DNA from: Gemmatimonadales bacterium
Lineage (GTDB): Bacteria; Gemmatimonadota; Glassbacteria; GWA2-58-10
DNA: 64,000 bases
Assembly (NCBI GenBank): GCA_024278175.1
Contig: JAJRTS010000036.1
Coordinates: 1 to 64,000, forward strand
Direction of reading: 5' to 3'
In this document: in pieces, positions 1 to 64,000 of the stretch
Numbering within the stretch: position 1 is the stretch's first letter
Layout of the letters: each line of letters opens with the position of its first letter
Translations under genes and position numbers: made by a program
Notes under the pieces: generated by a model
Told to the model about the DNA's origin: nothing
The model's database searches: none
The model's input: only the letters and a program-made list of their open reading frames with translations

Positions 1-152
1 CAAAAAGCATCGGACACTTCCCAAGAGTGAATTATTGCCATAGCACCTCCAAGGTATAATTTTCAATACCTGAAGCAATATGACAAAATTATTTCAAAAA
101 GTAAAGCTTATTTACGGATAAGTTCTAAACCACAAAAACGGAGATTCACTCG

Positions 153-695
153 TTGCCCCCTCCCCTCCCCCACGATCAGACCGTGGAAATCAAGGCCCGC
201 TGCCGCAATCTAGCCCGCGCGCGCAAGCTCATCCGGGGCTGGGGCGCAAAGCTGCTGGGCCGCGAGACCCAGACCGACACTTTTTACCGCGTGCCCTCAG
301 GACGGCTCAAGCTGCGAGTGTCATCGGCAGAACAATTGCTGATCGGCTACCAACGCCCGGACCAGGCCGGTCCCAAGCACTGCGTGGTGGACCTTTGCCC
401 GACGGAGCACCCGGAGCTGCTCGATGCCGTGCTCACCGCCAGGCTGGGCGTAAGGATTATCGTGCACAAGGACAGGGAGCGCTGGCTGCTGGGCAATGTA
501 AAATTCCATCTGGACCGGGTTGAAAGGCTGGGCGAGTTTATCGAGATCGAAATCCTGGGCAAACGCGGCGCAGACCCGGTGGAAAGCCTGCGAACGGTCT
601 GTGAGAGCTACATGGACAAGCTGGGCATCCGGCAGGCTGACCTGATAGATTGTGCCTACGCTGATATGTTGGAAGAGCTAAAAGATTCCGGCTGA
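153..695 (+). CDS. CYTH-domain protein (class IV adenylate cyclase-like)
   Basis: A soluble 180-residue protein with the CYTH / adenylyl cyclase class IV layout. It has an N-terminal VEIKAR motif (the ExE-type acidic pair that binds metal and triphosphate), Arg/Lys-rich strands in the middle (GRLKLRVS, RERWLLGNVKFHLD), and a late EFIEIEI acidic strand. CYTH enzymes act on triphosphate-containing substrates (ATP cyclisation, thiamine triphosphate or inorganic triphosphate hydrolysis), and the substrate cannot be read from the sequence. The start is a TTG preceded at 9 nt by GGAG, and no ATG fits the conserved N-terminus. The 3' end overlaps the convergent membrane-protein gene by 40 nt. I am confident of the family but not of the substrate. 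Confidence 0.85.
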   Translation: MPPPLPHDQTVEIKARCRNLARARKLIRGWGAKLLGRETQTDTFYRVPSGRLKLRVSSAEQLLIGYQRPDQAGPKHCVVDLCPTEHPELLDAVLTARLGVRIIVHKDRERWLLGNVKFHLDRVERLGEFIEIEILGKRGADPVESLRTVCESYMDKLGIRQADLIDCAYADMLEELKDSG

Positions 696-1231
696 GTTTT
701 TCCCGCGGCCAGCGGGTCGGTGAGCATGATTTTTTTACTGTGCAGGCCGTTGGCTTGTCTTCGCCTGTGTCTGTAGACCACCCAGGCGACCGCCACAATC
801 AGCAATCCTGTGTAGTTGGTGATCATGAACCAGCGCTGGCCCCAGCTGAACCCGTCGAACGTGTAGCTGCTCAGCGGAAACAGGAACGGCGTGGGGAAAA
901 ACGCCTGTGAGTGGGTCGGGATATCGCAGAGGATATGCAGCGGCCAGGCCAGAAACGGGATTGATGTACTGCGGGCGAAAAACCAGAGCACCAGCCACAA
1001 CGCGCCGATAACGATCAGGCTGTGGCTGAAATTATAGGAGACATACAGCCAGTCCGGCAGGGTGTGGATCGATGGCTTGCCGGGCTCGAACGTGCCCTGC
1101 ACGAATCTGATCACGGCCAGCGCGCCGAACGAACACATGTCCGGCGCGATCCCGAACAGGAACGCCAGAGCGAACCGCCTTTTCCAGCCGGCGGCAAGTC
1201 CTCCCCATAACCCGTGCGCAAGTATGTCCAT
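656..1231 (-). CDS. YdjM/DUF457-like membrane metal-dependent hydrolase
   Basis: This is a 191-residue polytopic inner-membrane protein with about four hydrophobic segments. Histidine/aspartate signatures (MDILAHGLW at the N-terminus, SHSL in the middle, HILCDIPTHS later) resemble the LexA-regulated YdjM/DUF457 membrane hydrolases. Those motifs suggest a membrane-embedded metal site, but a reaction is not known for most of the family. The start is ATG with GGGAAA upstream. It lies about 105 nt downstream of the amidohydrolase gene on the same strand, so cotranscription is possible. The C-terminal 13 codons overlap the end of the convergent CYTH gene. The family call is tentative, but a real membrane protein is likely. 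Confidence 0.7.
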   Translation of the reverse strand: MDILAHGLWGGLAAGWKRRFALAFLFGIAPDMCSFGALAVIRFVQGTFEPGKPSIHTLPDWLYVSYNFSHSLIVIGALWLVLWFFARSTSIPFLAWPLHILCDIPTHSQAFFPTPFLFPLSSYTFDGFSWGQRWFMITNYTGLLIVAVAWVVYRHRRRQANGLHSKKIMLTDPLAAGKTQPESFSSSNISA

Positions 1232-1336
1232 GTCGATTTCCCGTTCTCATATCCAGTGCTTATCTACTGACCGAACCTCCCTGAACCTGCCCCTTCGGCC
1301 CCACGGCCGCCATGTAGATCACCGGTTCCCCCGTAT

Positions 1337-2653
1337 TCAACTCAGCGGGGCCTCGATCCCCAGGCCGAAAACATCGTTGGGATTGTCGAACAGTATCCGC
1401 CGGGCGATACTCAGCGCGGTGGCCGTGTCGTAATCTCCCCGGCTCACCTTGCGCGCCAGCGCCCGGGCGATGTTGTCCCGCGCCATCTCCAGGTGGCCGT
1501 AAATACTCTCGACCAACTTGAGATCCCCCCCGAAACCGAAAATCTTGTTCGACGGTACGTAGTCCAGCCACTCGTCCAGCATCCGCACCGTGGTGGACGG
1601 ACTGATAATATGCATCCAGCAAAGATCGAGGTACACGTTGGGGAAATTCTTCCCCATCACGCCCCACTCCCGCCCGTAAGGGAATCCGCCGTGAAAGAGC
1701 ACGAATTTAACTTTGTGGTATTCGCTGACCAGATTGATCAGGTGGGTGGGGCGGCTGTCGGTAATCCGGTTTGTGTAGCCCGCCTGAAGGCCGGTGTGGA
1801 ACTGGTAGACCAGCTTATGCTCCTCGGCGAACCGCACGGATTCATGAACCAGGAAATTCTGCAGCGCCGCCAGCTCGTCGTAGCTCCTGTGATGCGAGGG
1901 GATCCAGCTCTGCGCGTGGCGGGCGTACTTGTCGGCGAACAGCAGGTTGAACGCCCTGTCGGCCCCGGCCAGTGTGGTCCGTTCGAAAGCGATCGAGCGG
2001 TTATAGGCCAGGTTGTTTTTGAGCGCCACCACCCCTGGTTTTTCTTTGGTAAGACGTTCCAGGTAGCTCCACATCGCATCGCGCATCTGCGCCGCCGAGT
2101 GGATCGAGCTGTCCGTGCGGCGCTCCAGCTCTTCCAGCTCGTGGCGGCTGTCGCACAGGACGAAAAACGTGGCGTGACGCAGCCCCCGGAAAAAGAGCGG
2201 AGAATAATCCTCGTCGCCGTCCACGTCCAGCACGACCGCCCGGATGTTATACTTGTCGCGGAACCAGTGCTCGTAACTTCCGCCGGTTATCCCATCGCGA
2301 AGCCCCGTCGCCAGCTCATCGTAGGACTGCCGGTCAAGCCGCTCGATCCCGAACACCCCGCGCAACGTGCGCTCGATACTGCGCCCGTAGCCGGTGGTGC
2401 GGATAACCGGCCAGTACTTGAGAATAACATCGTGCGCGGCCACCGGGTCATCGGCCGCGTTTTCCAGCGCCTCGCTTTCCCGCCACGATGCGCCGGCGGC
2501 GCAGAGATCGCAGCCCAGGTATCCCAGTTGATCCGGCCCCGGCGGCGTTTCGATCCGCTCACGCTCACTGCGGGTATGTTCGTGGGAATCGATCACCGGC
2601 ATCTGGCCGATCTCGGGCCGCAGTCTTTCGAACACTGTTTCAGTACTTGCCAT
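1337..2653 (-). CDS. Amidohydrolase / uronate-isomerase-like TIM-barrel enzyme
   Basis: A 438-residue enzyme of the amidohydrolase-2/uronate isomerase superfamily. The metal-binding HxH lies near the N-terminus (IDSHEH, H24 and H26), a further histidine cluster follows (VLFHGGFPYGREWG), and there is a late Asp-rich strand (FGFGGD). The enzymes fold as metal-dependent TIM barrels acting on sugars or amides. I infer an uronate- or sugar-acid-related role because a second paralog lies at 5019-6272. The ATG chosen has GGAG 8 nt upstream. The reading frame stays open for 32 codons further upstream, but those residues do not look conserved. The next gene on the strand is the YdjM-like membrane protein. 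Confidence 0.8.
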   Translation of the reverse strand: MASTETVFERLRPEIGQMPVIDSHEHTRSERERIETPPGPDQLGYLGCDLCAAGASWRESEALENAADDPVAAHDVILKYWPVIRTTGYGRSIERTLRGVFGIERLDRQSYDELATGLRDGITGGSYEHWFRDKYNIRAVVLDVDGDEDYSPLFFRGLRHATFFVLCDSRHELEELERRTDSSIHSAAQMRDAMWSYLERLTKEKPGVVALKNNLAYNRSIAFERTTLAGADRAFNLLFADKYARHAQSWIPSHHRSYDELAALQNFLVHESVRFAEEHKLVYQFHTGLQAGYTNRITDSRPTHLINLVSEYHKVKFVLFHGGFPYGREWGVMGKNFPNVYLDLCWMHIISPSTTVRMLDEWLDYVPSNKIFGFGGDLKLVESIYGHLEMARDNIARALARKVSRGDYDTATALSIARRILFDNPNDVFGLGIEAPLS

Positions 2654-2935
2654 CGCGGTTGCTCCGCTTGCTGATTCCTGGTTTCGGACGTCCGCCCGGG
2701 CACGGCGGGTAACTGCAATAGTATATGGTTTATCGGCGCACCCAGTCAATGTCTAATAACGTTTTTCAAACGCCGGCCGGCAAAGGCGATTCAATCTCGC
2801 TGTTGATTATCATTCCCAAAATGATTAATATGATCACCGTTGACATGGCGGAGGCGCTTAAGGCAACCACTCATCCGGTTTATTTTCCTTGCTGCGCGCG
2901 GCCGGTTGCAGCCCTCAATTCCAGAGCGATGAGAC
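2654..2935. other. Intergenic region without a recognisable gene
   Basis: This is the first part of a 496-bp gap between the divergent amidohydrolase and URO-D genes. I see no coding signature. It must hold the promoter of the leftward amidohydrolase operon, but no confident -35/-10 pair stands out. The rest of the gap is filled by the repeat element at 2936-3141. Confidence 0.5.
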
Positions 2936-3141
2936 GCGTGCTGAAAAGTACGAAGAATGGGAATAGGGGTTGTCAAGGCCGTTCCCCGTCATGCTGGCCG
3001 AAAGTTGTCGTGAACAATGCAACTGCCTGGTGTGATACAAGTAACAACATTGCAAAAAAGAACGGCTTGTCTTGCCCTTGACAACCAACAAAACGAAATA
3101 TTTAATTTAAGGGTGTTGAACGTTTTATTTCAACACCCCTT
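2936..3141 (+). mobile_element. MITE-like dispersed element, copy A
   Basis: One of four well-preserved copies in this window of an approximately 200-bp element (others at 32506, 60366 and 61661). It begins GCGTGCTGAAAAG and ends with the hairpin GGGTGTTGAA..TTCAACACCC. Inside, TTGTCAAGGCCGTT (left arm, from 2970) is inverted relative to AACGGC..GCCCTTGACAA (right arm, ending 3084). The left and right flanks share the direct repeat GAGACGC (2931-2937 and 3142-3148), which could be a target-site duplication. It encodes no protein. The right end abuts the start codon of the URO-D gene. Transposition is inferred from the repeats, not shown. Confidence 0.75.
3078..3106 (+). promoter_or_regulatory. 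Sigma-70-type promoter carried by element copy A
   Basis: TTGACA (3078-3083) is followed after exactly 17 nt by TTTAAT (3101-3106). The predicted transcript starts near 3113 and would carry the element's terminal hairpin at its 5' end before the URO-D start codon at 3150. The same spacing is kept in copies B and C with TTTCAT as the -10. Confidence 0.55.
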
Positions 3142-3149
3142 GAGACGCC

Positions 3150-4229
3150 ATGAACGGACGAGAACGCGTACTGACAGCAATTGACCACCGTGAACCTGAT
3201 CGCGTGCCGATCACTTTCGACGCCCAGCCCGAGGTTTACGACCTGCTTTACGCTCACTTCGGCATCTCTGAGCGCGAGCAGCTCTGGGACGCCCTGAGCG
3301 TTGATACCTGGCTCGTGGGCCCGGTGGTCAATGACCCGCGGGAGAAGGAACTGGAAAACGGACTGTTCCAGAATCGATGGGGGTACCGGCTGAAAAAACA
3401 GCCCTATGAAGCTCACGGGAAAACCGGTTATTACGACGAGATAGTCTATCATCCGCTGGCCGATATCGATTGCGCCCGCGATCTGGACAAGCACGACTGG
3501 CCCGACCCCTCCCTGCTCGATTTCACTCACCTTAACGATCTGCGAAAATCCCAGCCGGACAGGGCCATAATCGCCCATATCACCCACGGGGGCTATTTCA
3601 ACGCCACGTTCCTGCGCGGCATGGAGCAGTTCCTGGTGGACCTGGCGATGGACCCGATGTTGACCCGTGGGCTGGTCGAGCGCACCAGCGCATACCTGAT
3701 CGAGGCGCTGGACAAGTTGCTGGAGCAGGCCCCCGACGGGTTCGATGTTTTCTACGTGGCCGACGATTACTGCATGTCCAGCGGCCCGCTGTTCAGCCCC
3801 GACGTATTCAGGATAATGGTCAAGCCGTACCTGCGTGCTATCACCGACAGGGTACACGCCCACGGCAAAAAGTTTCTGCTGCACGTCTGCGGCTCGGTAC
3901 GCCTGTTGCTGCCGGAAATTATCGATTCGGGAGTGGACATTCTGGAACCGGTTCAGCGCCGAAGTCACGGGATGGACCTTGCCGGACTCAAACGCGAATT
4001 CGGCAAGGACCTCACGTTCTACGGTTCGGTGGACCTGGTGCAAACCCTGAACAAGGGCAGCGTGGCAGAGGTGAGCGATGAGGTACGGCGCAATATCGAA
4101 ATCCTGGGGCCGGGAGGAGGATTTATTCTGGGGCCGGGCCACACGTATATCCAGATCGACGCGCCGCTGGAGAATATCCTGGCGATGTACGAGAGCGCCC
4201 GCGAGCAGGGAGCGCTGGTCTACAGTTGA
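3150..4229 (+). CDS. Uroporphyrinogen decarboxylase-family protein (putative cobamide methyltransferase type)
   Basis: A 359-residue URO-D superfamily TIM barrel. It opens with MNGRERVLTAIDHREPDRVP, typical of the MtaA/CmuA-like branch rather than haem-biosynthetic HemE. The zinc-ligand region LHVCGS lies near residue 245, followed by the usual GVDILEPVQ and a late GGGFILGPGH segment. In the methyltransferase branch the His/Cys pair binds the zinc that activates a thiol acceptor. No corrinoid protein is encoded nearby, so the methyl donor is unknown. The ribosome-binding site is weak (GAG 6 nt before ATG). The gene is transcribed away from the amidohydrolase operon and appears to take its promoter from repeat copy A. 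Confidence 0.85.
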   Translation: MNGRERVLTAIDHREPDRVPITFDAQPEVYDLLYAHFGISEREQLWDALSVDTWLVGPVVNDPREKELENGLFQNRWGYRLKKQPYEAHGKTGYYDEIVYHPLADIDCARDLDKHDWPDPSLLDFTHLNDLRKSQPDRAIIAHITHGGYFNATFLRGMEQFLVDLAMDPMLTRGLVERTSAYLIEALDKLLEQAPDGFDVFYVADDYCMSSGPLFSPDVFRIMVKPYLRAITDRVHAHGKKFLLHVCGSVRLLLPEIIDSGVDILEPVQRRSHGMDLAGLKREFGKDLTFYGSVDLVQTLNKGSVAEVSDEVRRNIEILGPGGGFILGPGHTYIQIDAPLENILAMYESAREQGALVYS

Positions 4230-4375
4230 ATCGGACGGGCGGGAGTTTTATTTTATCTGGACATTATTGAGCCCTTTGATTTACTCCCGGACCGGTTGCA
4301 AAAAATATTATTAGCACCCTTATATCGAATTATAGATGATAAAGTGAGCTTCGCACTCAATTATATTACATGTTT

Positions 4376-4432
4376 TGTAGGGGGCTGACCCATGTGTCCG
4401 CCTGCGGGCGACCGACGGTCGCCTCTAAGGGC
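4376..4432. repeat. REP-like palindromic sequence (GGGGCTGACCCATGTGTCCG type)
   Basis: GGGGCTGACCCATGTGTCCG is followed by the hairpin GGCGACC-GAC-GGTCGCC (4407-4423). A related GGGGCGGACCCATGGGTCCG block occurs at 44659-44682, also in front of a gene. The surrounding gap 4230-4490 is AT-rich and otherwise holds no gene. Confidence 0.5.
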
Positions 4433-4490
4433 GCATCAGATTTTTTTCAAAGGTCTCGTATTCTTTATTAACTTGGCTCCGAGGTGAACG

Positions 4491-4976
4491 ATGATTACTG
4501 CTAAATTCCGCTCCGCGCTATTGCTGGCCGCTGTTGCGGTTCTGGTTTGTTTCAGCCTGCTGGCGGCTCAATCGGCAAGCAAGAAAAAAGCCCCGCTGCC
4601 CTCCTCGGACCTGCCGTTTTCCCAGACAGTCACGGCCGGCGATTTTATTTTTGTCTCCGGCCAGATCGGTATCGACCCCGCCACCGGCAAGCTGGCCGGA
4701 GCGGATATCGCCAGCCAGACCCGCCAGGTACTGGCCAATATCGAGCGGCATCTCAAGGCCGCCGGCAGCGACCTTGGCGCGGTGGTCAAAACCACGGTGT
4801 TTCTGAAAAACCTCGCTGATTACGGTGCGATGAACGAAGCGTACAAAAAGATGTTCGGTTCCTCCCGCCCGGCCCGGGCCACTGTGGAGGTATCTGACCT
4901 GGTGGCCGGCGCGCTGCTGGAAATCGATGCGATTGCGGTCAAGAGCGGCCAGAAGAGCGAGCTTGAGCGCAAGTAG
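4491..4976 (+). CDS. RidA/YjgF family protein with signal peptide
   Basis: A 161-residue protein of the Rid family, which deaminates reactive enamine/imine intermediates. Residues about 40-155 carry the fold: PFSQTVTAGDFIFVSGQIG, an N-terminal helix with QTRQVLANIERHL, and the terminal PARATVEVSDL..LEIDAIAV block whose arginine is the catalytic carboxylate-binding residue in RidA. Unusually for this cytosolic family, the first 27 residues form a clear Sec signal peptide (charged MITAKFR, hydrophobic core, LLAAQSA), so the product is probably exported. The start has GAGGTG 5 nt upstream. It lies 42 nt before the next amidohydrolase and probably shares its transcript. Confidence 0.88.
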   Translation: MITAKFRSALLLAAVAVLVCFSLLAAQSASKKKAPLPSSDLPFSQTVTAGDFIFVSGQIGIDPATGKLAGADIASQTRQVLANIERHLKAAGSDLGAVVKTTVFLKNLADYGAMNEAYKKMFGSSRPARATVEVSDLVAGALLEIDAIAVKSGQKSELERK

Positions 4977-5018
4977 TTTTTTATTAACTCTTCGATTTAA
5001 AGATAACACGGAGTACTA

Positions 5019-6272
5019 ATGACATCCCTGAGCAGCAGCAAACAATTGTTCGATTTCGTCTACGATACGGTGGAACAGACGCCGGTCCTGGACATGCACA
5101 CCCATATCTATCCCCCGGCTTTCGGCGGCCTGCTGCTCTGGGGAGTGGACGAGCTGCTGACCTACCATTACCTGGCAGCCGAGTATTTCCGCTACAGCAA
5201 CGCCACCCCGGAGGACTTTTTCAAGCTGGACAAGCAGCGCCAGGCCGAGTTGATCTGGCAGGAGCTGTTTATCGACCACAGCCCTGTCTCCGAGTCCAAC
5301 CGCGGCGTACTGACCGTGCTTGACAGCCTGGATCTGGAACCGGGCAGCCGCGATCTGGCCGCTTTCCGCGAGTTCTTCTCCGCCCGGAAGGCGGAAAACT
5401 ACGTGGACCGGGTGTTCGAGGAGGCCAATGTCGAGGCGGTGGTGATGACCAACGATCCGTTCGATGACGCCGAGCGGGCGGTGTGGGAGCGCGGTGAGGG
5501 CGCGGGCGATCCCAGGTTCCGCGCGGCGCTGCGGATCGACTCGATCCTGATGGATTGGGACAACTGTGCCGGCCGCCTCGAAAGCTGGGGCTACAAAACG
5601 GCCAAAGAACTGGACAACCGGACCCTGTCCGAGATCCGCCGCTTCCTTGAGGACTGGATCGCCAAGATAAACCCGCTCTACCTGGCGGTTTCGCTGCCGC
5701 CCTCGTTCCGCTTCCCGGAACAGAGCAAGCGCGCTAAGATAATCGAGAGCTGCATCCTGCCGGTCTGCCGCCAGGCGGCCCTGCCGTTCGCGATGATGAT
5801 CGGGGTGAACAAGCTGATCAACCCGCGGCTGGGCCTTGCCGGCGATGGCGTGGGCAAAAGCGACATGGGCACGGTGGAACGCCTGGCGGCCAATTTTCCG
5901 GACAACAAGTTTCTGGTCACGTTTCTCAGCCGCGAGAACCAGCACGAGGCCTGCATCATGGCGCGCAAGTTCGCCAACGTGATGTTGTTCGGCTGCTGGT
6001 GGTACATGAACAACCCCAGCATTATCGCCGAGATCACGGCCGAGCGGATCGAACTGCTGGGCACCAGCTTCGTGCCCCAGCACAGCGACGCCCGCGTGCT
6101 GGACCAGTTGATCTACAAGTGGTCTCACTCCCGGGAGCTGATCGCCGGGGTGCTGGCTGAGAAATACGACGATATTCTTCGCACCGGCTGGTCACCCACG
6201 CAAGAGGAGATCAGGCGCGATATCACCAATCTGTTCGGCGGGAATTTCAAGCGGTTCGTGGGCTGGGTTTGA
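5019..6272 (+). CDS. Uronate-isomerase-like amidohydrolase
   Basis: A 417-residue paralog of the enzyme at 1337-2653. It has the metal HxH (DMHTH, H27 and H29) and the long helical insert typical of glucuronate isomerase (YHYLAAEYFRYS, where uronate isomerase has its substrate lid). Later barrel strands include FLVTFLSRENQHE and LFGCWWYMNNPS, and a terminal IYKWSHSRELIAGVLAEKY matches the C-terminal helix of the family. I infer sugar-acid isomerase or hydrolase activity, with the substrate unknown. The start is ATG with GGAG at 6 nt. It follows the exported RidA gene by 42 nt and precedes the cold-shock gene, which has its own promoter. Confidence 0.82.
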   Translation: MTSLSSSKQLFDFVYDTVEQTPVLDMHTHIYPPAFGGLLLWGVDELLTYHYLAAEYFRYSNATPEDFFKLDKQRQAELIWQELFIDHSPVSESNRGVLTVLDSLDLEPGSRDLAAFREFFSARKAENYVDRVFEEANVEAVVMTNDPFDDAERAVWERGEGAGDPRFRAALRIDSILMDWDNCAGRLESWGYKTAKELDNRTLSEIRRFLEDWIAKINPLYLAVSLPPSFRFPEQSKRAKIIESCILPVCRQAALPFAMMIGVNKLINPRLGLAGDGVGKSDMGTVERLAANFPDNKFLVTFLSRENQHEACIMARKFANVMLFGCWWYMNNPSIIAEITAERIELLGTSFVPQHSDARVLDQLIYKWSHSRELIAGVLAEKYDDILRTGWSPTQEEIRRDITNLFGGNFKRFVGWV

Positions 6273-6322
6273 GCTTTTTTGCACAGTTTGATCAGGTTAG
6301 CGGATAGCCGGATTATTTTTAT

Positions 6323-6351
6323 TTGCTTATTGCGTCTGTTCGTGCTATATT
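6323..6351 (+). promoter_or_regulatory. Predicted sigma-70 promoter of the cold-shock gene
   Basis: TTGCTT (6323-6328), a 17-nt spacer, then TATATT (6346-6351). Transcription from about 6358 would give an approximately 100-nt leader before the ATG at 6460, a leader length usual for CspA-type mRNAs. Confidence 0.5.
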
Positions 6352-6360
6352 GTTATTGAC

Positions 6361-6388
6361 GCAGGGAAGCTTGCTTTCCCTGCTTTTT
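6361..6388 (+). promoter_or_regulatory. Hairpin plus T-run in the cold-shock leader or upstream terminator
   Basis: Arms GCAGGGAA (6361-6368) and TTCCCTGC (6376-6383) are followed by five T (6384-6388). It could end the upstream amidohydrolase transcript. It also lies just inside the predicted csp leader, where it could act as an attenuator or thermosensitive hairpin. The sequence alone does not decide between the two. Confidence 0.5.
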
Positions 6389-6459
6389 GTTAGGCTGGCG
6401 AAATACATGATGTATTCCGCGGCCTGTAATCATCATTTTTGCAGCAGGAGTGTTACAAG

Positions 6460-6666
6460 ATGGCGACCGGCAAAGTGAAATGGTTCAATGAGTCCAAGGG
6501 CTTCGGATTTATTGAGCAGGAGAATGGGCCCGACGTATTTGTCCATTATTCCGCCATCACAGCGGACGGTTTCAAAACTCTCTACGAAAATCAAGAAGTT
6601 GAATTCGAGATCGTTGAAGGGCCGAAAGGACTGCAGTCGCAGAACGTCGTCCCTGTCAAAGGATGA
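6460..6666 (+). CDS. Cold-shock protein, CspA family
   Basis: A 68-residue single OB-fold nucleic-acid chaperone. It contains [15 protein letters not shown] (the RNP1-type motif), DVFVHYSAI (RNP2) and the closing [18 protein letters not shown], with full family length. It binds single-stranded RNA/DNA and melts mRNA structure during cold or growth transitions. The ATG at 6460 is preceded by AGGAG at 9 nt. An in-frame TTG 21 nt upstream is not needed by the fold. The gene stands alone between its own promoter and a strong terminator. Confidence 0.97.
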
Positions 6667-6690
6667 TAGCGAACTGACTGCCCTGATTGA

Positions 6691-6730
6691 AAGCCCCGGA
6701 ACCAGCTGGTTCCGGGGCTTTTTGTTTTCC
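6691..6730 (+). terminator. Rho-independent terminator of the cold-shock gene
   Basis: A perfect 30-bp palindrome (6691-6720; arms AAGCCCCGGAACCAG / CTGGTTCCGGGGCTT) runs directly into a T-rich tail. It lies 25 nt after the csp stop codon. Confidence 0.92.
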
Positions 6731-6968
6731 CGCCTGCCTGTTTCCAAAATCAAATAAATTCAGGCTTTTTAAAAACGGGGACTGGATGCCCATCGCCCAG
6801 CCTGCCGCACGAACAACAGAGGCGGGGGCTGGCGATTCCCCCTTGCAAAGGGGGCCTTTCACGGTAAAAAATCCTGCGCAGCAGGCGGGGGTTGTTACAA
6901 CAGCCCCAAACCGCTGGAACTTAACGTGTTTTTTGCGGGCGCCCCGCTAAACCCGGCTTGTTTTTTTT
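6731..6968. other. Intergenic stretch with small GC hairpin
   Basis: There is no gene between the csp terminator and the convergent PIG-L gene end. A hairpin CCCCCTT-GCA-AAGGGGG (6838-6854) is the only clear structure. It lacks a T-run on either side and resembles common intergenic palindromes. Confidence 0.5.
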
Positions 6969-7817
6969 TCAGCCGAACAACTCCAGTTGAAAACTTTCGG
7001 CGTAGAGACATTCGTCCCTCCAGGGCTCGATCACCGAACTCTGCAATTCAGTCTGGATAGAGCGGTTAAGCTTCAGGATGCGCTCGTCCAGCCCGTGGCC
7101 GCGCACTTCGATTCCACGCTGCATCTGGGAGTCGTGGCAGCGCAGCAGGGAGGCTTTCCAGCGGGCCGCATCCCCATCGAACGGCACAACCAGTTGCTGC
7201 TCGATAGAAGTCGTTTTGGGATCGCGGGCAAAAAGGGCCAGCAGCGGCCGCTGGCGCTCGACGGCAAAGGGCTGGGCCACATCGCCCAGCAGCTTGAATA
7301 ACGCCACGTGGCCGGTGTTGGTGTCGGCTCCAAAGGGCATCAGCACAATATCCGGGTCCTGCTCGCGCAACAGATTACGGACAAGTCTGGCGTTGGCCAG
7401 CGAATGCAGCATGTCGCCCGACTCGTCCTCGGCCGCCGCCTCGACAAACACGACTTCGCCATCGACAATCCCCGCCATTTCCGCACTGGCCACCTGCTCC
7501 CGCCGCCTGATGGCACTTTTATAGTCCTGAAGGTCCTTTGGGAGATCACCGAGTTTGCGCGCCATTTCGTGTGCATACTTGTCGGTAACTCCCCCGTGGG
7601 CTCGTCCGGTGACAGCGTAACGGATTCGGCAGCCCGCGCTGTGGAACAACCTGAGCGAAACCGCCACTGCGTCCGGGTCATCGGGATGCGGCGCCAGGGC
7701 CAGCACGTTGCCCTGCGAAGGAGGCACGATCCAGCGCCTGCCGGCGGGCTGGCTGCCCATGAATATGTGTTCGCCGCGGGAAACCGCCTCCCAGAGCAAA
7801 TTAATAAAACTCTTCAT
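6969..7817 (-). CDS. PIG-L (LmbE-like) N-deacetylase family protein
   Basis: A 282-residue zinc-dependent deacetylase-like protein. The APHPDDPD motif at residues 42-49 (AHPDD in the family) supplies the Asp base and zinc ligands. FGADTNTGHVALFKLL near residue 165 supplies the third (His) ligand. Family members remove acetyl groups from N-acetylglucosamine conjugates such as GlcNAc-PI, mycothiol or bacillithiol precursors and antibiotics; the substrate here is unknown. The start ATG overlaps the stop of the upstream URO-D-like gene by 4 nt (ATGA) and has GGGGAAGG before it, so the two are translationally coupled and likely act together. Confidence 0.88.
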   Translation of the reverse strand: MKSFINLLWEAVSRGEHIFMGSQPAGRRWIVPPSQGNVLALAPHPDDPDAVAVSLRLFHSAGCRIRYAVTGRAHGGVTDKYAHEMARKLGDLPKDLQDYKSAIRRREQVASAEMAGIVDGEVVFVEAAAEDESGDMLHSLANARLVRNLLREQDPDIVLMPFGADTNTGHVALFKLLGDVAQPFAVERQRPLLALFARDPKTTSIEQQLVVPFDGDAARWKASLLRCHDSQMQRGIEVRGHGLDERILKLNRSIQTELQSSVIEPWRDECLYAESFQLELFG

Positions 7818-9031
7818 CGCCTTCCCCTCGCTTTGTCCCGCCCGCCCGTACTGTGTGGCGTAAAATTATCTATCTCATCCAACATCGCCAGAAAGTTAGC
7901 CGGCGGCGTCTCTGGCATCACCGCGTTGGAGGAGCCGGCCACGTGGCCCACTCCCCCGGTCTCATCGAGATTTTCCCGCACCGTGCGGCGAACGTCCTGC
8001 TCCGTGCCGAACACCAGCGCACCGCCGCAGTCGAGATTGCCGAACAGGGTCAGCCGGGGGTGCTTGCGCCTGAGCTCGCCCAGACGCATTCCGGCACCGT
8101 AGTCGATCTCGCCCAGGCCGTGGATACCACTGCGCTCGAACAGCGATTCGGCCACGGGCCAGGTGACCCCGTCGGTGCGGAAAACGTAGTACAAACCATG
8201 TAAGTTGCAATGCTCCGTAAGCTTTTTCAGCCGGGGCAGAAAGAGAGTGTCGAACGTGTCCGGGCTGAACGCCGGGCCGCTCTTGGTACAGAAATCTCCG
8301 CCGGCCAGGGCCACGTCTACTCCCAGCGACCCGGCCAGTTCGATATCGGCCAGGCCCTGCTCCAACTGACGGTCCAGCTCGGCGGCGACAAGCTCCGGAG
8401 CCAGCTCCAGGGCCATCAGCCAGGCCGCGTCCCACATCGGGATCCCGAGATACGCCACCGTGTCGCAGAGAGCCATCCCCCCGGGCAGCAGGGCCTTGAA
8501 GCGCCGGAGGCCGTCCATGCGGGCGGGGTCCGTATCCGGGCCGTCCCAGTTATCGGCCTGACCCTTCAGCCAGACCATAAGCTTATCCACATCGCCGCCG
8601 GAGAGCCAACTCTCGGCCTGGTGCCAGTTGCAACTGTCCGGGTCGTAGCGGCAGGTGTCCCACGGGCCATCGCCGTCGGGATCACCGAACTGATAAGTAA
8701 ACTCATCAATTTTACGCGAGGCCTGCCGGGTGTCGCGCCAGGGCAGACGGGCCATGTCATAGCCCAGCTCAATGTAAAAGTCCGCCACGTCGCGCAGCAT
8801 ACGCTGTTCGAACTCCGCCGCCGGGCCTGCGCCGGTGAACCGCGCCTGAACCTCGCGGAAACGCAGCGTGCCGCCGCCGACAAGTACCTCGCGGCCCATC
8901 ACCGCCGAGGCCACTTCCATTGTGACGGTCTGGTCAAATTTCGGCACTCTGTCGGGGATTTGATGTTTGAAAGCCGCCAGTACACGGCCCCGCCCGGTCA
9001 ATCGCCCGGAGTCAGCGTTTACCATTGTCAT
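7814..9031 (-). CDS. URO-D superfamily protein lacking the zinc-ligand motif
   Basis: A 405-residue URO-D-like barrel. It starts GRGRVLAAFKHQIPDRVPKFDQ, the family's N-terminal signature. The LAGGDFCTKSGPAFSPDTFDTLFLPRL segment corresponds to the active-site DD..SGPL region. Where methyltransferase members have HxCG, this protein reads YYVFRTDG, so the zinc His/Cys pair is absent. The downstream GEIDYGAGMRLGELRRKHP..FGNLDCGG segment is intact. The function is therefore unclear; it may be a sugar or small-molecule lyase rather than a methyltransferase. Its partnership with PIG-L is indicated by the 4-nt overlap. The start may be ATG 9031 or ATG 9025, the latter having better GGGGA spacing. Confidence 0.8.
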   Translation of the reverse strand: MTMVNADSGRLTGRGRVLAAFKHQIPDRVPKFDQTVTMEVASAVMGREVLVGGGTLRFREVQARFTGAGPAAEFEQRMLRDVADFYIELGYDMARLPWRDTRQASRKIDEFTYQFGDPDGDGPWDTCRYDPDSCNWHQAESWLSGGDVDKLMVWLKGQADNWDGPDTDPARMDGLRRFKALLPGGMALCDTVAYLGIPMWDAAWLMALELAPELVAAELDRQLEQGLADIELAGSLGVDVALAGGDFCTKSGPAFSPDTFDTLFLPRLKKLTEHCNLHGLYYVFRTDGVTWPVAESLFERSGIHGLGEIDYGAGMRLGELRRKHPRLTLFGNLDCGGALVFGTEQDVRRTVRENLDETGGVGHVAGSSNAVMPETPPANFLAMLDEIDNFTPHSTGGRDKARGRR

Positions 9032-9162
9032 CCCCGCGCCTGTTCAGTTGATATCTGACTGGATATTTAAATCGTGTGATATTAAAATAGACCGGCAGAC
9101 CAGCCGCTGTTCGCTTTGCCGCATCCATGGATACCCGCAACCATAATCCATCGGGTTAATTG

Positions 9163-9420
9163 ATGTTTTTCGACAGGGACGACATCCGCCGCCGCATGCT
9201 GATCGCCAAGCTACCCGGCGCATATAAACGCTGGCCCCTGCTGGCCGGTGTGGCCGCCGGGCTGTGGGTAATGGTGCTGGCCTATCTGGTACGGATGGTG
9301 CTGAGCATGGTCAGCGGACAAAGCGACACCGCCCTGTTCAGCCTGCTCTGGAGCGCCGTGTGCTTTGTCCTGTGGAACCTGCTGCACCGCTGGGCCCGCA
9401 ACAAGCACCAGCGAAGTTGA
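9163..9420 (+). CDS. Small membrane protein, unknown function
   Basis: An 85-residue protein beginning MFFDRDD, with two predicted membrane helices (about residues 26-48 and 57-74) and basic flanks (RRRMLIAKLPGAYKRWP; RWARNKHQRS). I do not recognise a family. The Shine-Dalgarno is weak, but the hydrophobic pattern and basic ends look like a real gene rather than a chance frame. It is divergent from the URO-D-like gene and converges on the esterase gene. Confidence 0.55.
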   Translation: MFFDRDDIRRRMLIAKLPGAYKRWPLLAGVAAGLWVMVLAYLVRMVLSMVSGQSDTALFSLLWSAVCFVLWNLLHRWARNKHQRS

Positions 9421-9449
9421 TTTTCCGCCCCGGGCAACTCCGTACGACC

Positions 9450-11510
9450 TTATTGCCCTATCCTCAGCACATAGCGCTGCACGTTGTCGCGATGAAACTG
9501 GAACGCCTGCTGGAGCAACTGCTCGCCGTAACGGTAATCGGGCTTCCAGACGAAACTGTAGCTCTCGCTTTCCAGCAGCAGTTCTATCGGCCTGCCCGGC
9601 GGGCAGCGCGGTGAAATCATTACCGCGGAGGTATGGTCCTTGACGCTGGTCCACTCCCGTTCCTTGCTCTCGGCGATATCCCGCAGCGCGCCGAGGTGCG
9701 GATCGGCGGAGTAGATTTTCGTCCTGTGCCAACTGTGCTTGTCCAGCGGGTCCAGACCCTGGACGGTGCGCACCCAGATAGTTACTTCCTCGCCCGGCTC
9801 CGCGATCCCGTTGCCGTTGCCCTGTACCTCGCTCACCGTACGCTGACGGATAAAGCCTCCGCCCTGGTTCCCGCCCTGCCGGAACACGTCGAACGTGGCC
9901 GTGCGTCCATCGAGCACCACCACCGAGTCCGGGGTTGCCAGCGGAGTGGGCAGCACGCGGACATCGATCCGGCGGTCCTCGCCGTGCCACCCGTCGTAGC
10001 GAAGGTGAAGGTTCAGCCGGCAGTGTTGAAAAAAGCCCGTGGTGGAAACGAACCGCTGAGTTATCCGCTCACCCAGGTCCACAACCTGGCCGGGGGCGAT
10101 AGAGTCGATAGTGAACTCACCGCCGGAGATTTTTACTGTCGGATACCGGCACGTAAGACTCACTCCGATATCGCGCACGGTGAAATCATAGCTGTTAAGC
10201 AGCCTGATCGGCAAGTGCTGCTCCACGTCCGGCTCCACTATCGGCACACCGGCGCCAGCGAGCGGCAGCAGCACCGGGGCGCGGCCCTCGTTGCGGTCGA
10301 GCACGGCGATATCGTGACCCTCGCCGTCGAGCTCGAAAGTGAGCCTGCCCTTTTCCGAGCTTGTCAGGGTGTAATAACTCACTTCCCCACCGGCATGATT
10401 GTAATCCATGATCTTGTAGCTACGCCGGTTGCCGTAGAGCATCGGCGTTGTAATCGTGATCTTCTGGCCCTCCAGCACCGGGCCGTCGGGCTGCCAGGCG
10501 CGGGTAAAAACTCGGAAATGGTTGCGGGTCACCCGGCGCAGGCAGGTGTAGCCGGCTTTTTTGCCGCTCACCTCGACCGTGTAACCCCAGACATCGAACT
10601 TACCGAAAGCATTATCGTGATCGAACGAGCGGGGTGTGTCGTTCAGCGCCTTGTTCTCGAAAGCGCGCATGTGAAAATCCAGCGTTTCGTCCAGACCGGT
10701 GACCCAGTGCCGATGGTACTCCTCGCGGCGGTACTCGTAGTCGACATCGGGGTTGCGGCTGTAGATTTCGTTGAGCTCCTCGTGGTACTGGCTGATATAG
10801 TCGCCCGAGGCCCTGATCAGGCGCACCATCGTGGCCCCGTGGTTGGCGGTGAAATCGCGCAGCATGTAGTGGCTTTTTGCTCCCGGCGGCCCGACCCAGA
10901 ACTCGTGGCCGGGATTGTAGCTCGATGCGCTGCCCACGAGCTGAGGGTAGCGTGCGCTGAGGTAGAGCGACATGAACCCGCCCATCGAAAGCCCGCTGGT
11001 CGCCCGGTGCTGACGGTCGGCGATAGTGCGGTAGCTGCTGTCGATATGGGCCACCAGTTCCAGGAAGTACTCGCCGAAATCCAGCTCTCCCAGGGGCTGC
11101 TTGCCGTAATCGTCTGACTGGATGTTGTAAGGGCTTCCGCTGTAAAAGCTGGAGTAGCGGTCCTCCACGTAGCCATCCCAGCGCACGCAGATCACATCGT
11201 GGGTTTTCACATAGTCGATCATCTCCGGCAGGCTCACCTGGAGACCGTCGCCATAGGGCTCGCCCATGTAGCGTGAGCTGTGGCCGTGGAAATAATAGAC
11301 CACCGGGTAGTGCTTGCCGCTGGTTTCGTAGTCGGGCGGCAGCAGGATCCGGTAGTGCCGCCACTGGCCGAAAGCCCGGCTGTAGTGGGAGCGGTCGAGA
11401 AAATCCTGGTAGGCGGAAAGCTTCTGGCCGGCAAGCAGTAAAACCATAACTGAAATAAAAAGGAATCTGGCCGTGATATTCGATCTGACAATTTGCATAG
11501 GACTATTCAC
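9450..11510 (-). CDS. Large secreted esterase (esterase D / ferulic esterase-like)
   Basis: A 686-residue exported protein. After a signal peptide (hydrophobic FLFISVMVLLLAG, cleavage after SAY or nearby), residues about 35-290 form an alpha/beta-hydrolase of the Esterase D/enterochelin-esterase class. It has YYFHGHSSRYMG as oxyanion region, GLSMGGFMSL as nucleophile elbow, and WVTGLDETLDFHMRAF near the expected His region. The remaining approximately 390 residues are beta-rich with Ig-like character (PGQVVDLGERI, PGEEVTIWVRTV) and may bind carbohydrate or pack against the catalytic unit. It probably removes acyl or feruloyl groups from polysaccharide. The start is either GTG 11510 or ATG 11498; neither has a strong ribosome-binding site. 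Confidence 0.82.
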   Translation of the reverse strand: MNSPMQIVRSNITARFLFISVMVLLLAGQKLSAYQDFLDRSHYSRAFGQWRHYRILLPPDYETSGKHYPVVYYFHGHSSRYMGEPYGDGLQVSLPEMIDYVKTHDVICVRWDGYVEDRYSSFYSGSPYNIQSDDYGKQPLGELDFGEYFLELVAHIDSSYRTIADRQHRATSGLSMGGFMSLYLSARYPQLVGSASSYNPGHEFWVGPPGAKSHYMLRDFTANHGATMVRLIRASGDYISQYHEELNEIYSRNPDVDYEYRREEYHRHWVTGLDETLDFHMRAFENKALNDTPRSFDHDNAFGKFDVWGYTVEVSGKKAGYTCLRRVTRNHFRVFTRAWQPDGPVLEGQKITITTPMLYGNRRSYKIMDYNHAGGEVSYYTLTSSEKGRLTFELDGEGHDIAVLDRNEGRAPVLLPLAGAGVPIVEPDVEQHLPIRLLNSYDFTVRDIGVSLTCRYPTVKISGGEFTIDSIAPGQVVDLGERITQRFVSTTGFFQHCRLNLHLRYDGWHGEDRRIDVRVLPTPLATPDSVVVLDGRTATFDVFRQGGNQGGGFIRQRTVSEVQGNGNGIAEPGEEVTIWVRTVQGLDPLDKHSWHRTKIYSADPHLGALRDIAESKEREWTSVKDHTSAVMISPRCPPGRPIELLLESESYSFVWKPDYRYGEQLLQQAFQFHRDNVQRYVLRIGQ

Positions 11511-11549
11511 TTATTGAATGGAAAGGCGATGCGGCCGAAAAAATTCCGA

Positions 11550-12224
11550 TCAGTGCAAAAAGCGGTAAATAAAGAGATAATAGATGGCTTTCAAGCCATC
11601 CATCCAAGTTATTTTCTTACCTTCATCCGTACCGCGAGGGTGGTAGGATATCGGTACTTCTTCAATTTTATAACCCAGCTTGAGAAACTGAGCGGTAAGC
11701 TCCGGCTCCACTTCAAAACCGACACACTTAAGATTAAGCTGCCGGGCCACATCTGCCCTGAACATTTTATAAGCGGTTTCCATATCGGTAAGCCTGCTGC
11801 GAAACAAAATATTGGTGAGGGACGTAAGGAACCGGTTTGCAAGCTTGGTAATTTTGGAGATGTCAGGATTATCACCCAGAAAACGTGAGCCATAGACGAC
11901 ATCAGCTCCCTGTTCAATGCGGGCCAGCAAAGACTTGTACTCGTTGGGGTCCAACTCACCATCGGCATCCTGAATCACCACGACATCACCGGTGATATAG
12001 GTCAGTCCGACTCTTATCGCCGCGCCCTTGCCAAAATTCACAGGGGAATGATAAACCTTGGCCACAGTATCTTCAATCCGGGAAATTTCATCCCGGCTAC
12101 CATCGGTACTGCCATCGTCAACCACTATTACTTCTTTGTCCACGTCCACCTTGTTAACCTGCTCGACAACCTGTTTAACCGTTGCCATCTCGTTGAACAC
12201 CGGTATTATCACCGAAAGCTTCAT
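11550..12224 (-). CDS. Family 2 glycosyltransferase (dolichol-phosphate-mannose synthase-like)
   Basis: A 224-residue GT-A enzyme. It has VIIPVFNEMATV at the N-terminus, VVDDGSTDGS, the QDADGE metal-binding segment near residue 85, and the GSRFLGDN and YKMFRAD motifs of the DPM1-like group. There are no membrane helices. It likely transfers a sugar from a nucleotide donor to a polyprenyl phosphate, supplying the GT-C enzyme encoded just upstream on the same strand. GGAG lies 6 nt before the ATG. DNA here is visibly AT-richer than in flanking genes. Confidence 0.92.
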   Translation of the reverse strand: MKLSVIIPVFNEMATVKQVVEQVNKVDVDKEVIVVDDGSTDGSRDEISRIEDTVAKVYHSPVNFGKGAAIRVGLTYITGDVVVIQDADGELDPNEYKSLLARIEQGADVVYGSRFLGDNPDISKITKLANRFLTSLTNILFRSRLTDMETAYKMFRADVARQLNLKCVGFEVEPELTAQFLKLGYKIEEVPISYHPRGTDEGKKITWMDGLKAIYYLFIYRFLH

Positions 12225-12389
12225 CGCGTCTCCGAAATTCCTTTTCAGCCGTTTGAATTGTCATCCATCTACATAGTGAAGCGCTATTAACAGTAAGGAA
12301 CAGAAAAATACTAAAAAACACCATAAAGCCACCGTATTGTTCAAAGCCCAAAACAAGATGTTCCCCGTTGCAGGCATCGCACATAGTTC

Positions 12390-14207
12390 CTACTGTACTG
12401 GTGTTTTATAGTGATAGACATACACCATATTAAAACCGGAACCTATTGTGCCGGCAAGTTCGAGACCCGGAATCTCCACCTCTCCGCGTAATAGGGGCTG
12501 AAACTCCTGATATAGATAGTTTTTCTGTTGTGTACGAAACCATTCCATGTTTTCGAGGTCTTCATCGGAGAACGGAAGAATTCGCTTGGCGGATTCGGAA
12601 AAGTACATAGCTGAATGGTTGAAACCGGTTGTTTGTTGAGTTGGGATTACCTGTCCATGCACCAAGACCAGCAGCGCCTCATCCTCGTCCCTCATCATTT
12701 GCAGGGTTTCCTCAAAAGAGATGGGAACAGCTTTCCAGAAACCATCCTGACGCACGGTTTTCATCGGCAGTCTTATATAGCGCAAATCCAGCCTTGCAAT
12801 CCAATCTCCGAGGCCAATAACGGGTATATGACTATTTTTATATCTGGTATTAATCCACTCGACCGGTTGACGCATTGAATCTGTTTTATCCACTGCCCTT
12901 AATGCAGGAATGAATATCTGTATATCAATGAACAACATATAAATCAATAATGGCGCAAGTAGCACTGCTCGCGCGGATAATTTTTTCCTATTGATAACGA
13001 ACCAGTTGCGTAAACGAAACTCTGCGACAGCAAGACCGCGCGCCAGAAACAGGATTGCAACCGGAACCAGCAGAAAAGCAAACCGGGAAGCTGAAAACCA
13101 GAATACCGGATAAACAAGGATACTGAGCAGGCTCAACAAATAAACAGCATCCACCGCTTTTTGCGCCAGAGATCGCGACTCGCCACCGGGCAGACCGGTC
13201 ATGGCGAATCCAAACAGCGGAAACAGCAATGGCGGAATCAAGCGGGCAGGAATGATTAATATTGTTTTGAGCAAATCGTATATTACAGCGAGAACCGCAA
13301 GCCCGATAACATCCAAGTGTGCCATTACGTAATGAAGCTTGTCAGCTTCAAGAAAACCTCCCGGAGTGGGCGTATTAAACAATACTCTTAATTTGTTACT
13401 TAAATATCCAAGTGATAGTGAGAATAGCCGTCCGTAGCCGCCTTGCGCGAAAGATCCGTATAACGTGGCTGAAACAAACCTGTATATTATCAGCATCACA
13501 AGAGCACAACCCAAAAGCATCGCTATTCGTCGGGTCTGGTCCTTGAGACTGACTCGCCTGACTCTCATCGTCCACCAGATCACTACAAGAAAAGCAAAAA
13601 ACACAAGAATTCCCTCAAAACGAATTCTGGCGATCGATATGAAAAGAATACAAGATATCACAAGATATATGTTTTTCCCCTTATGCAGATAGCTCCAAAG
13701 CATATATGCGGCGATAACGAAGAAGAACATGTAAAACTGATGAGTCAACAACTTTGAAGAACCGATGATCATCGCCGGCAACAGAGCGCTTAGAAGGCCT
13801 ACCCACCAAGCGGTGGACCGTCCATACATCTTGCTTGCAACAAAGTAATACAGGGGAATAAACAGAACACCGAACGAGAAGGCTACACTTGATGCGGCAA
13901 CTTCATAACTTCCGGTCAGCCAGTGTACGAGATTGACAAATGGACTTACGACCAGGAAAAAAAACACTTTGTCGTAATCCACCGGATTCAGCCGCCCTGC
14001 AAAAGCTTCTACTCCGAATAACTTGAAACAGGCGGCCAGATACCCAGCCTCATCACTTGCGGGCAAACCGCGCAAAAATAAATCGGGCAGGCGGGCGAGT
14101 ATTCCCACAACTGTTAGAATCAATACATCACTTATCGATGTGCCGTATTCGGTGCTACCCGGTTTCAAGCTGGATTCCGTACCTGAAGAGCCTTGAGTCA
14201 TGCTCAT
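12390..14207 (-). CDS. GT-C membrane glycosyltransferase (GT39/ArnT-like)
   Basis: A 605-residue polytopic protein with about 11-12 membrane helices. The first luminal loop contains LPASDEAGYLAACFKLF, with the acidic pair used by GT-C enzymes that take sugars from polyprenyl-phosphate donors. The remainder is hydrophobic with a soluble C-terminal region of about 150 residues. It is coupled in orientation to the DPM1-like enzyme, so the pair can make and use a lipid-linked sugar for surface glycan or protein glycosylation. Base composition is clearly more AT-rich than the surrounding genes, a possible sign of transfer. A second ATG two codons in is an alternative start. Confidence 0.85.
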   Translation of the reverse strand: MSMTQGSSGTESSLKPGSTEYGTSISDVLILTVVGILARLPDLFLRGLPASDEAGYLAACFKLFGVEAFAGRLNPVDYDKVFFFLVVSPFVNLVHWLTGSYEVAASSVAFSFGVLFIPLYYFVASKMYGRSTAWWVGLLSALLPAMIIGSSKLLTHQFYMFFFVIAAYMLWSYLHKGKNIYLVISCILFISIARIRFEGILVFFAFLVVIWWTMRVRRVSLKDQTRRIAMLLGCALVMLIIYRFVSATLYGSFAQGGYGRLFSLSLGYLSNKLRVLFNTPTPGGFLEADKLHYVMAHLDVIGLAVLAVIYDLLKTILIIPARLIPPLLFPLFGFAMTGLPGGESRSLAQKAVDAVYLLSLLSILVYPVFWFSASRFAFLLVPVAILFLARGLAVAEFRLRNWFVINRKKLSARAVLLAPLLIYMLFIDIQIFIPALRAVDKTDSMRQPVEWINTRYKNSHIPVIGLGDWIARLDLRYIRLPMKTVRQDGFWKAVPISFEETLQMMRDEDEALLVLVHGQVIPTQQTTGFNHSAMYFSESAKRILPFSDEDLENMEWFRTQQKNYLYQEFQPLLRGEVEIPGLELAGTIGSGFNMVYVYHYKTPVQ

Positions 14208-14339
14208 GCGGCCAACTTTATTGTTTTATCGTAATAGTGACGACTATATGATAAAGATAAAATAACAGGCATTGCGGTAAGAGCAAGGCGTAATTCAGGA
14301 AAAGCCTCAATGCATGGAATCATTTAATCCGGCAAATCG

Positions 14340-15758
14340 TCAACTGTTCAACATTTTGCCGGTGTAGTGCTTTTCAATCCTGTCCAGTGCTTCATTCTGC
14401 TCCCGGGTAAGCGAAGGCGGCTGGGCGGCTTCGATCAACTCCCGCGCGCGCTTCTCGGCGGCCTGCTGCAACGAAAGCGCCCCGTCGGCTTCCCAGTTCT
14501 CACGCTGCTTGCGGCAGAACAACGAGCTCTCGTGGATCTCGCTGCGAAAATTGAGCATGGTGTGTTCGCGGTCCAGAAACGTGCCGCAGGGCCCCACGTC
14601 CTCGATCAGGTCCGCGGCGATAGTCTCCTCGCTTACCTCTATCCCGCGCAGCAGCCGCCTCGTCTGGCCGATTATCTCGTCATCGAGCACCATCTGGCCC
14701 AGCCCGATACACAACTCGCTCTCCAGGGTGCCCACTCCCCAGATCACGTCCACCCCGGCCCCGGCGTGGACGATAGCGGCCATGGTTTTTTCCGCTGCGC
14801 TCTGGGCATCGGTGAGCATGGCGTCGCTGCTGATCCAGGAGGACGAGGGCAGGTTGTAGGCCTGGGCCAGAGCGGCCCCGGCGGCCGCCAGCAGGCAGTT
14901 CTCCGGCGCCCCGGTAACCGCCACGCCCGTGCGCATGTCCATCACGTGGGCAAACCCCAGGTTATGGATACAGGGCCGCCCCGGCTCCAACACCTGATTG
15001 AGCACGATCCCGCCGATAATTTCCGCGTTACCCATCGTGGCTGTCCCGGCCAGCGTTACCGGACCTGTTCCGCCGGCCATCGGCTCCCCGTTGACCATCA
15101 CCGGAATCCCATGCCCCGCGCTGGTGGAAAAAATCTCCAGCGCCAGCTTGGTCCAGCGCAGGGGGCCATGCGCGGTGAATCCCATGCTGAATATAGGCTT
15201 TTCCGAGATAGAGCGGCCATCGAGCACAACGGCTGACATTTCGAGAATCGCCTCCACGCCCGCCGGAGTGAACGAGAGAATCCGCACGTGCTTGCCGGTG
15301 TTTGAGATCATCTCCCGGAAACCGGCCACATCGCGGAACCCGGGCGGCGCATCCTTGACACTCACTCCCACTACCCCATCGACATTCGGCAAAATATCCA
15401 CCAGACGGCTCAGCCTGGCCAGGTCGGCCCGCTCGAACTCGCGCCGGCCCTCGGCGGTGGCCAGGTTCATCGCCGCCGCGGTCCAGAACACGGGGTTCCC
15501 GCCCCCGCCAATCGCGCCGCTCTCAGCCGTGCGGCCGGGAAGGTTCACTTGCGCCGGCGCAAGGGCCAGATACTCACGGACCATCTCCGCGGGGAAACGA
15601 ACGACTTCGCTGTCAGCGCCGGACTTGGCGCCGGCTTTGAGCAGGCGTGTGCGCACAGCCTCGTGCTCAATTTTCAGACCGGTGTTTTCCAGAATCCGCT
15701 CCGTGGCGGACATTATCTGCTCGATACCGCTCTTGCCGGGAACCTGTGCCAGGCGCAT
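14340..15758 (-). CDS. MttB-like methyltransferase (non-pyrrolysine trimethylamine methyltransferase family)
   Basis: A 472-residue member of the COG5598/MttB superfamily. It contains ILENTGLKIEH, GGGGNPVFWTAAAMNLAT, GEPMAGGTGPVTLAGT and GVGTLESELCIGLGQMVLDDEI, the conserved barrel strands of the family. There is no in-frame amber codon, so it is of the pyrrolysine-free type, whose studied members demethylate glycine betaine or other quaternary amines onto a corrinoid protein. No corrinoid protein or RamA is in the window. The start ATG 15758 has GGGGA about 5 nt upstream; a GTG 12 nt earlier is less likely. The gene reads toward the glycosyltransferases but is separated from them by 132 nt. 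Confidence 0.9.
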   Translation of the reverse strand: MRLAQVPGKSGIEQIMSATERILENTGLKIEHEAVRTRLLKAGAKSGADSEVVRFPAEMVREYLALAPAQVNLPGRTAESGAIGGGGNPVFWTAAAMNLATAEGRREFERADLARLSRLVDILPNVDGVVGVSVKDAPPGFRDVAGFREMISNTGKHVRILSFTPAGVEAILEMSAVVLDGRSISEKPIFSMGFTAHGPLRWTKLALEIFSTSAGHGIPVMVNGEPMAGGTGPVTLAGTATMGNAEIIGGIVLNQVLEPGRPCIHNLGFAHVMDMRTGVAVTGAPENCLLAAAGAALAQAYNLPSSSWISSDAMLTDAQSAAEKTMAAIVHAGAGVDVIWGVGTLESELCIGLGQMVLDDEIIGQTRRLLRGIEVSEETIAADLIEDVGPCGTFLDREHTMLNFRSEIHESSLFCRKQRENWEADGALSLQQAAEKRARELIEAAQPPSLTREQNEALDRIEKHYTGKMLNS

Positions 15759-15796
15759 ATAAATCCCCACTTTTTGAAAAGGGTTCTATTGCTTAA

Positions 15797-15928
15797 AGGG
15801 GCGTTGAAAAAACACTCAACGCCCGCAAATGAATATTCTACCCGGTCGGTCGCTCAAGGGCGAACAAATCTGCTTTCGTATTACTCCGGGGAAGCTCGAT
15901 TCCCAAGACGACCATTTTTTCAATACGT
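15797..15928 (-). mobile_element. Degraded copy (E) of the MITE-like element
   Basis: It carries the terminal AGGGGCGTTGAAAA..TCAACGCCC hairpin, then GTCGCTCAAGGGCGAACAAA in place of GTTGTCAAGGGCAAGGC, and finishes with TTTTTTCAATACGTT, resembling the TTTTCAACACGCT end of intact copies. The internal sequence is shortened and diverged. Confidence 0.5.
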
Positions 15929-16127
15929 TTTATAGCATACTATGCTTTATTTCCGACTCGGTCAATGTTTGGTCGCGGCCCGCGCTCAGGCCATTGCCCT
16001 TCTTCCGCCACGTCTGCTTGATAATAAAGGTTTCCCCTGTTAAATATACAACATATACAAAACGACATCGGATGCCCGGCCCGCTTACTTCCATTACAGG
16101 TTTTCAGTATTATCCGACGGTGACAAC
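15929..16127. other. Upstream region of the sigma-54 activator gene
   Basis: No gene is present. A weak TTTCCC-N17-TATACA pair (16031-16059) could be the promoter of the regulator at 16128. No convincing -24/-12 element was found. Confidence 0.35.
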
Positions 16128-17546
16128 ATGACCCTCAGCACCCAAATGCTCGAATCGATCCATCAAAACGTTGAGTGCGGCATATTCGCCGTGGACGCCG
16201 ACTGCCGCGTCATTTACTGGAATCCATCCGCCGAGCGGATAACCGGACGCACCGCCGCGGAGATGATCGGCAACACGTGCCGCGACATGCAGTGCACGGC
16301 CCTGCTCGAACAGGAAAAGCACAATTCCGACACATGCTCGCTGCTCGAAAACAATACTAAAGAAACGCTGACAAGCGAGTGCGTGTTACGCAGGCCGGAC
16401 GGGAGCATGGTTCGGGTGCTGAAAAGCTCGCGCGTGCTCCGCGACGAGAGCGGCGGAATAATCGGGGCGGTGGAGAGTCTTACGGATGTTTCCTCGATCA
16501 AACCCGACCTGACAGCCAACTTCCGCGATGGCCAGCAGCACGATGAGACCGCACCCGTGCCGGGGATGATCGGCCGGGGAGGCGCGATACGCGAGGTTTA
16601 CCGCCTGGTGCGTTTCGCCGCCGAGAGCGAAAGCACGGTGCTGGTAACCGGCGAAAGCGGCACCGGCAAGGAACTGGTCGCCCGGGCGATTCATCAGCTT
16701 GGCCGCCGCTCCAATGGCCCGCTGGTGGCCGTGAGCTGCTCGGCTCTGCCGGAGACCCTGCTGGAGAGCGAACTGTTCGGCCATGTGAAGGGAGCGTTCA
16801 GCGGAGCGGTGCGCGACAAGGTGGGACGTTTCGAGCTGGCCGGCGGCGGCACGATCTTCCTGGATGAGATCGGCGACATCAGCCCGCTGATCCAGCTCAA
16901 GCTGCTGCGGGTGCTGCAGAACCAGGAGTACCAGCGCGTGGGCGAGAGCGCAACCAGCACCGCCGATGTGAGGGTGATCGCCGCAACGAACAAGAACCTG
17001 CTCGACGCCGTGCGCAGCGGGGAATTCCGCGAGGACCTGTTCTTCCGGCTGAAAGTCTTCCCGATTACCCTGCCCGCCCTGCGCGACCGCAAGAGCGACA
17101 TCAGCGAACTGGCCGGGCACTTTATCGAACGCTTCAATCTCAAAACCGGCAAGCATATACGGCGGATCGACCCGGAAGCGATGAAGCTGCTGATGGACTA
17201 CTGCTGGCCGGGCAACATCCGTGAGCTGGAGCACGCGATCGAATACGCTTTCGTGATCTGCCAGGGCGAGGAGATCACCCCGTTCATGCTGCCCCAGGAA
17301 ATCCTTCGCGTTGAGTACCGCAAACAGTTCTGCCCCCAGGGCCAGCAGGGTTCCCTGGCCGGGACGCGCCCGTCGCTCGATGAAGCCTGGCTCGCTCCCG
17401 CCAGGCGCACGCGCCCGAGCCGCGAGCAACTGCTGAGCGCCCTGGAATCCAGCGGCTGGAACCAGAGCGCCACTGCCCGCTTTTTCGACGTCAGCCGGGT
17501 AACTGTCTGGAACTGGATCAACAAATACGGGATCCGCAAGCCGTAA
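16128..17546 (+). CDS. Sigma-54-dependent transcriptional activator with PAS sensor
   Basis: A 472-residue enhancer-binding protein. An N-terminal PAS domain (residues about 8-125) contains a cluster of cysteines (NTCRDMQC, then SDTC) that could bind a metal or sense redox. The AAA+ domain follows: Walker A GESGTGKE near 174, the sigma-54 contact loop as GAFSGA near 222 (canonical GAFTGA with Thr to Ser), and Walker B GTIFLDEIGD near 243. A Fis-type HTH (ATARFFDVSRVTVWNWI) closes the protein. It lacks a response-regulator receiver domain, so it is controlled by its PAS ligand. Targets are unknown. It converges on the dihydroorotate-dehydrogenase-like gene across a shared terminator. Confidence 0.93.
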   Translation: MTLSTQMLESIHQNVECGIFAVDADCRVIYWNPSAERITGRTAAEMIGNTCRDMQCTALLEQEKHNSDTCSLLENNTKETLTSECVLRRPDGSMVRVLKSSRVLRDESGGIIGAVESLTDVSSIKPDLTANFRDGQQHDETAPVPGMIGRGGAIREVYRLVRFAAESESTVLVTGESGTGKELVARAIHQLGRRSNGPLVAVSCSALPETLLESELFGHVKGAFSGAVRDKVGRFELAGGGTIFLDEIGDISPLIQLKLLRVLQNQEYQRVGESATSTADVRVIAATNKNLLDAVRSGEFREDLFFRLKVFPITLPALRDRKSDISELAGHFIERFNLKTGKHIRRIDPEAMKLLMDYCWPGNIRELEHAIEYAFVICQGEEITPFMLPQEILRVEYRKQFCPQGQQGSLAGTRPSLDEAWLAPARRTRPSREQLLSALESSGWNQSATARFFDVSRVTVWNWINKYGIRKP

Positions 17547-17591
17547 CCGCCGGTGTGCATCCCGTTTGGGAATCCGTATCCCGCCAACTGC

Positions 17592-17628
17592 AAAAAAGGG
17601 GCAACGCTGTACGCGCCGCCCCTTTTTT
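17592..17628. terminator. Bidirectional terminator
   Basis: AAAAAAGGGGC (17592-17602) pairs with GCCCCTTTTTT (17618-17628) around a 15-nt loop, giving a T-run on both strands. It sits between the convergent regulator and dehydrogenase genes. Confidence 0.9.
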
Positions 17629-17659
17629 CGCTATATCTCACCGGCACAAACGCCCTGTT

Positions 17660-18721
17660 TCAGTGCCGCTTCTCGCGCTTCTCGTGCTTCTCGTACGTCA
17701 GCCCGCCGCCATCGGTGGAGTCCACCTCCAGGTAATGATCCTTCGAGAGCTGGAGGTATTCCAGGCGCTGCTGTTCGCGGGTGCCGATCGTGATGTCGCG
17801 CTCCACGCTGCCCCTGACCTGGTCGATATTATCCGCTCCCACGCGCTCCATGTACTCGCTCAGCGAATCGAGCAGCACAGCCGCCTGCTTGAGTCCCTCG
17901 CGGTAGAACAGGGAGCAGACCTGCACGGTGGTGGCTCCGGCCAGGATATATTTGACTAACGCCTCGCCGCTGTGCACCCCGCCCGAGGCCGACAACTGTA
18001 CCTCCGGCATCAACTCGTGCAGAATTGTCACCCAGCGCAGGGGAAAATACATCTGATGGGAAGTGGTCAGGCCCTGGTCACCCCTGGCGCTGAAAGCCTT
18101 GCGGCTGTTGAGACTGATATCCAGACCGCTCTGGCGGTTAAACGTCACCAGCGCGTGGGCACCCGCATCCACAAGCTTTTTCGCCGTGTGCTGGGGGGCC
18201 GTAAGCTGGCCGCTCATTTTAACCGCTACCGGAATATCCACTTTGGAGACCACCGCGGCGACTATCCGGCTGAAGTTATTCTCAGCCTGCTCCATGTCCA
18301 GTTCCAGCTCTACCGATGGCACCGAGAGGTTGAGCTCGATGGCATCGGCTCCGGCAGCGGCCAGTTGCGCGGCAAAATCCACCCACCAGCGCGGCTCCGT
18401 GCAGTTGACAGAGGCGATTACCGGAATACTCGTTTCCTTTTTGGCCTGACGGATCTCGTCGCAATACTGTTGTGCTCCGTAGACCAGGCCGAGATCGGCC
18501 CGGAAGTACTCGCTGGCCTCCGGGTGCGAGCAGAGGCTATCGTCGAACGTGTTATCCCTGCGCCTGATATCTTCCTCGAAAATGCTTTTCATCACCACCG
18601 CGCCCACACCCGCCTGCTCGCAATGGCGCACCAGAGCGGCGTTGCGTGTCAGTCCACTGCTGGCGACAATCAACGGATTGCGCAACCTGAGGCCCATATA
18701 TTCAACTGATAGATCCGGCAT
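17660..18721 (-). CDS. Dihydroorotate dehydrogenase-like flavoprotein
   Basis: A 353-residue FMN TIM-barrel of the DHOD-like class. It has YMGLRLRNPLIVASSGLTR at the N-terminus, SVNCTEPRWWVDFAAQLAAAGADAIELN in the middle, VAVKMSG as the FMN-contacting lysine strand, and SASGGVHSGEALVKYILAGATTVQVCS at the phosphate site. It is longer than PyrD and belongs to a group usually annotated only as DHOD-like, so pyrimidine synthesis is not certain. The C-terminal tail is charged and low-complexity (YEKHEKREKRH). ATG 18721 has GAGGG 8 nt upstream. It is monocistronic as far as can be seen. Confidence 0.85.
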   Translation of the reverse strand: MPDLSVEYMGLRLRNPLIVASSGLTRNAALVRHCEQAGVGAVVMKSIFEEDIRRRDNTFDDSLCSHPEASEYFRADLGLVYGAQQYCDEIRQAKKETSIPVIASVNCTEPRWWVDFAAQLAAAGADAIELNLSVPSVELELDMEQAENNFSRIVAAVVSKVDIPVAVKMSGQLTAPQHTAKKLVDAGAHALVTFNRQSGLDISLNSRKAFSARGDQGLTTSHQMYFPLRWVTILHELMPEVQLSASGGVHSGEALVKYILAGATTVQVCSLFYREGLKQAAVLLDSLSEYMERVGADNIDQVRGSVERDITIGTREQQRLEYLQLSKDHYLEVDSTDGGGLTYEKHEKREKRH

Positions 18722-18822
18722 GGCTCATACCCTCTCTGGCAGATAACCTGTTGCATTGCTTATCGATATTCCTTAAGCGCTCCCGTCGCACGGTACGGGC
18801 CGGAAGCAGGATTTCATTTCCG

Positions 18823-19647
18823 TTACTCTTCTTTTTCCTCCGGCGGCGGATACTTCCGGTTCAGGTACGAGATTATCCCCGCCCACTGCGGACTGTTTTT
18901 CATCAGCCCTTCTTTGGGCGGCAACTGAGCAATCTGCGTGCGGGCGCTCTGTATCCGCTCATCGGTAACCGGGTGGGTACTGAACAGGTTGGCCCATGCC
19001 GATGGCTCCGATTTCCGCCCCTGCCGGAGCATCTCGAACATCTCCACCATCCCCATCGGGTTGTAGCCGGCCTCGTACATCATGATCAAGCCATCGCGGT
19101 CCGCCTCGCGCTCGGCCTCGCGGCTGTAGTAAAGCATCCCGGAGCTGGTGAAAAGGTTGGCCGCCAGATTGGCCGCCGTCCCGCGGCCGCCCAGCAGCGT
19201 CTCGGTCAGCGCGCCCGCCAGGTTTATCTGGCTCAGGCGTTTCATGCCGTGCCGGTTGACCACATGGCTGATCTCGTGGCTGACCACGCTGATCAACTCG
19301 GCCTCGGTCCGGCTCTTGCGGAACAGTCCCAGATTGATATAGCAGTAGCCTCCGGGAATGGCAAACGCGTTGACCGCCTCGCTTTTGACCACGGCGAAAT
19401 GGTACCCGATGTCCCTGCGCCGCGAATGCCCGACCAGTCGCCTGCCGCGCACGGCTACAAAAGAATCCAGCCTGGCGTCGCCGAGCATCTCCTGCCGTTT
19501 GCGGATTGCCTTGTCCAGGGCGTTGCCCAGCTGGACTTCTTCCTTTGTCGAATAGAGATTCAGATTCCTGATCGCCCCGCAACCTGTACCGGACAAGCCA
19601 ACAATCACGGCCAGGACGAGAGTTTTCAGCAATCCTCTTCTCAACAT
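18823..19647 (-). CDS. M48-family zinc metallopeptidase lipoprotein
   Basis: A 274-residue periplasmic protease. The N-terminus is a lipoprotein signal (MLRRGLLKTL..LSGTGCGA, Cys about 23). The catalytic HEISH lies near residue 124, with the third zinc ligand in the REAEREADRDG segment. NAFAIPGGYCYINLG before the HExxH is typical of BepA/LoiP-type M48 proteases that control outer-membrane protein quality. The start ATG 19647 has a GGGGCGGGG stretch directly upstream; an upstream in-frame ATG would destroy the lipoprotein signal. Its upstream region holds a short copy of the repeat element. Confidence 0.9.
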   Translation of the reverse strand: MLRRGLLKTLVLAVIVGLSGTGCGAIRNLNLYSTKEEVQLGNALDKAIRKRQEMLGDARLDSFVAVRGRRLVGHSRRRDIGYHFAVVKSEAVNAFAIPGGYCYINLGLFRKSRTEAELISVVSHEISHVVNRHGMKRLSQINLAGALTETLLGGRGTAANLAANLFTSSGMLYYSREAEREADRDGLIMMYEAGYNPMGMVEMFEMLRQGRKSEPSAWANLFSTHPVTDERIQSARTQIAQLPPKEGLMKNSPQWAGIISYLNRKYPPPEEKEE

Positions 19648-19669
19648 CCCCGCCCCTCTCCCTTTAGCT

Positions 19670-19735
19670 GCGTGTTGCAAAATAATATTCAACTCAATTC
19701 CAGGGCCGTTGATTGTCTTTCCGGGGGCGGGCCTT
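19670..19735 (+). repeat. Short, internally deleted copy (G) of the MITE-like element
   Basis: TTTAG-CTGCGTGTTGCAAAATAA is followed by ATTCCAGGGCCGTTGA, i.e. the left end joined directly to the right-end hairpin region without the central inverted repeat. The final arm is diverged. It lies between the divergent M48 and methyltransferase genes. Confidence 0.4.
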
Positions 19736-19865
19736 CAGGTTCCACCATACTTGACAGGATCGGTTGAATCCGCAATCATTACATAATATACAATTCACCT
19801 CAGCCACATTCAAGCCGGACAGCGGCAAGCTCCACTTGCGCCGGCCGGCAACAGGAAAAGCCACG

Positions 19866-20612
19866 ATGAGCAATCAGGGTAGTTATTCAGCTTTGGCTCC
19901 CTATTACGATATATTTATCGACTGGCCCCGGCGCCTGGCGGGCGAAATCCCTTTTATCACCGGTGCGCTGCCTGCTTCGGCTGAAAAAGTTCGCTGCCTG
20001 GACATTGGTTGCGGCACCGGCCGTCACCTGGAGCGACTGGCCGGGCTGGGATTTCATCCCGAAGGCGCCGAGCCCTCGCCGCAGCTGCGGGCCCTGGCGG
20101 TCCGCAACCTTCCCGGTGTAACGATCCACGCGGCCGGGATGGACCAGTTGGGAGAACTGGCCGCACGGCATGGCCCCTGGGGACTCGTCACCTGCCTGGG
20201 CAACACGCTGCCGCACCTGGAGCCAGCGCTTCGTCCGCGCTTTTTCGGCGCCCTGGCGGCGGCGCTCGCACCCGGAGCGGTAGCGGTGATCCATACCCTG
20301 AGCTACGACAAGATCCTGCGGGAGCGCCCCGGCGAGTTCCCCGATAAAACAGTCACCCACGAGGGACGGCGCTATACGTTTCAGCGTCTGTACGAGTACA
20401 GGGACGATTCGTTGATCTTTACCCTGCACGTCCTGGGGGAGGGACAAAAGCTTGCCAGCCAGAGCGAAACGCTCTATCCCATTACCGGCGATCAAATAGC
20501 CGGGCTTTGCCGGGATGCGGAGCTAAGTGACGTGGCCATGTACGACGGGTTCGACAGCAGTCGTCCATACGGAAAGGACAGCGGCACTCTTGTCTGTGTT
20601 ATCTCCGGGTGA
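19866..20612 (+). CDS. Class I SAM-dependent methyltransferase
   Basis: A 248-residue methyltransferase. It contains YSALAPYYDIFIDW, the SAM-binding motif I CLDIGCGTGRHLERLAGLG near residue 45, and WGLVTCLGNTLPHL as motif II/post-II region. The C-terminal half has beta-strand-rich substrate-binding sequence. The substrate is not identifiable. ATG 19866 is supported by AGGAAA 9 nt upstream; the frame is open to 19764, but the additional residues are composition-biased and lack a ribosome-binding site. It stands alone between the M48 and HDOD genes. Confidence 0.87.
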   Translation: MSNQGSYSALAPYYDIFIDWPRRLAGEIPFITGALPASAEKVRCLDIGCGTGRHLERLAGLGFHPEGAEPSPQLRALAVRNLPGVTIHAAGMDQLGELAARHGPWGLVTCLGNTLPHLEPALRPRFFGALAAALAPGAVAVIHTLSYDKILRERPGEFPDKTVTHEGRRYTFQRLYEYRDDSLIFTLHVLGEGQKLASQSETLYPITGDQIAGLCRDAELSDVAMYDGFDSSRPYGKDSGTLVCVISG

Positions 20613-20767
20613 TACGGCCCGGATGCAGTTGCCGGATAACATGAAACCTTGATGGCACGATCTGTTTTTCTGGTGCAATCCGAGGATTTGATAGTATATT
20701 GTCAGAAATTGATTAGTGCTGCTCAGCCGTCGGCAATTCACTTTTTCAGATATTCTCCGACAAAATT

Positions 20768-21649
20768 ATGTACACTTTGAAAGAAATCATTGATCAACTG
20801 ATCAATATCAGGCGCCTGCCTACGCTGAACCCGGTTGTCGTGATGGTCGAGAAGACGCTCAACGCCGAGGAACCGGATGTACAGCACCTGAGCCGGGTCA
20901 TTGCCGACGACCCCTCGCTGACCAGCATGCTGCTGAAAGTGGCCAATTCCGCCCTCTATGGCGCCCGGCGGGAGATTACCACCGTCCAGGACGCAGTGGT
21001 TCGCCTGGGATTTACCGAAGTAAGAAAACTGGTAGTGGACATTTCGGTGGTCAACTACGTGGCGGACATGCCGGACGGGTTACTGGACCCGATCGATTAC
21101 TGGGTGCATTCGATCGGGGTGGCGATCTGCATGGAAGAGATTCAGCAAATGACGAAAGTCATGGATCAAAACGGCCCTCAATCCCATGTGGTCGGCCTGT
21201 TGCACGATATCGGCCGGCTGATCAGTTCCACCCACCTTCGCGAAGCCTACGAAAGCCTGCCTGACAATCCTGACGAACTTGGCTGGGATTGGAACATCAT
21301 CGAGATTGAAAGAGGCCGGCTGGGAATCGACCACGCCCAGGTCGGAGCGGCCGTGCTCGACCGCTGGGGCCTGCCGAACAAAATCGTCGATTGCGTGCGC
21401 TATCACCATGAGTCCGATGTTTGCCCCGAGGATCAGCGAAAACAAACATACCTGCTTGCTCTCTCGGACTCGATATGCAGAAATCTGCATGTGGGTAACT
21501 CCGGTGAGGGCTACCTGCCCGAGGTACCGGAGGGTCTCTGGAAAAAGCTGGGGCTCGATTCGGAAATACTGGAAGAGGTAACCGAAAGGGTAAATGCGAA
21601 AATCCAGAAAAGCCAGGTGCTGCTCAATATAAGTGGTATGCGTAACTAA
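20768..21649 (+). CDS. HDOD-domain signalling protein
   Basis: A 293-residue protein with the HDOD fold. LSRVIADDPSLTSMLLKVANSALYG, VQDAVVRLGFTEVRKLV, and a degenerate HD region VVGLLHDIGRLI with later DCVRYHHE are visible. HDOD proteins are usually signalling or adaptor modules in two-component or second-messenger circuits and usually lack full phosphodiesterase metal sites; here the HD of LLHDIG is present. It carries no other domain. No strong ribosome-binding site precedes the ATG. It converges on the K+ uptake genes. Confidence 0.87.
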   Translation: MYTLKEIIDQLINIRRLPTLNPVVVMVEKTLNAEEPDVQHLSRVIADDPSLTSMLLKVANSALYGARREITTVQDAVVRLGFTEVRKLVVDISVVNYVADMPDGLLDPIDYWVHSIGVAICMEEIQQMTKVMDQNGPQSHVVGLLHDIGRLISSTHLREAYESLPDNPDELGWDWNIIEIERGRLGIDHAQVGAAVLDRWGLPNKIVDCVRYHHESDVCPEDQRKQTYLLALSDSICRNLHVGNSGEGYLPEVPEGLWKKLGLDSEILEEVTERVNAKIQKSQVLLNISGMRN

Positions 21650-21682
21650 TTTCCGCTCTTTGCGTTACCTGTTTTGGCCCCT

Positions 21683-22345
21683 TCATTTTTCCCGCATTTT
21701 CTCCAGTTGTGCGATGTCGGCGGACTTGCCCAGCATAATCAGAGTGTCGCTGTCTTTGACCACGTACTCCGCCGGAGGAAGCAGCACGAACTTCTCCGGT
21801 ATGCTTTCGCGAACCGCCACTACCAGAACGTTATATTCTCGTCGCAGATCCAGCTCCGCCAGCGACTTGCCCGTGAATTCCAATGGCGGCAGCAATTCAG
21901 CCATCACATGATCATCAGCCAGGTCCAGGTAATCTATCATCGATGGGTTGGTCAACTGACGGGCCAGCTTCACTGCTATTTCCTTTTCCGGATACACCAC
22001 CTTGTGAGCCCCCACTTTACCCAGAGCCCTGCCGTGCGAGGCGCTGTTGGCCTTGGCGATTATGTGTCCCACACCAATTTCCCGCAGCAGCAGAGTGGTA
22101 ATAATGCTCTGGCTGACATGATCGCCCATGCTGACCACCACCGCGTCCATCCCGAGCGCGCCGACTATTTCGAGAAAATCATTGTCCTCGGCGTCCGCAA
22201 CAACCGAGCGCGTACTGAACTCGCCCGCATTCTCGACTTTCTCCCGGTCAAGATCGACTCCCACCACCTCGTGCCCCTGCTCGAAAAGGGTTCTCAATAT
22301 CTGCGAGCCGAAATTGCCCAGACCAATTACCATGAATTTACTCAT
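21683..22345 (-). CDS. KtrA/TrkA-type K+ uptake regulatory subunit
   Basis: A 220-residue RCK protein. The N-terminal Rossmann domain starts VIGLGNFGSQILRTLFEQGHEVVGVDLD (GxGxxG and the terminal acidic residue for nucleotide binding). A TrkA-C domain occupies residues about 135-220. It has one RCK unit only, as in KtrA rather than the tandem TrkA. It forms an octameric ring gating the membrane subunit in response to ATP/ADP or NAD(H). It starts 13 nt after the ktrB-like gene with AGGAGG ahead of the ATG, so the two form an operon. Confidence 0.93.
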   Translation of the reverse strand: MSKFMVIGLGNFGSQILRTLFEQGHEVVGVDLDREKVENAGEFSTRSVVADAEDNDFLEIVGALGMDAVVVSMGDHVSQSIITTLLLREIGVGHIIAKANSASHGRALGKVGAHKVVYPEKEIAVKLARQLTNPSMIDYLDLADDHVMAELLPPLEFTGKSLAELDLRREYNVLVVAVRESIPEKFVLLPPAEYVVKDSDTLIMLGKSADIAQLEKMREK

Positions 22346-22358
22346 TGCCGCTCCTCCT

Positions 22359-23747
22359 TCAGAGCATCACCTCTGCTGAACTGTAGCGCAACTGCACCCT
22401 TCTGCGGGGGCGCAGCACACTGTAGGCCAGAGTTATCAATCCCACCCTGCCGACAAACATCATCACGATTATCACCAGTTTTCCCTGGATGTTCAACCCC
22501 GGCGTCACCCCCATTGACAACCCCACGGTGCCCAGGGCCGATACCGACTCGAACAGGTAATCCAGGAACAGAGTGCGCTCGTGAGGATGCATATACTCCT
22601 GCGCCTGAGTAAGCAGCAGGAGCAATGTGCTGAGAGTTATCAGCGCCGCACCGATTACGATTATCGCAATCATCTTGTGAATAATTTGTGCGGGAATCGT
22701 CCTGCCGCCGATATTAACCTGCACGTTACCTCTCAGGCGGTTGACAATCAATACCACCAGCAGAGCCAGGCTGGTGGTCCGTACTCCACCGCCGCAACTT
22801 CCGGGAGAGGCTCCGATAAACATCAGAATCATCATACACAGCAGACTGAAATTACTCAGGGAATCCACCGGCAAAGTATTGAAACCGGCTGTCCGCGCGG
22901 TTATCGACTGGAAAAGAGAATCCATCGCCATCCGCACAAAGCCCGCGCTCCCGGCGCGGGAACCCCATTCACCAAAAAAGACCGCCGCCGCGCCTGCCAC
23001 GATCAGGACCAGCGACGTTTTCAATACAAGCTTCGTATGCAGGGACAGCCGGTGGCCCTTTCCGGAGCGAAACCGCTCGGCGATGTCCATTACCACATAG
23101 AAACCGATCCCGCCGGTGATGATCAGCACGGAGAAGAGCAGCATCATCGGGCCGCTGCCCCCGTAGCGCTCGAGGCTGTCGCCATAGAACGAGAACCCGG
23201 CATTGCAAAAAGCGCTGACGCTGTGGAAAACCGCGTAACAGACAGCCCGCCCCACCGGATATCCCTGACCGAGCCAGCAAGCCACGAGAATCACCGCACC
23301 GCCGGCTTCCATTATCAGCGTGAAGATGAAAATATTTTTGATCAATTTGCGCAGGCTCAACCTTGGATCAGCCGCATACATCTTCTCTACCACCCATGTA
23401 TCGCGAAGGGTCGGCAAGCGTCCCAGCGACAGAAACATCAGCACCGAAAAGGTCATGATCCCCAACCCGCCGACCTGGATCAGCACCAGGATAACCGACT
23501 TGCCGAATACCGACCAGGCAGTTCCCGTATCGACAGTCGCCAGTCCCGTCACACAAACAGCGCTGGTGGCGGTGAACAGCGCGTCGATCAGTGGCACACG
23601 CCCGGCGCTGCCCGACACGGGCAGTGCAAGCAGTAACGTGCCCAGGGCAATCAAACCGGCGAACCCGAGAACAAGAAGTTCGCCGGTGCGTAATTTTTTA
23701 TAGAGCCTGCCAGCGCGCCTGTTTTCTGCCGGGAGCGTACCCATCAC
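22359..23747 (-). CDS. KtrB/TrkH-type K+ transporter membrane subunit
   Basis: A 462-residue membrane protein with the four-fold P-loop architecture of the SKT family. The four pore segments are visible as TSAVCVTGLATVDTG, SAFCNAGFSF, ITARTAGFNTLP and SALGTVGLSMG, each with the selectivity-filter glycine. It imports K+, probably coupled to Na+ or the proton gradient, under control of the RCK protein encoded immediately downstream. A full AGGAGG lies 8 nt before GTG 23747; ATG 23744 is the alternative. It is divergent from the MFS gene. Confidence 0.93.
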   Translation of the reverse strand: MMGTLPAENRRAGRLYKKLRTGELLVLGFAGLIALGTLLLALPVSGSAGRVPLIDALFTATSAVCVTGLATVDTGTAWSVFGKSVILVLIQVGGLGIMTFSVLMFLSLGRLPTLRDTWVVEKMYAADPRLSLRKLIKNIFIFTLIMEAGGAVILVACWLGQGYPVGRAVCYAVFHSVSAFCNAGFSFYGDSLERYGGSGPMMLLFSVLIITGGIGFYVVMDIAERFRSGKGHRLSLHTKLVLKTSLVLIVAGAAAVFFGEWGSRAGSAGFVRMAMDSLFQSITARTAGFNTLPVDSLSNFSLLCMMILMFIGASPGSCGGGVRTTSLALLVVLIVNRLRGNVQVNIGGRTIPAQIIHKMIAIIVIGAALITLSTLLLLLTQAQEYMHPHERTLFLDYLFESVSALGTVGLSMGVTPGLNIQGKLVIIVMMFVGRVGLITLAYSVLRPRRRVQLRYSSAEVML

Positions 23748-23860
23748 GGCACTAACCTCCTGAGTGTACTTCCGGTTCCAGTCCTTGCCGGAAGTTGGAA
23801 TCGGGTTTATTTTTGTTTCTTTTCTCCGCCAATTTCCATTAAAACAACTAATGGCAACCG

Positions 23861-25045
23861 ATGAGCCCCTTATCCATCAGCCGTTTTACACCCAACCGTT
23901 ACCTGATTTACTCCGGCAGCTTCCTGATGGATTTTATCTGCGCGTTCGTTGTCGGGGGCGTGGCGGTCTATGCACTGGAACTCGGTGCGGGACCAGTGCA
24001 ACTTGGCGCCCTCGGCGCCACGGGAGCCGGTCTGTACGTGGTTTGCAGCCTGATATCCGGACGTCTGAGCGACAGGTTCAACCGCAAGCACAGCCTGCTC
24101 ATCTACAGTTTGCTCGGCCTGGGGGCCTGCGTGCTGTTCACCCGCGCCACCCGCTTGTACGAGTTGTATCTGTACTACGGCCTGTTTCACGTTTCGATGG
24201 GCCTCTACTGGCCTACGTTGCAAACCCTGCTCGGCGACAGCCGTCACAAACGCAACCTGAGCAACACGCTGGGCAACTTCTGCATTGCCTGGAGCCTGGG
24301 TTTCGCGATCGGTCACTACGTCTGCGGCGCTCTGACCGAATACGGCGCCACGGAGCCATTCGGCTGGTGCGTCTATATGTCGCTGGCAGTGCTGGTTCTC
24401 ACTCTCGCCCTGTCCGAGCAAGAGGCGGGAGAAAAATCGGCGGGCAAGGATTTTCTAGCCCGGCCCGGCGCGACAAACCTTCGCTTGTGGAAACGTTTCC
24501 TGATCTGCGGCTGGATCGCCAATTTTTCGATGGTGTTCACCCTGGGAGCGGCAAAAATGCTCTTTCCCAAGCTGGCGCTGGATGTGGACGGGCTGGACCG
24601 CACCACGCTGGGCCTGATGCTGGCGCTGATCCACGGCGGCCAGCTCTGCATGTTCTGCCTGGTTAAATACTGGCATAGCTGGCAGTACAACCGCCGCACC
24701 TACCTGCTTACTCAACTGCTGGCCGTTCCGGGGGCGGCGCTGCTGGTCTGGACCAGCCACCCGGCGCTCTATGCGGCCGGGATGCTGCTGATCGGCCTGA
24801 GCGCCGGCTTCACTTACTCATCCAGCATCTACTACAGCACCAGCCGTCCGCCCGACTCCAAAACCCGCACCGGCTTCCACGAGGCGGTTATCGGTCTCGG
24901 CATCCTGACAGGCCCGCTGGCCGGTGGCGTGGTGGCCGAGCTCTGGAACCTGCACAGCCCCTACCTGCTGGCGCTGGTGCTGATAGCTCTCTCGCTGGCT
25001 CTCCAGAGCTGGCTGCTGTTACGACCCGTCAAGCACATTGCCTGA
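23861..25045 (+). CDS. MFS transporter
   Basis: A 394-residue, 12-helix major facilitator. The loop 2-3 motif appears as GRLSDRFNRKHSLL (family GxLaDrxGrrxxl), with a second, weaker version absent in the C-terminal half. The N-terminal helix has a polar FLMDFICAFVVGG. The substrate cannot be assigned; there is no obvious partner gene, since it is flanked by divergent K+ transport and convergent OYE genes. The ribosome-binding site is weak. Confidence 0.9.
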   Translation: MSPLSISRFTPNRYLIYSGSFLMDFICAFVVGGVAVYALELGAGPVQLGALGATGAGLYVVCSLISGRLSDRFNRKHSLLIYSLLGLGACVLFTRATRLYELYLYYGLFHVSMGLYWPTLQTLLGDSRHKRNLSNTLGNFCIAWSLGFAIGHYVCGALTEYGATEPFGWCVYMSLAVLVLTLALSEQEAGEKSAGKDFLARPGATNLRLWKRFLICGWIANFSMVFTLGAAKMLFPKLALDVDGLDRTTLGLMLALIHGGQLCMFCLVKYWHSWQYNRRTYLLTQLLAVPGAALLVWTSHPALYAAGMLLIGLSAGFTYSSSIYYSTSRPPDSKTRTGFHEAVIGLGILTGPLAGGVVAELWNLHSPYLLALVLIALSLALQSWLLLRPVKHIA

Positions 25046-25084
25046 TTGTGCCGGTTTGTTGCTCAAGAGCGGCGCGAGCGCCAC

Positions 25085-26245
25085 TCAGAGCGCCTCCTGC
25101 TCCGAACCATTCTCCCCGGTCCGCACGCAACTCACGCTGTACTCCATTCCGGCGCGCATGCAGCCGTTGCAGGAAATGCAATCATATGGCTCGAAATTGC
25201 CCTCCCGCCAGCGGGCCGGCAGCTCGGGCGTGCGGATCAGCGGACGACCGATTCCCACCAGGTCGGCGAAGGCGCCCTCCAGGATTTCAACCACGCCTTC
25301 CGGTGAACGAATACCGCCGGTGACAATTACCGGACGCCCGCCGGCCTGACGGATCACCCTGGCCTGCTCACGGAAATACGCTTCCCTTTCCCGCTTGATT
25401 ATACGCGTGCGCACGGGGTTGTTGCCGCTCACGCTGATAATGTCCGCACCGGCCTCCGCCACCATCGCGGCTGTCACGCGCGAGTCATCGAGCGTAATCC
25501 CGCCGGGCGTGAAGTCTTCGCAGTTGAGCCTGAACAGGATCGGCAGCTTCGGCATGGCCTCGCGGATACCGCGCACGACGTCCACCGCTAAACGCGCGCG
25601 CTGGCGCGACCCGCCGCCGAAAATATCCGTCCGCTTGTTGAACGTGGGGCTGAGGAACTCGCTGATCAGGTAGTGGTGCGCACCGTGGACCTCCACCGCG
25701 TCGAACCCGGCTTCCTCGGCGCGTTCGGCCGCCTCGATAAACTCGTCGATAATCCGGTCGATCTGCCCGCGGGTGAGCGAACGCATGATATGGGCGTTGC
25801 CTTTGTGCAGCCTCCCCATTTTTTCAGCCTGAGTGCTTCCGTTAAGCACAATCAGGCTCGGGCCGTAAATCAGTCCGTCCGGATCGTAGAGGGGGTCGGC
25901 GTTCAGCCCGCAGTGGGCTATCTGCAGGGCGATTTTGTCGCCCTTTGCATGCACGGCCTCCACCAGGCGTGTCAGGCCGGGGATAAAGTCGTCGTTCGAG
26001 ACGCCGAGCATCCTGGGTACGGCCCGGCTGTTCTCGCTGACAAAGGCGAACCCGGTGACAATCATTCCCAGCCCGTTGCCCGCCAGAGATGTGTAAAACT
26101 CCACCGTGTTGTCGCTGACAACGCCTTGCTCGTCGGCGGTCGATGACCAGACAGGGGCGCGGACCAGCCTGCCGGGCAGGCTGAGGCGCTCGCTTTCGAA
26201 TGGTTGGTAGGCGGCTTCGATATTCGTTGATGTCGTATCCGTCAT
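25085..26245 (-). CDS. Old Yellow Enzyme-family NADH:flavin oxidoreductase with Fe-S cysteine motif
   Basis: A 386-residue OYE barrel. It contains RAPVWSSTAD, LQIAHCGLNAD (FMN/substrate site), FDAVEVHGAHHYLISEFLSP (strand typical of 2,4-dienoyl-CoA reductase relatives), and VIVTGGIRSPEGVVEIL at the FMN phosphate site. The C-terminus carries CISCNGCMRAG..SVSC, matching the 4Fe-4S ligands of the dienoyl-CoA reductase branch. The second, FAD/NAD-binding half of that branch is missing, so electrons must come from elsewhere. It lies 38 nt downstream of the Fe-S aldo/keto reductase, in one operon, with GGAGG before the ATG. Confidence 0.9.
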   Translation of the reverse strand: MTDTTSTNIEAAYQPFESERLSLPGRLVRAPVWSSTADEQGVVSDNTVEFYTSLAGNGLGMIVTGFAFVSENSRAVPRMLGVSNDDFIPGLTRLVEAVHAKGDKIALQIAHCGLNADPLYDPDGLIYGPSLIVLNGSTQAEKMGRLHKGNAHIMRSLTRGQIDRIIDEFIEAAERAEEAGFDAVEVHGAHHYLISEFLSPTFNKRTDIFGGGSRQRARLAVDVVRGIREAMPKLPILFRLNCEDFTPGGITLDDSRVTAAMVAEAGADIISVSGNNPVRTRIIKREREAYFREQARVIRQAGGRPVIVTGGIRSPEGVVEILEGAFADLVGIGRPLIRTPELPARWREGNFEPYDCISCNGCMRAGMEYSVSCVRTGENGSEQEAL

Positions 26246-26283
26246 CCATCCTCCGGGTTATGCTATTGGTCCGCCGCTGCCAG

Positions 26284-27387
26284 CTACTGCCGGGCGGACT
26301 GAGCGTAAACTTCCTTGATCTCCTCGAATCTTTGCAGGATCGGCAGATGCTGGGTGCAGGCGGTCTCACAGTTCCCGCAGGATGTGCACAACTCGAGCTC
26401 ACTCAAATCGTCGATCCCGAAATACCATTTGAGTCTGTCGCGAAGTTCCTCGCCACCCTTGAGCATCATCTGATTGTAGGCTTCCATGTACTTGTACACC
26501 GGGATACCTTCCGGACAATCCCGGCAGTAGCGGCAACCGGTACACAGGCTGTCGAAAGCCTGCTTTACCTGCTGCTCCAGCCGCGCAAAATCCGGCCCCG
26601 CCCCGTCGTTGTATTTCTTCCACGCCGCGGCTGCCGATTCCACGTCGCCGAGATTGCGAAATCCCACCAGCGCGGCGGTAATCTGCTCGTGCGCCCAGAG
26701 GAAATTAAGCGCTCCTTCCAACACGCTCTGGCCCGGATGGGAGCGGAGATAGCCGAACGTGTCCGGGTTCCGGGTGATCACGCCCCCGCCCAGCGGATTC
26801 ATCACCACCACGCCGATCCCGGCTTCGCCCGCGGCCTGCACTCCGGCCTTGCGGTAGGCGAAGTTGGAGGCGTTATAGCCCAGGGTCACGCCCTCGAACA
26901 CGTTTTCATCGATAACGCTGCGAATCTCCTCACCCGTAAGATGGGTGCTGAACACCAGATGCCTTACCCGCCCGTCCTCGCGCGAGCGCAGAAGCTCGTC
27001 CAGCGCTCCCCCGCTCTTGCGCGCCCGCCAGCCCTCCAGGCTCAGCAGATACCAGCAGTGATAGAAATCGATCCGGTCGGTTTTCAACCGCTCCAGACTG
27101 CGGCCCAGGTCGGCGCGCACACCCTCGGCGTCGCTCTTGCTGGTTTTGCTCGAGATGTAGAACTCTCCCGGCATACCCCGCAGCTGGCGCACGGCCTCGC
27201 CCATGATAATCTCGCTCTGGTCGGCGCAATAGCCCGGAGCGGTGTCGAAATAGTTGATTCCCAGCTCGCGGGCCGCCACCACGACTTCGGCCATGCGGCC
27301 GGTATCCTGGGGAGAGTTGAACCTCATTCCGCCGAACGCCAGCCGGCTGATCCGCAAACCGGTTTTACCGTATTGTGCGAACTGCAT
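26284..27387 (-). CDS. Aldo/keto reductase with C-terminal 2x[4Fe-4S] domain
   Basis: A 367-residue protein. The N-terminal AKR barrel (MQFAQYGKTGLRISRLAFGGMRF; NYFDTAPGYCADQSE with the catalytic Asp and Tyr) occupies about 1-265. It is followed by a ferredoxin-like tail with two clusters: CTGCRYCRDCPEGIP and CTSCGNCETACTQHLP. Such fusions are found in anaerobes and link NAD(P)H or carbonyl chemistry to ferredoxin-level electrons. A perfect AGGAGG lies just before ATG 27387; in-frame upstream codons are therefore not used. It is cotranscribed with the OYE-like enzyme, which also carries an Fe-S motif. Confidence 0.93.
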   Translation of the reverse strand: MQFAQYGKTGLRISRLAFGGMRFNSPQDTGRMAEVVVAARELGINYFDTAPGYCADQSEIIMGEAVRQLRGMPGEFYISSKTSKSDAEGVRADLGRSLERLKTDRIDFYHCWYLLSLEGWRARKSGGALDELLRSREDGRVRHLVFSTHLTGEEIRSVIDENVFEGVTLGYNASNFAYRKAGVQAAGEAGIGVVVMNPLGGGVITRNPDTFGYLRSHPGQSVLEGALNFLWAHEQITAALVGFRNLGDVESAAAAWKKYNDGAGPDFARLEQQVKQAFDSLCTGCRYCRDCPEGIPVYKYMEAYNQMMLKGGEELRDRLKWYFGIDDLSELELCTSCGNCETACTQHLPILQRFEEIKEVYAQSARQ

Positions 27388-27720
27388 GGACCTCCTGCTC
27401 CCGCAAACGCGTAAAGCTGCTATCGGCAACCGTGCATCAGGCCGCACGACAGCCACCGCCGGTACCGGTCAGACAATGCTGTTTATACCGGATTGAACAA
27501 AGGCAGGGCTCAGGTACAGCGAGCCGCCCGGGGTGGGAAAACAGCTAGTGTTAAATCGGCCGGCCGCCGTTTTGCTCTGCGACCGGCAATGACTTTATTG
27601 CCTGGCCGGGTGCAACGTTAATAATCTATAATCGCACACCATCAAAATGCAACAGTATATTCGCCACGGAGAATAAGCCGCCTGCCGTTTGCTCGTGAGC
27701 GGGTTACGTTAAAATATAGT
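27388..27720. other. Divergent intergenic region (AKR / murG)
   Basis: No gene is evident. An isolated TATAAT at 27627-27632 lacks a suitably placed -35. The well-formed promoter for murG begins at the right edge (27721). Confidence 0.5.
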
Positions 27721-27749
27721 TTGACTGCATACCCGGCTGAAACTATTAT
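27721..27749 (+). promoter_or_regulatory. Sigma-70 promoter of the murG-mraY operon
   Basis: TTGACT (27721-27726), a 17-nt spacer, then TATTAT (27744-27749), each 5/6 to consensus. The expected start of transcription is near 27756. This excludes the in-frame TTG at 27721 as a start codon and leaves GTG 27817 as the natural start. Confidence 0.7.
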
Positions 27750-27816
27750 TCAGCGCATATGCCGGAAACAGCGCGCTTCAACTGCCGAACCCTCACACTA
27801 CCAGCGGACATACCAG

Positions 27817-29862
27817 GTGAAATTCGTCCTTACCGGCGGCGGGACCGGTGGCCATGTTTACCCCGCTCTGGCCATAGCCGAATCCCTTAAAACCAGATAC
27901 GACACAGCCGGGTTCCTCTATATCGGCGTTCGCGGCCGGGCCGAGGAAAAAATCGTGCCCGGACTCGGCTACCCGATCAGTTTCGTGGCCAGCGCGGGTG
28001 TGACCGGCGGGCTCACCGGCAAGCTGGGAGCGGGCCTGCGAATCGGTATCGGCTGCCTGCAGGCGCTGTGGATACTGATCCGCTTCCGCCCCGACGCCAT
28101 CATCGGCACCGGCGGCTACGCCAGCGTACCGGCCGTGCTGGCCGCCTCGGTGCTCAGGAAACTCGGCCTGAGCAAAGCTAAAATATTCACCCACGAACAG
28201 AACTACGCCCCGGGGCGATGGAACAGATTGATCAGCCGCCATGCCGACAGGGTCTGGACTTCTTTTATCGATTCGGCAAAATTCCTCCCCGGCGCCGATG
28301 TTGAGTTCACCGGCTACCCTGTTCGCTCCCAGATCTCCCGTATTGATAAAGTGGCCGCGCGCCGCAAGCTGGGCCTTGACGAAAAGGCACGGGTGCTGAT
28401 GGTGTTCGGTGGCTCGCAGGGGGCGCGCACGATCAACCGGGCGCTGGTGGCGGCTCTGCCCGCGCTGCTCAAGGACAAAAGCCTGGTGGTGCTTCACGGC
28501 ACCGGGGCCAGCAGCAGCAGGGAGTATGACGCCGCGGCGGACACGGCCGGCGCCGTGGAGGCCCTGGGCCTTGAAGCGCACCAGTTGGAGCGCTACAGGC
28601 CCTGCCAGTATTTTACCGATATCCAGACCTATTACGCCGCCGCCGACCTGCTGGTCTGCCGTGGCGGGGCCGGAACGCTCAACGAGCTTCTCACCTGCGG
28701 CATACCCTCGATCGTGATCCCCAAAAGCAACCTGGCCGGGGAACATCAGGCGGTCAACGCGCTGGCCCTGGCAAAAGCCGGCGCAGCCGAGGTCATATTC
28801 GAATCTCCCGTGGCCGGCCCCTGCGGAACAACCGCCGTGGTGGACCCTGCCCTGCTGGAGCGCACTATCAGCGGGATGCTGGCCGACAGCAGCCGTCTTG
28901 AGCAAATCAGCCACGCCGCCAGCAGGATGAGAGTGGTGGTGGAGCAGTCGGTCTTCGCCAACTCGGTGGCGGCCGTGCTGGCCGGCGGGCGGCCCGCCGC
29001 TGCTCCGGGCGACCACGGGCAGCCATCGTGGGGCAACATGGAAACGGTCAGGCTGGCCGGCCTCTCGCCCTCCGGCGTGCTGGCCCACGCCGGCAAGGCT
29101 CTGTCCGCCATGGACGCCGCCGCCGTGGAGCAGCACCTCAATATCCGCCTGCTGCGCTACCTGGCTGACGTTTACCTCGTTTCCCCACGCTGGCAGGTGA
29201 GAAACATGGGAGTCAAACTGACCGGTTTGGCTTTCCACCGGCAACGTCGCGACTTGCTGCTGACAATGGCCGGGGAGCGCCCCGCCGGCTCTGTATGGAA
29301 AAAATTATTCAGCGGCAATACCGGCCAGGTGGGGTTTGTCCGTCGCAACGCCCTTACCGCCCTGACAAGGATCGGCCAATGGGATTTTCGCCTGGAGGCT
29401 CTGCTGCACGAATGCCTCCGCGAGGACCCCTATTACGAAGTCCGGGTGGAAGCGGCCCGGTGCATCATCGAGCTCGAACAACATTCCCGCGACAATGCTC
29501 TCCTGACACAATGCCTGTTGAGCAATCTGTCTCACCGTTCACCTGAAGTGCGCTGGAGTTGTATCGAGGCCCTGGGAGTAACGGGCGATGCGGAGTGTCT
29601 GGTCAAAGTATCGGATAAACTGGCCCTGCATCCCAACTGGCGAATCCGTCAGGCCCTGCTCCGGGCCGTTGAACACCTGCTGGTGCGTGGAGTAATCACA
29701 GCGGGCCATCCGCTAGTGCAAAGCGTGGAGCAGCTCATTCCCACCTGTACGGATTTCAATCCCAGCTTTCCGCTCAAGCGCTCGCTCAACCGGCTCAGGC
29801 AACTGAACCGGCCGGAGAGCGATAAAACGAAGCGCGGCGGCGGGGGGAAGGCGGAGCAATGA
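27817..29862 (+). CDS. murG: MurG glycosyltransferase fused to a HEAT-repeat-like C-terminal domain
   Basis: A 681-residue protein, almost twice the usual MurG length (about 350-370). Residues 1-388 are a complete MurG, which adds GlcNAc to lipid I to make lipid II. It has LTGGGTGGHVYPALAIAE at the N-terminus, THEQNYAPGRWNR, VFGGSQGARTIN, and the UDP-GlcNAc site CRGGAGTLNELLTCGIPSIVIP..GEHQAVNA. Residues about 430-660 are alpha-helical units spaced at 30-40 residues (WQVRNMGVKLTG; GFVRRNALTALTRIG; YYEVRVEAARCIIELE; PEVRWSCIEALG; NWRIRQALLRAVEHL), typical of HEAT/PBS-lyase repeats. The start is GTG, with MKFVLTGGG matching the MurG N-terminus. It overlaps mraY by 4 nt. Confidence 0.92.
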   Translation: MKFVLTGGGTGGHVYPALAIAESLKTRYDTAGFLYIGVRGRAEEKIVPGLGYPISFVASAGVTGGLTGKLGAGLRIGIGCLQALWILIRFRPDAIIGTGGYASVPAVLAASVLRKLGLSKAKIFTHEQNYAPGRWNRLISRHADRVWTSFIDSAKFLPGADVEFTGYPVRSQISRIDKVAARRKLGLDEKARVLMVFGGSQGARTINRALVAALPALLKDKSLVVLHGTGASSSREYDAAADTAGAVEALGLEAHQLERYRPCQYFTDIQTYYAAADLLVCRGGAGTLNELLTCGIPSIVIPKSNLAGEHQAVNALALAKAGAAEVIFESPVAGPCGTTAVVDPALLERTISGMLADSSRLEQISHAASRMRVVVEQSVFANSVAAVLAGGRPAAAPGDHGQPSWGNMETVRLAGLSPSGVLAHAGKALSAMDAAAVEQHLNIRLLRYLADVYLVSPRWQVRNMGVKLTGLAFHRQRRDLLLTMAGERPAGSVWKKLFSGNTGQVGFVRRNALTALTRIGQWDFRLEALLHECLREDPYYEVRVEAARCIIELEQHSRDNALLTQCLLSNLSHRSPEVRWSCIEALGVTGDAECLVKVSDKLALHPNWRIRQALLRAVEHLLVRGVITAGHPLVQSVEQLIPTCTDFNPSFPLKRSLNRLRQLNRPESDKTKRGGGGKAEQ

Positions 29863-31013
29863 TCTACTATCTCTGCAAGTACGTGCTGGAAACGGTGCCG
29901 GGGCTGGAGTGGACCCGGCTGGCCAGCTACATTTCCATCCGCTCGATCGTGGCGGCGATCACCGCGTTCGGTCTGATTCTGCTGCTGGGGAACTGGTCGA
30001 TCCGCCGCCTGTACCTGAGCGGCGCGCGCGATACGATTTTCGACTACGGCTTCACGGACCCGGAAAGCAAGCGCGGCACGCCGACAATGGGTGGTGTGCT
30101 GATTATCGGCGCGGTGCTGGTGGCGATCCTGCTCTGGAGCGACCCGGCCAACCCGTTCGCCCAGTGGGTGGTGGCCGCGATGTTGTGGTTCGGAGGGATA
30201 GGGTTTTACGACGACTACCTCAAGGCCCGCCACCAGGACAGCAGGATGGGGATGAGTCAGGGCGCCAAGCTCTTTTTTCAGTCCTGCTTCGCACTGGTGT
30301 TCATGCTGTTCTACCTCTCAAACACCGCCAGCCCGCTGGACGCCGAGCGGATCAAGCTGCTGCAGGGCATAGAGGGCGTAACGGCCGCGGACTATAAGTT
30401 CTGGCTGCAGGTGCCGTTTATCAAGGAGCCCGTGCTGGACCTGGGCTGGCTCTATGTTCCGTTCGGCATGTTCGCTATTCTGGCGATATCCAACTCGGTG
30501 AATTTCGCGGATGGGCTGGACGGGCTGGCGATTGTGCCCGCCTCGCTTACCGCCGGGGTCTACGCCCTGTTCGCCTACATTATCGGTAACTCGATCTATT
30601 CGCGGACCCTGCTCTTTACGCACATCGTGGGCAGCGGCGAACTGTCGATCATTCTGGCGGCGCTGGTGGGCGCGGGACTCGGCTTTCTGTGGTTCAACGC
30701 GTTCCCGGCCCAGGTATTCATGGGCGATACCGGCTCGATGGCGCTGGGGGGAATCCTCGGCGTGGTGGCGATCATGCTCAAGCAGGAGTTCCTGTTCCTG
30801 ATCGCCGGCGGCATATTCGTGGCCGAGGGCGCCAGCGTGCTGATCCAGGAAAAAATCGGGATCCGCCTGCTGGGCCGCCGCATCTTCCATCGGGCCCCGA
30901 TCCATCACAACTTCCAGCATTTCGGCCTGGCCGAGACCAAGGTGGTTGTCCGCTTCTGGATTGTCGGCATCATCCTGACCCTGATCAGTATCGCCACGAT
31001 CAAAATACGTTAA
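29859..31013 (+). CDS. mraY: Phospho-N-acetylmuramoyl-pentapeptide-transferase
   Basis: A 384-residue, 10-helix membrane enzyme that transfers phospho-MurNAc-pentapeptide to undecaprenyl phosphate to form lipid I. All family motifs are present: KRGTPTMGG, FYDDYLK (the Mg-binding DD), NSVNFADGLDGLA, AQVFMGDTGSMALGG and HRAPIHHNFQHFG. The length is about 20 residues above the usual, mostly in a periplasmic loop (residues 155-190). ATG overlaps the murG stop by 4 nt with GGAG before it, giving strong translational coupling and the reverse of the E. coli mraY-murG order. Confidence 0.98.
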   Translation: MIYYLCKYVLETVPGLEWTRLASYISIRSIVAAITAFGLILLLGNWSIRRLYLSGARDTIFDYGFTDPESKRGTPTMGGVLIIGAVLVAILLWSDPANPFAQWVVAAMLWFGGIGFYDDYLKARHQDSRMGMSQGAKLFFQSCFALVFMLFYLSNTASPLDAERIKLLQGIEGVTAADYKFWLQVPFIKEPVLDLGWLYVPFGMFAILAISNSVNFADGLDGLAIVPASLTAGVYALFAYIIGNSIYSRTLLFTHIVGSGELSIILAALVGAGLGFLWFNAFPAQVFMGDTGSMALGGILGVVAIMLKQEFLFLIAGGIFVAEGASVLIQEKIGIRLLGRRIFHRAPIHHNFQHFGLAETKVVVRFWIVGIILTLISIATIKIR

Positions 31014-31031
31014 CTTTTTGCGGCGGCACAT

Positions 31032-32483
31032 ATGGGCGCGGCCTCGATCCGCTCACTGGTCAAAGAAACCGCGATCTACGGGATCAGCGGGGTTATCGGC
31101 CGCAGCATGGGCCTGATCCTGCTGCCCGTGCTCAGTAACCTGCTGCCCCCCGAGCAGTTCGGCCACTACAAGCTGGCCTACGTGCTGATCGGGCTGCTGC
31201 AACTGGTGCTGATGTTCGGGATGGGCAACTCGCTGGTGCGCTACCTGATCGACTCCACGGACGACAGCCGGGTATTCAGCTCCCATTTCTGGCCGCTGAT
31301 CGCGGTCAGCACCACCGGCTGCGCCATTCTGTACGTGTTCGCCCCCGAGGTGGCGGCTTCCTACTTTTCGCAAACGCAGCCCGGCGACACGCTGCTGATC
31401 CGGCTGGCCGCGGTGGTTGTCTGGCTCGAAACGATCAATATCCTGCCTTACAGCCTGCTGCGGGCCAAACGGAAGCCTTTTGCCTATTCCGGCGCGCTGC
31501 TGCTCTCGGTGGCTGTCTACGGCGCGATGACGGTCTATTTTCTCGGAGTACGCAAGGCGGGCATGACCGGCGTGCTGGCGGCCAACGTTGTCGGCAGCGG
31601 CGTTGTCAGCCTGCTGTTTATTCCCCTGTTCGTCCGCTACGTTCGCCCGGTGCTGGATCGCAAGTTGTTCCGGATCTATCTTGCCTTCGGCTTTCCGATC
31701 ATCTTCAGCAGCCTAGGCAAGGTTCTGCTGGACATGGCCGACAAGTGGATCCTCGAGCGCCTGATGGGTGCGAAAACAGTCGCCTACTACAGCGTCGGCT
31801 ATCAGTTGGCCGCTGTTTCCAACCTGGCGGTAGCTTCGTTTACGCTGGCCTGGAAGCCCTATCTGGTACGTGCGGCCGGGGACGGGAACGCCCGCGAAAC
31901 GTTCTCGCGGATCATGACTATCACGGTGGCCTCGCTGGCGGCGCTGTTCCTGGCTGTCAGCCTGCTGGCCGATAACCTGGTTGCGCTGGAACTGTTCGGC
32001 TACAATCTGATCGACAGCCGCTACTGGGTGGGCCTGCAGGTGATTCCGCTGGTGATGGTCAGCTACGTTTTTTTCGGCATTTATATCAACCTCACTGTCG
32101 GCTGCGACCTGAGCGGGAAAACCCACTATTACGCCTGGACCACCTTGATTGCGGCGGCGTTCAACGTGGCGGCCAATTTTATGCTGATCCCCCGGCTGGG
32201 CATGATGGGCGCGGCATGGGCCACACTGGCGGCGTACATGCTGCAGGCCGGCCTGCTTTATATTTTCACCCGCAGGCTTTACCCCGTGCCGTATCGCTGG
32301 GCGCGGATGGCCGCCGTGCTGACAGCGGCCGTTTTGTGTTACTTCGCTTGTATTTATCTTGAAAACATGATCGCCAATGCCTGGGCGAAGCTGTTTCTTG
32401 AACTCGCTTTTTGCGCCAGCTTCACGGCGGCGCTGCTGGTGGCCGGGATACTGCGCTCACCGGCACAGGAGACCGCCGGTTAA
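31032..32483 (+). CDS. Polysaccharide/lipid flippase (Wzx / MATE-like MOP superfamily)
   Basis: A 483-residue protein with about 14 membrane helices of the polysaccharide-synthesis (Wzx) type. It has LVKETAIYGISGVIGRSMGLILLPVLSNLLPPEQFG at the start and a FGFPIIFSSLGKVLLDMADKWIL helix pair at the centre. It sits 18 nt after mraY in the lipid II operon, so it could be the lipid II exporter (MurJ-like function) or an O-antigen flippase. Sequence motifs favour the Wzx branch over classical MurJ. The ribosome-binding site is weak, consistent with translation following mraY. The next interval is repeat copy D. Confidence 0.85.
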   Translation: MGAASIRSLVKETAIYGISGVIGRSMGLILLPVLSNLLPPEQFGHYKLAYVLIGLLQLVLMFGMGNSLVRYLIDSTDDSRVFSSHFWPLIAVSTTGCAILYVFAPEVAASYFSQTQPGDTLLIRLAAVVVWLETINILPYSLLRAKRKPFAYSGALLLSVAVYGAMTVYFLGVRKAGMTGVLAANVVGSGVVSLLFIPLFVRYVRPVLDRKLFRIYLAFGFPIIFSSLGKVLLDMADKWILERLMGAKTVAYYSVGYQLAAVSNLAVASFTLAWKPYLVRAAGDGNARETFSRIMTITVASLAALFLAVSLLADNLVALELFGYNLIDSRYWVGLQVIPLVMVSYVFFGIYINLTVGCDLSGKTHYYAWTTLIAAAFNVAANFMLIPRLGMMGAAWATLAAYMLQAGLLYIFTRRLYPVPYRWARMAAVLTAAVLCYFACIYLENMIANAWAKLFLELAFCASFTAALLVAGILRSPAQETAG

Positions 32484-32505
32484 ACTTTTGCGCAGCACTA
32501 ACCGG

Positions 32506-32702
32506 AGGGGCGTTGTTCAACGCCCTGGGATGAAATATTTTGCTCAGGCAAGTTGTCAAGGGCAAGGCAAGCCGTTTTTTTACCGGTTCTACTATTTGTT
32601 TTATTTCAAGCAGTTAGATTGCTCCCGCCGTCTTTCGTCAACCATAACGAGAAACGGCCCTTGACAACCCGCTGCACATACTTTCTTTAGTTTTCAACAC
32701 GC
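32506..32702 (-). mobile_element. MITE-like dispersed element, copy D
   Basis: It is in inverse orientation to copy A. On the plus strand it begins AGGGGCGTTGTTCAACGCCC (a shortened terminal hairpin). It continues with TTGTCAAGGGCAAGGCAAGCC, then GAAACGGCCCTTGACAACCC, and ends TTTTCAACACGCT. It fills the space between the flippase and the exported hydrolase. TTGACA (32661-32666) on the plus strand faces the hydrolase gene, but a -10 at correct spacing is weak (TTTAGT at 19 nt). Confidence 0.75.
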
Positions 32703-32717
32703 TTATCGGGAGGCTCC

Positions 32718-33590
32718 ATGAGATTCACCCTGCTTATTCTGGCGCAACTGGTCGCGGTCGCTCCCGCATTCGCCGAATTTCCCGTGGACGGCTGGCAGGA
32801 AAGCAACGCCAGAGTAGAGGTGATTCAGCCGGTTGTCTATGGCAGCGGCGGCGGCCGGGAACTTCGCCTGGCGCTCTACGTCCCCAACCGCGGCGGCGGC
32901 CCGTTCCCCGCCGTGGTATTTGTCCACGGGGGCGGCTGGCGCAGCGGCAGCGCCAGCCATTTCAGCCGTCAGTCGATGATCCTGGCCGAGGCCGGTTACG
33001 TCAGCGCCTGTATCGAATACCGGCTCACGGGAGAGGCCATCTTTCCCGCCCAGATCGAGGATGTTAAGTGCGCGATCCGCTTCTTGCGCGCCCATGCGAA
33101 ACAGTACAAGACAGACAGGACCCGAATCGCCGTGGCAGGCGGCTCCGCGGGCGGGCATCTGGCTCTGCTGGCCGCGGCCAGCGGCGGTGTCGCCGGGCTT
33201 GAAGGCAACGGCGGCTGGCAGGACCAGTCGAGCGGCGTACAGGCGGGCGTGGGTCTCAATCCGGTGGTTAAACTTGAGCATAAGGGCCGGGGCTCAGGAC
33301 TCGAACTGATCGGCGCCGGGTACGAGCGGAACCCACAGGCTTACCGCGCCGCCGAGCCGGAGACGTATCTGGACCCGGACGACCCGCCGGTGATTGTGCT
33401 CCACGGCACCGCGGATGTTACCGTGCCCTACGGCGAGGCTGTGTATTATATCAGTAAACTTCGCTCGCTGGGAATTACCGCCGAGTTGGATACCGCTTTC
33501 GACCTCGGCCACGCCTGGTTTAACAGATCGCCTTACATGGAACAGACGACGCAATCTTTTTTAAAGTTTTTAGATACCTACTTAAAGTGA
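32718..33590 (+). CDS. Secreted alpha/beta hydrolase (BD-FAE / lipase-like)
   Basis: A 290-residue exported esterase. It has a signal peptide of about 19 residues (ending AFA), oxyanion motif VFVHGGGWRSG, nucleophile elbow VAGGSAGGHLALLAA, catalytic Asp in PPVIVLHGTADVTVPY, and His in the terminal DLGHAWF. This is the BD-FAE/hormone-sensitive-lipase-like layout that cleaves acetyl or feruloyl esters of plant polysaccharide. GGGAGG sits just before the ATG. It is followed 29 nt later by the beta-helix lipoprotein, which suggests joint action on a polysaccharide. Confidence 0.9.
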   Translation: MRFTLLILAQLVAVAPAFAEFPVDGWQESNARVEVIQPVVYGSGGGRELRLALYVPNRGGGPFPAVVFVHGGGWRSGSASHFSRQSMILAEAGYVSACIEYRLTGEAIFPAQIEDVKCAIRFLRAHAKQYKTDRTRIAVAGGSAGGHLALLAAASGGVAGLEGNGGWQDQSSGVQAGVGLNPVVKLEHKGRGSGLELIGAGYERNPQAYRAAEPETYLDPDDPPVIVLHGTADVTVPYGEAVYYISKLRSLGITAELDTAFDLGHAWFNRSPYMEQTTQSFLKFLDTYLK

Positions 33591-33619
33591 TACTCTATCA
33601 TTTTCAGGAGGCGATACCG

Positions 33620-34918
33620 ATGGATATTTCTATCTCCGCGTTGATGCTGACCTCGTTGACCCTGCCATTTCTGCTGGCCGCCGGTTGCACCCCGGGCCCG
33701 CGGAACGCAAGCGATAAAACCGTGGCAGCTCCCCGTACGATCAGGGTGGCCCAGAGCGGCTCTGCCGATGTTACCGGTAACGATAACGTGGCCATTCAGC
33801 AGGCGGCCGACATGCTCGCCCCCGGCGACACGCTGGTTATCGGCCCCGGGATCTACACGATCCACAACAGTGTGTTTATCCCGGTGGACAACGTGGTCAT
33901 CCGTGGCGAACCCGGCAAAACAATCCTGAAAAAAGCCCCCGGCGTGGGCAGCAGGGTTGTGGACTGTGGCGATTTCGGCGAGGACGTGCTGGTGGTGGCG
34001 GAACCGGAAAAGTTCAAAGCGGGCATGGGAATATCCGTGATCGATGACAGCTACAACAGCGGCTGGGCTGTTTCGGTAACCGGGATCAAAGCGATCAGGG
34101 GCGACACCCTGCTGCTGACCCGTCGCACCGTGCGCGACTACGACTACATCAACGGCAACTCACGGGTGGAAAACAAGTTCCCGATCCTGTGCGGGATCGA
34201 TAGGAAGGGGCTTACGTTCGAGGGGATCACGGTCGACGGGAACCGCGAGGAGAACCCGTTCTTTCTCGACGGCTGCCGTGGCGGCGGAATCTACCTCTAT
34301 CGCAGCACCGACTGCGTGATCCGCAACTGCACCGTGCGCGGTTATAACGGCGACGGGATCTCGTTCCAGATCACGGACAATATCAAAGTTATCGACTGCG
34401 AATCGTCCGAAAACACAAATTTCGGCATCCACCCCGGCACCGGCAGCTCCAACGCCGAGATCAGCGGCGGCCATTTCCACGACAATGACCAGATCGGTTT
34501 CTTCCTTTGCTGGCGCGTACGTTACGGCAAATTCAGCGGCAACCTGATCGAGAACAACGGTCTCTACGGGATATCTATCGGCCACAAGGACACCGACAAC
34601 CTGTTCACCGACAACACGATCCGGGGCAACGGGTTCAGCGGTGTGTACTTCCGCCCCGAACACGAGCTACTGAGCGGCCATCGCAACACTTTCCGCAACA
34701 ATGAGATTATCGATAACGGCGACAGCGAACGCGGCTACGGCGTCTATGTGGAGCCGCACGCCACGGACATCACCCTGGAAAACAACCGGATCGCCGACAC
34801 GGGCGCGGGCATCCAGCAATACGGAGTCTACGTGGCCAAAGGCGGCGGCAAGGTTGCGCTTAAGGGCAACCGGATGAGCGGCCACGCCAAGGGAGATTTT
34901 TTCGACGGGAACGAGTAA
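33620..34918 (+). CDS. Right-handed parallel beta-helix lipoprotein (polysaccharide lyase-like)
   Basis: A 432-residue protein with a lipoprotein signal (LPFLLAAGCTPG). Residues about 50-430 are made of short beta-helix coils with repeated N-x-I/F-G-I and D-N turns (SENTNFGIHPGTGSSNAEI, NNGLYGISIGHKDTDN, GNGFSGVYFRPEH). This fold is common to pectate lyases, NosD-like and mannuronan epimerase-like enzymes. No catalytic triad specific for one of these can be fixed by eye. AGGAGG lies 8 nt before ATG 33620, which excludes the longer upstream frame. It is probably displayed on the cell surface or periplasmic side together with the preceding esterase. Confidence 0.88.
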   Translation: MDISISALMLTSLTLPFLLAAGCTPGPRNASDKTVAAPRTIRVAQSGSADVTGNDNVAIQQAADMLAPGDTLVIGPGIYTIHNSVFIPVDNVVIRGEPGKTILKKAPGVGSRVVDCGDFGEDVLVVAEPEKFKAGMGISVIDDSYNSGWAVSVTGIKAIRGDTLLLTRRTVRDYDYINGNSRVENKFPILCGIDRKGLTFEGITVDGNREENPFFLDGCRGGGIYLYRSTDCVIRNCTVRGYNGDGISFQITDNIKVIDCESSENTNFGIHPGTGSSNAEISGGHFHDNDQIGFFLCWRVRYGKFSGNLIENNGLYGISIGHKDTDNLFTDNTIRGNGFSGVYFRPEHELLSGHRNTFRNNEIIDNGDSERGYGVYVEPHATDITLENNRIADTGAGIQQYGVYVAKGGGKVALKGNRMSGHAKGDFFDGNE

Positions 34919-34993
34919 GGCTTTAAGACGGAAAAACGGGAGCGCGGGAGGGGCCTTTAAAACCACAACATCCTTTTTCAAAGCGTGGAGTGC

Positions 34994-35033
34994 AAAAAAC
35001 GCGAAGCGCTCCCTCGATGGGGGCGCTTCGCGT
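34994..35033 (-). terminator. Rho-independent terminator of the murE operon
   Basis: ACGCGAAGCGC (34999-35009) pairs perfectly with GCGCTTCGCGT (35023-35033). On the minus strand the stem runs into six T (34994-34999). It lies 17 nt after the murE stop. Confidence 0.92.
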
Positions 35034-35050
35034 CTGGCCTGAAATATTGC

Positions 35051-36538
35051 CTAATCAACCGCTGCAAAACCCATCAGCAAAAGTTCCTTCCGCGCCACTT
35101 CCCGGTCATCGAAATGGATCGTGCCGCCGGGGAGAATCTGGTAGTCCTCGTGGCCCTTGCCCGCGATCAGCAGTGTATCTCCGGCAGCCATCATCGCCAG
35201 TGCGGCGTGGATTGCCTTGCGGCGGTCCGGTTGGGCCAGATAGTTCTCCCCTTCCACTCCCCCGCCCCGGCGCACTCCCTCCAGCACCATCTCTATTATT
35301 TTCAGCGGGTCTTCGCTGCGGGGGTTGTCCGAGGTCACCACGGTAAAATCCGCCTTGCGAACCGATATCTCTCCCATCGGCGCTCGTTTGCCGGTCATTC
35401 TGTCACCGCCGCAACCGACAACACTCACCAGCCTGGCGCGTGTGTGCTCGCGGGCGGCGTCCAGCGCTTTCTCCAGCGCATCGGGAGTGTGAGCGTAGTC
35501 CACCAGCACGTTGAACGGCTGCCCGGCGCGCACGGGCTCCATCCTGCCCGGTACCGGCTCCAGCGCTGGGATAAGCCGCTGAAGAGTTTCCGCGCTCAGG
35601 CCCATCGCAACTCCCACTCCGCAGGCGGCGGCGATATTCTGCGCGTTGAAACCACCGGGCAGGCCCACCTGGGCGGAGATGTTTTGCCCGGAAATATCCA
35701 GCCTGATTTCCGCGCCGTCCCGGCCGGGATGCCAGTCCAGGATGCGGATGTCGCTGTCCTCCCGGCGGCCGAACGTGATCACCGGCCCTCCGATAGTACC
35801 TACCAGCTTCTCGCCCCACGGGTCATCCCAACCAACCACGGAGCGGGCCGAACTGTCCAGGCCGGAAAACAACAGGCTCTTGGCCCCAAAATAGCGTTCC
35901 ATGTCCTGATGGTAGTCAAGGTGGTCGGGGGTGAGATTCGTAAAGACCGCCACCCGATACGTTGTGCCCAGCGTGCGCTTCTGGTCCAGGGCGTGGGAAC
36001 TGACCTCCATCACCGCCGCGCGAAGGCCGTTGTCGCGCATCCGGGCCAGCATTTGCTGCAGATGGTGAGGCATATCGGTAGTGAGTTCGCTTTTCTCCCG
36101 CTCACCGGGCCCGGTAATGTTATAGATCGTCCCCATCAGCCCGCAACCGGTCCCGCGCCCGGCCAGCATCTGCTGCACCAGCCACGCAACCGTGGTCTTG
36201 CCGTTCGTGCCGGTAATCCCGATTACAGGCAGTGAATCCGAGGGGTGAGCGTAAAACTCACAGGCGGCCAGCGCCAGGGCTTCGCGGGTATCCTCAACCA
36301 CAATCTGCGCAATTGGACAGCCGGATATTTTCCTTGAGACCACCGCCGCCACCGCACCTTTTTTGCCTGCTTGAGCCAGGTAATCATGGCCGTCGGAGGC
36401 AGCGCCGGTGATCGCGAAAAACAACTCTCCCGCCTCCGTGGCACGGCTGTCGATCGACAGACCCGTCACTTCCGCCCTGCTAATGCCCGGATCGGGACAC
36501 GAGGCCCCGATAGCCTTCAGGATGGCGGTAAGTCTCAT
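35051..36538 (-). CDS. murE: UDP-MurNAc-L-Ala-D-Glu:meso-diaminopimelate ligase
   Basis: A 495-residue cytosolic Mur ligase adding meso-DAP to the peptidoglycan stem. SIDSRATEAGELFFAI is the UDP-MurNAc-binding N-terminus. GITGTNGKTTVAWL near residue 107 is the P-loop. VFTNLTPDHLDYH is the central motif. TSDNPRSEDP is the DNPR-type specificity loop for meso-DAP (lysine ligases differ here). GKGHEDYQ is near the end. The ATG chosen (36538) has GGAGG at 8 nt; a GTG 15 nt upstream overlaps the ribosome-binding site. It is the last gene of a four-gene minus-strand operon rather than part of a mur cluster, although murG-mraY lie 4 kb away. Confidence 0.97.
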   Translation of the reverse strand: MRLTAILKAIGASCPDPGISRAEVTGLSIDSRATEAGELFFAITGAASDGHDYLAQAGKKGAVAAVVSRKISGCPIAQIVVEDTREALALAACEFYAHPSDSLPVIGITGTNGKTTVAWLVQQMLAGRGTGCGLMGTIYNITGPGEREKSELTTDMPHHLQQMLARMRDNGLRAAVMEVSSHALDQKRTLGTTYRVAVFTNLTPDHLDYHQDMERYFGAKSLLFSGLDSSARSVVGWDDPWGEKLVGTIGGPVITFGRREDSDIRILDWHPGRDGAEIRLDISGQNISAQVGLPGGFNAQNIAAACGVGVAMGLSAETLQRLIPALEPVPGRMEPVRAGQPFNVLVDYAHTPDALEKALDAAREHTRARLVSVVGCGGDRMTGKRAPMGEISVRKADFTVVTSDNPRSEDPLKIIEMVLEGVRRGGGVEGENYLAQPDRRKAIHAALAMMAAGDTLLIAGKGHEDYQILPGGTIHFDDREVARKELLLMGFAAVD

Positions 36539-36568
36539 TGCGGCAACCTCCACAGTCAGCCGGGCCGG

Positions 36569-37840
36569 TCAGGTTTTGAGTTCTTTTTTACGCGCGGCGG
36601 GGAACAGCAGGTTGTTCAGAATCAGCCTGTAACCCGGCGAATTCTTGTGCAACTCCAGCCTGGTCGGAGTATCGCCGATCCGGTGCTCCGGGTCCTCGGG
36701 GTCGTGTCCGCCCAGAAACGTCCAGAAACCCTTACCGGCGTTGCCGTGGATATAATTGACCCAGGGTTTGCCCTCCTCGGACGCCAGCACCGTCACGTTG
36801 TCTTTGAGCACCGAGCGGTTGAAGCTGGTCGACTGGCCGTAAAAACCGCGGATAAAGTCCGTGTGATTCTGGGTCAGCAACGAGGGGACCGGGTCGTATT
36901 TGGCGGAGAACTTGAACAGCTTGAAGTAACCCAGGGGCTGGCGCAGCCGCGGGTTGTTCACCTGGTGCCCGTCGATATTGGAGAACGAATTCACTGTGGG
37001 GTTGAGCTGCACCTCAAAATTTTCGAACGCCAGGCACTGGCTGTAATCCAGCTTCTGCTGCGCGTTGGGCGTAATCCCGTCGCCATCGGCCTGGGGCGGC
37101 ACAATATCCACATCCCCGGCGGCCAGCGCGATATCAATCGTTTCGCCAGCCAGGCACATCCCGAACAGGAAACCGCCCTTGTTGACATATTCGGCGATCC
37201 TGCGGGCCACGGCGTGCTTGAGCTGCCAGACCTTGCCGTAGTTGAACCGGCTGGCCATCTCGTTGCTGCGCGCCACCTCTTCCTGATACCAGTCCCGGCC
37301 CGCGTAACCGATATAAAACCGGCTGAACTGGCCGGTAAAATCCTCGTGGTGAAGGTGCAGCCAGTCGTAATCCTCCAGCCCCCCGGTCATCACGTCCCCA
37401 TCCCAGATCGTCTCGTAATCAACTTCCGCATAGGTTAGCGCCAGGGTAACCGCGTCGTCCCACGGGCTCTTGTTCGGCGGAGTGTAAATCGCCACACGGG
37501 GAGCCTTTTCCAGCAGCACAACCTCCATGTTTTCCTGCTCGATCACCCCGTGGATCGCCGCCACCTGCCCCGGGCCCAGCAACTCGTAGCTTACCCCCAT
37601 CAGCCTGGCCTGGCGAATATACTGCTCGCTCTGCGGTAACAGGAAACTGCCGCCCCGGTAATTGAGCAGCCATTCGACAGATTCTCCCGCCTTGAGCACC
37701 TTGTATGCCAGCCCGTAGGCCTTAAGATGGTCGGCCTGGGACAGGTCCATCGGGACCAGCACTTCCGCTCGCAAGTGCCGGTTGAACCCGGCGACCAGCA
37801 GGCAGAGAAAAACAACGAGTAAACAGCGGCGTAAAATCAA
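36569..37840 (-). CDS. Exported GATase/ThuA-like protein (often labelled asparagine synthetase B)
   Basis: A 423-residue protein with a Sec signal peptide (RRCLLVVFLCLLVAGF, cleavage near LRA-E). It then has VLVPMDLSQADHLKAYGLAYKVL and a central Rossmann/GATase-like region including FLFGMCLAGETIDIALAAGDVDI and HGNAGKGFWTFLGGHDPEDP. Similar proteins in FCB genomes are named asparagine synthetase B, but no PP-loop or glutaminase N-terminal Cys is present. The fold looks like ThuA/GATase1 and the activity is unknown. The start is TTG 37840 with GGAGGAGC immediately upstream; no ATG is available at that point. It lies between the TPR gene and murE with 30-nt gaps. Confidence 0.75.
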   Translation of the reverse strand: MILRRCLLVVFLCLLVAGFNRHLRAEVLVPMDLSQADHLKAYGLAYKVLKAGESVEWLLNYRGGSFLLPQSEQYIRQARLMGVSYELLGPGQVAAIHGVIEQENMEVVLLEKAPRVAIYTPPNKSPWDDAVTLALTYAEVDYETIWDGDVMTGGLEDYDWLHLHHEDFTGQFSRFYIGYAGRDWYQEEVARSNEMASRFNYGKVWQLKHAVARRIAEYVNKGGFLFGMCLAGETIDIALAAGDVDIVPPQADGDGITPNAQQKLDYSQCLAFENFEVQLNPTVNSFSNIDGHQVNNPRLRQPLGYFKLFKFSAKYDPVPSLLTQNHTDFIRGFYGQSTSFNRSVLKDNVTVLASEEGKPWVNYIHGNAGKGFWTFLGGHDPEDPEHRIGDTPTRLELHKNSPGYRLILNNLLFPAARKKELKT

Positions 37841-37871
37841 AGCTCCTCCGCAACATTCAGGTTTCGGGCTG

Positions 37872-39695
37872 CTACAACTTCGCGTCCAGCAGGTTACGCA
37901 GCAGGCGCCGCGCCTGGGCGGTAGCCACACCCAGTGGATATTCCATCACCACCCGCTCGAAGTGGCCTCGCGCGCTGGCGCTGTCGCCTATCTCGTCCAA
38001 CAGGATGATTCCCATCCGCAACTCCGCCAGCGGGGCCAGTTGATGTTCGGCAAACTCGCCGGCCAACTGCCCGTAAGCGCCCAACGCCAGCGTATACTCT
38101 CCCTCACGCTCGTACATCCGGCCCATCTGGTAAAACACCTGCGCGCGGTAGAGGGAGTCCGCCTGCTGGCGGAGAACCTCGGCAAATTGATCGCTGGCCT
38201 GCTGGATATCACCTCCGCGGGCGGCAAAAAGCGCCCGGCCCACCGCGCGGACCGCCTCACTGCTCTGGCCGCGACCCTGACGGATCAGGTACAGCTTGCC
38301 CATGGCGTCATTGGCCCGCTCATCGCCCAGGTTCAACCTGGCGAAATTGAAGTATTTCTCCGCCGCGCTGTCGGGCTGCCCGGAAAAAAAGAAAACGTCG
38401 CCCAGCAGCAATAACGCTCCGCTGGTTTCAGCCGGTTCCGCGTCCGGGGTCGCAAGCAACTCCCGGCAAAGTTCTCCGGCCTTATCGAGCTTGCGCATCC
38501 GGATGAAGCTCTCCGCGATCCTCAGCTTGGCCTCCAGCAACTGCTGTTTATCCAGCCCGCCCGTTTCCTCAAGCCGACGGTAACAGGCCAGGGCCTCGCC
38601 GGGACGGTTCAGCTTGTTGAGATACAAATCGCCCAGCTTACGCCAGGCCAGCGCCCTGATCGACAGGCTGCCGGACCCGGTCAACTCAACGTAATGGTGC
38701 TCGGCCTGGGGAAAACGCCCCAGGCGAAGCAGAATTTCGGCCCTGCCCATCAGGGCCATTTCGTGGCTGATCAGCTCCAGGGTATCGGCCAGCGCATAAC
38801 CGGCCAGGGCGCTCCCGGGCAGCGACAATTTCGTTGCCCGGCCGATAAAAATCCGCACCGTCCTGCGCGCGCGCTTGTTGTCGAGAGTTTTCAGCAGGAC
38901 CCTGAAATGATCGTACGCCTGCCTCTCACGGCCATCACTGAGCGCCAGGTTCATCAGCAGCGAACGCGCACTCACGGCCGATTTGCCCTTAAGCTTCTTC
39001 AAGCTCCCGTTCAGCCGGCTCAGCAGAAGTTTTTTTGCCTTTTCACTTTTTGCCGATATGCGATAGGCTACCTGTTTTTGTTTTCCACTCTCCCCGGGAC
39101 TAAGCCGGATCATCGCCAGCAGCTCCTCGGCAGCCTCCCCGATCCGTCCCAGTTCAGTCAGGGCCAGTGCGATTTCCCTGCCGAAAACGGCCTTGTCGCC
39201 CAACGCGGTGCGTCCCCGGCCAAACACGTCCAGCGCGGCGCCCCACATCCCGAAAGAGCCCAGGTTGCCGCCCACGGTCCGCCACGCCTCCCGTGAACTG
39301 TCCGGCGTCGCGGCGATTATCCTGGAGGCCACGGGCAGGAGACTGTCGACTATCCCGGCGCGGTGCAACGCCTGAAGGTAAACGATCTGCACATCAAGCT
39401 CCGCGGGCTGGGCGGCGGCCTGAGCGGCGGCAAGAGCTACAAACTCCCCGCTGCGATCCGCCCTGGAATAATAGTTCAGCAGCAGGCCCAGCACACGGGG
39501 ATCGTCGGCATGGCGCATCAGGATGGGGATCGCCCGCTCGGGGCCGCCTTGGTCGACAAATGTGCGCGAAAGGTTTTTCAGATCGTTGAAAGCGCGGTCA
39601 TCGAGCCGGGCGGCACCCGCCCGCTGCGCTCCAGCGGCCAGACAGACCGCACCAAGCAGCAACAAAATCGATCTATTGGAAAAGAAAAATCTCAT
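37872..39695 (-). CDS. Exported TPR-repeat protein
   Basis: A 607-residue helical solenoid after a signal peptide (FFFSNRSILLLLGAVCLAAGA, cleavage near AGA-A). TPR-like units are visible across the protein. Clear ones include ALAWRKLGDLYLNKLNRPGEALACYRRLEE, ALLLLGDVFFFSGQPDSAAEKYFNFARL and QVFYQMGRMYEREGEYTLALGAYGQLAG. The C-terminal units resemble the YbgF/BamD type found in envelope-assembly scaffolds. A role as a periplasmic adaptor is inferred. ATG 39695 has AGGTGGAG upstream. It sits in the rhodanese-MauE / TPR / GATase-like / murE operon. Confidence 0.82.
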   Translation of the reverse strand: MRFFFSNRSILLLLGAVCLAAGAQRAGAARLDDRAFNDLKNLSRTFVDQGGPERAIPILMRHADDPRVLGLLLNYYSRADRSGEFVALAAAQAAAQPAELDVQIVYLQALHRAGIVDSLLPVASRIIAATPDSSREAWRTVGGNLGSFGMWGAALDVFGRGRTALGDKAVFGREIALALTELGRIGEAAEELLAMIRLSPGESGKQKQVAYRISAKSEKAKKLLLSRLNGSLKKLKGKSAVSARSLLMNLALSDGRERQAYDHFRVLLKTLDNKRARRTVRIFIGRATKLSLPGSALAGYALADTLELISHEMALMGRAEILLRLGRFPQAEHHYVELTGSGSLSIRALAWRKLGDLYLNKLNRPGEALACYRRLEETGGLDKQQLLEAKLRIAESFIRMRKLDKAGELCRELLATPDAEPAETSGALLLLGDVFFFSGQPDSAAEKYFNFARLNLGDERANDAMGKLYLIRQGRGQSSEAVRAVGRALFAARGGDIQQASDQFAEVLRQQADSLYRAQVFYQMGRMYEREGEYTLALGAYGQLAGEFAEHQLAPLAELRMGIILLDEIGDSASARGHFERVVMEYPLGVATAQARRLLRNLLDAKL

Positions 39696-39745
39696 CAACT
39701 CCACCTTAAAACGCCAACAGGTCATTAACTACACTATAATACAAC

Positions 39746-40798
39746 TCAATCGCCGCTTTGTGCCCCGCTAAAAAACGCGGGCACACAGCAAAACAGCAGA
39801 CCGATATCGCGCACCAGCAGCCGCCAGGGAGGCGTATAGCCGCTGCCGAAACATCCGCAATCAAAATCCAGGCCACGGGCGATATTGAACGAGATCGCCA
39901 CGATAAACACGAGTGTCAGCCCGGCCAGCACCAGCGCACAGCCGCCACGGATAAATCCGGCGAGCAACAATATTCCGCACAGCAGTTCCACCCAGGGCAG
40001 GACCACGGCCACGAAATTGACAAACAACGGCGGCAGAATCCGGTAGTTGTCCACGATATCAGCGAACTGGACCGGAGAGGAGATCTTGTGCAGTGAAGCC
40101 ATCACGAACACCAGCCCGACAAGTTTCACTCCCACCAGGGCCGGAAAAGCGTCCGGCCGCCCCTTAAGCGTATAGGCGACCAGCAGAATTCCAAACGCCA
40201 GCAGGACGAACTCCGCGGCGATCCAGAGCCAGCCCGGCACGTAGCGGCTGAAATCGATCATCCGCTTCAGCGTCAGCTTGCCGGCCCCCGGCTGCCCGCC
40301 GCCCACGCCTGTTTCCACTTCCAGGCCGGCAGCGCGCCAGCCGCTGATCCCGTCCTCGAACACATAGAGCAATCCAAAACCCAACTCCTGCATGGTTTGT
40401 GCAAGAAACCGGCTGTCCTCGCAGTCCTCTCCGGCGCAGTAGAGCAGCATGGGCTGCTCCAGGCTCGCCTGCTCGAGCAGGGGTGGCAGAAAAACCTCGA
40501 GTTCGTAGACGAAACAGTTCACCGCACCCGGAAGATGCCCCTGGGCGAACTGCTCCGGCGAGCGGGCGTCCACAACCAACCCGCGTTGCTCGTCAAGGAA
40601 CTTACGGGCGGCGTCCAGGCCGACCAGATGGATTCCATCCTGCTCCGGCAGACCCTGGCCCAGCGCCCGCATGACCGTATCGGCGGGAGCAATAAGCGCA
40701 ATGCCGCCGAAGCTGTTATAGAGCAGAGCGGCTGCCGTGGCAATCACAACGAGCAGGGCCGCCTGGCCCCAGCGCAATTTAGCTTTAACGCGATTCAT
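39746..40798 (-). CDS. Rhodanese domain fused to MauE/DoxX-like membrane domain
   Basis: A 350-residue protein in three parts. There is an N-terminal membrane anchor (about residues 12-38). A rhodanese domain follows (about 55-170), with VVDARSPEQFAQGHLPGAVN and an active-site loop LLYCAGEDCEDS (Cys121). A four-helix MauE/DoxX-like domain (about 185-345) ends with ARGLDFDCGCFGS, the Cys motif of MauE-type quinone-linked thiol reductases. The topology would place the rhodanese outside the membrane. I infer a membrane thiol or sulfane-sulfur relay, perhaps feeding disulfide formation. ATG 40798 follows GGAG. It is the first gene of the operon leading to murE. Confidence 0.85.
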   Translation of the reverse strand: MNRVKAKLRWGQAALLVVIATAAALLYNSFGGIALIAPADTVMRALGQGLPEQDGIHLVGLDAARKFLDEQRGLVVDARSPEQFAQGHLPGAVNCFVYELEVFLPPLLEQASLEQPMLLYCAGEDCEDSRFLAQTMQELGFGLLYVFEDGISGWRAAGLEVETGVGGGQPGAGKLTLKRMIDFSRYVPGWLWIAAEFVLLAFGILLVAYTLKGRPDAFPALVGVKLVGLVFVMASLHKISSPVQFADIVDNYRILPPLFVNFVAVVLPWVELLCGILLLAGFIRGGCALVLAGLTLVFIVAISFNIARGLDFDCGCFGSGYTPPWRLLVRDIGLLFCCVPAFFSGAQSGD

Positions 40799-40920
40799 CG
40801 TTTCTCCGGACAGCACGTTGATTCCAATCCGGCCCCGCAGGCGCGACACAAGTTGCGCCCCGGGGGATCAGCAGGACAGGGCTTTAACTTAGCTCCCAGA
40901 GACGAACAATTCAAGTAACG

Positions 40921-40966
40921 GCATAAAACGACAGGCCCCCGCTGGAATCAACCAGCCGGGGGCCTG
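40921..40966 (-). terminator. Terminator after the Spy-like operon
   Basis: Arms CAGGCCCCCGCTGG (40932-40945) and CCAGCCGGGGGCCTG (40952-40966) form a strong stem with one bulge. Reading leftward on the minus strand it is followed by a T-rich stretch (TCGTTTTA). Confidence 0.8.
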
Positions 40967-40994
40967 CAATGCGCTTATGTGCAAAAGCGGTAAC

Positions 40995-42359
40995 TTATTT
41001 GAGCATCACCATTTTCCTGCTCTGCTCGTGCTCACCGGCCTGCAGCCTGTAGAGGTATACTCCGCTGGAAACCCCGCGGCCGTTGCCGTCCAACCCGTCC
41101 CAGGTAACGCTGTAGCTGCCGCCAGCGGAAAACGCTTCCACCAGCCGGATTATTTCCCTGCCCCGCATGTCGTAGATCGTCAGGCGCACCGGCATGGCGC
41201 CGCCGCCTTCGGGCACGGAATACGAGATAGTGGTACTGGGATTGAACGGGTTGGGGCTGTTCTGCGCCAGAGAAAACCCTTTGGGCAGTTCAACCCCGGC
41301 GGCCAGCTCCGCGTTGGCTGCCGTGCTTTCGGAAAGGGTTCCGGCGGATTCCCCCGCCACCCGCCGCCGATGACGCTCTTCGAGTTGCCCAAGGAATTCG
41401 TTCAGTTTATCCTGTTGGCCGGAGTCCAGAATACCCGCCAGTTCACCGACAAACCCATCGACCAGCGGCTTGATCAGCAGATGAACCTGTTCGCGCTCAA
41501 GCTTCTGCTCACGCGCCAGGCCGAGCGATTCCCTGATCTGCTTTCTATAGGGAGCCGCCAACTCGCGCAGTTGCTCCAGTTGAGCGTCACTCAGTTGGAG
41601 CTGGCCGCGAATTTGATGCATCAGCTGACCCATCGGCCCAGGTTTACCCCCGCCCCTCTTGCCCTTGCCGCCGGGACCGGCCATATCGCTCATGAGCGTC
41701 TTGAGTTGCTCCATCTGCGCGGCAGTGAGCACGCCGGCAAGGTCCTGACGGAACCTGTCGCGCTCGGCGTCGAGCAGCGTACGGGCCTGCTCGCGCTCTA
41801 ATTCCTCGGATTTGGCCTTATCCCTGATTCCACGCAGGTTTTCCTGATGTCGCTTGCGCAGTTGGGCCAACTGCTCCTGCTGGCTGTCGCTCAGGCCGAG
41901 TTGCCGCATGGCCGCACCGGTGCGGCCTTTGCCTTTACCTTGCCGAAGTTTTCGCTGCTTCTCCCAGCTAGCCAGCTTTTCGATCTGAGCGGCAGTGAGC
42001 ATGCCTGTCAGGTCCTGACGGAACTTGTCGCGCTCGGTTTTGAACAGTGCACGGGCCTGCCGGCGGTCAAGCTCGCCGGCGCGCACTTTTTCCCGCACGG
42101 ACTTCACCTGCTTGCCCCTGGCCTCGAACAACTGCCGGGCCTGAGCCCGCTGAGACTCGTCAAGCTCCAGAAAATCGCACATGCGCTCGAAAAGCTTCCG
42201 GGCGTCCTGCCGGCTCACGTGCGTTTCTTCCCGTATTGGCCTCCGGCGATCCGCTGCAGACCCCTCGCGCTGCGCGGCCGCCAGTGAAGTGAGCGAAAGC
42301 GCCGTTCCCACCAGAACCATCAGCACGGCCACGGCCAGAAAATTCCCGAACGATCTCAT
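40995..42359 (-). CDS. Spy/CpxP-like multi-repeat protein with C-terminal T9SS/FlgD-like sorting domain
   Basis: A 454-residue exported protein. After the signal peptide (cleavage near SLAAAQ) there are three Spy-like helical repeats of about 75-90 residues, each ending in the LTxxQ-type unit: LTAAQIEKLASWE, LTAAQMEQLKTLM and LDSGQQDKLNEFL. Residues about 370-454 form a beta domain (NSPNPFNPSTTISYSVPE, VRLTIYDMRGREI, SSGVYLYRLQAGE), the terminal sorting/Ig module common in FCB bacteria. Spy-type proteins are ATP-independent periplasmic chaperones; the tail suggests export to the surface instead. GGGAGG precedes the ATG. It is the last gene of the ECF sigma operon. Confidence 0.85.
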   Translation of the reverse strand: MRSFGNFLAVAVLMVLVGTALSLTSLAAAQREGSAADRRRPIREETHVSRQDARKLFERMCDFLELDESQRAQARQLFEARGKQVKSVREKVRAGELDRRQARALFKTERDKFRQDLTGMLTAAQIEKLASWEKQRKLRQGKGKGRTGAAMRQLGLSDSQQEQLAQLRKRHQENLRGIRDKAKSEELEREQARTLLDAERDRFRQDLAGVLTAAQMEQLKTLMSDMAGPGGKGKRGGGKPGPMGQLMHQIRGQLQLSDAQLEQLRELAAPYRKQIRESLGLAREQKLEREQVHLLIKPLVDGFVGELAGILDSGQQDKLNEFLGQLEERHRRRVAGESAGTLSESTAANAELAAGVELPKGFSLAQNSPNPFNPSTTISYSVPEGGGAMPVRLTIYDMRGREIIRLVEAFSAGGSYSVTWDGLDGNGRGVSSGVYLYRLQAGEHEQSRKMVMLK

Positions 42360-42435
42360 TACTGCCTCCCTGCCGCAGTGTGCGGCAACCGGTCGTTGGA
42401 TAGATTTGCTATCCCCTTCTCAGCCTGTCCTGCAT

Positions 42436-43242
42436 TTACTTTTTAGCGGTCGTATCCCGCTGCCCGCCGCCATGATGGAACAGCTCCGCATCGTTATCCA
42501 CATCCAGGCCGGGCAAGCCCCTGGCCTCCAGATCCTTACTGATCCTCTTGAGATTTTCTCTGAGTTTCCGCATTTCACCCTGGAGTTTTTGCTTATCGAA
42601 GCCGGAATTTTCCCAGCTTCTGCCACCGGGCTTATGCCGCACGCGCGCAATCGACTCCCAGATATTGCGTTCCACATCGCCCAACTCCAGGGCCATGCGA
42701 GCCTGCTGCTCGATGCTCAGGATTTCAGCGCCCCTGTCGATCGCCTCGCTTTTGGTCTCGATAACCTGGCGGGCATTGCGCTTCAAATCAGCCAGCAACT
42801 TCTTCAGTTCCGCTTCCGAGGGTTCTTCTTTGCTCAATTCCTCGCGCATTTTAGTGACCAAAGTGTGGCGCTGCCGGGCCAGTTCCTTCTCTTTCTTGCC
42901 CAATTCCCGCATCAGCGGAAAAAACTTGTCCACCTGGTCGTCTGTGAGATCCAGGTTTTCCATGATTCTCCACAGGCGGTACAATTGAATCCGTTCGGTA
43001 TGCTTGTCCATCTTTTTTCCTCGCTCATGCTTGTCCTCATCGGCATAAGCCAGCATTTCATACTCGTGCTTTTCCATCATTGGCAGCGGGGGCAATTCAG
43101 GCTCCGGAACAGCGAAATCCGGCAGAGCGGATTCCACGTCAAACCATTCAATCCGCGCCTCGTGCTTCACGCCCTCATCGGGTGCGGCGGCCAGGTTGCC
43201 CGCCAGCAGCAGCACAGCCAGAGAAACCGTTAAACATTTCAT
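42436..43242 (-). CDS. Exported Spy/LTxxQ-like protein
   Basis: A 268-residue exported, highly charged helical protein. The signal peptide ends near NLAAA. MENLDLTDDQVDKFFPLM is a Spy-like LTxxQ unit, followed by long amphipathic helices with heptad features (ELGKKEKELARQRHTLVTK; SEAELKKLLADLKRNARQV). The acidic N-terminal tail has several prolines. It lacks the C-terminal sorting domain of its neighbour, so it is likely periplasmic. ATG 43242 has AGGAG with good spacing. The gene lies 70 nt after the anti-sigma factor and 76 nt before the larger Spy-like gene. Confidence 0.75.
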   Translation of the reverse strand: MKCLTVSLAVLLLAGNLAAAPDEGVKHEARIEWFDVESALPDFAVPEPELPPLPMMEKHEYEMLAYADEDKHERGKKMDKHTERIQLYRLWRIMENLDLTDDQVDKFFPLMRELGKKEKELARQRHTLVTKMREELSKEEPSEAELKKLLADLKRNARQVIETKSEAIDRGAEILSIEQQARMALELGDVERNIWESIARVRHKPGGRSWENSGFDKQKLQGEMRKLRENLKRISKDLEARGLPGLDVDNDAELFHHGGGQRDTTAKK

Positions 43243-43312
43243 CGTCAACTCCTAAGTAAAAACCGTTACCTGAATGTGCCGCCTCCGGTGCAGCGGCTCC
43301 GTGTAATAGTGA

Positions 43313-43945
43313 TCAATTGCTGGCCAGCACGTACAGCACCTGCTCCACCTGCTCATCTTCCATTGTCAGCAGCGCATCGTAAACGTTGCCCGTGCCAGGA
43401 TAGGTCATCTCCACCTCATCGTAGAGGGAGCTGTCGCTGCTTGAGCCGATCTCCTCGATAGACTCCATCGTCCTCCAGGCCATCTGATACTGTCCGGCCA
43501 GCCTGGCCAGCATGTAGAGCGAGTCCACCAGGGCCTCGGCGCTGACCGTGTCCGCCCCGGCAACCGCCACCTCCGGCCGCCGGGTATCCGGGTTAAACGC
43601 GCCGGTGCGCAAAGCGCCGATCAGCGCCAGCAGCAACACCGCCGCCACGGCCATCATCGGCGCCAGCTTGCGCAAGCGCCCGCGGCGGACCACGCCCGCC
43701 GGTTCACTCTTGAGCCAGGTAGCCCGGGCCACGCTCTCCAGATTGGCTTTCCAGAACGACTCGTCGGGTGGGGCCAGGTCGCGTACCCTGTCGGCCACCG
43801 CGGCCCGGACAGCCCTGAGCCGCAGCAGAGCGGTGTGGCACTCATCGCAGGAAGCCACGTGCTGGCCGATCTCGGCGGCCGCCGGACCCTCCAACTCGCC
43901 TTCGAGATACTCGATCATCACTCTGTCATCAACACAACAACGCAT
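43313..43945 (-). CDS. Zinc-finger anti-sigma factor (ZAS family)
   Basis: A 210-residue membrane protein. The cytoplasmic N-terminus has the ZAS motif HVASCDECH (H29, C33, C36). One membrane helix follows (LAPMMAVAAVLLLALIGALR, about residues 94-113), then an approximately 100-residue outer domain rich in acidic and serine residues. It should bind the ECF sigma factor encoded just upstream and release it on an envelope signal, after cleavage or conformational change. The start is probably ATG 43945 with GAGGTG at 6 nt; GTG 43954 would overlap the sigma stop by 4 nt. Either way the pair is coupled. Confidence 0.92.
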   Translation of the reverse strand: MRCCVDDRVMIEYLEGELEGPAAAEIGQHVASCDECHTALLRLRAVRAAVADRVRDLAPPDESFWKANLESVARATWLKSEPAGVVRRGRLRKLAPMMAVAAVLLLALIGALRTGAFNPDTRRPEVAVAGADTVSAEALVDSLYMLARLAGQYQMAWRTMESIEEIGSSSDSSLYDEVEMTYPGTGNVYDALLTMEDEQVEQVLYVLASN

Positions 43946-43950
43946 CTCGC

Positions 43951-44511
43951 TCACCTCTCTTTATAATCCAGGTCCATTCTGCCCATCGCCGGGGCCAGCC
44001 ATCTGGCCAGCGTTTTCAGCGCCCGGTGGAAGATGACCTTGGAGTTGCCATGACTTATTCCGCACGCTTGAGCCACTTCGCTAAACGGCATTTCCTGGTA
44101 AATTCTCAGCAACACCACCTTGCGCTGGTCCTCGCTCAGGTTGCCGAGCGCCACCGCCACCAATGCCGCCATCCGCTCCCTGTCCAGCGCTTCGCCCGGG
44201 TTTTGATCCTCCGCACTGAGCACCACGTCATCGAGCGCCACATCCCGCCTGCTTCTTCGCATGTAGTTGCGCGCCTGGTTGGCGGCTATCGTGTAAAACC
44301 AGACCCGGAAACGCTCGCCGCCGCGAATAGTATCCAGCTTCTCGTAGGCGCGAATCAGCGAGGATTGCAGCACGTCGGCGGCCTCGTCGTGGTCGAGATT
44401 CATCCCGCGCAGGAAACGGTACACCTGCTGCTGGTAGCGCTCGGCCAGCACACTGAATTTCTCCGTGGCCCCCGCCAGTATTTCATCAACTAACTGTTTG
44501 TCGGTCCGCAT
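43951..44511 (-). CDS. ECF-subfamily RNA polymerase sigma factor (RpoE-like)
   Basis: A 186-residue two-domain sigma factor. Region 2 (about 20-95) contains YRFLRGMNLDHDEAADVLQSSLIRAYEKLDTIR and FRVWFYTIAANQARNYMRRSRR. Region 4 (about 130-180) contains LSEDQRKVVLLRIYQEMPFSEVAQACGISHGNSKVIFHRALK, the -35-binding HTH. The linker is short. It is the first gene of a sigma/anti-sigma/Spy/Spy operon, so its main target is likely its own promoter and other envelope genes. The upstream 205 nt hold three palindromes. No strong ribosome-binding site precedes ATG 44511. Confidence 0.95.
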   Translation of the reverse strand: MRTDKQLVDEILAGATEKFSVLAERYQQQVYRFLRGMNLDHDEAADVLQSSLIRAYEKLDTIRGGERFRVWFYTIAANQARNYMRRSRRDVALDDVVLSAEDQNPGEALDRERMAALVAVALGNLSEDQRKVVLLRIYQEMPFSEVAQACGISHGNSKVIFHRALKTLARWLAPAMGRMDLDYKER

Positions 44512-44560
44512 CTGGTCCCAGGCGTTGGCTGGTTATACCACTTTCGGTTTTCAACTCTAA

Positions 44561-44574
44561 GACAACCGGTTGTC
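44561..44574. promoter_or_regulatory. Palindrome upstream of the ECF sigma gene
   Basis: GACAACCGGTTGTC is a perfect 14-bp palindrome, 49 nt before the sigma-factor start. It lies where the sigma gene's promoter is expected (minus-strand GTAACC is close by). Possible operator; no regulator can be named. Confidence 0.4.
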
Positions 44575-44611
44575 CGGTTCGGTTACATTTTTTCCACCGG
44601 GTTGAAAAGCC

Positions 44612-44629
44612 GGTCTCAATCTTGAGACC
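44612..44629. promoter_or_regulatory. Second palindrome upstream of the ECF sigma gene
   Basis: GGTCTCAA-TC-TTGAGACC has 8-bp perfect arms and a 2-nt centre. It could be an operator half-site pair or a short RNA hairpin in a leader. Confidence 0.35.
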
Positions 44630-44651
44630 TTTGAAATAACAATTTCGAAGT

Positions 44652-44684
44652 ACCCTTAGGGGCGGACCCATGGGTCCGTCCCTG
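44652..44684. repeat. REP-like palindrome GGACCCATGGGTCC
   Basis: GGACCCATGGGTCC (44664-44677) sits within a longer GGGGCGGACC..GGTCCGTCCC inverted repeat. A related block occurs at 4376-4432, so this is probably a dispersed palindromic sequence rather than an operator of one gene. Confidence 0.45.
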
Positions 44685-44716
44685 CAGAATATTTGATAAA
44701 CCAAAGGTTTCTCTGA

Positions 44717-45757
44717 TCAAGCGACGCCGCCACCGCGCGGTCCCTGTTCATCTTTTTCAGCGCCGGAGTGCCGGCCGGCCGGCGGCGCTTCCGGCCGGTA
44801 AGGCCCGGCGGGAATGTTCGACTCGATCAGCCTGCTTTCACTGCGGCGCATCTCATCCAGTTTTCTCCTGTTTCGTGCGCGGCGGCGGGCGAACACCACC
44901 AGGAACAGCAGCGCGGCCAGAATCCACATCAAGGTGGCGCTGGTGAGCAGCTTGAGCCAGCCGTAGCGCACTCCCGCCCATTGGCGCCACTTGTCCTCCA
45001 ACCGGCTCAGGGTCAGTCCCAGGCTGGTGCGAAGAGCCGTGTCCAACTCTCCCGTGGCGCGCCAGCGCGCAAAAAGAAGCTGCATCTGGGATTCGTCCCA
45101 GTGTTCGAACATGAACTCCACCACAGTATAGCTCTGGATGTAGGCCAGTTCCGCCCGCTCCTCGTTTTCCGGGAAGCCGCTATCCAGGCTGTGAAGGGAG
45201 AACGCCCTGCCGCCAAGGATGGCAACCGAGAAGCGCAGAAAACTCTCCAGGCCCCACATCCGGCTCGCGTACAGGGCGTAACCCTCGTGAAACCAGCGCG
45301 GCACCCTGGCACCTTCAAGGTATTGATCCAGAAAGATATGGGTTATCTCGTGATTGAGTATCTCGCGAGGGTCCTCGCGCCAGAGCTCCACGATCCTCGG
45401 TGAGCGTACTATCACCACGTCCGTGCCGGTGATGGCGCAGGCAACTCCCCACTCGGGCAGCATCCCGCCGCTCAGGGCGATAAACTCACTTTGAGTGGGT
45501 ACGATATAGATTGAGAGACTTATCGGGGTATGAGCGGAAAGCCAATCAGGACGCGGCCTGTAGGCCACCGCCCAATCAAGATAATCCCGCGCCACCTTAG
45601 CGTCCCCTGCCCTGTAATACACAGTGACCACTCCCCGGCCGATAGCGAGATAGTTTTCGGCATTCGGCAGGGACTGCGCCCGTGAGAGTGAGGCGGGCAT
45701 AAAAGCAAACAGCCCCGCCAGCAGCATAACCACGGCATATTTCCTGATGAAAAGCAT
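44717..45757 (-). CDS. Peptidase MA-like membrane-anchored zinc protease
   Basis: A 346-residue protein. The signal peptide ends near LSRA. The extracytoplasmic gluzincin domain (about 30-260) carries REILNHEITHIFLDQYLEGARVPRWFHEGYALYAS, i.e. HExxH with the third ligand Glu 22 residues on. A single membrane helix (LLTSATLMWILAALLFLVVFA, about 275-297) is followed by a basic and proline-rich cytosolic tail. Peptidase MA-like proteins are frequent in FCB and Chloroflexi genomes and their substrates are unknown. ATG 45757 with GAGG upstream is preferred to the TTG two codons earlier. Confidence 0.85.
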   Translation of the reverse strand: MLFIRKYAVVMLLAGLFAFMPASLSRAQSLPNAENYLAIGRGVVTVYYRAGDAKVARDYLDWAVAYRPRPDWLSAHTPISLSIYIVPTQSEFIALSGGMLPEWGVACAITGTDVVIVRSPRIVELWREDPREILNHEITHIFLDQYLEGARVPRWFHEGYALYASRMWGLESFLRFSVAILGGRAFSLHSLDSGFPENEERAELAYIQSYTVVEFMFEHWDESQMQLLFARWRATGELDTALRTSLGLTLSRLEDKWRQWAGVRYGWLKLLTSATLMWILAALLFLVVFARRRARNRRKLDEMRRSESRLIESNIPAGPYRPEAPPAGRHSGAEKDEQGPRGGGVA

Positions 45758-45798
45758 TGACAAGCCGCCTCAAAACATTATCTTACAGGACTCGAACC

Positions 45799-45827
45799 TT
45801 GAATAGTCGCCTCATAAAAGGTATTAA
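45799..45827 (+). promoter_or_regulatory. Predicted rpsT promoter
   Basis: TTGAAT (45799-45804), a 17-nt spacer, then TATTAA (45822-45827). The start of transcription would be about 20 nt before the ribosome-binding site. Confidence 0.5.
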
Positions 45828-45855
45828 CTGTTAAGCAAGTAGATGGAGGACGGAC

Positions 45856-46122
45856 GTGCTAAATGTAAAAAGCGCGATCAAACGCCACAAGACCAGTTTG
45901 ATCCGCAGGGAGCGCAACCGCAAGCGTCGCGCCACCATGCGCACATTCATCAAGCAACTGCGCGCCACGGATAACGCCGGGGAAGCGGCCAAGTTGCTGC
46001 CCCGGGTTTTCTCCAGCGTGGACAAGGCTGTCAAAAACAACGTGATCCATGCGAGCACCGGCAGCCGCTACAAGAGCAGACTGAGCAAGTATGTCGAAAA
46101 ACTGGGCCGGGACAAGTCCTGA
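45856..46122 (+). CDS. rpsT: 30S ribosomal protein S20
   Basis: An 88-residue, strongly basic helical protein. It matches S20 throughout: VKSAIKRHKTSLIRRERNRKRRATMRTFIKQL, then DKAVKNNVIHASTGSRYKSRLSKYV. It binds 16S rRNA early in small-subunit assembly. Translation starts at GTG (non-ATG starts are common for rpsT and used in its control) with GGAGGA upstream. It is a single gene with its own promoter and terminator. Confidence 0.97.
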   Translation: MLNVKSAIKRHKTSLIRRERNRKRRATMRTFIKQLRATDNAGEAAKLLPRVFSSVDKAVKNNVIHASTGSRYKSRLSKYVEKLGRDKS

Positions 46123-46156
46123 AGCCACAAGGATTTCGATTGAGTACATATACGAG

Positions 46157-46186
46157 AGGCAGGCCCCGCGTGGAGCCTGCCTTTTT
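46157..46186 (+). terminator. Rho-independent terminator of rpsT
   Basis: AGGCAGGC (46157-46164) and GCCTGCCT (46175-46182) form the stem, followed by TTTT. It lies 34 nt after the rpsT stop. Confidence 0.92.
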
Positions 46187-46252
46187 GTCTTTACCGCCGG
46201 CCTGCGCACGGGGGCCGTTCCGATCATCATTTTTAAGAGTGTGGCGAGGGTT

Positions 46253-48511
46253 TCATTTTTTCCGGCCTTTCCCCTTTGCGGTATTACGCTTTCCGGAATC
46301 TTTTCTCCCCCTCCCCTTGCCACCCCCGGCCGGCCCGGCCAGTTCCACGGGCAGGAAATCTATCCGGCGGCGCTCGGGGTCTGATTCCACCAGCACAACC
46401 TCCAGCTCCTGTCCCAGCTTGAATTTCCTGCCGGACTTTTTGCCCACCAGCATGGCCTGATCAGCGGCCATCTCGTAGTAGTCGTCCTCCATCCGGCCCG
46501 CGTACACGTAACCCTCCACATATACGTCTGTAAGCCGGACACGGAAGCCGTTTGATTTTACCGACGTGATCCGGGCGCTGAACTTTTCGCCCAGGTGGCG
46601 TTGCATGAACCGCGCCTCCACCCGGTCGTCGCTCTCGCGCTCGGCCGACTCGATCATCTGCTCCCGGCTGCTGCAGTGAAGGGCGATCTCCACCAGCTCG
46701 CGCTCACTGAGAAGGTCGGCGGGCTGCTGAGTGCCCTCGCGCTCCCCGGCGACCAGGTGCTTTATCAGCCGGTGGATCACCAGGTCGGGATAACGGCGGA
46801 TCGGCGAAGTGAAATGGGTGTAGCACTCACTGGCCAGCCCGAAATGGCCCCGGTTCTCGATACTGTAGAGCGCCCGCTTCATCGACTGGACCACGATCAG
46901 CGAGGCCAGCTCGCCAAAGCCCAGTGCCTCGGCCCGCTCGATAACGTCCGCGTACGCTCCCGGCGAAAGCCTGTCGGCGCCGGCGGGAATCTCCAGCGAC
47001 TTGTCGAGAGTACGCAGCTTGAAATTGACGTTGTCCACGCCCTCCGGGTCCGGCGGCTCGTGAACGCGGTAGAGCGAGGGCAGTTTACGCTCGCTGAGCC
47101 TGCTGGCCACAAGCTCGTTGGCCGTGATCATGAACTCCTCCACCAGCCGGTGGCTGTCCAGCCGGGGCTTGCGGATTATCTCCACGGGTTTGCCCCCGGC
47201 GCCGCGTACAACCAGCGGTTCGGGCAGATCGAAATCCATCCTGCCACTGTCGGCGCGCAGAGCGATCCGTTTCCTGCTCAGCGCGGCCAGCGATTGCACG
47301 GCGCGCACGGTGGTGTCGCTGAACCCTCCGGCGTCCGGACCCTTGTCGATAATAAGCTGCGCCTGCTCGTAGTCCAGCCGCTTATTGCTGCGGATAACCG
47401 AGGGCGTAATCCGGTGCCCCACGATCCTGCCGTGGGCATCGAGCCGGATCAGCACGGAAACCACGAAGCGGTCCTTGCCCTCCACCAGTGAGCAGACACC
47501 CGAACTCAGCACCTCGGGCAACATCGGCACATAGGCCTCGTGAAGATAGATGCTGCAGGCGCGCCCGGCGGCCTCCGTGTCCAGCGGGCTGCCGGGAGTC
47601 ACATAGTGGCTGACATCGGCGATATGCACGCCCACCTCGGCACCGCCCTCGCTCAGGGGCCGCCAGCTCAACGCATCGTCGAAATCCGCCGCGTCGGCCG
47701 GATCGATCGTGAACGTGTCCAGGTGACGGTAGTCGCTGCGGCCCTCGCAAGAAGCCTCCGCCGGCTCGACCGCCAGTTTATTCGCCGCTTTAAGCAAATC
47801 GGACGGGAACTTCTCGGGAAACTCGAACTTGAGGATTATCTCCTCGTCCGGCGGGCTGTCCGGCCTGTCGAGCACCCGCAGCACCTTTGCCAGCGGTTTG
47901 CAGCCCGGGGCGCCCCAGTCGAACACCTCGACCATGATCTTCTGGCCGTTCTTCAGGCGGCTGGTTTCCTCGGCCGGGATCAGAATTTCCACCGTCACGC
48001 TCTCCTCGCCCGGCAACAGGCGGGAGAATTTTTTCCTTTTCTGCAACTCGCCCACAAACCGCCGTCTGGCGCGGCTGAGAACTTTTATCACCATTCCCTC
48101 TGGGTTGTCACCCCGCGAGCGGCCGGTGATACTCACCTCCACTTTGTCCCCATCGAACGAGCCGCCCAGACTGTGGCCGGGAACGAACACGTCCTCGCTG
48201 CCGTCGTCGGGAATTACGAACCCGAACCCGCGACGCACTATATGCATCCGGCCGCTCACCGTTTCAGCTCCTGAATCCGGCAGGGCGAACGAATTTTTCT
48301 TCACCCTGGCCAGCAGGCCCTGGTCGGTCAGTTCGGCCAGCACGTCCTTGAGCAGATGGTAGTCCTTATGCTTGATTCCAAGGTCTTTCGCCACCTGTTT
48401 GGCCCTGACCGGCGCTCCGTGCCGGGCGCTCTCGAAATACTTCTGTAAAGCTTTCTTGCTGATACCCATCTTAACTAACTCACTACTTTCCCCGGCCGCG
48501 CCCATCATCAC
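46253..48511 (-). CDS. rnr: Ribonuclease R
   Basis: A 752-residue 3'-5' exoribonuclease. It has an N-terminal winged-helix segment (SKKALQKYFESARHG, VAKDLGI), two OB/cold-shock domains, and the RNB catalytic core with DPADAADFDDALSW (Mg-binding Asp cluster) and EFMITANELVASRL, HFTSPIRRYPDLVIHR. A C-terminal S1 domain (FSARITSVKSNGFRVRL) and a lysine/glycine-rich tail typical of RNase R follow. It degrades structured mRNA and rRNA and takes part in quality control. The start is uncertain: ATG 48511 gives the longest form, while ATG 48469 (MGISKKALQ) begins where homology should start. There is a long leader with hairpins upstream. Confidence 0.95.
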   Translation of the reverse strand: MMMGAAGESSELVKMGISKKALQKYFESARHGAPVRAKQVAKDLGIKHKDYHLLKDVLAELTDQGLLARVKKNSFALPDSGAETVSGRMHIVRRGFGFVIPDDGSEDVFVPGHSLGGSFDGDKVEVSITGRSRGDNPEGMVIKVLSRARRRFVGELQKRKKFSRLLPGEESVTVEILIPAEETSRLKNGQKIMVEVFDWGAPGCKPLAKVLRVLDRPDSPPDEEIILKFEFPEKFPSDLLKAANKLAVEPAEASCEGRSDYRHLDTFTIDPADAADFDDALSWRPLSEGGAEVGVHIADVSHYVTPGSPLDTEAAGRACSIYLHEAYVPMLPEVLSSGVCSLVEGKDRFVVSVLIRLDAHGRIVGHRITPSVIRSNKRLDYEQAQLIIDKGPDAGGFSDTTVRAVQSLAALSRKRIALRADSGRMDFDLPEPLVVRGAGGKPVEIIRKPRLDSHRLVEEFMITANELVASRLSERKLPSLYRVHEPPDPEGVDNVNFKLRTLDKSLEIPAGADRLSPGAYADVIERAEALGFGELASLIVVQSMKRALYSIENRGHFGLASECYTHFTSPIRRYPDLVIHRLIKHLVAGEREGTQQPADLLSERELVEIALHCSSREQMIESAERESDDRVEARFMQRHLGEKFSARITSVKSNGFRVRLTDVYVEGYVYAGRMEDDYYEMAADQAMLVGKKSGRKFKLGQELEVVLVESDPERRRIDFLPVELAGPAGGGKGRGRKDSGKRNTAKGKGRKK

Positions 48512-48544
48512 TGCGCAGGCTGGCCGATATAAAATACTTAAAGG

Positions 48545-48700
48545 AACCTCTGATAATCATCTTTTGGCTGCGCCGGTGCTACACAACTGCCCGGCTGCGT
48601 TTTTGTTTAAAAACCGTCCTCAACATAGCGCTGCTATGCTTCCGGCGGTTTTTATCCTCAGGCCTGGCCGGAGCAGTTTCTCGCTCGGGCTCGTTTCAAA
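48545..48700. repeat. Palindromic repeat-like region upstream of rnr
   Basis: An inner hairpin CATAGC-GCT-GCTATG is nested inside AAAAACCG (48609-48616) / CGGTTTTT (48646-48653). Outer GGCTGCGCC..CCCGGCTGCG and GGCCGGAGC..CGGGCTCG blocks are roughly inverted. It resembles intergenic palindromic elements seen in several proteobacterial and FCB genomes, but only one copy is in the window. The whole 48512-48969 interval contains no gene. Confidence 0.4.
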
Positions 48701-48747
48701 ATCCAATTAGCAGAAGTCCCCACAACTCGCCGGAACACCGGCGAAAC

Positions 48748-48804
48748 AAAAAAAGCCGCTTTTGCCTCACCATCAGCCGGGATTGACTTCCGGGAGCAAA
48801 AGCG
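48748..48804 (-). terminator. Minus-strand terminator or rnr leader attenuator
   Basis: CGCTTTTGC (48757-48765) pairs with GCAAAAGCG (48796-48804). On the minus strand the stem is followed by TTTTTTT (48748-48754). It either ends leftward transcripts from the amidohydrolase operon or acts as an attenuator ahead of rnr. Confidence 0.6.
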
Positions 48805-48969
48805 ACACACATATAATACAACTCCCGGGCAATTGTGTTCCCGATATCACTGTACATAGTAACCTGTTAGCGGCAAAATGTCCATCGTAGCCAAGCTGAA
48901 AACCGAAAAACCATTCCGGACCGATGGACTGCACCGCCCCGAAACATACAAATTACAAAGGAGTTAACG

Positions 48970-49275
48970 ATGCTTGCGCAAATCAGCATGTTCCCGCTGG
49001 GCAAATCCAGCGGCCTGAGCGAAGACGTAGCCGGAGTGATCGACCGGATCGACAAGAGCGGCCTGCCCTACCAGCTCACCGCCATGGGCACGCTTATCGA
49101 GGGTGAGTGGGACGAGGTGATGGAGCTGATTGGCCGCTGCCGCAAACTGCTGCTGGAGAAACACGAGCGGATCTACCTGGTGCTCAAGGTGGACGAGCAG
49201 CCCGGGGTAACCGGCAAGCTGCGGGGCAAGATCAACTCCGTGGAAAAACGTCTCGGCCACCAGGTGAGTAAGTAA
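48970..49275 (+). CDS. MTH1187/YkoF-like thiamine-binding protein
   Basis: A 101-residue ferredoxin-like-fold protein of the UPF0045/MTH1187 family: MLAQISMFPLGKSSGLSEDVAGVIDRIDKSGLPYQLTAMGTLIEGEWDEVMELI. Members bind thiamine or related molecules and form tetramers; a metabolic role is not proven. AAAGGAG precedes the ATG. No thiamine-biosynthesis gene or TPP riboswitch is visible in its neighbourhood. It converges on the amidohydrolase with a 2-nt gap. Confidence 0.88.
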   Translation: MLAQISMFPLGKSSGLSEDVAGVIDRIDKSGLPYQLTAMGTLIEGEWDEVMELIGRCRKLLLEKHERIYLVLKVDEQPGVTGKLRGKINSVEKRLGHQVSK

Positions 49276-49277
49276 AC

Positions 49278-50936
49278 TCACCTGCCCGGCTTGTCCCCCG
49301 TGCGCGCTGTCAGGCGCAGGAAGTTACCGCCCAGCACGGCCTCGCGCTCACGGTTGCTGATGTGGTCGTAAACCACCCAGCCCAGGATCGGCGCGGGGTC
49401 GCGCATGGGGGTGTCCGTGCCGAACAGCACTTTTTCCACTCCCGCGCTCCGCACCAGGTGGGAGATCATCCCGAACGGCACGGACGTGTAGTTGATCTCC
49501 AGGTGGATATTGTCGAACTCCACTGCCAGCTCCACGACTTCGCCGGCCAGACGGTACGAGGCCCCCGCGTGGGCGATAATAAACTGCGCGCCCGGAAAGC
49601 ACGGGGCCAGCGCGCGCAGTTCGCCTGGGCTAACTCCCGCCAGCGGCTCGAACCCGAAATGGCAGAGAATCGGCAGGCTGTGCTTGTCGGCATAGCGCAG
49701 CATATCGCGGTAAGCGGGGTCGCTGAGCGGCCTGCGCATACTGGTGGGGTACGGCTTGAAGCCGAAAAAGTTTCCGCGCTCGAAACACTCTGCCAGCAAA
49801 TTGTCCCAGTCCTCGGGGTAATTGGGGTTAACCACCGCATAGGGCAGAATCCGGCCCGGATACTCTGCCGCCGCCGCGGCCGCCTCCAGATTGCCCTTGA
49901 GCGCGTCGCCACCCATGATTTCCCAACTGCTGACACACAACGATTCGATCCCCACCCTGTCGAGCCGTTTGATAATAGAATGCCCGTCCTGCGGGCCCAG
50001 GGTCAGGCCGTTGACCCCGTCGAAACCCGCCGGGGCGATATGGCCGTGGCAGTCCATGATCCTCACCTTCCCGCCCAGCGGCTCGCCCCGGTCGACAGCG
50101 GCCATGATAGCCGAACGGCCCGGGCGCTCCGGCAGCGAGGCCGGGGCCGGGGCGCTCAGCAGGCGCTCCAGGTTGCCGGAAGCGATCAGCGCCCGCTCGC
50201 TGTGCGAAATATCGGCATAGGCCAGCGCCGCGCGCGCCGCGCCGGGGGCGAAAACGGGCATGCCCGTGCCGAACAGCAGCCGCTCCGCCCCCCAATGGGA
50301 GCAGATAAACGAGAGCACCTCGAACCCCTGCATCAGCGAGGTCTCGACCAGCAGGTTGGGCGCTTCGTCCAGCAGGGGGAACAGGGCCGTGTGATGGTTC
50401 CAGTTCAAGCCCACCAGCACGAGCGGCAGACCGGGGTATTCTTGCGCCAGAGCGCGAATCTGACCGAGATTGACCGCGCGTTGCTCGTGTTGTCCCAGTT
50501 GATGGAAATTATACCATAAGCTGTCGTAGTCGATCCAGAGCGGGAGTTTTCGCTCGGCCAGCACTCCCAGCACCTCGCTCATCTGCCGCCCACGCAGATC
50601 GACGCCGTTCCAGAGCGGAAACACGCGGAACGCGCGCAGGCCAAGCTCCAGCCACTCGCTCAGCTCGTCTGTCAGGCTGCGCACGCGGCTCCAGGGCGCG
50701 GTGCTGATCACAGCCTGGCCCGCAAGGCGGCTCTCACCGGCTATCCGGGCGGCAAGCTCGCGGTTGGCCCGGCGGCTGTCCAGCTCGCGGGCGGCGGCGT
50801 TGAACACCAGCGCACGGGAGATCCGGCAATGGTCCATCTCCTCGATCAGGCCCGGCAGGCAATATGGAGCGCCGGCAATCCGCGCGCAGGCCCTGCCGAA
50901 CGTGGCGTTGGAATCGAAATAGGCGGTCTCACTCAT
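49278..50936 (-). CDS. Tandem-domain amidohydrolase, N-terminal half likely inactive
   Basis: A 552-residue protein made of two amidohydrolase-2 barrels. The C-terminal barrel (about 290-545) has the metal motif MDCHGH, a mid-barrel FIIAHAG and VLFGTDTPMRDP. The N-terminal barrel (about 5-265) keeps the fold order (LWIDYDSLWYNFHQLGQHEQ; RLLFGTGMPVFAPG), but the HxH is replaced by FDSNATFG and later ligands are missing, so it is probably non-catalytic. A tandem arrangement allows an internal pseudodimer. ATG 50936 overlaps the upstream TGA by one base (TGATG), with GGAG upstream, so it is coupled to the membrane protein. Confidence 0.85.
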   Translation of the reverse strand: MSETAYFDSNATFGRACARIAGAPYCLPGLIEEMDHCRISRALVFNAAARELDSRRANRELAARIAGESRLAGQAVISTAPWSRVRSLTDELSEWLELGLRAFRVFPLWNGVDLRGRQMSEVLGVLAERKLPLWIDYDSLWYNFHQLGQHEQRAVNLGQIRALAQEYPGLPLVLVGLNWNHHTALFPLLDEAPNLLVETSLMQGFEVLSFICSHWGAERLLFGTGMPVFAPGAARAALAYADISHSERALIASGNLERLLSAPAPASLPERPGRSAIMAAVDRGEPLGGKVRIMDCHGHIAPAGFDGVNGLTLGPQDGHSIIKRLDRVGIESLCVSSWEIMGGDALKGNLEAAAAAAEYPGRILPYAVVNPNYPEDWDNLLAECFERGNFFGFKPYPTSMRRPLSDPAYRDMLRYADKHSLPILCHFGFEPLAGVSPGELRALAPCFPGAQFIIAHAGASYRLAGEVVELAVEFDNIHLEINYTSVPFGMISHLVRSAGVEKVLFGTDTPMRDPAPILGWVVYDHISNREREAVLGGNFLRLTARTGDKPGR

Positions 50937-51631
50937 CACTCCGTCTCCTCACCCGCACCGGCGGTTCTGTGCAGGCTGCGCATCAGCGCGTAAAACCCCG
51001 ATGCGATACCGGCAACCAGCAGCTCCCAGCGGTACGGTGCCGGCAGCTTCCCACCCAGCCCGGCATCGAGATCAAGCACGTAGGAGAGCAGGATCAGCAG
51101 CGCACCACCGCCGGCGATAATCCACTCCCGAAAATTCGGCCGGAACACACCGTCCTGGCCAAGGCGCAGCAAGATCATCACCGAGCCGACAATCAGCGAG
51201 AGCGAAACCAGCAGCGGCGACAACACCGGACCGATCCACGGTAGCGGGATCAAGAACAGCAGGTCCCGGGTAAAAAAATTTTCCGGCCAGCCGATCATTA
51301 CTTTCAGCCATACGTAATAGAAAATATCCCAGAGCGCGAACGCCAGGCAGAACATCGCAAAGCGCTCCGCCGCCCGGCGTCCGGCAAACCAGCTAATGGC
51401 CGCGAGAAACACTATCGTGCAAAACTCACGGCCGATTTCGATCAGCAGGATATCTCCCTCGATAACAACCAGCGGGAAGGCAAATCCGTCCGGGTAGTAC
51501 AACTGGCGCAGGTAGACCACGATGGCCGCTTCCATGTAGGCCATCGCCACGGCGAACACGGCCAGCACCGCCAGTGCCAGTGGGCGTCCGCCCGGCGGCG
51601 TTCCTTTGGTTTTTGCAGTAGGGATGTTCAT
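50936..51631 (-). CDS. Polytopic membrane protein, unknown function
   Basis: A 231-residue protein with about six membrane helices. The first helix reads ALAVLAVFAVAMAYMEAAIVVYL, and a central WDIFYYVWLKVMIGWPENFF lies between helices 3 and 4. The GEETE end is acidic. I do not recognise a named family with confidence. It is translationally coupled to the tandem amidohydrolase downstream, so it may transport or sense that enzyme's substrate. Confidence 0.75.
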   Translation of the reverse strand: MNIPTAKTKGTPPGGRPLALAVLAVFAVAMAYMEAAIVVYLRQLYYPDGFAFPLVVIEGDILLIEIGREFCTIVFLAAISWFAGRRAAERFAMFCLAFALWDIFYYVWLKVMIGWPENFFTRDLLFLIPLPWIGPVLSPLLVSLSLIVGSVMILLRLGQDGVFRPNFREWIIAGGGALLILLSYVLDLDAGLGGKLPAPYRWELLVAGIASGFYALMRSLHRTAGAGEETE

Positions 51632-51861
51632 GTCTGCGAGACCTTTGATTTAATCAAAAAAAATGAAAGAATCGTCACTCCCCCTCTTTTTTCCAAAACT
51701 TTCTATCAAGGGGCATTTTTTTAATCAGATCATGTAGTTACAATTAACAACCCCTGAGTTTTCTTTTGATACACAAAAATGAGTGATATGAAAAACTTTC
51801 TCATAACAATTTAGTCGTCCAATTTTTCAAGGGTCTCTCTGCATTATTTCCCCCGGGAGAA
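51632..51861. other. AT-rich intergenic region
   Basis: A 230-bp stretch of unusually low GC with several A/T runs and no gene. It probably holds the promoter of the leftward membrane-protein/amidohydrolase operon. No clean promoter pair or strong hairpin was found. Confidence 0.4.
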
Positions 51862-53994
51862 TCAACCCTTCCCGTCGAACTTCTCAGGCACCAGGAACAT
51901 CACCTCGCGCCCGGCGATAACCGCGCCATCGGCAGCGGTGTTTACGCTCCTGCCCGTGAGCGCGCAACGGTACGAGCCGGGCTCCAGGTTCCGCAGCGGC
52001 AGCGGCAGCTCGTCCGGTTCGAAATTGAGCACCCAGGCCGCCGGCAAGTTTTCTTCCGCATTGCCCACGGTTCCCTTGCGTAGGCGCAGCAGCGGCCGCT
52101 CCGCGCTCCAATGCGTTTCGATTCCGGCCTCGGCCAGCAGGCGCGCGGCCAACGCGAATCCCCTGTCGCCGGCGGCGGCGCGATGGCTGAGGCCGGGGTA
52201 GAAGCTGAAATAAAACGTCCGGCCCTTGCCCACGCTGTTGGCAATCAGCGTGTTGGCTCCACCGGAAAGATCGAAACCCGTGCCGCACGGCTCCAGCCGG
52301 GCCAGCATCGCGTGGGCCTCCATCACCACGTCCAGCGCCATCACCTGTACCGGTTCGGGAATCGCCTTGAGCTTGGGTTCCCTGCACCCGAACAGGAGAT
52401 CCAGCCCCTGGCCCGGACGCACCGGCTGGACCCAGGCCCTGCGGTCGCGAAACGCCAGGCCGGGATCGGCCACCAGCGTGCCGCCATCTTCCACGTACGC
52501 TCGCAGTACTCCGGCCTGCTCCTCACCCACCAGATGCATGTAGGGCAACACCACCAGCTCGTAATCCCGAATCCTCTCCAGATATTCCACCGCCACCAGG
52601 TCCACGGCCAGCCCCTGACGCCAGAGCATGCCGTACCAGCCTTTGACCGACTCCTTGTAGCGGTAGCGTACGGTACCGAGGTTGCCCATGCTCTCGGCGT
52701 GTTCCATCTGGCTGTACATGTCCGCGGCGAAATCGAACACCACCGCCACGCGAGCTTTCTCCGGCCGCCACGAGGCAAACGCCGCCGGAGCACGCTGGCG
52801 CGCCTTGCAGAGACTGGAGACCGCCAGGGAGCGGTCGGTATCGGAGCCGTCGATTTCCACCAGTCCGCTGGTGACAGACTCCTCGCTGAAACGCTCGGCC
52901 TTGAACTGCCAGACCACTATTCCCCGCGCGCCCTCGCTGATAGTGGAGGCCAGCATGAACCGCAGGTCATCGCCCGTGTAGTCTTCGGCCATGTAGTTCC
53001 ACGAGTTGCCGTAGACCTCGTTGATCCAGAAATAGTCTTTGACCGCGCCGATCCAGCGGGCCTGCAGGCCGTAGAGATACGATTCATCGCGGTAAAGCGG
53101 GTTGGAGAACAGGGCCGGGCGCTCCACGTTGAAGAAGGTGTGGAAATCGCCTGTCCAGTGCGGGAGGCTGGTGCCGAACACGTCCACCTCGCGGCTGGTG
53201 AGCACGTCGTGGCTGGTGTCGGTAAAGGTGGGTTGCAGCAGCGTATTGAACCCCACGTGGCAGAACAGCGGCCTGTCCGGGTCGAGCGCGCGCACCAGAG
53301 CGGCCATCCTCCCGATCCAGGCGGCCACCGCATGGGCGCGCGAGGTACGCCAGAGCCAACTGTCGTAGTAGCCGGAGATGTCCGGCGGCGGATCGATATC
53401 ACCCCAGTCCTGCACGGCCAGGCCGAAAGTCTCGTTGAAATGCTCCACGCTGCCGAACGTTTCCGCCAGCCACTTGCGGTAAAAGGCGGTGGAATGCTCG
53501 CAGGCGCAGTCCTGGAACGGCCTGCTGCGCGGCTCGTTCCAGAGGTGCCAGCCCAGGATATTCGGCTTGTGACGGTAGCGTTCCACGCCCGCGCGGACAA
53601 AACGGGCGGCTTTTTCCCAGACCACCGGCCTGTCGAAACAGGGCATCCAGCCGCCGACAGGGAACGAGCCGCGCGCCCTGGGCACAATCGGACTCCCATC
53701 GGGCGTGACCCGCCGGGCGTCGTAGTTTTTGTACAACCAGGCCGGGGCTGTTTCGAGGAAGAACTTGAACAGCACATTGAGCCCGTTGTGCCCGGCCAGC
53801 TCGATCAGGCGGTCCAGATCATCCCAGAGGAACTTACCCTCTTCCCGCTCGTGCCAGACCCATTGGGGCCGTAACTGGATGGCGGTGAACCCCAGGCGCG
53901 CTATGTGAGCCAGGTCATCCTCCCACTCGGCGGACGGGGGTGTGGGCTGACGGTAGTACTGGACGCAGAAGTTAAAATCCGTTGGTGTCGGCAT
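51862..53994 (-). CDS. GH42 beta-galactosidase-like glycoside hydrolase
   Basis: A 710-residue enzyme of the GH42/GH-A clan. The catalytic barrel (about 8-400) has the acid/base in GWHLWNEPRS (E154) and the nucleophile in FWINEVYGNSWN (E326). A trimerisation/flavodoxin-like middle domain (about 410-640) contains ELVVLPYMHLV and GGTLVADPGLAFRD. A small beta domain closes the protein (WVLNFEPDELPLPLRN). There is no signal peptide, so it acts in the cytosol on imported oligosaccharides. ATG 53994. It is divergent from the DUF72 gene, with a deleted repeat-element copy between them. Confidence 0.92.
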   Translation of the reverse strand: MPTPTDFNFCVQYYRQPTPPSAEWEDDLAHIARLGFTAIQLRPQWVWHEREEGKFLWDDLDRLIELAGHNGLNVLFKFFLETAPAWLYKNYDARRVTPDGSPIVPRARGSFPVGGWMPCFDRPVVWEKAARFVRAGVERYRHKPNILGWHLWNEPRSRPFQDCACEHSTAFYRKWLAETFGSVEHFNETFGLAVQDWGDIDPPPDISGYYDSWLWRTSRAHAVAAWIGRMAALVRALDPDRPLFCHVGFNTLLQPTFTDTSHDVLTSREVDVFGTSLPHWTGDFHTFFNVERPALFSNPLYRDESYLYGLQARWIGAVKDYFWINEVYGNSWNYMAEDYTGDDLRFMLASTISEGARGIVVWQFKAERFSEESVTSGLVEIDGSDTDRSLAVSSLCKARQRAPAAFASWRPEKARVAVVFDFAADMYSQMEHAESMGNLGTVRYRYKESVKGWYGMLWRQGLAVDLVAVEYLERIRDYELVVLPYMHLVGEEQAGVLRAYVEDGGTLVADPGLAFRDRRAWVQPVRPGQGLDLLFGCREPKLKAIPEPVQVMALDVVMEAHAMLARLEPCGTGFDLSGGANTLIANSVGKGRTFYFSFYPGLSHRAAAGDRGFALAARLLAEAGIETHWSAERPLLRLRKGTVGNAEENLPAAWVLNFEPDELPLPLRNLEPGSYRCALTGRSVNTAADGAVIAGREVMFLVPEKFDGKG

Positions 53995-54072
53995 CCGAAA
54001 TCCCCTCTGTACCGGGAACGAACCTAAAATTCAACTAATGAATATTGCCCCGCGCCGCGGAACCGTTTAGCC

Positions 54073-54138
54073 GCGCGTTGAAAAAAAGATAAAAATTGAT
54101 TTCAGGACCGTTGAATGCTTTTTTTCAACGGCCCTTTA
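54073..54138 (+). repeat. Short, internally deleted copy (F) of the MITE-like element
   Basis: GCGCGTTGAAAAAAAG (left end) is joined to ATTTCAGGACCGTTGAA..TTCAACGGCCC (right-end hairpin) without the central inverted repeat. TTTAG flanks both sides (54067-54071 and 54135-54139), consistent with a target-site duplication. Confidence 0.6.
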
Positions 54139-54190
54139 GAGTAAGATACAGTAAAGCGAGGCATGCGAAAAAGGTTTTTATCGTTATTAA

Positions 54191-54213
54191 CGTCAGCGTC
54201 CAGGACGCTGACG
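54191..54213. promoter_or_regulatory. Perfect inverted repeat upstream of DUF72 gene
   Basis: CGTCAGCGTCC-A-GGACGCTGACG, 11-bp arms around one base. It lies 30 nt before the DUF72 start codon, so it would be in the mRNA leader or act as an operator. Confidence 0.45.
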
Positions 54214-54242
54214 GGACCTGCCCGGTAACAAGAGACCTCAAG

Positions 54243-55058
54243 ATGATCAAAGTGGGCTGCTGCGGCTACTCTTACGACGACTGGCGGGGCGCGTTCTATC
54301 CGCGCAAGCTGCCCAAACGCGAATTCCTGAACTGGTACGCCCGGCATTTCGACTGCCTGGAGCTTAATTCCAGCTATTACGCCATTCCCTCGCCCTCGCT
54401 GGTGGGCAACCTGGCCGAGCGGACTCCCGATGGGTTCCAGGTGGCGGTAAAAGCGTTCCGCGGGATTACCCACGATCGCGACCGCGACCCGTTCTCCGAT
54501 CTGGACAAGCTCATGGGGTCAATAGAACCTTTGCGCTTGAGCGAGAAACTAGCTTGCGTGCTGCTCCAGTTCCCGAACAGCTTCCGCCACGGGCAGAAGG
54601 AGATGGACCTGCTGGCGCGTCTGATTGAGCGGATACAACCGTTGGTGCCGGTGGTGGAGTTTCGCTCATCCGGGTGGATGAACACCGGAGTCTGGCAGTG
54701 GCTGCGAGGCCTGGAGGCTGCTATCTGTTGTGTGGACGAGCCGCCGCTCGAGGGCCTGCTGCCGCCGGAAACCGTGATGACCAGCCCGCGGATCGGCTAC
54801 GTGCGTTTCCACGGCCGCAACACCGAGCGCTGGTACCACCATGACGACCCGGCTCAGCGCTACGATTACCTGTACTCCGACGAGGAACTGCTTGAATGGA
54901 AACGCGGAATCAGCTGGCTGGGAGAAAAATGCGACAAGACGTTCGTCGCGTTCAACAACCATCGCAACGGCCAGGCGGTAAACAACGCGAAACGGATGAT
55001 GCAGTTGCTGGGCCTGAAACCGCCAGGGGTGGCCGAGGACCAGCGGAGTTTGTTATAA
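54243..55058 (+). CDS. DUF72-family protein
   Basis: A 271-residue TIM-barrel-like protein of the DUF72/YecE family. It has VGCCGYSYDDWRGAFYP at the N-terminus, FNNHRNGQAVNNAKRM near the C-terminus (family FNNHxxGxAxxNA), and VRFHGRN in the middle. The biochemical role is unknown. The start at 54243 gives the family's usual N-terminus; the frame is open for 49 codons upstream but runs through the repeat and palindrome. It is convergent with hflC across a bidirectional terminator. Confidence 0.9.
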   Translation: MIKVGCCGYSYDDWRGAFYPRKLPKREFLNWYARHFDCLELNSSYYAIPSPSLVGNLAERTPDGFQVAVKAFRGITHDRDRDPFSDLDKLMGSIEPLRLSEKLACVLLQFPNSFRHGQKEMDLLARLIERIQPLVPVVEFRSSGWMNTGVWQWLRGLEAAICCVDEPPLEGLLPPETVMTSPRIGYVRFHGRNTERWYHHDDPAQRYDYLYSDEELLEWKRGISWLGEKCDKTFVAFNNHRNGQAVNNAKRMMQLLGLKPPGVAEDQRSLL

Positions 55059-55111
55059 AGCGGGCGGACAAATAAGCCCGTCTCCGTCTTAAAACATATA
55101 CTACCGGGGGG

Positions 55112-55143
55112 ATAAAAAAGGGACACGGCATGCCGTGTCCCTT
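55112..55143. terminator. Bidirectional terminator
   Basis: A perfect 26-bp palindrome (AAGGGACACGGCA / TGCCGTGTCCCTT, 55118-55143) preceded by AAAAAA, i.e. a T-run for leftward transcription. It ends the hflKC transcript and can also stop the DUF72 transcript. Confidence 0.9.
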
Positions 55144-55177
55144 CGTTAATACGTCAAGCTCTCAGGCAGACTCCCGA

Positions 55178-56035
55178 TCACGGTCCCTTCCAGAGGTACT
55201 TGAAAAACTCCGCGTCCGTCGAGAGGATCAGCGTGGTTGTGCTGTCGATTGACTTGTCATAGGCCTCCAGCGTCCGCACAAGCTTGTAGAACCCCCGGTC
55301 GCGGTTGTAGGCCGAGGCGTAGATTCTGGTCGCTTCGGCATCGCCCTCACCCTTGATTTCCTGCGACTTGCCTTCGGACTCGGCCATAATAATCATGGCC
55401 TGCTTGTCTGTCTCGGCCCGGATTTTCAGCGCTTCTTCCTCGCCCTCGCTACGGTACTGGTTGGCGATCCGGTTGCGCTCGGCCTCCATGCGGGCGAAAA
55501 TCGCGTTCTCGTTCTCCTGGGGCAGGTCGGCGCGCTTGATCCTCACGTCCAGCACGTCGATCCCGTAGTCCTGGGTGAGTTCGTTGCATTTGCGGGTGAC
55601 CGTTTCCATGATCTCGGCGCGCTTGGCGCTGATAATATCGTGGAACGCGTGCCGTCCCAGTTCGGTGCGGATCTCGGAGTAAATTATGTCACCCAGGCGC
55701 ATTTGCGCTCCAGTTTCGTTCTGCACGGTCTGCAACACCTTGAGCGGGTCGGCAATACGCCATTTGGCGTAGTTATCCACGTAAAGCGTCTTCTTGTCCT
55801 GGGTCAGCACCTCGGTGGGCGCGCTGTCGTAGTCCAGCAGCCGTCGCTCGAAAACGCGCAGCTTGTGGACAAACGGAATGCGGAAGTGCAGCCCCGGCTG
55901 ATCGGCTATTCTCACCGGTTTTCCGAACTTGGTCACCACAACCTGCTCGGTCTCCCAGACCCGGAACGTGCTGTTGGACCCGACAACCACCACCAGTACA
56001 ATGAGTGCGAGTATTACGTTTTTACTGAAAGACAT
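55178..56035 (-). CDS. hflC: HflC, SPFH-domain subunit of the HflKC complex
   Basis: A 285-residue membrane-anchored SPFH protein. One N-terminal helix (NVILALIVLVVVVGSNSTFRV) is followed by the band-7 domain (EQVVVTKFGKPVRIADQPGLHFRIPFVHKLRVFERRLLDYDS). A long coiled coil follows (MEAERNRIANQYRSEGEEEALKIRAET) and GFYKLVRTLEAYDKS is near the end. With HflK it forms the periplasmic cage around FtsH. GGAG precedes ATG 56035. It follows hflK by 64 nt. Confidence 0.96.
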   Translation of the reverse strand: MSFSKNVILALIVLVVVVGSNSTFRVWETEQVVVTKFGKPVRIADQPGLHFRIPFVHKLRVFERRLLDYDSAPTEVLTQDKKTLYVDNYAKWRIADPLKVLQTVQNETGAQMRLGDIIYSEIRTELGRHAFHDIISAKRAEIMETVTRKCNELTQDYGIDVLDVRIKRADLPQENENAIFARMEAERNRIANQYRSEGEEEALKIRAETDKQAMIIMAESEGKSQEIKGEGDAEATRIYASAYNRDRGFYKLVRTLEAYDKSIDSTTTLILSTDAEFFKYLWKGP

Positions 56036-56099
56036 TTTATCGCTCCTTGACAACCGAATTCGGATTTAATTACAAGTAATCGCGGCGTTCCACCGGCCG

Positions 56100-57089
56100 C
56101 TATGGGTTATTTCCCGCAGGGGTAACGGAGCGCATGTCCAACAGCGGCATCAGGTTAGTGCCGTTGTTGCCGGTTTTAGCGATAAACTTTTTCACCCTCG
56201 GCATCACTTTTTCCATCGTCTCAAGGTACAACCGGGTTTCGGTCACCTGGGGAGCCAGCTTGTATTCTTTAAGCACGCTCTCGAACCTGTCGGCCTCGCC
56301 CCGGGCATGCAGGACACGCTGCTCGCTGTAGCTTTCGGCCTGACGGATCAGCTGCTCGGCCTGGCCCCTGGTGCGCGGGATAATGTCGTTCTGGTATCCC
56401 TGGGCCTGGTTGATATACTTGTTCTTGTCCTCCAGAGCGCTGGCCACGTCCTTGAACGCGTCCACCACTTCATCGGGCGGGTGTACGTCCTGCAACTGCA
56501 CGGCCACGATCATCACTCCCGCGTTGTAGAGATCGAGTATCTCCTGGAGTTTTTGCTGGATTTCCTGCTGGATCTGGAACTTGCCATCGGTCAGGGCCTC
56601 GTCGATTTTATGATAACCGACCACCTGGCGCAGCGTGGCCTCGGAGGCGCTCTTAACCGACTTGTAAACGTCGCGGACCTCGAACAGGTAGGCCGCCGGG
56701 TCCTTGATCTTGAACTGGACGATCAGGTCGATATCGACGATATTCTCATCGCCGGTGAGCATCAGGCTCTCCTCGGGCATATCTTCGTAGCGCGCCTGCT
56801 GGCCCCGGTAAATCGTGCGGAAACCGATTTCCACCCGCTTGACCTCGGTCACCTGGGGGGTCTCGACAGATTCCACCGGGTAGGGCAGGTGATAATTCAG
56901 CCCCGGTTCGGTAACATTGGTCAACTTGCCGAAACGCAGCACCACACCGAGCTCGTCGGCCTGAACCATGTAAAATCCGCTGGCCATCCACAGTCCCAGC
57001 ACCACGACCACGGCCAGCACGATCGTGTTGCGGCCCAGACTGGGCAGCTTTATCTCGGGAATATTGACTTCGAAATCTCCGGCTGGCAT
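56100..57089 (-). CDS. hflK: HflK, SPFH-domain subunit of the HflKC complex
   Basis: A 329-residue partner of HflC. A short acidic cytosolic N-terminus leads into a membrane helix (TIVLAVVVVLGLWMASGFYMV). The SPFH domain starts QADELGVVLRFGKLTNVTEPGLNYHLPYPVE. A helical stretch (AYKVASALEDKNKYINQAQGYQNDI in the family position) and KVMPRVKKFIAKTG end the protein. The complex restrains the FtsH protease. CGGAGG is upstream of the ATG. It is first in the hflK-hflC operon. Confidence 0.96.
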   Translation of the reverse strand: MPAGDFEVNIPEIKLPSLGRNTIVLAVVVVLGLWMASGFYMVQADELGVVLRFGKLTNVTEPGLNYHLPYPVESVETPQVTEVKRVEIGFRTIYRGQQARYEDMPEESLMLTGDENIVDIDLIVQFKIKDPAAYLFEVRDVYKSVKSASEATLRQVVGYHKIDEALTDGKFQIQQEIQQKLQEILDLYNAGVMIVAVQLQDVHPPDEVVDAFKDVASALEDKNKYINQAQGYQNDIIPRTRGQAEQLIRQAESYSEQRVLHARGEADRFESVLKEYKLAPQVTETRLYLETMEKVMPRVKKFIAKTGNNGTNLMPLLDMRSVTPAGNNP

Positions 57090-57240
57090 GCGGACCTCCG
57101 ATGCAAGTTAGACGGCAAAGGGCAATAATCTCCAGCAATGGACTCACTCATGAGAGGCTTAATCTAGGTTGAGACAGGACGGTTTGTCAAGCAGAACCGG
57201 TATGGTCGCATCTATCTTGCGGGAAAATAGTGAGTTGCAT

Positions 57241-59223
57241 TCAGTTGCACTTACCCTCGACAATGTCCCGCAGCAGGGCGAGTACATCGAGCAGGCTGTA
57301 TGCCCCGTCGCCGTCGCGGTCCAGGACATTCGCATCCGGATTGGCCCGGCCCAGCAGGACCATGCCCAGCACGTCGAGAATGTTACTGCTCCCATCGCCG
57401 TTGAAATCGCAGCTCAACTGTTGGGGGACAAGCAGCTCCCGCTCCTCTTTTTCGATCAGCAGGTTGTCGATCCACAGGCTCTGGGGCTGGGGCGCTCCGC
57501 CGGGCAGATAGGGCAGGAGCATCAGTTGGTTGAACTTCATGTCCGGATACTGGCCGGTGCGGTACATGACATCACTGTAGTCCATTACCAGTTTCCCGTC
57601 GAATTTACTGCGGGCCACGCCGTTGGCCACCCCCTTGCCGTCCACGATGGTGTTGAGTTGAAAATGGGATTCCACGTGATGCCAGTCCCCTTTGTAATAA
57701 CCACCCTGGTCGTCGCGAAAGTATACGGTGTCCGATTTGAGATGCTTGAGGTTGAACAGTGCCTCATCCCCGGCCCTGGTGAAATAGATCGCCCGATGGC
57801 TGTCCGAGTTGCCGTTACCGCCCGCGACAGCGCGATTTTCGGTCTCGCCGGTAAGGTCCTCCCCCAGGCGCAGGGTGTCGATATTGAGGATATCGCGCAT
57901 CCCGATGTTTATCCCGCCGTCGAGGTGGTCGAGGAAGACAGTGAGGCGGGATGTGACCGGATTGGCCCACTGCCCGTCCTCGCCGGTGACAAACCAGAAC
58001 AGTGCCGGCGGGAACAGCGAGTCGACGGCGAAACTCCAGTTATCGCTGAATTTGATGTCGTAACTGACCGTCAGCCCCTGCGCGGCATCCAACAACTTAC
58101 GGCCGCCGCTGGCCCCGGGACTCTTATCCCCCTGCGCCAGCCAGTTGAACACAGTGGCGCCGCCGCTGTCTCCCGCTCCGGCGCCGGGATCGACAACCAT
58201 ACCCGGCCCATCGTACCAGCCCCGCGACGCCCAGTCGGCGTCATCAAAATTTTCCTCGAACAGCAGGAAACTCTGGACCGGCGGGGGTACGGCAGGCAGT
58301 TCCTGCTCGTCCCTGATAATCTTTATCTCGTCGATCCAGAAGCTCTGGGAATGGGGCACTCCGGGTCCGTAGTAGGGAAGCAGCAGGTACTGGTCGATTT
58401 TCATACCCGGATTCTGCCCGGTACGGAACATCACGTCGTGGTGGTCAATCAGCAGCGAGTCGTCGACCCAGAGCTGGAGGACGCCGTTGGCCACCCCGAT
58501 CCCGTCGATTATGCTGTTAAGCTGAAAATGAGCCACCACCTTGTGCCAGTCGTTTTTGTAATAAGATCCCTGTTCGTCGCCAAAAAAGATCGTATCCGCA
58601 CTCCAGTACTTGTTGTTCCGGTAGTAGCCGTTGTAGAGATAGGCGCTTCCCCCATGGCCGTCCGGATCACCGTTACCGCCGGCCACCGAGCGATTTTCCG
58701 TGATCCCGACCAGGTTTTCCCCGACCCGCGACTGGTCGATATTCTGTCCGTCCTGGACCAGCAGCTTCGGCACTCCGTCCACAACCTCCACATACAGGGT
58801 CAGATGGGTGTGCGCCGGTCCGTCGAAATCGCCGTTCTTGTTGGTCATGAACAGATTCAGGTGCGGGTGCCAGCCCAGCCCGGTCCATTCCCAGTTATCG
58901 CTGAACTTCATATAACAGCTCATCGTGAACCCCTCGACCGGATCAAACTTCACCCTTGCCCCTTTGGAATTGGCCGTCGTGGCTCCCTGGGCCGGCCAGG
59001 TGAAAACCGCCGAGCCGCCGCTGTCGCCCACCCGGTTTACGCGGTCCAGCACCATGTCCGGACCGTCGTACCAGCCGCGCGAGCTCCAGTCGTCATCGTC
59101 GAAATGCTCCTCGAACAAGACGATCTCCTGGGCCACGGCCCGTCCAATAACCATAAAAGCAATCGCTACAGCACATCTCAACGTTCCAGGCAGGATTTTT
59201 CCTGAAAAAAAACATGGGTACAT
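57241..59223 (-). CDS. Secreted protein with duplicated laminin-G-like domain and dockerin-like tail
   Basis: A 660-residue exported protein. After a signal peptide ending near AVAQ, two homologous units of about 280 residues follow. Each starts FEE(H/N)FDDxDWxSRGWYDGPxMV and ends QSxWIDxxxI. Between these, both keep the sequence of concanavalin-A-like glycan-binding or lyase folds (SDNW, RLTVFLDHLDGG, YYKxDWHxVxxHFQLN). A dockerin-like tail follows: DFNGDGSSNILDVLGM and DRDGDGAYSLLDVLAL, two calcium-binding loops. It may bind or cleave polysaccharide and dock into a larger complex, but no cohesin is visible. CGGAG precedes the ATG. Convergent or unlinked neighbours suggest monocistronic expression. 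Confidence 0.85.
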   Translation of the reverse strand: MYPCFFSGKILPGTLRCAVAIAFMVIGRAVAQEIVLFEEHFDDDDWSSRGWYDGPDMVLDRVNRVGDSGGSAVFTWPAQGATTANSKGARVKFDPVEGFTMSCYMKFSDNWEWTGLGWHPHLNLFMTNKNGDFDGPAHTHLTLYVEVVDGVPKLLVQDGQNIDQSRVGENLVGITENRSVAGGNGDPDGHGGSAYLYNGYYRNNKYWSADTIFFGDEQGSYYKNDWHKVVAHFQLNSIIDGIGVANGVLQLWVDDSLLIDHHDVMFRTGQNPGMKIDQYLLLPYYGPGVPHSQSFWIDEIKIIRDEQELPAVPPPVQSFLLFEENFDDADWASRGWYDGPGMVVDPGAGAGDSGGATVFNWLAQGDKSPGASGGRKLLDAAQGLTVSYDIKFSDNWSFAVDSLFPPALFWFVTGEDGQWANPVTSRLTVFLDHLDGGINIGMRDILNIDTLRLGEDLTGETENRAVAGGNGNSDSHRAIYFTRAGDEALFNLKHLKSDTVYFRDDQGGYYKGDWHHVESHFQLNTIVDGKGVANGVARSKFDGKLVMDYSDVMYRTGQYPDMKFNQLMLLPYLPGGAPQPQSLWIDNLLIEKEERELLVPQQLSCDFNGDGSSNILDVLGMVLLGRANPDANVLDRDGDGAYSLLDVLALLRDIVEGKCN

Positions 59224-59317
59224 CGTTTTTCTCCGGTGGAGTGTCGGCAGCGCAACGCAAGGAAGGTAAAGTATTCTTTTTTATTATACGAAGGAGAAAG
59301 AAAGTATGTCAAGAAGC

Positions 59318-59554
59318 TCAGGCGGGGACGAATACCGTGAATTGGATGCAGTTTACGTTCTCGACAATATCCTTTACGGCAAAACCCTGGGCGCGAAGGC
59401 TGCGCAGGATATCCCGGCCGGTGCCGCCGCCATCGGCGATCACAACGAGGTCTTTACCCGCGCCTATCCGGTCAAGTTCGAGCTTGATCCGCACGAAATT
59501 CATCGGGCAGGGAGTTCCCCTGAGGTCCAGCTTATGCTTTCCGGTAGCTGTCAT
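59318..59554 (-). CDS. TusA/SirA-family sulfur-carrier protein
   Basis: A 78-residue protein with the TusA fold. LDLRGTPCPMNFVRIKLELDRI has the persulfide-carrying Cys-Pro dipeptide. GRDILRSLRAQGFAV and a hydrophobic C-terminal strand follow. TusA proteins relay sulfane sulfur between desulfurases and biosynthetic enzymes. The ATG lies 2 nt after the thiF stop, so the pair is coupled, and cysK is upstream in the same direction. The PCPMNFV variant of the motif is common in TusA-like proteins found near E1-like enzymes. The C-terminus does not end in GG, so it is not an adenylatable ThiS/MoaD-type carrier. Confidence 0.88.
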   Translation of the reverse strand: MTATGKHKLDLRGTPCPMNFVRIKLELDRIGAGKDLVVIADGGGTGRDILRSLRAQGFAVKDIVENVNCIQFTVFVPA

Positions 59555-59556
59555 GA

Positions 59557-60354
59557 TCAGCGCCGGTAGTTTTCGGCCGAAAGAGTGGTTATCCCCGGGT
59601 TCCGCGAACAAACCGGGCAGGAAGGGTCAACCGCCGCAGCGGCGGATGAAAATCTCATTTTGAGGCAATTGAAAGACAAAACCCTGCCCGTGAGCCGCTG
59701 GCCGATTCCAGTGACTGACTTGATCGCCTCGGCCGCCTGAACACTGCCCAGCACTCCCACCGCCGCGCCCAGTACGCCGCTGCCCGCGCAGTCAGGCGTC
59801 TCATCGGCCGGGGGCTGCTCCGGGATCAGGCAGCGCAGGCAGGGGGCGGAGCCCGAGGGAGGCTCCCAGGTGAACGCCTGTCCTGCGAACCCCAGCACAC
59901 CGGCGTGGGAAAACGGCTTGCCGGCTATCACGCAGGCGTCGTTGATCAGGTACTTGGCCGCGAAATTATCCGTGCAGTCGGCCACGAAGTCATAGCGCCC
60001 GATCAACTCAAGGGCGTTATCGGCGGTCAGGCGCTCCCGCACGGTCTCCACTTCCACATCCGGGTTGAGCTCCAGCACCATGGCCGCGGCCGACTCGACC
60101 TTAGGCGCGCCAAGCGAGCGGGTGGTGTGCAGCACCTGGCGCTGAAGGTTGCTCAGTTCCACGGCGTCCGGATCGACCAGCCCCAGCCGCCCCACTCCGG
60201 CGGCCGCCAGATACAGCGAAGCCGGCGAACCAAGTCCGCCGGCTCCGACAATCAGTACGCCGGCAGCGCGCAGCTTCCGCTGACCCTCCACTCCAATCTC
60301 GGCCAGCACGATATTGCGACTGTAGCGCTCGATCTGTTGCTCGTCCAACTCCAT
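59557..60354 (-). CDS. ThiF/MoeB/HesA-family E1-like adenylyltransferase
   Basis: A 265-residue E1-like enzyme. The nucleotide loop is VLIVGAGGLGSPASLYLAAAGV. NLQRQVLHTTRSLGAPKVESA and the catalytic DCTDNFAAKYLINDAC follow. Two zinc-binding CxxC pairs (CLRC and CPVC) are present. MoeB and ThiF activate the C-terminal Gly of small sulfur carriers. No such carrier is encoded next to it; instead a TusA-like gene follows at 2 nt, and cysK precedes it. The promoter appears to be supplied by repeat copy C. Confidence 0.92.
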   Translation of the reverse strand: MELDEQQIERYSRNIVLAEIGVEGQRKLRAAGVLIVGAGGLGSPASLYLAAAGVGRLGLVDPDAVELSNLQRQVLHTTRSLGAPKVESAAAMVLELNPDVEVETVRERLTADNALELIGRYDFVADCTDNFAAKYLINDACVIAGKPFSHAGVLGFAGQAFTWEPPSGSAPCLRCLIPEQPPADETPDCAGSGVLGAAVGVLGSVQAAEAIKSVTGIGQRLTGRVLSFNCLKMRFSSAAAAVDPSCPVCSRNPGITTLSAENYRR

Positions 60355-60365
60355 CAGTTCCTAAA

Positions 60366-60574
60366 GAGGGGCGTTGAAATATAGACCTTCAACGCCTTGG
60401 AATGAAAAATATCGTTTGCTCGGCTGTCAAGGGCAAGGCAAGCCGTTTCGCCCCTAACCTGCACAATAGTCAGTATTGGTCTGTTTCGGCTCCCGATATT
60501 CGTTGTGACTCATTGTGGTTTGAAACGGCCCTTGACAGCCTTTTTACCCTGAATTGATTATTTTTCAACACGCT
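60366..60574 (-). mobile_element. MITE-like dispersed element, copy C
   Basis: A nearly complete copy in minus orientation. On its own strand it runs AGCGTGTTGAAAAATAA, then GCTGTCAAGGGCCGTTTC, an approximately 75-nt unique centre, GAAACGGCTTGCCTTGCCC, TTGACAGCC, TTTTTCATTCC, and the hairpin GGCGTTGAA..TTCAACGCCCC. TTTAG-type direct repeats flank it (one overlapping the cysK stop codon). It exactly fills the space between cysK and thiF. Confidence 0.8.
60402..60430 (-). promoter_or_regulatory. Putative promoter in element copy C facing thiF
   Basis: On the minus strand TTGACA (60430-60425), a 17-nt spacer, and TTTCAT (60407-60402). The start would fall near 60395, so the thiF-tusA mRNA would begin with the element's terminal hairpin. 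The -10 is weaker than in copy A. Confidence 0.4.
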
Positions 60575-60576
60575 CC

Positions 60577-61506
60577 CTAAATATCCGCATAGAGTGGATG
60601 GCTGAGGTAACGCTCCCCCGTGCTGGGCAGGACGGCCACGATCAGCTTCCCCTTGTTCTCCGGACGGCCGGCCACCTGAAGAGCCGCGTGGATAGCGGCT
60701 CCGCTGGAAACTCCGGCGAAAATCCCTTCCTCGCGGGCCAGACGGCGGGCGGTTTCGATCGACTGCTCCGTGCTGACTTTAACAATCTCATCGACCACAT
60801 CCATGTTGAGGATATCCGGCTTGAACCCGGCGCCGATTCCCTGAATCTTGTGCGGCCCCGGCTTCCCTCCGGAGAGCACCGCGCTTTCCGTGGGCTCGAC
60901 GGCGATGCATTTGAACCCGGGCTTCCGCTCCTTTATCACTGCGCCCACACCGGTGATCGTACCGCCGGTGCCCACACCGGAGATCAGGATGTCCACCTTG
61001 CCATCGGTATCGTTCCAGATTTCCTCGGCGGTTGTACGGCGATGGATATCGGGATTGTCCGGATTCTTGAACTGCTGGGGTAAGAACGAGTTGGGTGTAT
61101 CCGCGGCCAGCTCCTCGGCCTTTTCCACCGCACCTTTCATTCCCTGGTCACCGGGAGTGAGCACCAGCTCTGCGCCGAGCGCCTTAAGGATACTGCGCCG
61201 CTCGACCGTCATCGTGTCCGGCATCGTCAGGATCAAACGGTACCCTCTGGCCGCGGCCACAAACGCCAGGGCGATACCGGTATTGCCGCTGGTGGGCTCG
61301 ATTATCACCGAGTCTTTATTGAGCTTGCCGGCCTTCTCCGCCGCCTCGATCATGTTCACCCCGATCCTGTCCTTGACCGAACCGAGGGGATTGAAAAACT
61401 CCAGTTTGGCCGCTATCGTGGCATCGACACCGGCACTCATGCGGTTGAGCCTGACCAGCGGCGTGCGGCCGACAGTCTGCGTAATGTCATCATAAATCCT
61501 GCCCAT
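60577..61506 (-). CDS. cysK: Cysteine synthase (O-acetylserine sulfhydrylase)
   Basis: A 309-residue PLP enzyme forming cysteine from O-acetylserine and sulfide. [11 protein letters not shown] carries the PLP lysine. [19 protein letters not shown] and [18 protein letters not shown] form the phosphate and substrate loops. [11 protein letters not shown] is near the C-terminus. Length and motifs fit CysK rather than CysM. GGGAG is upstream of the ATG. It is followed on the strand by repeat copy C, then thiF and tusA. Confidence 0.97.
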
Positions 61507-61660
61507 GGTTACTCTCCCCTCTGAATACAGACCGGCAATTTAGCTGAAACCGCTAATCTTAACATACTACAAATACTACAAATCACCAAACAAACCACAA
61601 CTGCATTATCGCCCCTAAGATACTCAAGGTACTGCAACAACTGCAATCGCCCCTTTAGCA
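61507..61660. other. Upstream region of cysK
   Basis: AT-rich, with tandem TACTACAAA-like units (61566-61583), and no gene. It must contain the cysK promoter, though no distinct hexamer pair was fixed. The rest of the 448-bp gap is element copy B and an 86-bp remainder to the rdgB end. Confidence 0.45.
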
Positions 61661-61868
61661 GCGTGTTGAAATATTACAAAAGTATGGGAACATGGTTGTC
61701 AAGGGCCGTTTCCCGCCGTTGCCGGCTCAAACCGGAGTGGGTGATGCAACTGCCAGGTATATCACAAGTAACAGGATCAGCAAAAGAAACGGCTTGCCTT
61801 GCCCTTGACAACCAATCAGGCGACAAATTTCATTCCAGGGCGTTGAACGTTTTTATTTCAACGCCCCT
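61661..61868 (+). mobile_element. MITE-like dispersed element, copy B
   Basis: The cleanest plus-strand copy. It begins GCGTGTTGAAATATTAC, continues with GGTTGTCAAGGGCCGTTTCC, a centre of about 80 nt, GAAACGGCTTGCCTTGCCC and TTGACAACC, then TTTCATTCCAGGGCGTTGAA and the closing TTCAACGCCCC. TTGACA (61805-61810) and TTTCAT (61828-61833) are 17 nt apart. The right end faces the 3' end of rdgB, so it would make an antisense transcript. The left flank is TTTAGC and the right flank CTAG. Confidence 0.8.
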
Positions 61869-61954
61869 CTAGATCATTATCTCGATTGTATTAGTAGACA
61901 ACATAATTCGGGAAAGACCGCTTGTCAACAACCTGTGATGGCTTCTGTCGGCAA

Positions 61955-62569
61955 TTATCCCGGCAGCGAACCCGTCTCAAGCCAGCGCAGAAATTCCCGC
62001 AGAGCCGCGGCGCGATGGCTCACTCTGTTTTTTTCCGCTGAATCGAGTTGGGCGAACGATTTGTCGAGAGGAGGGTAGTAAAACAGGGGGTCGTAACCAA
62101 ACCCGCCCTCGCCCACCGGCCGGCTCAGGATAATCCCATCGGCCCGGCCCGTGAACGTAAGCGGCGGCATTGACGGGCGACAGAGCGCGATGCAGCAATG
62201 GAAGGCTGCGCCGCGGCCACCTGGCGGGACACCGTCCAGTTTGCGCAGCAGCAGGTCGTTGTTATCCTGGTCCGTGGCATCCGCCCCGGAAAAACGCGCG
62301 GAATATATTCCCGGAGCGCCGCCGAGGTAATCCACCGCCAGCCCGCTGTCATCGGCCAGCGTGGGCAGAGCGCTGCGGGATTGCCAGCACCCGGCCTTGA
62401 TCAGCGCGTTCTCGCAATAATTTTTGCCGTTCTCGTCCGGAGGTGTCCGGTCGCCTTCCGGGATATCCGCCAGCCCCAGCACCTTTATGTCCCGCCCGGC
62501 CAGCAACGCCTTCAATTCCGCTATTTTGCCCATGTTGGCCGTGGCCAGCAGCAGCTTATTCTCAGCCAA
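61955..62569 (-). CDS. rdgB: RdgB/HAM1 non-canonical purine NTP pyrophosphatase
   Basis: A 204-residue house-cleaning enzyme hydrolysing dITP/XTP to monophosphates. TANMGKIAELKALL (TxNxxKxxE phosphate motif) is at the N-terminus. DDSGLAVDYLGGAPGIYSARFSG carries the catalytic acidic residues. GFGYDPLFYYP and KNRVSHRAAAL close the active site. It starts with TTG 62569, 8 nt inside the rph end, with GAGGTG upstream. The rph-rdgB pairing is widespread. Confidence 0.95.
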   Translation of the reverse strand: MAENKLLLATANMGKIAELKALLAGRDIKVLGLADIPEGDRTPPDENGKNYCENALIKAGCWQSRSALPTLADDSGLAVDYLGGAPGIYSARFSGADATDQDNNDLLLRKLDGVPPGGRGAAFHCCIALCRPSMPPLTFTGRADGIILSRPVGEGGFGYDPLFYYPPLDKSFAQLDSAEKNRVSHRAAALREFLRWLETGSLPG

Positions 62570-63290
62570 TGCCCAGCACCTCTTGCTGGAGTTCGATCAG
62601 CTCGGCGATCCCCCCGGCGGCCAGGTCGAGCAGCTTGTCGAACGCCGGGCGGCCGACAGGCTTTTTCTCCGCCGTGCCCTGGACTTCCACCAGAGCGCCG
62701 CCGCCGGTCATCACCACGTTGACATCCGCATCCGCGTTGCTATCGAGCGGGTAGTCGAGATCAAGCACCGGTTTGCCCTCGACCAGCCCCACGCTGACAG
62801 CCCCGATCAGAACCTTGCAGGGATGAGCCGCCAGCTTGCCCTGGCTCACCAGGCAGGCCAGCGCGGCGTAAAGCGCCACCATCGCCCCGTTAATCGCACA
62901 GCAGCGCGTGCCGCCATCGGCCTGGATCACATCGCAGTCGAGCGTAACCGTGCGCTCACCCAGCGCGGCCATGTCCACACTCATGCGCAGACTGCGCCCG
63001 ATCAGGCGGCTGATCTCCAGCACACGCCCCCCTGCTCCCAATCTTGTACGCTCGCGCCGCTGACGGGTGTTGGTGCTGCGCGGCAGCATGCCGTACTCGG
63101 CTGTTACCCAGCCCCGCCCCCTGCCTTCCAGAAACGCTGGGACCTGTTCTTCCACCGTGGCGGTACAGAGCACTCTGGTAGCACCCATCGTGGCCATGCA
63201 TGAGCCCTCGGCGTGGATCGACACCGCCGTTTCGAAGCCGGCGGGCCGCAGGGAGTTCCAGGGCCTGATCGTTTTATCGGTAACGCTCAT
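62562..63290 (-). CDS. rph: Ribonuclease PH
   Basis: A 242-residue phosphorolytic 3'-5' exoribonuclease that trims tRNA 3' ends. Motifs include GATRVLCTATVEEQVP, TAEYGMLPRSTNTRQRRER (phosphate-binding basic patch), RTVTLDCDVIQADGGTRCCAINGA, and DLDYPLDSNADADVNVVMT with catalytic Asp residues. ATG 63290 has GGGA 8 nt upstream; a GTG six codons earlier is less likely. It overlaps rdgB by 8 nt. Confidence 0.96.
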   Translation of the reverse strand: MSVTDKTIRPWNSLRPAGFETAVSIHAEGSCMATMGATRVLCTATVEEQVPAFLEGRGRGWVTAEYGMLPRSTNTRQRRERTRLGAGGRVLEISRLIGRSLRMSVDMAALGERTVTLDCDVIQADGGTRCCAINGAMVALYAALACLVSQGKLAAHPCKVLIGAVSVGLVEGKPVLDLDYPLDSNADADVNVVMTGGGALVEVQGTAEKKPVGRPAFDKLLDLAAGGIAELIELQQEVLGIG

Positions 63291-63523
63291 CGGTTTATTC
63301 CCTTTCACTTGATATTCAGTTTTATCGAGCCTGTAGGCTTAAAATAACAGCTTTGGGAGCGGGGACAAGTGTGGGCGTGGCAGGTGACGGACCCGGGGCA
63401 AGCGGGCCTCGGTTTGTTTTGGGGTAACTTACTGTTGGGCAGTGCATTATTAAAGCCGCCCACGCAAGCTGCCGATATAAATAATATGCGCTGTTAATCG
63501 CAGGACAATGGAGGCGAGCTACC

Positions 63524-63718
63524 TTGTTGCTGAAAAAGACACTGATATTTACCAGTCTGGTGATGGCGCTGAGCGCTCTGCTGGCGCTCTGGCTGTTCGA
63601 CAGGCTGATGGTGCTCAACGGCCGCGATAGCGGACGCAAGTTTTTCGCCCGACCGAGCATGCCTCTGGGTGCTCCTCAACCCAAAATGCAGTTGCATTCC
63701 CTGCGCCGCTCCGCCTGA
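63524..63718 (+). CDS. Small single-pass membrane peptide
   Basis: A 64-residue peptide with one strong membrane helix (LIFTSLVMALSALLALWLFDRL, about residues 7-28). A basic, proline-containing tail follows (GRKFFARPSMPLGAPQPKMQL). The start is TTG, with GGAGG 9 nt upstream, which is a good ribosome-binding site. I do not recognise a family. It is short, so being real rests on the ribosome-binding site and the clear helix. It lies just before the tRNA-Gly gene. Confidence 0.5.
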   Translation: MLLKKTLIFTSLVMALSALLALWLFDRLMVLNGRDSGRKFFARPSMPLGAPQPKMQLHSLRRSA

Positions 63719-63745
63719 TTTTTTACAGTGAAGCCTCACCCGTTC

Positions 63746-63774
63746 TTGACAACCCTTCCCATAAAACGTATCTT
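63746..63774 (+). promoter_or_regulatory. Sigma-70 promoter of tRNA-Gly
   Basis: Consensus TTGACA (63746-63751), a 17-nt spacer, and TATCTT (63769-63774). The distance to the tRNA 5' end (63803) fits a short leader. Confidence 0.75.
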
Positions 63775-63802
63775 TCTTACAATCAATTTTGTCAGAAAAA
63801 AT

Positions 63803-63878
<76 letters not shown>

Positions 63879-63937
63879 ACTGACGCGGGTTTGCCGGGTT
63901 TGGCCTTCGGTAATTTTCCTTATGGTGGCGGGAAAAC

Positions 63938-63957
63938 TGACCATTTGTTGACCATTT
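63938..63957 (+). repeat. Short tandem direct repeat downstream of tRNA-Gly
   Basis: TGACCATTT occurs twice, separated by two bases (63938-63946 and 63949-63957). Such repeats next to a tRNA 3' end are often remnants of integrase attachment regions, but no integrase is in view. Confidence 0.35.
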
Positions 63958-63974
63958 CGGCAAACTCGCTACAG

Positions 63975-63999
63975 CCCCGGCCCACCAGCCGGGGTTTTT
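63975..63999 (+). terminator. Terminator after tRNA-Gly
   Basis: CCCCGGC (63975-63981) and GCCGGGG (63988-63994) form a stem followed by TTTTT, at the right edge of the window. Confidence 0.88.
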
Positions 64000-64000
64000 C

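Follow-up and report, generated by a model that had tools for sequence, protein, structure and literature searches.

In the genome of a Candidatus Glassbacteria relative (Gemmatimonadota; 4.18 Mb draft), a four-gene operon is likely to act as an autoregulated ECF stress switch in which the third gene product informs an anti-sigma factor and Spy-type chaperones are the output. We hold this reading with reasonable, though far from complete, confidence. The operon lies in a 64,000-nt stretch of DNA (the window) and is transcribed from the minus strand in the order ECF sigma factor, anti-sigma factor, gene 3 (P0002) and gene 4 (P0001) (Table 1). A first-pass annotation of this DNA had described four adjacent minus-strand genes forming one transcription unit. 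All four were found where it had placed them, strand included, and the single unit is supported by an ECF-type promoter at its start and a strong hairpin at its end (-37.8 kcal/mol, z -4.55). This hairpin was absent from the list of a simple terminator scanner, and a simple sigma-70 scan of the locus returned nothing relevant. Only 5 nt separate the sigma and anti-sigma genes; the following gaps are 70 and 76 nt, and gaps of similar size were found in the relatives' versions of the operon.

Table 1. Features of the operon and its flanks, in order of transcription (positions in the window).
Feature	Position	Strand	Basis or remark
ECF-type promoter, TGTAAC-N17-TGTC	44561..44587	-	begins 76 nt before the start codon of the sigma gene
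ECF sigma factor, 186 aa, sigma regions 2 and 4 only	43951..44511	-	Pfam and NCBIfam over cut-off
ZAS anti-sigma factor, 210 aa	43313..43945	-	zf-HC2 over cut-off
Gene 3 (P0002), Spy/CnrX-fold periplasmic protein, 268 aa, proposed sensor or co-regulator	42436..43242	-	fold, family matches, sigma linkage
Gene 4 (P0001), triple-Spy protein with C-terminal type IX sorting domain, 454 aa	40995..42359	-	profile hits, Pfam/NCBIfam
Spy unit 1 of gene 4, residues 49-140	41940..42215	-	A4 profile hit 41931-42356, E 1.9e-44
Spy unit 2 of gene 4, residues 148-228	41676..41918	-	A4 profile hit 41661-41906, E 2.4e-10
Spy unit 3 of gene 4, residues 244-336	41352..41630	-	A4 profile hit 41361-41603, E 2.3e-5
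Type A sorting / FlgD-Ig-like tail of gene 4, residues 366-454	40998..41264	-	TIGR04183, PF13860
Intrinsic-terminator-like hairpin followed by TTTTAT, end of operon	40922..40967	-	fold of 40915-40994

The identities of the first two gene products as an ECF factor and a ZAS anti-sigma factor were confirmed, both scoring over family cut-offs. The sigma factor matched Sigma70_r2 (51.4 bits) and Sigma70_r4_2 (45.2 bits) in Pfam and TIGR02937 in NCBIfam (93.1 bits; cut-off 42.9), and it has regions 2 and 4 but lacks 1 and 3, as expected of an ECF factor. The anti-sigma factor matched zf-HC2 (23.0 bits; cut-off 22.2). It has the HxxxCxxC motif of the ZAS class together with a fourth ligand, and these zinc ligands (C3, H29, C33 and C36) were invariant in six sequences. 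One hydrophobic membrane span, read from the sequence at about residues 95-113, is followed by a C-terminal periplasmic part.

We compared the operon among six genomes of the family, representing five genera: the window's own genome and five relatives, G001-G005, of which G004 belongs to the same genus. Loss of the gene order in relatives had been named beforehand as a finding that would count against a functional unit. The search was run, and the order sigma factor, anti-sigma factor, P0002 and Spy-type protein was retained in all six genomes; the arrangement is therefore beyond chance. The relatives' sigma proteins are 42-74% identical to that of the window. A peptidase gene lies upstream of the operon in every family contig that reaches that far, and a Peptidase_MA_2 metallopeptidase gene is conserved just upstream in at least four relatives. 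The promoter sequence TGTAAC-N17-TGTC was found exactly in 6/6 genomes, about 65-76 nt before the sigma gene, and the rest of the sigma upstream region differs among them. Within the window, the operon promoter is the only exact match. Its sequence is similar to that of known ECF promoters, among them the B. subtilis sigma-X, W and M promoters.

Gene 3 had been called Spy/CpxP-like, and this assignment held up through its relatives and its predicted structure. P0002 alone matched no family over cut-off. Five of the six P0002 family members matched both Metal_resist (PF13801) and LTXXQ (PF07813), with matches counted at E-values up to 1 and best values of 6.8e-7 and 3.6e-6, respectively. The predicted model has a mean pLDDT of 57, rising to about 80 in a four-helix core. 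In a Foldseek search with this model, the best-ranking solved structures included CnrX, NccX, ZraP, Spy and CpxP, at weak E-values (0.16-0.4), and the highest TM-score by target length was to CnrX (0.79-0.81; E 0.16 or worse). Searching the solved structures by sequence, with P0002 and with the gene-4 set, gave nothing useful, and the profiles of P0002 and of the gene-4 Spy set matched each other weakly (probability 9%). As judged from the matches of its relatives and from the model, P0002 is a member of the Spy/CpxP/CnrX superfamily, an assignment for which the fold E-values are weak, and it appears most similar to CnrX, the sensor of the CnrYXH sigma system.

The association of P0002-type genes with sigma factors extends beyond the family. 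A profile search of 395 Gemmatimonadota genomes detected weak relatives of P0002 at 19 loci in 18 other genomes. At 13 of these 19 loci the same strand carries an ECF sigma gene 420-750 nt upstream, a spacing that would accommodate one anti-sigma gene. No such sigma gene was present at any of 65 control loci, 24 of them gene-4-type Spy loci. The 13 sigma-linked loci come from ten genera and three families, and each of the 13 sigma genes is preceded by CTTAA[C/T]-N16-CGTC (GTTAAC in one case), compared to 0.05 expected from shuffled sequence. From the linkage (13/19 vs 0/65) and the promoter (13/13), P0002-type proteins therefore appear to be the sigma-linked members, and the sigma/P0002 cassette is probably autoregulated across the phylum. 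The two Spy-like proteins of the operon thus look different in role, gene 3 being of a sigma-linked sensor type and gene 4 an effector-type Spy.

Similar promoters also precede Spy genes that are not linked to the operon, so a Spy regulon under the ECF sigma factor is likely, and the earlier proposal that Spy-type proteins are under sigma/anti-sigma control is supported. The second Spy gene on contig 52 of the window's genome is preceded by a match at 9/10 promoter positions. Unlinked Spy genes have a 10/10 match in G004 and 9/10 matches in G005 and G003, and an exact match in G001 lies ahead of another Spy-like gene (L085). The promoter is missing from other Spy genes of the family. Two further exact matches in the window's genome were set aside, as both lie inside long reading frames, and an LTXXQ gene on its contig 12 lies in another locus, one associated with mobile elements. 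In other families, CTTAAC/GTTAAC-N16/17-CGTC was found at 13/24 unlinked Spy genes (expected 0.09), a count that overstates independence because the 13 loci represent only two genera and 11 come from one of them. The genomes with these motif-bearing Spy genes differ from those whose sigma loci were examined. Separately, there is an exact promoter match in G001 ahead of a gene for a MacA/HlyD-like efflux adaptor (L090).

These data are consistent with the following mechanism. The anti-sigma factor would sit in the membrane and hold the ECF sigma factor through its zinc-finger domain, while the gene-3 product, soluble or tethered in the periplasm, would monitor the envelope. The signal would most likely be unfolded or aggregating protein, which gene 3 would couple to release of the sigma factor by way of the anti-sigma factor's periplasmic part. 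Free sigma would then transcribe its own operon from TGTAAC-N17-TGTC as well as the unlinked Spy-like genes, and the output would be extra Spy-type chaperone, including gene 4. In the window's genome, gene 4 has grown to three Spy units and acquired a type IX sorting tail. The gene content and order, the promoter motif, the terminator hairpin, the sorting tail and the presence of PorU, SprA and PorV-type proteins are read directly from the sequence. We infer the sensing step, the signal, the direction in which gene 3 acts, the chaperone activity and the surface location; the sensing role of gene 3 in particular is suggested by its fold, its position in the operon and the precedent of CnrYXH.

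That precedent raises the possibility that the operon senses nickel, cobalt or zinc, as a CnrYXH-like system. The fold match of P0002 to CnrX, NccX and ZraP and the Metal_resist matches among its family members point in this direction, but the six family members of P0002 have no invariant His or Cys, there are no metal efflux genes in the operon or among its conserved neighbors, and CnrY belongs to another structural class of anti-sigma factor than the zinc-finger proteins (PMC4598750). Metal sensing seems quite improbable to us, and the lack of invariant His and Cys residues in P0002 speaks against a CnrX-type metal site and makes unfolded protein the likelier signal. A serious rival is that gene 3 is itself a chaperone output or a feedback damper, as with Spy and CpxP, and that the anti-sigma factor senses stress and is released by proteolysis in the manner of RseA. 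CpxP, a relative of Spy, dampens the pathway it belongs to, and most signals do not require it (PMC6737893); the conserved upstream Peptidase_MA_2 gene also speaks for this reading. A role for gene 3 as mere output fits poorly with the sigma linkage of P0002-type genes, which is seen at 13/19 loci vs 0/24 for gene-4-type loci, and with the presence among the closest solved folds of CnrX, a true sensor of a sigma system. We give this rival real weight, though less than an even chance, and continue to favor a switch that gene 3 informs.

Gene 4 had been credited with three LTxxQ repeats and a C-terminal sorting/Ig domain. There are indeed three tandem units, but each is a Spy-like unit with two LTxxQ-like motifs and not a single repeat. 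The units are predicted to be helical hairpins with good local confidence (pLDDT mostly 83-93 in unit 1). LTXXQ (PF07813) on gene 4 scored 23.8 bits, just below the gathering score of 24.3, and E-values in members of the gene-4 set reached 5.4e-6; the score for the E. coli Spy equivalog NF007769 was 22.6 bits, compared to a cut-off of 174. A fold search with the whole gene-4 model recovered FlgD alone, for the tail. The sorting domain was borne out by both curated models, TIGR04183 (Por_Secre_tail; 31.2 bits, cut-off 23) and PF13860 (FlgD_ig; 29 bits, cut-off 27). Tails of the same type are found on 22 other proteins of this genome, which also encodes PorU (579 bits; cut-off 420) next to a PorV/PorQ-family protein (120.8 bits; cut-off 90), and SprA (441 bits; cut-off 200). 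Gene 4 thus has two features of a type IX type A cargo, a sorting domain over cut-off in a genome with PorU, SprA and a PorV/PorQ-family protein. Because it has gained this tail, its product probably crosses the outer membrane and is anchored on the outer side.

Among the gene-4 orthologues of the six family genomes, the tail is intact only in the window's genome. In G001, G002 and G003, which represent three other genera, gene 4 is short and tail-less, with one Spy unit. In G004, it ends at an in-frame TAG after two Spy units, with a deletion beyond; the in-frame letters that follow the TAG, LDLSGEQTGQSRKLVMLM, resemble the beginning of a third unit fused to the last part of a tail, and a terminator-like hairpin lies beyond them. 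This remnant suggests that the tail is probably older than the split between the window's species and G004, and then decayed in G004. The contig of G005, from a fourth other genus, ends inside the third Spy unit of gene 4. Tail fragments on its contigs 220, 332 and 247 were considered as the missing 3' end and belong to other genes, and the downstream rhodanese gene had no match in the G005 assembly. In the search of 395 Gemmatimonadota genomes, there were no tailed Spy proteins among the 24 best loci and the 14 long-frame matches listed.

These comparisons bear on the earlier suggestion that the chaperone is displayed on the cell surface. It is partly supported: the tail and the secretion components of the genome favor it, but the tail is intact only here. 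After comparison with the five relatives, we reject the view that surface display is the conserved point of this operon, and the sorting-tail fusion is, on the sequences compared, best described as a lineage-specific elaboration and not the core of the circuit. The tail could also be a recent accident, a functionless fusion or leftover on a protein that stays in the periplasm like its tail-less orthologues. Its absence from G001, G002 and G003 and its decay to LDLSGEQTGQSRKLVMLM in G004 would fit such an origin. We think it less likely than not, given a tail that is complete, in frame and over cut-off in a genome with PorU, SprA and PorV-type proteins, and a G004 remnant that argues against a recent event. 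The fuller proposal, that under an ECF sigma circuit a multi-domain Spy chaperone travels by type IX secretion to the outside of the outer membrane, as an ATP-independent, cell-surface answer to envelope stress, is tentative, and we would put it at somewhat below even.

Sigma/anti-sigma control had been presented as a departure from the Cpx/Spy circuit. Such control with a Spy-fold partner is already known from CnrYXH and from the RpoE8 operon of Azospirillum brasilense. CnrYXH of Cupriavidus metallidurans consists of the ECF sigma factor CnrH, the anti-sigma factor CnrY and the periplasmic sensor CnrX (PMC7689651, PMC4598750), and it shares with the operon described here an ECF sigma factor, a membrane anti-sigma factor and a periplasmic helical protein of the CnrX/Spy fold. 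The two differ in that the anti-sigma factor here is a zinc-finger (zf-HC2) protein and not of the CnrY type (PMC4598750), gene 3 lacks conserved metal ligands at the sequence level (a CnrX-like protein would have a conserved His/Met metal site), and the output consists of Spy-type proteins instead of a metal efflux pump. The RpoE8 operon encodes a sigma factor, a hypothetical protein and a 'periplasmic heavy metal sensor' (PMC12826043). It has the same three-gene layout of sigma factor, middle gene and, by annotation, Spy-superfamily protein, and its genes are co-expressed; it is known from proteomics and annotation only, with no extra Spy gene or sorting tail reported (PMC12826043). In the Cpx response, Spy-fold proteins likewise serve as regulator (CpxP) and output (Spy) of envelope stress, but control is by the two-component system CpxA/CpxR (PMC6737893), and no kinase or response regulator is present among the four genes and their immediate neighbors.

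What makes this operon a variant is its anti-sigma factor of the zinc-finger type, the probable Spy regulon and its promoter, and a tailed Spy protein of three units. Gene 4 resembles type IX type A cargo (TIGR04183) in its C-terminal FlgD-Ig-like tail, with PorU, SprA and PorV-type proteins encoded in the genome, and differs in that its tail is not conserved in relatives; the papers searched contained no description of a Spy-type cargo of type IX secretion, and no literature was found linking type IX secretion with Glassbacteria or with CpxP. If correct, our reading provides a concrete envelope-stress regulon for an uncultured lineage, and probably for much of Gemmatimonadota. It would comprise a single sigma factor, a single promoter motif, and Spy-fold proteins that are likely to serve as sensor as well as output. 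Should the tailed version truly be displayed, it would be a Spy-type chaperone at work outside the cell, of which the papers searched describe none. An ECF sigma gene and an LTXXQ protein go up together when Prevotella intermedia is grown on plates, as a biofilm (PMC2633007).

In the relatives, a gene following the unlinked Spy genes encodes a large protein whose N-terminus is carboxypeptidase-regulatory-like, of the kind typical of TonB-dependent receptors (loci L066, L069, L070 and L093). This pairing suggests that the unlinked Spy gene and the large-protein gene form a second conserved operon, belonging to the same regulon as the sigma operon. An exact sigma-type promoter was also found 56 nt upstream of a gene for a MacA/HlyD-like efflux adaptor (locus L090, contig 208 of relative G001).

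Two genes beside the sigma operon are listed below. The position of the Peptidase_MA_2 gene next to the sigma promoter was conserved in every relative with a contig extending that far, and its product could be a protease of the sigma/anti-sigma pathway. The place of the rhodanese fusion gene, adjoining the operon, was also conserved among relatives.

Genes neighboring the sigma operon in the window
Feature	Position	Location
Rhodanese domain fused to a MauE/DoxX-type membrane domain	39746-40849	
Membrane Peptidase_MA_2 (gluzincin-like) protein	44717-45763	immediately upstream of sigma promoter

Contig 60 of the genome containing the window encodes a PorU of 1321 aa that exceeds the NCBIfam equivalog cut-off, followed directly by a PorV/PorQ-family gene (locus L127). 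Candidatus Glassbacteria therefore has a type IX secretion outer-membrane module. On contig 12 of the same genome, a gene for a membrane-anchored LTXXQ protein is flanked by integrase-like and TolC-like genes, with an IS21-like pair nearby (locus L023); this is probably an acquired metal-resistance locus.
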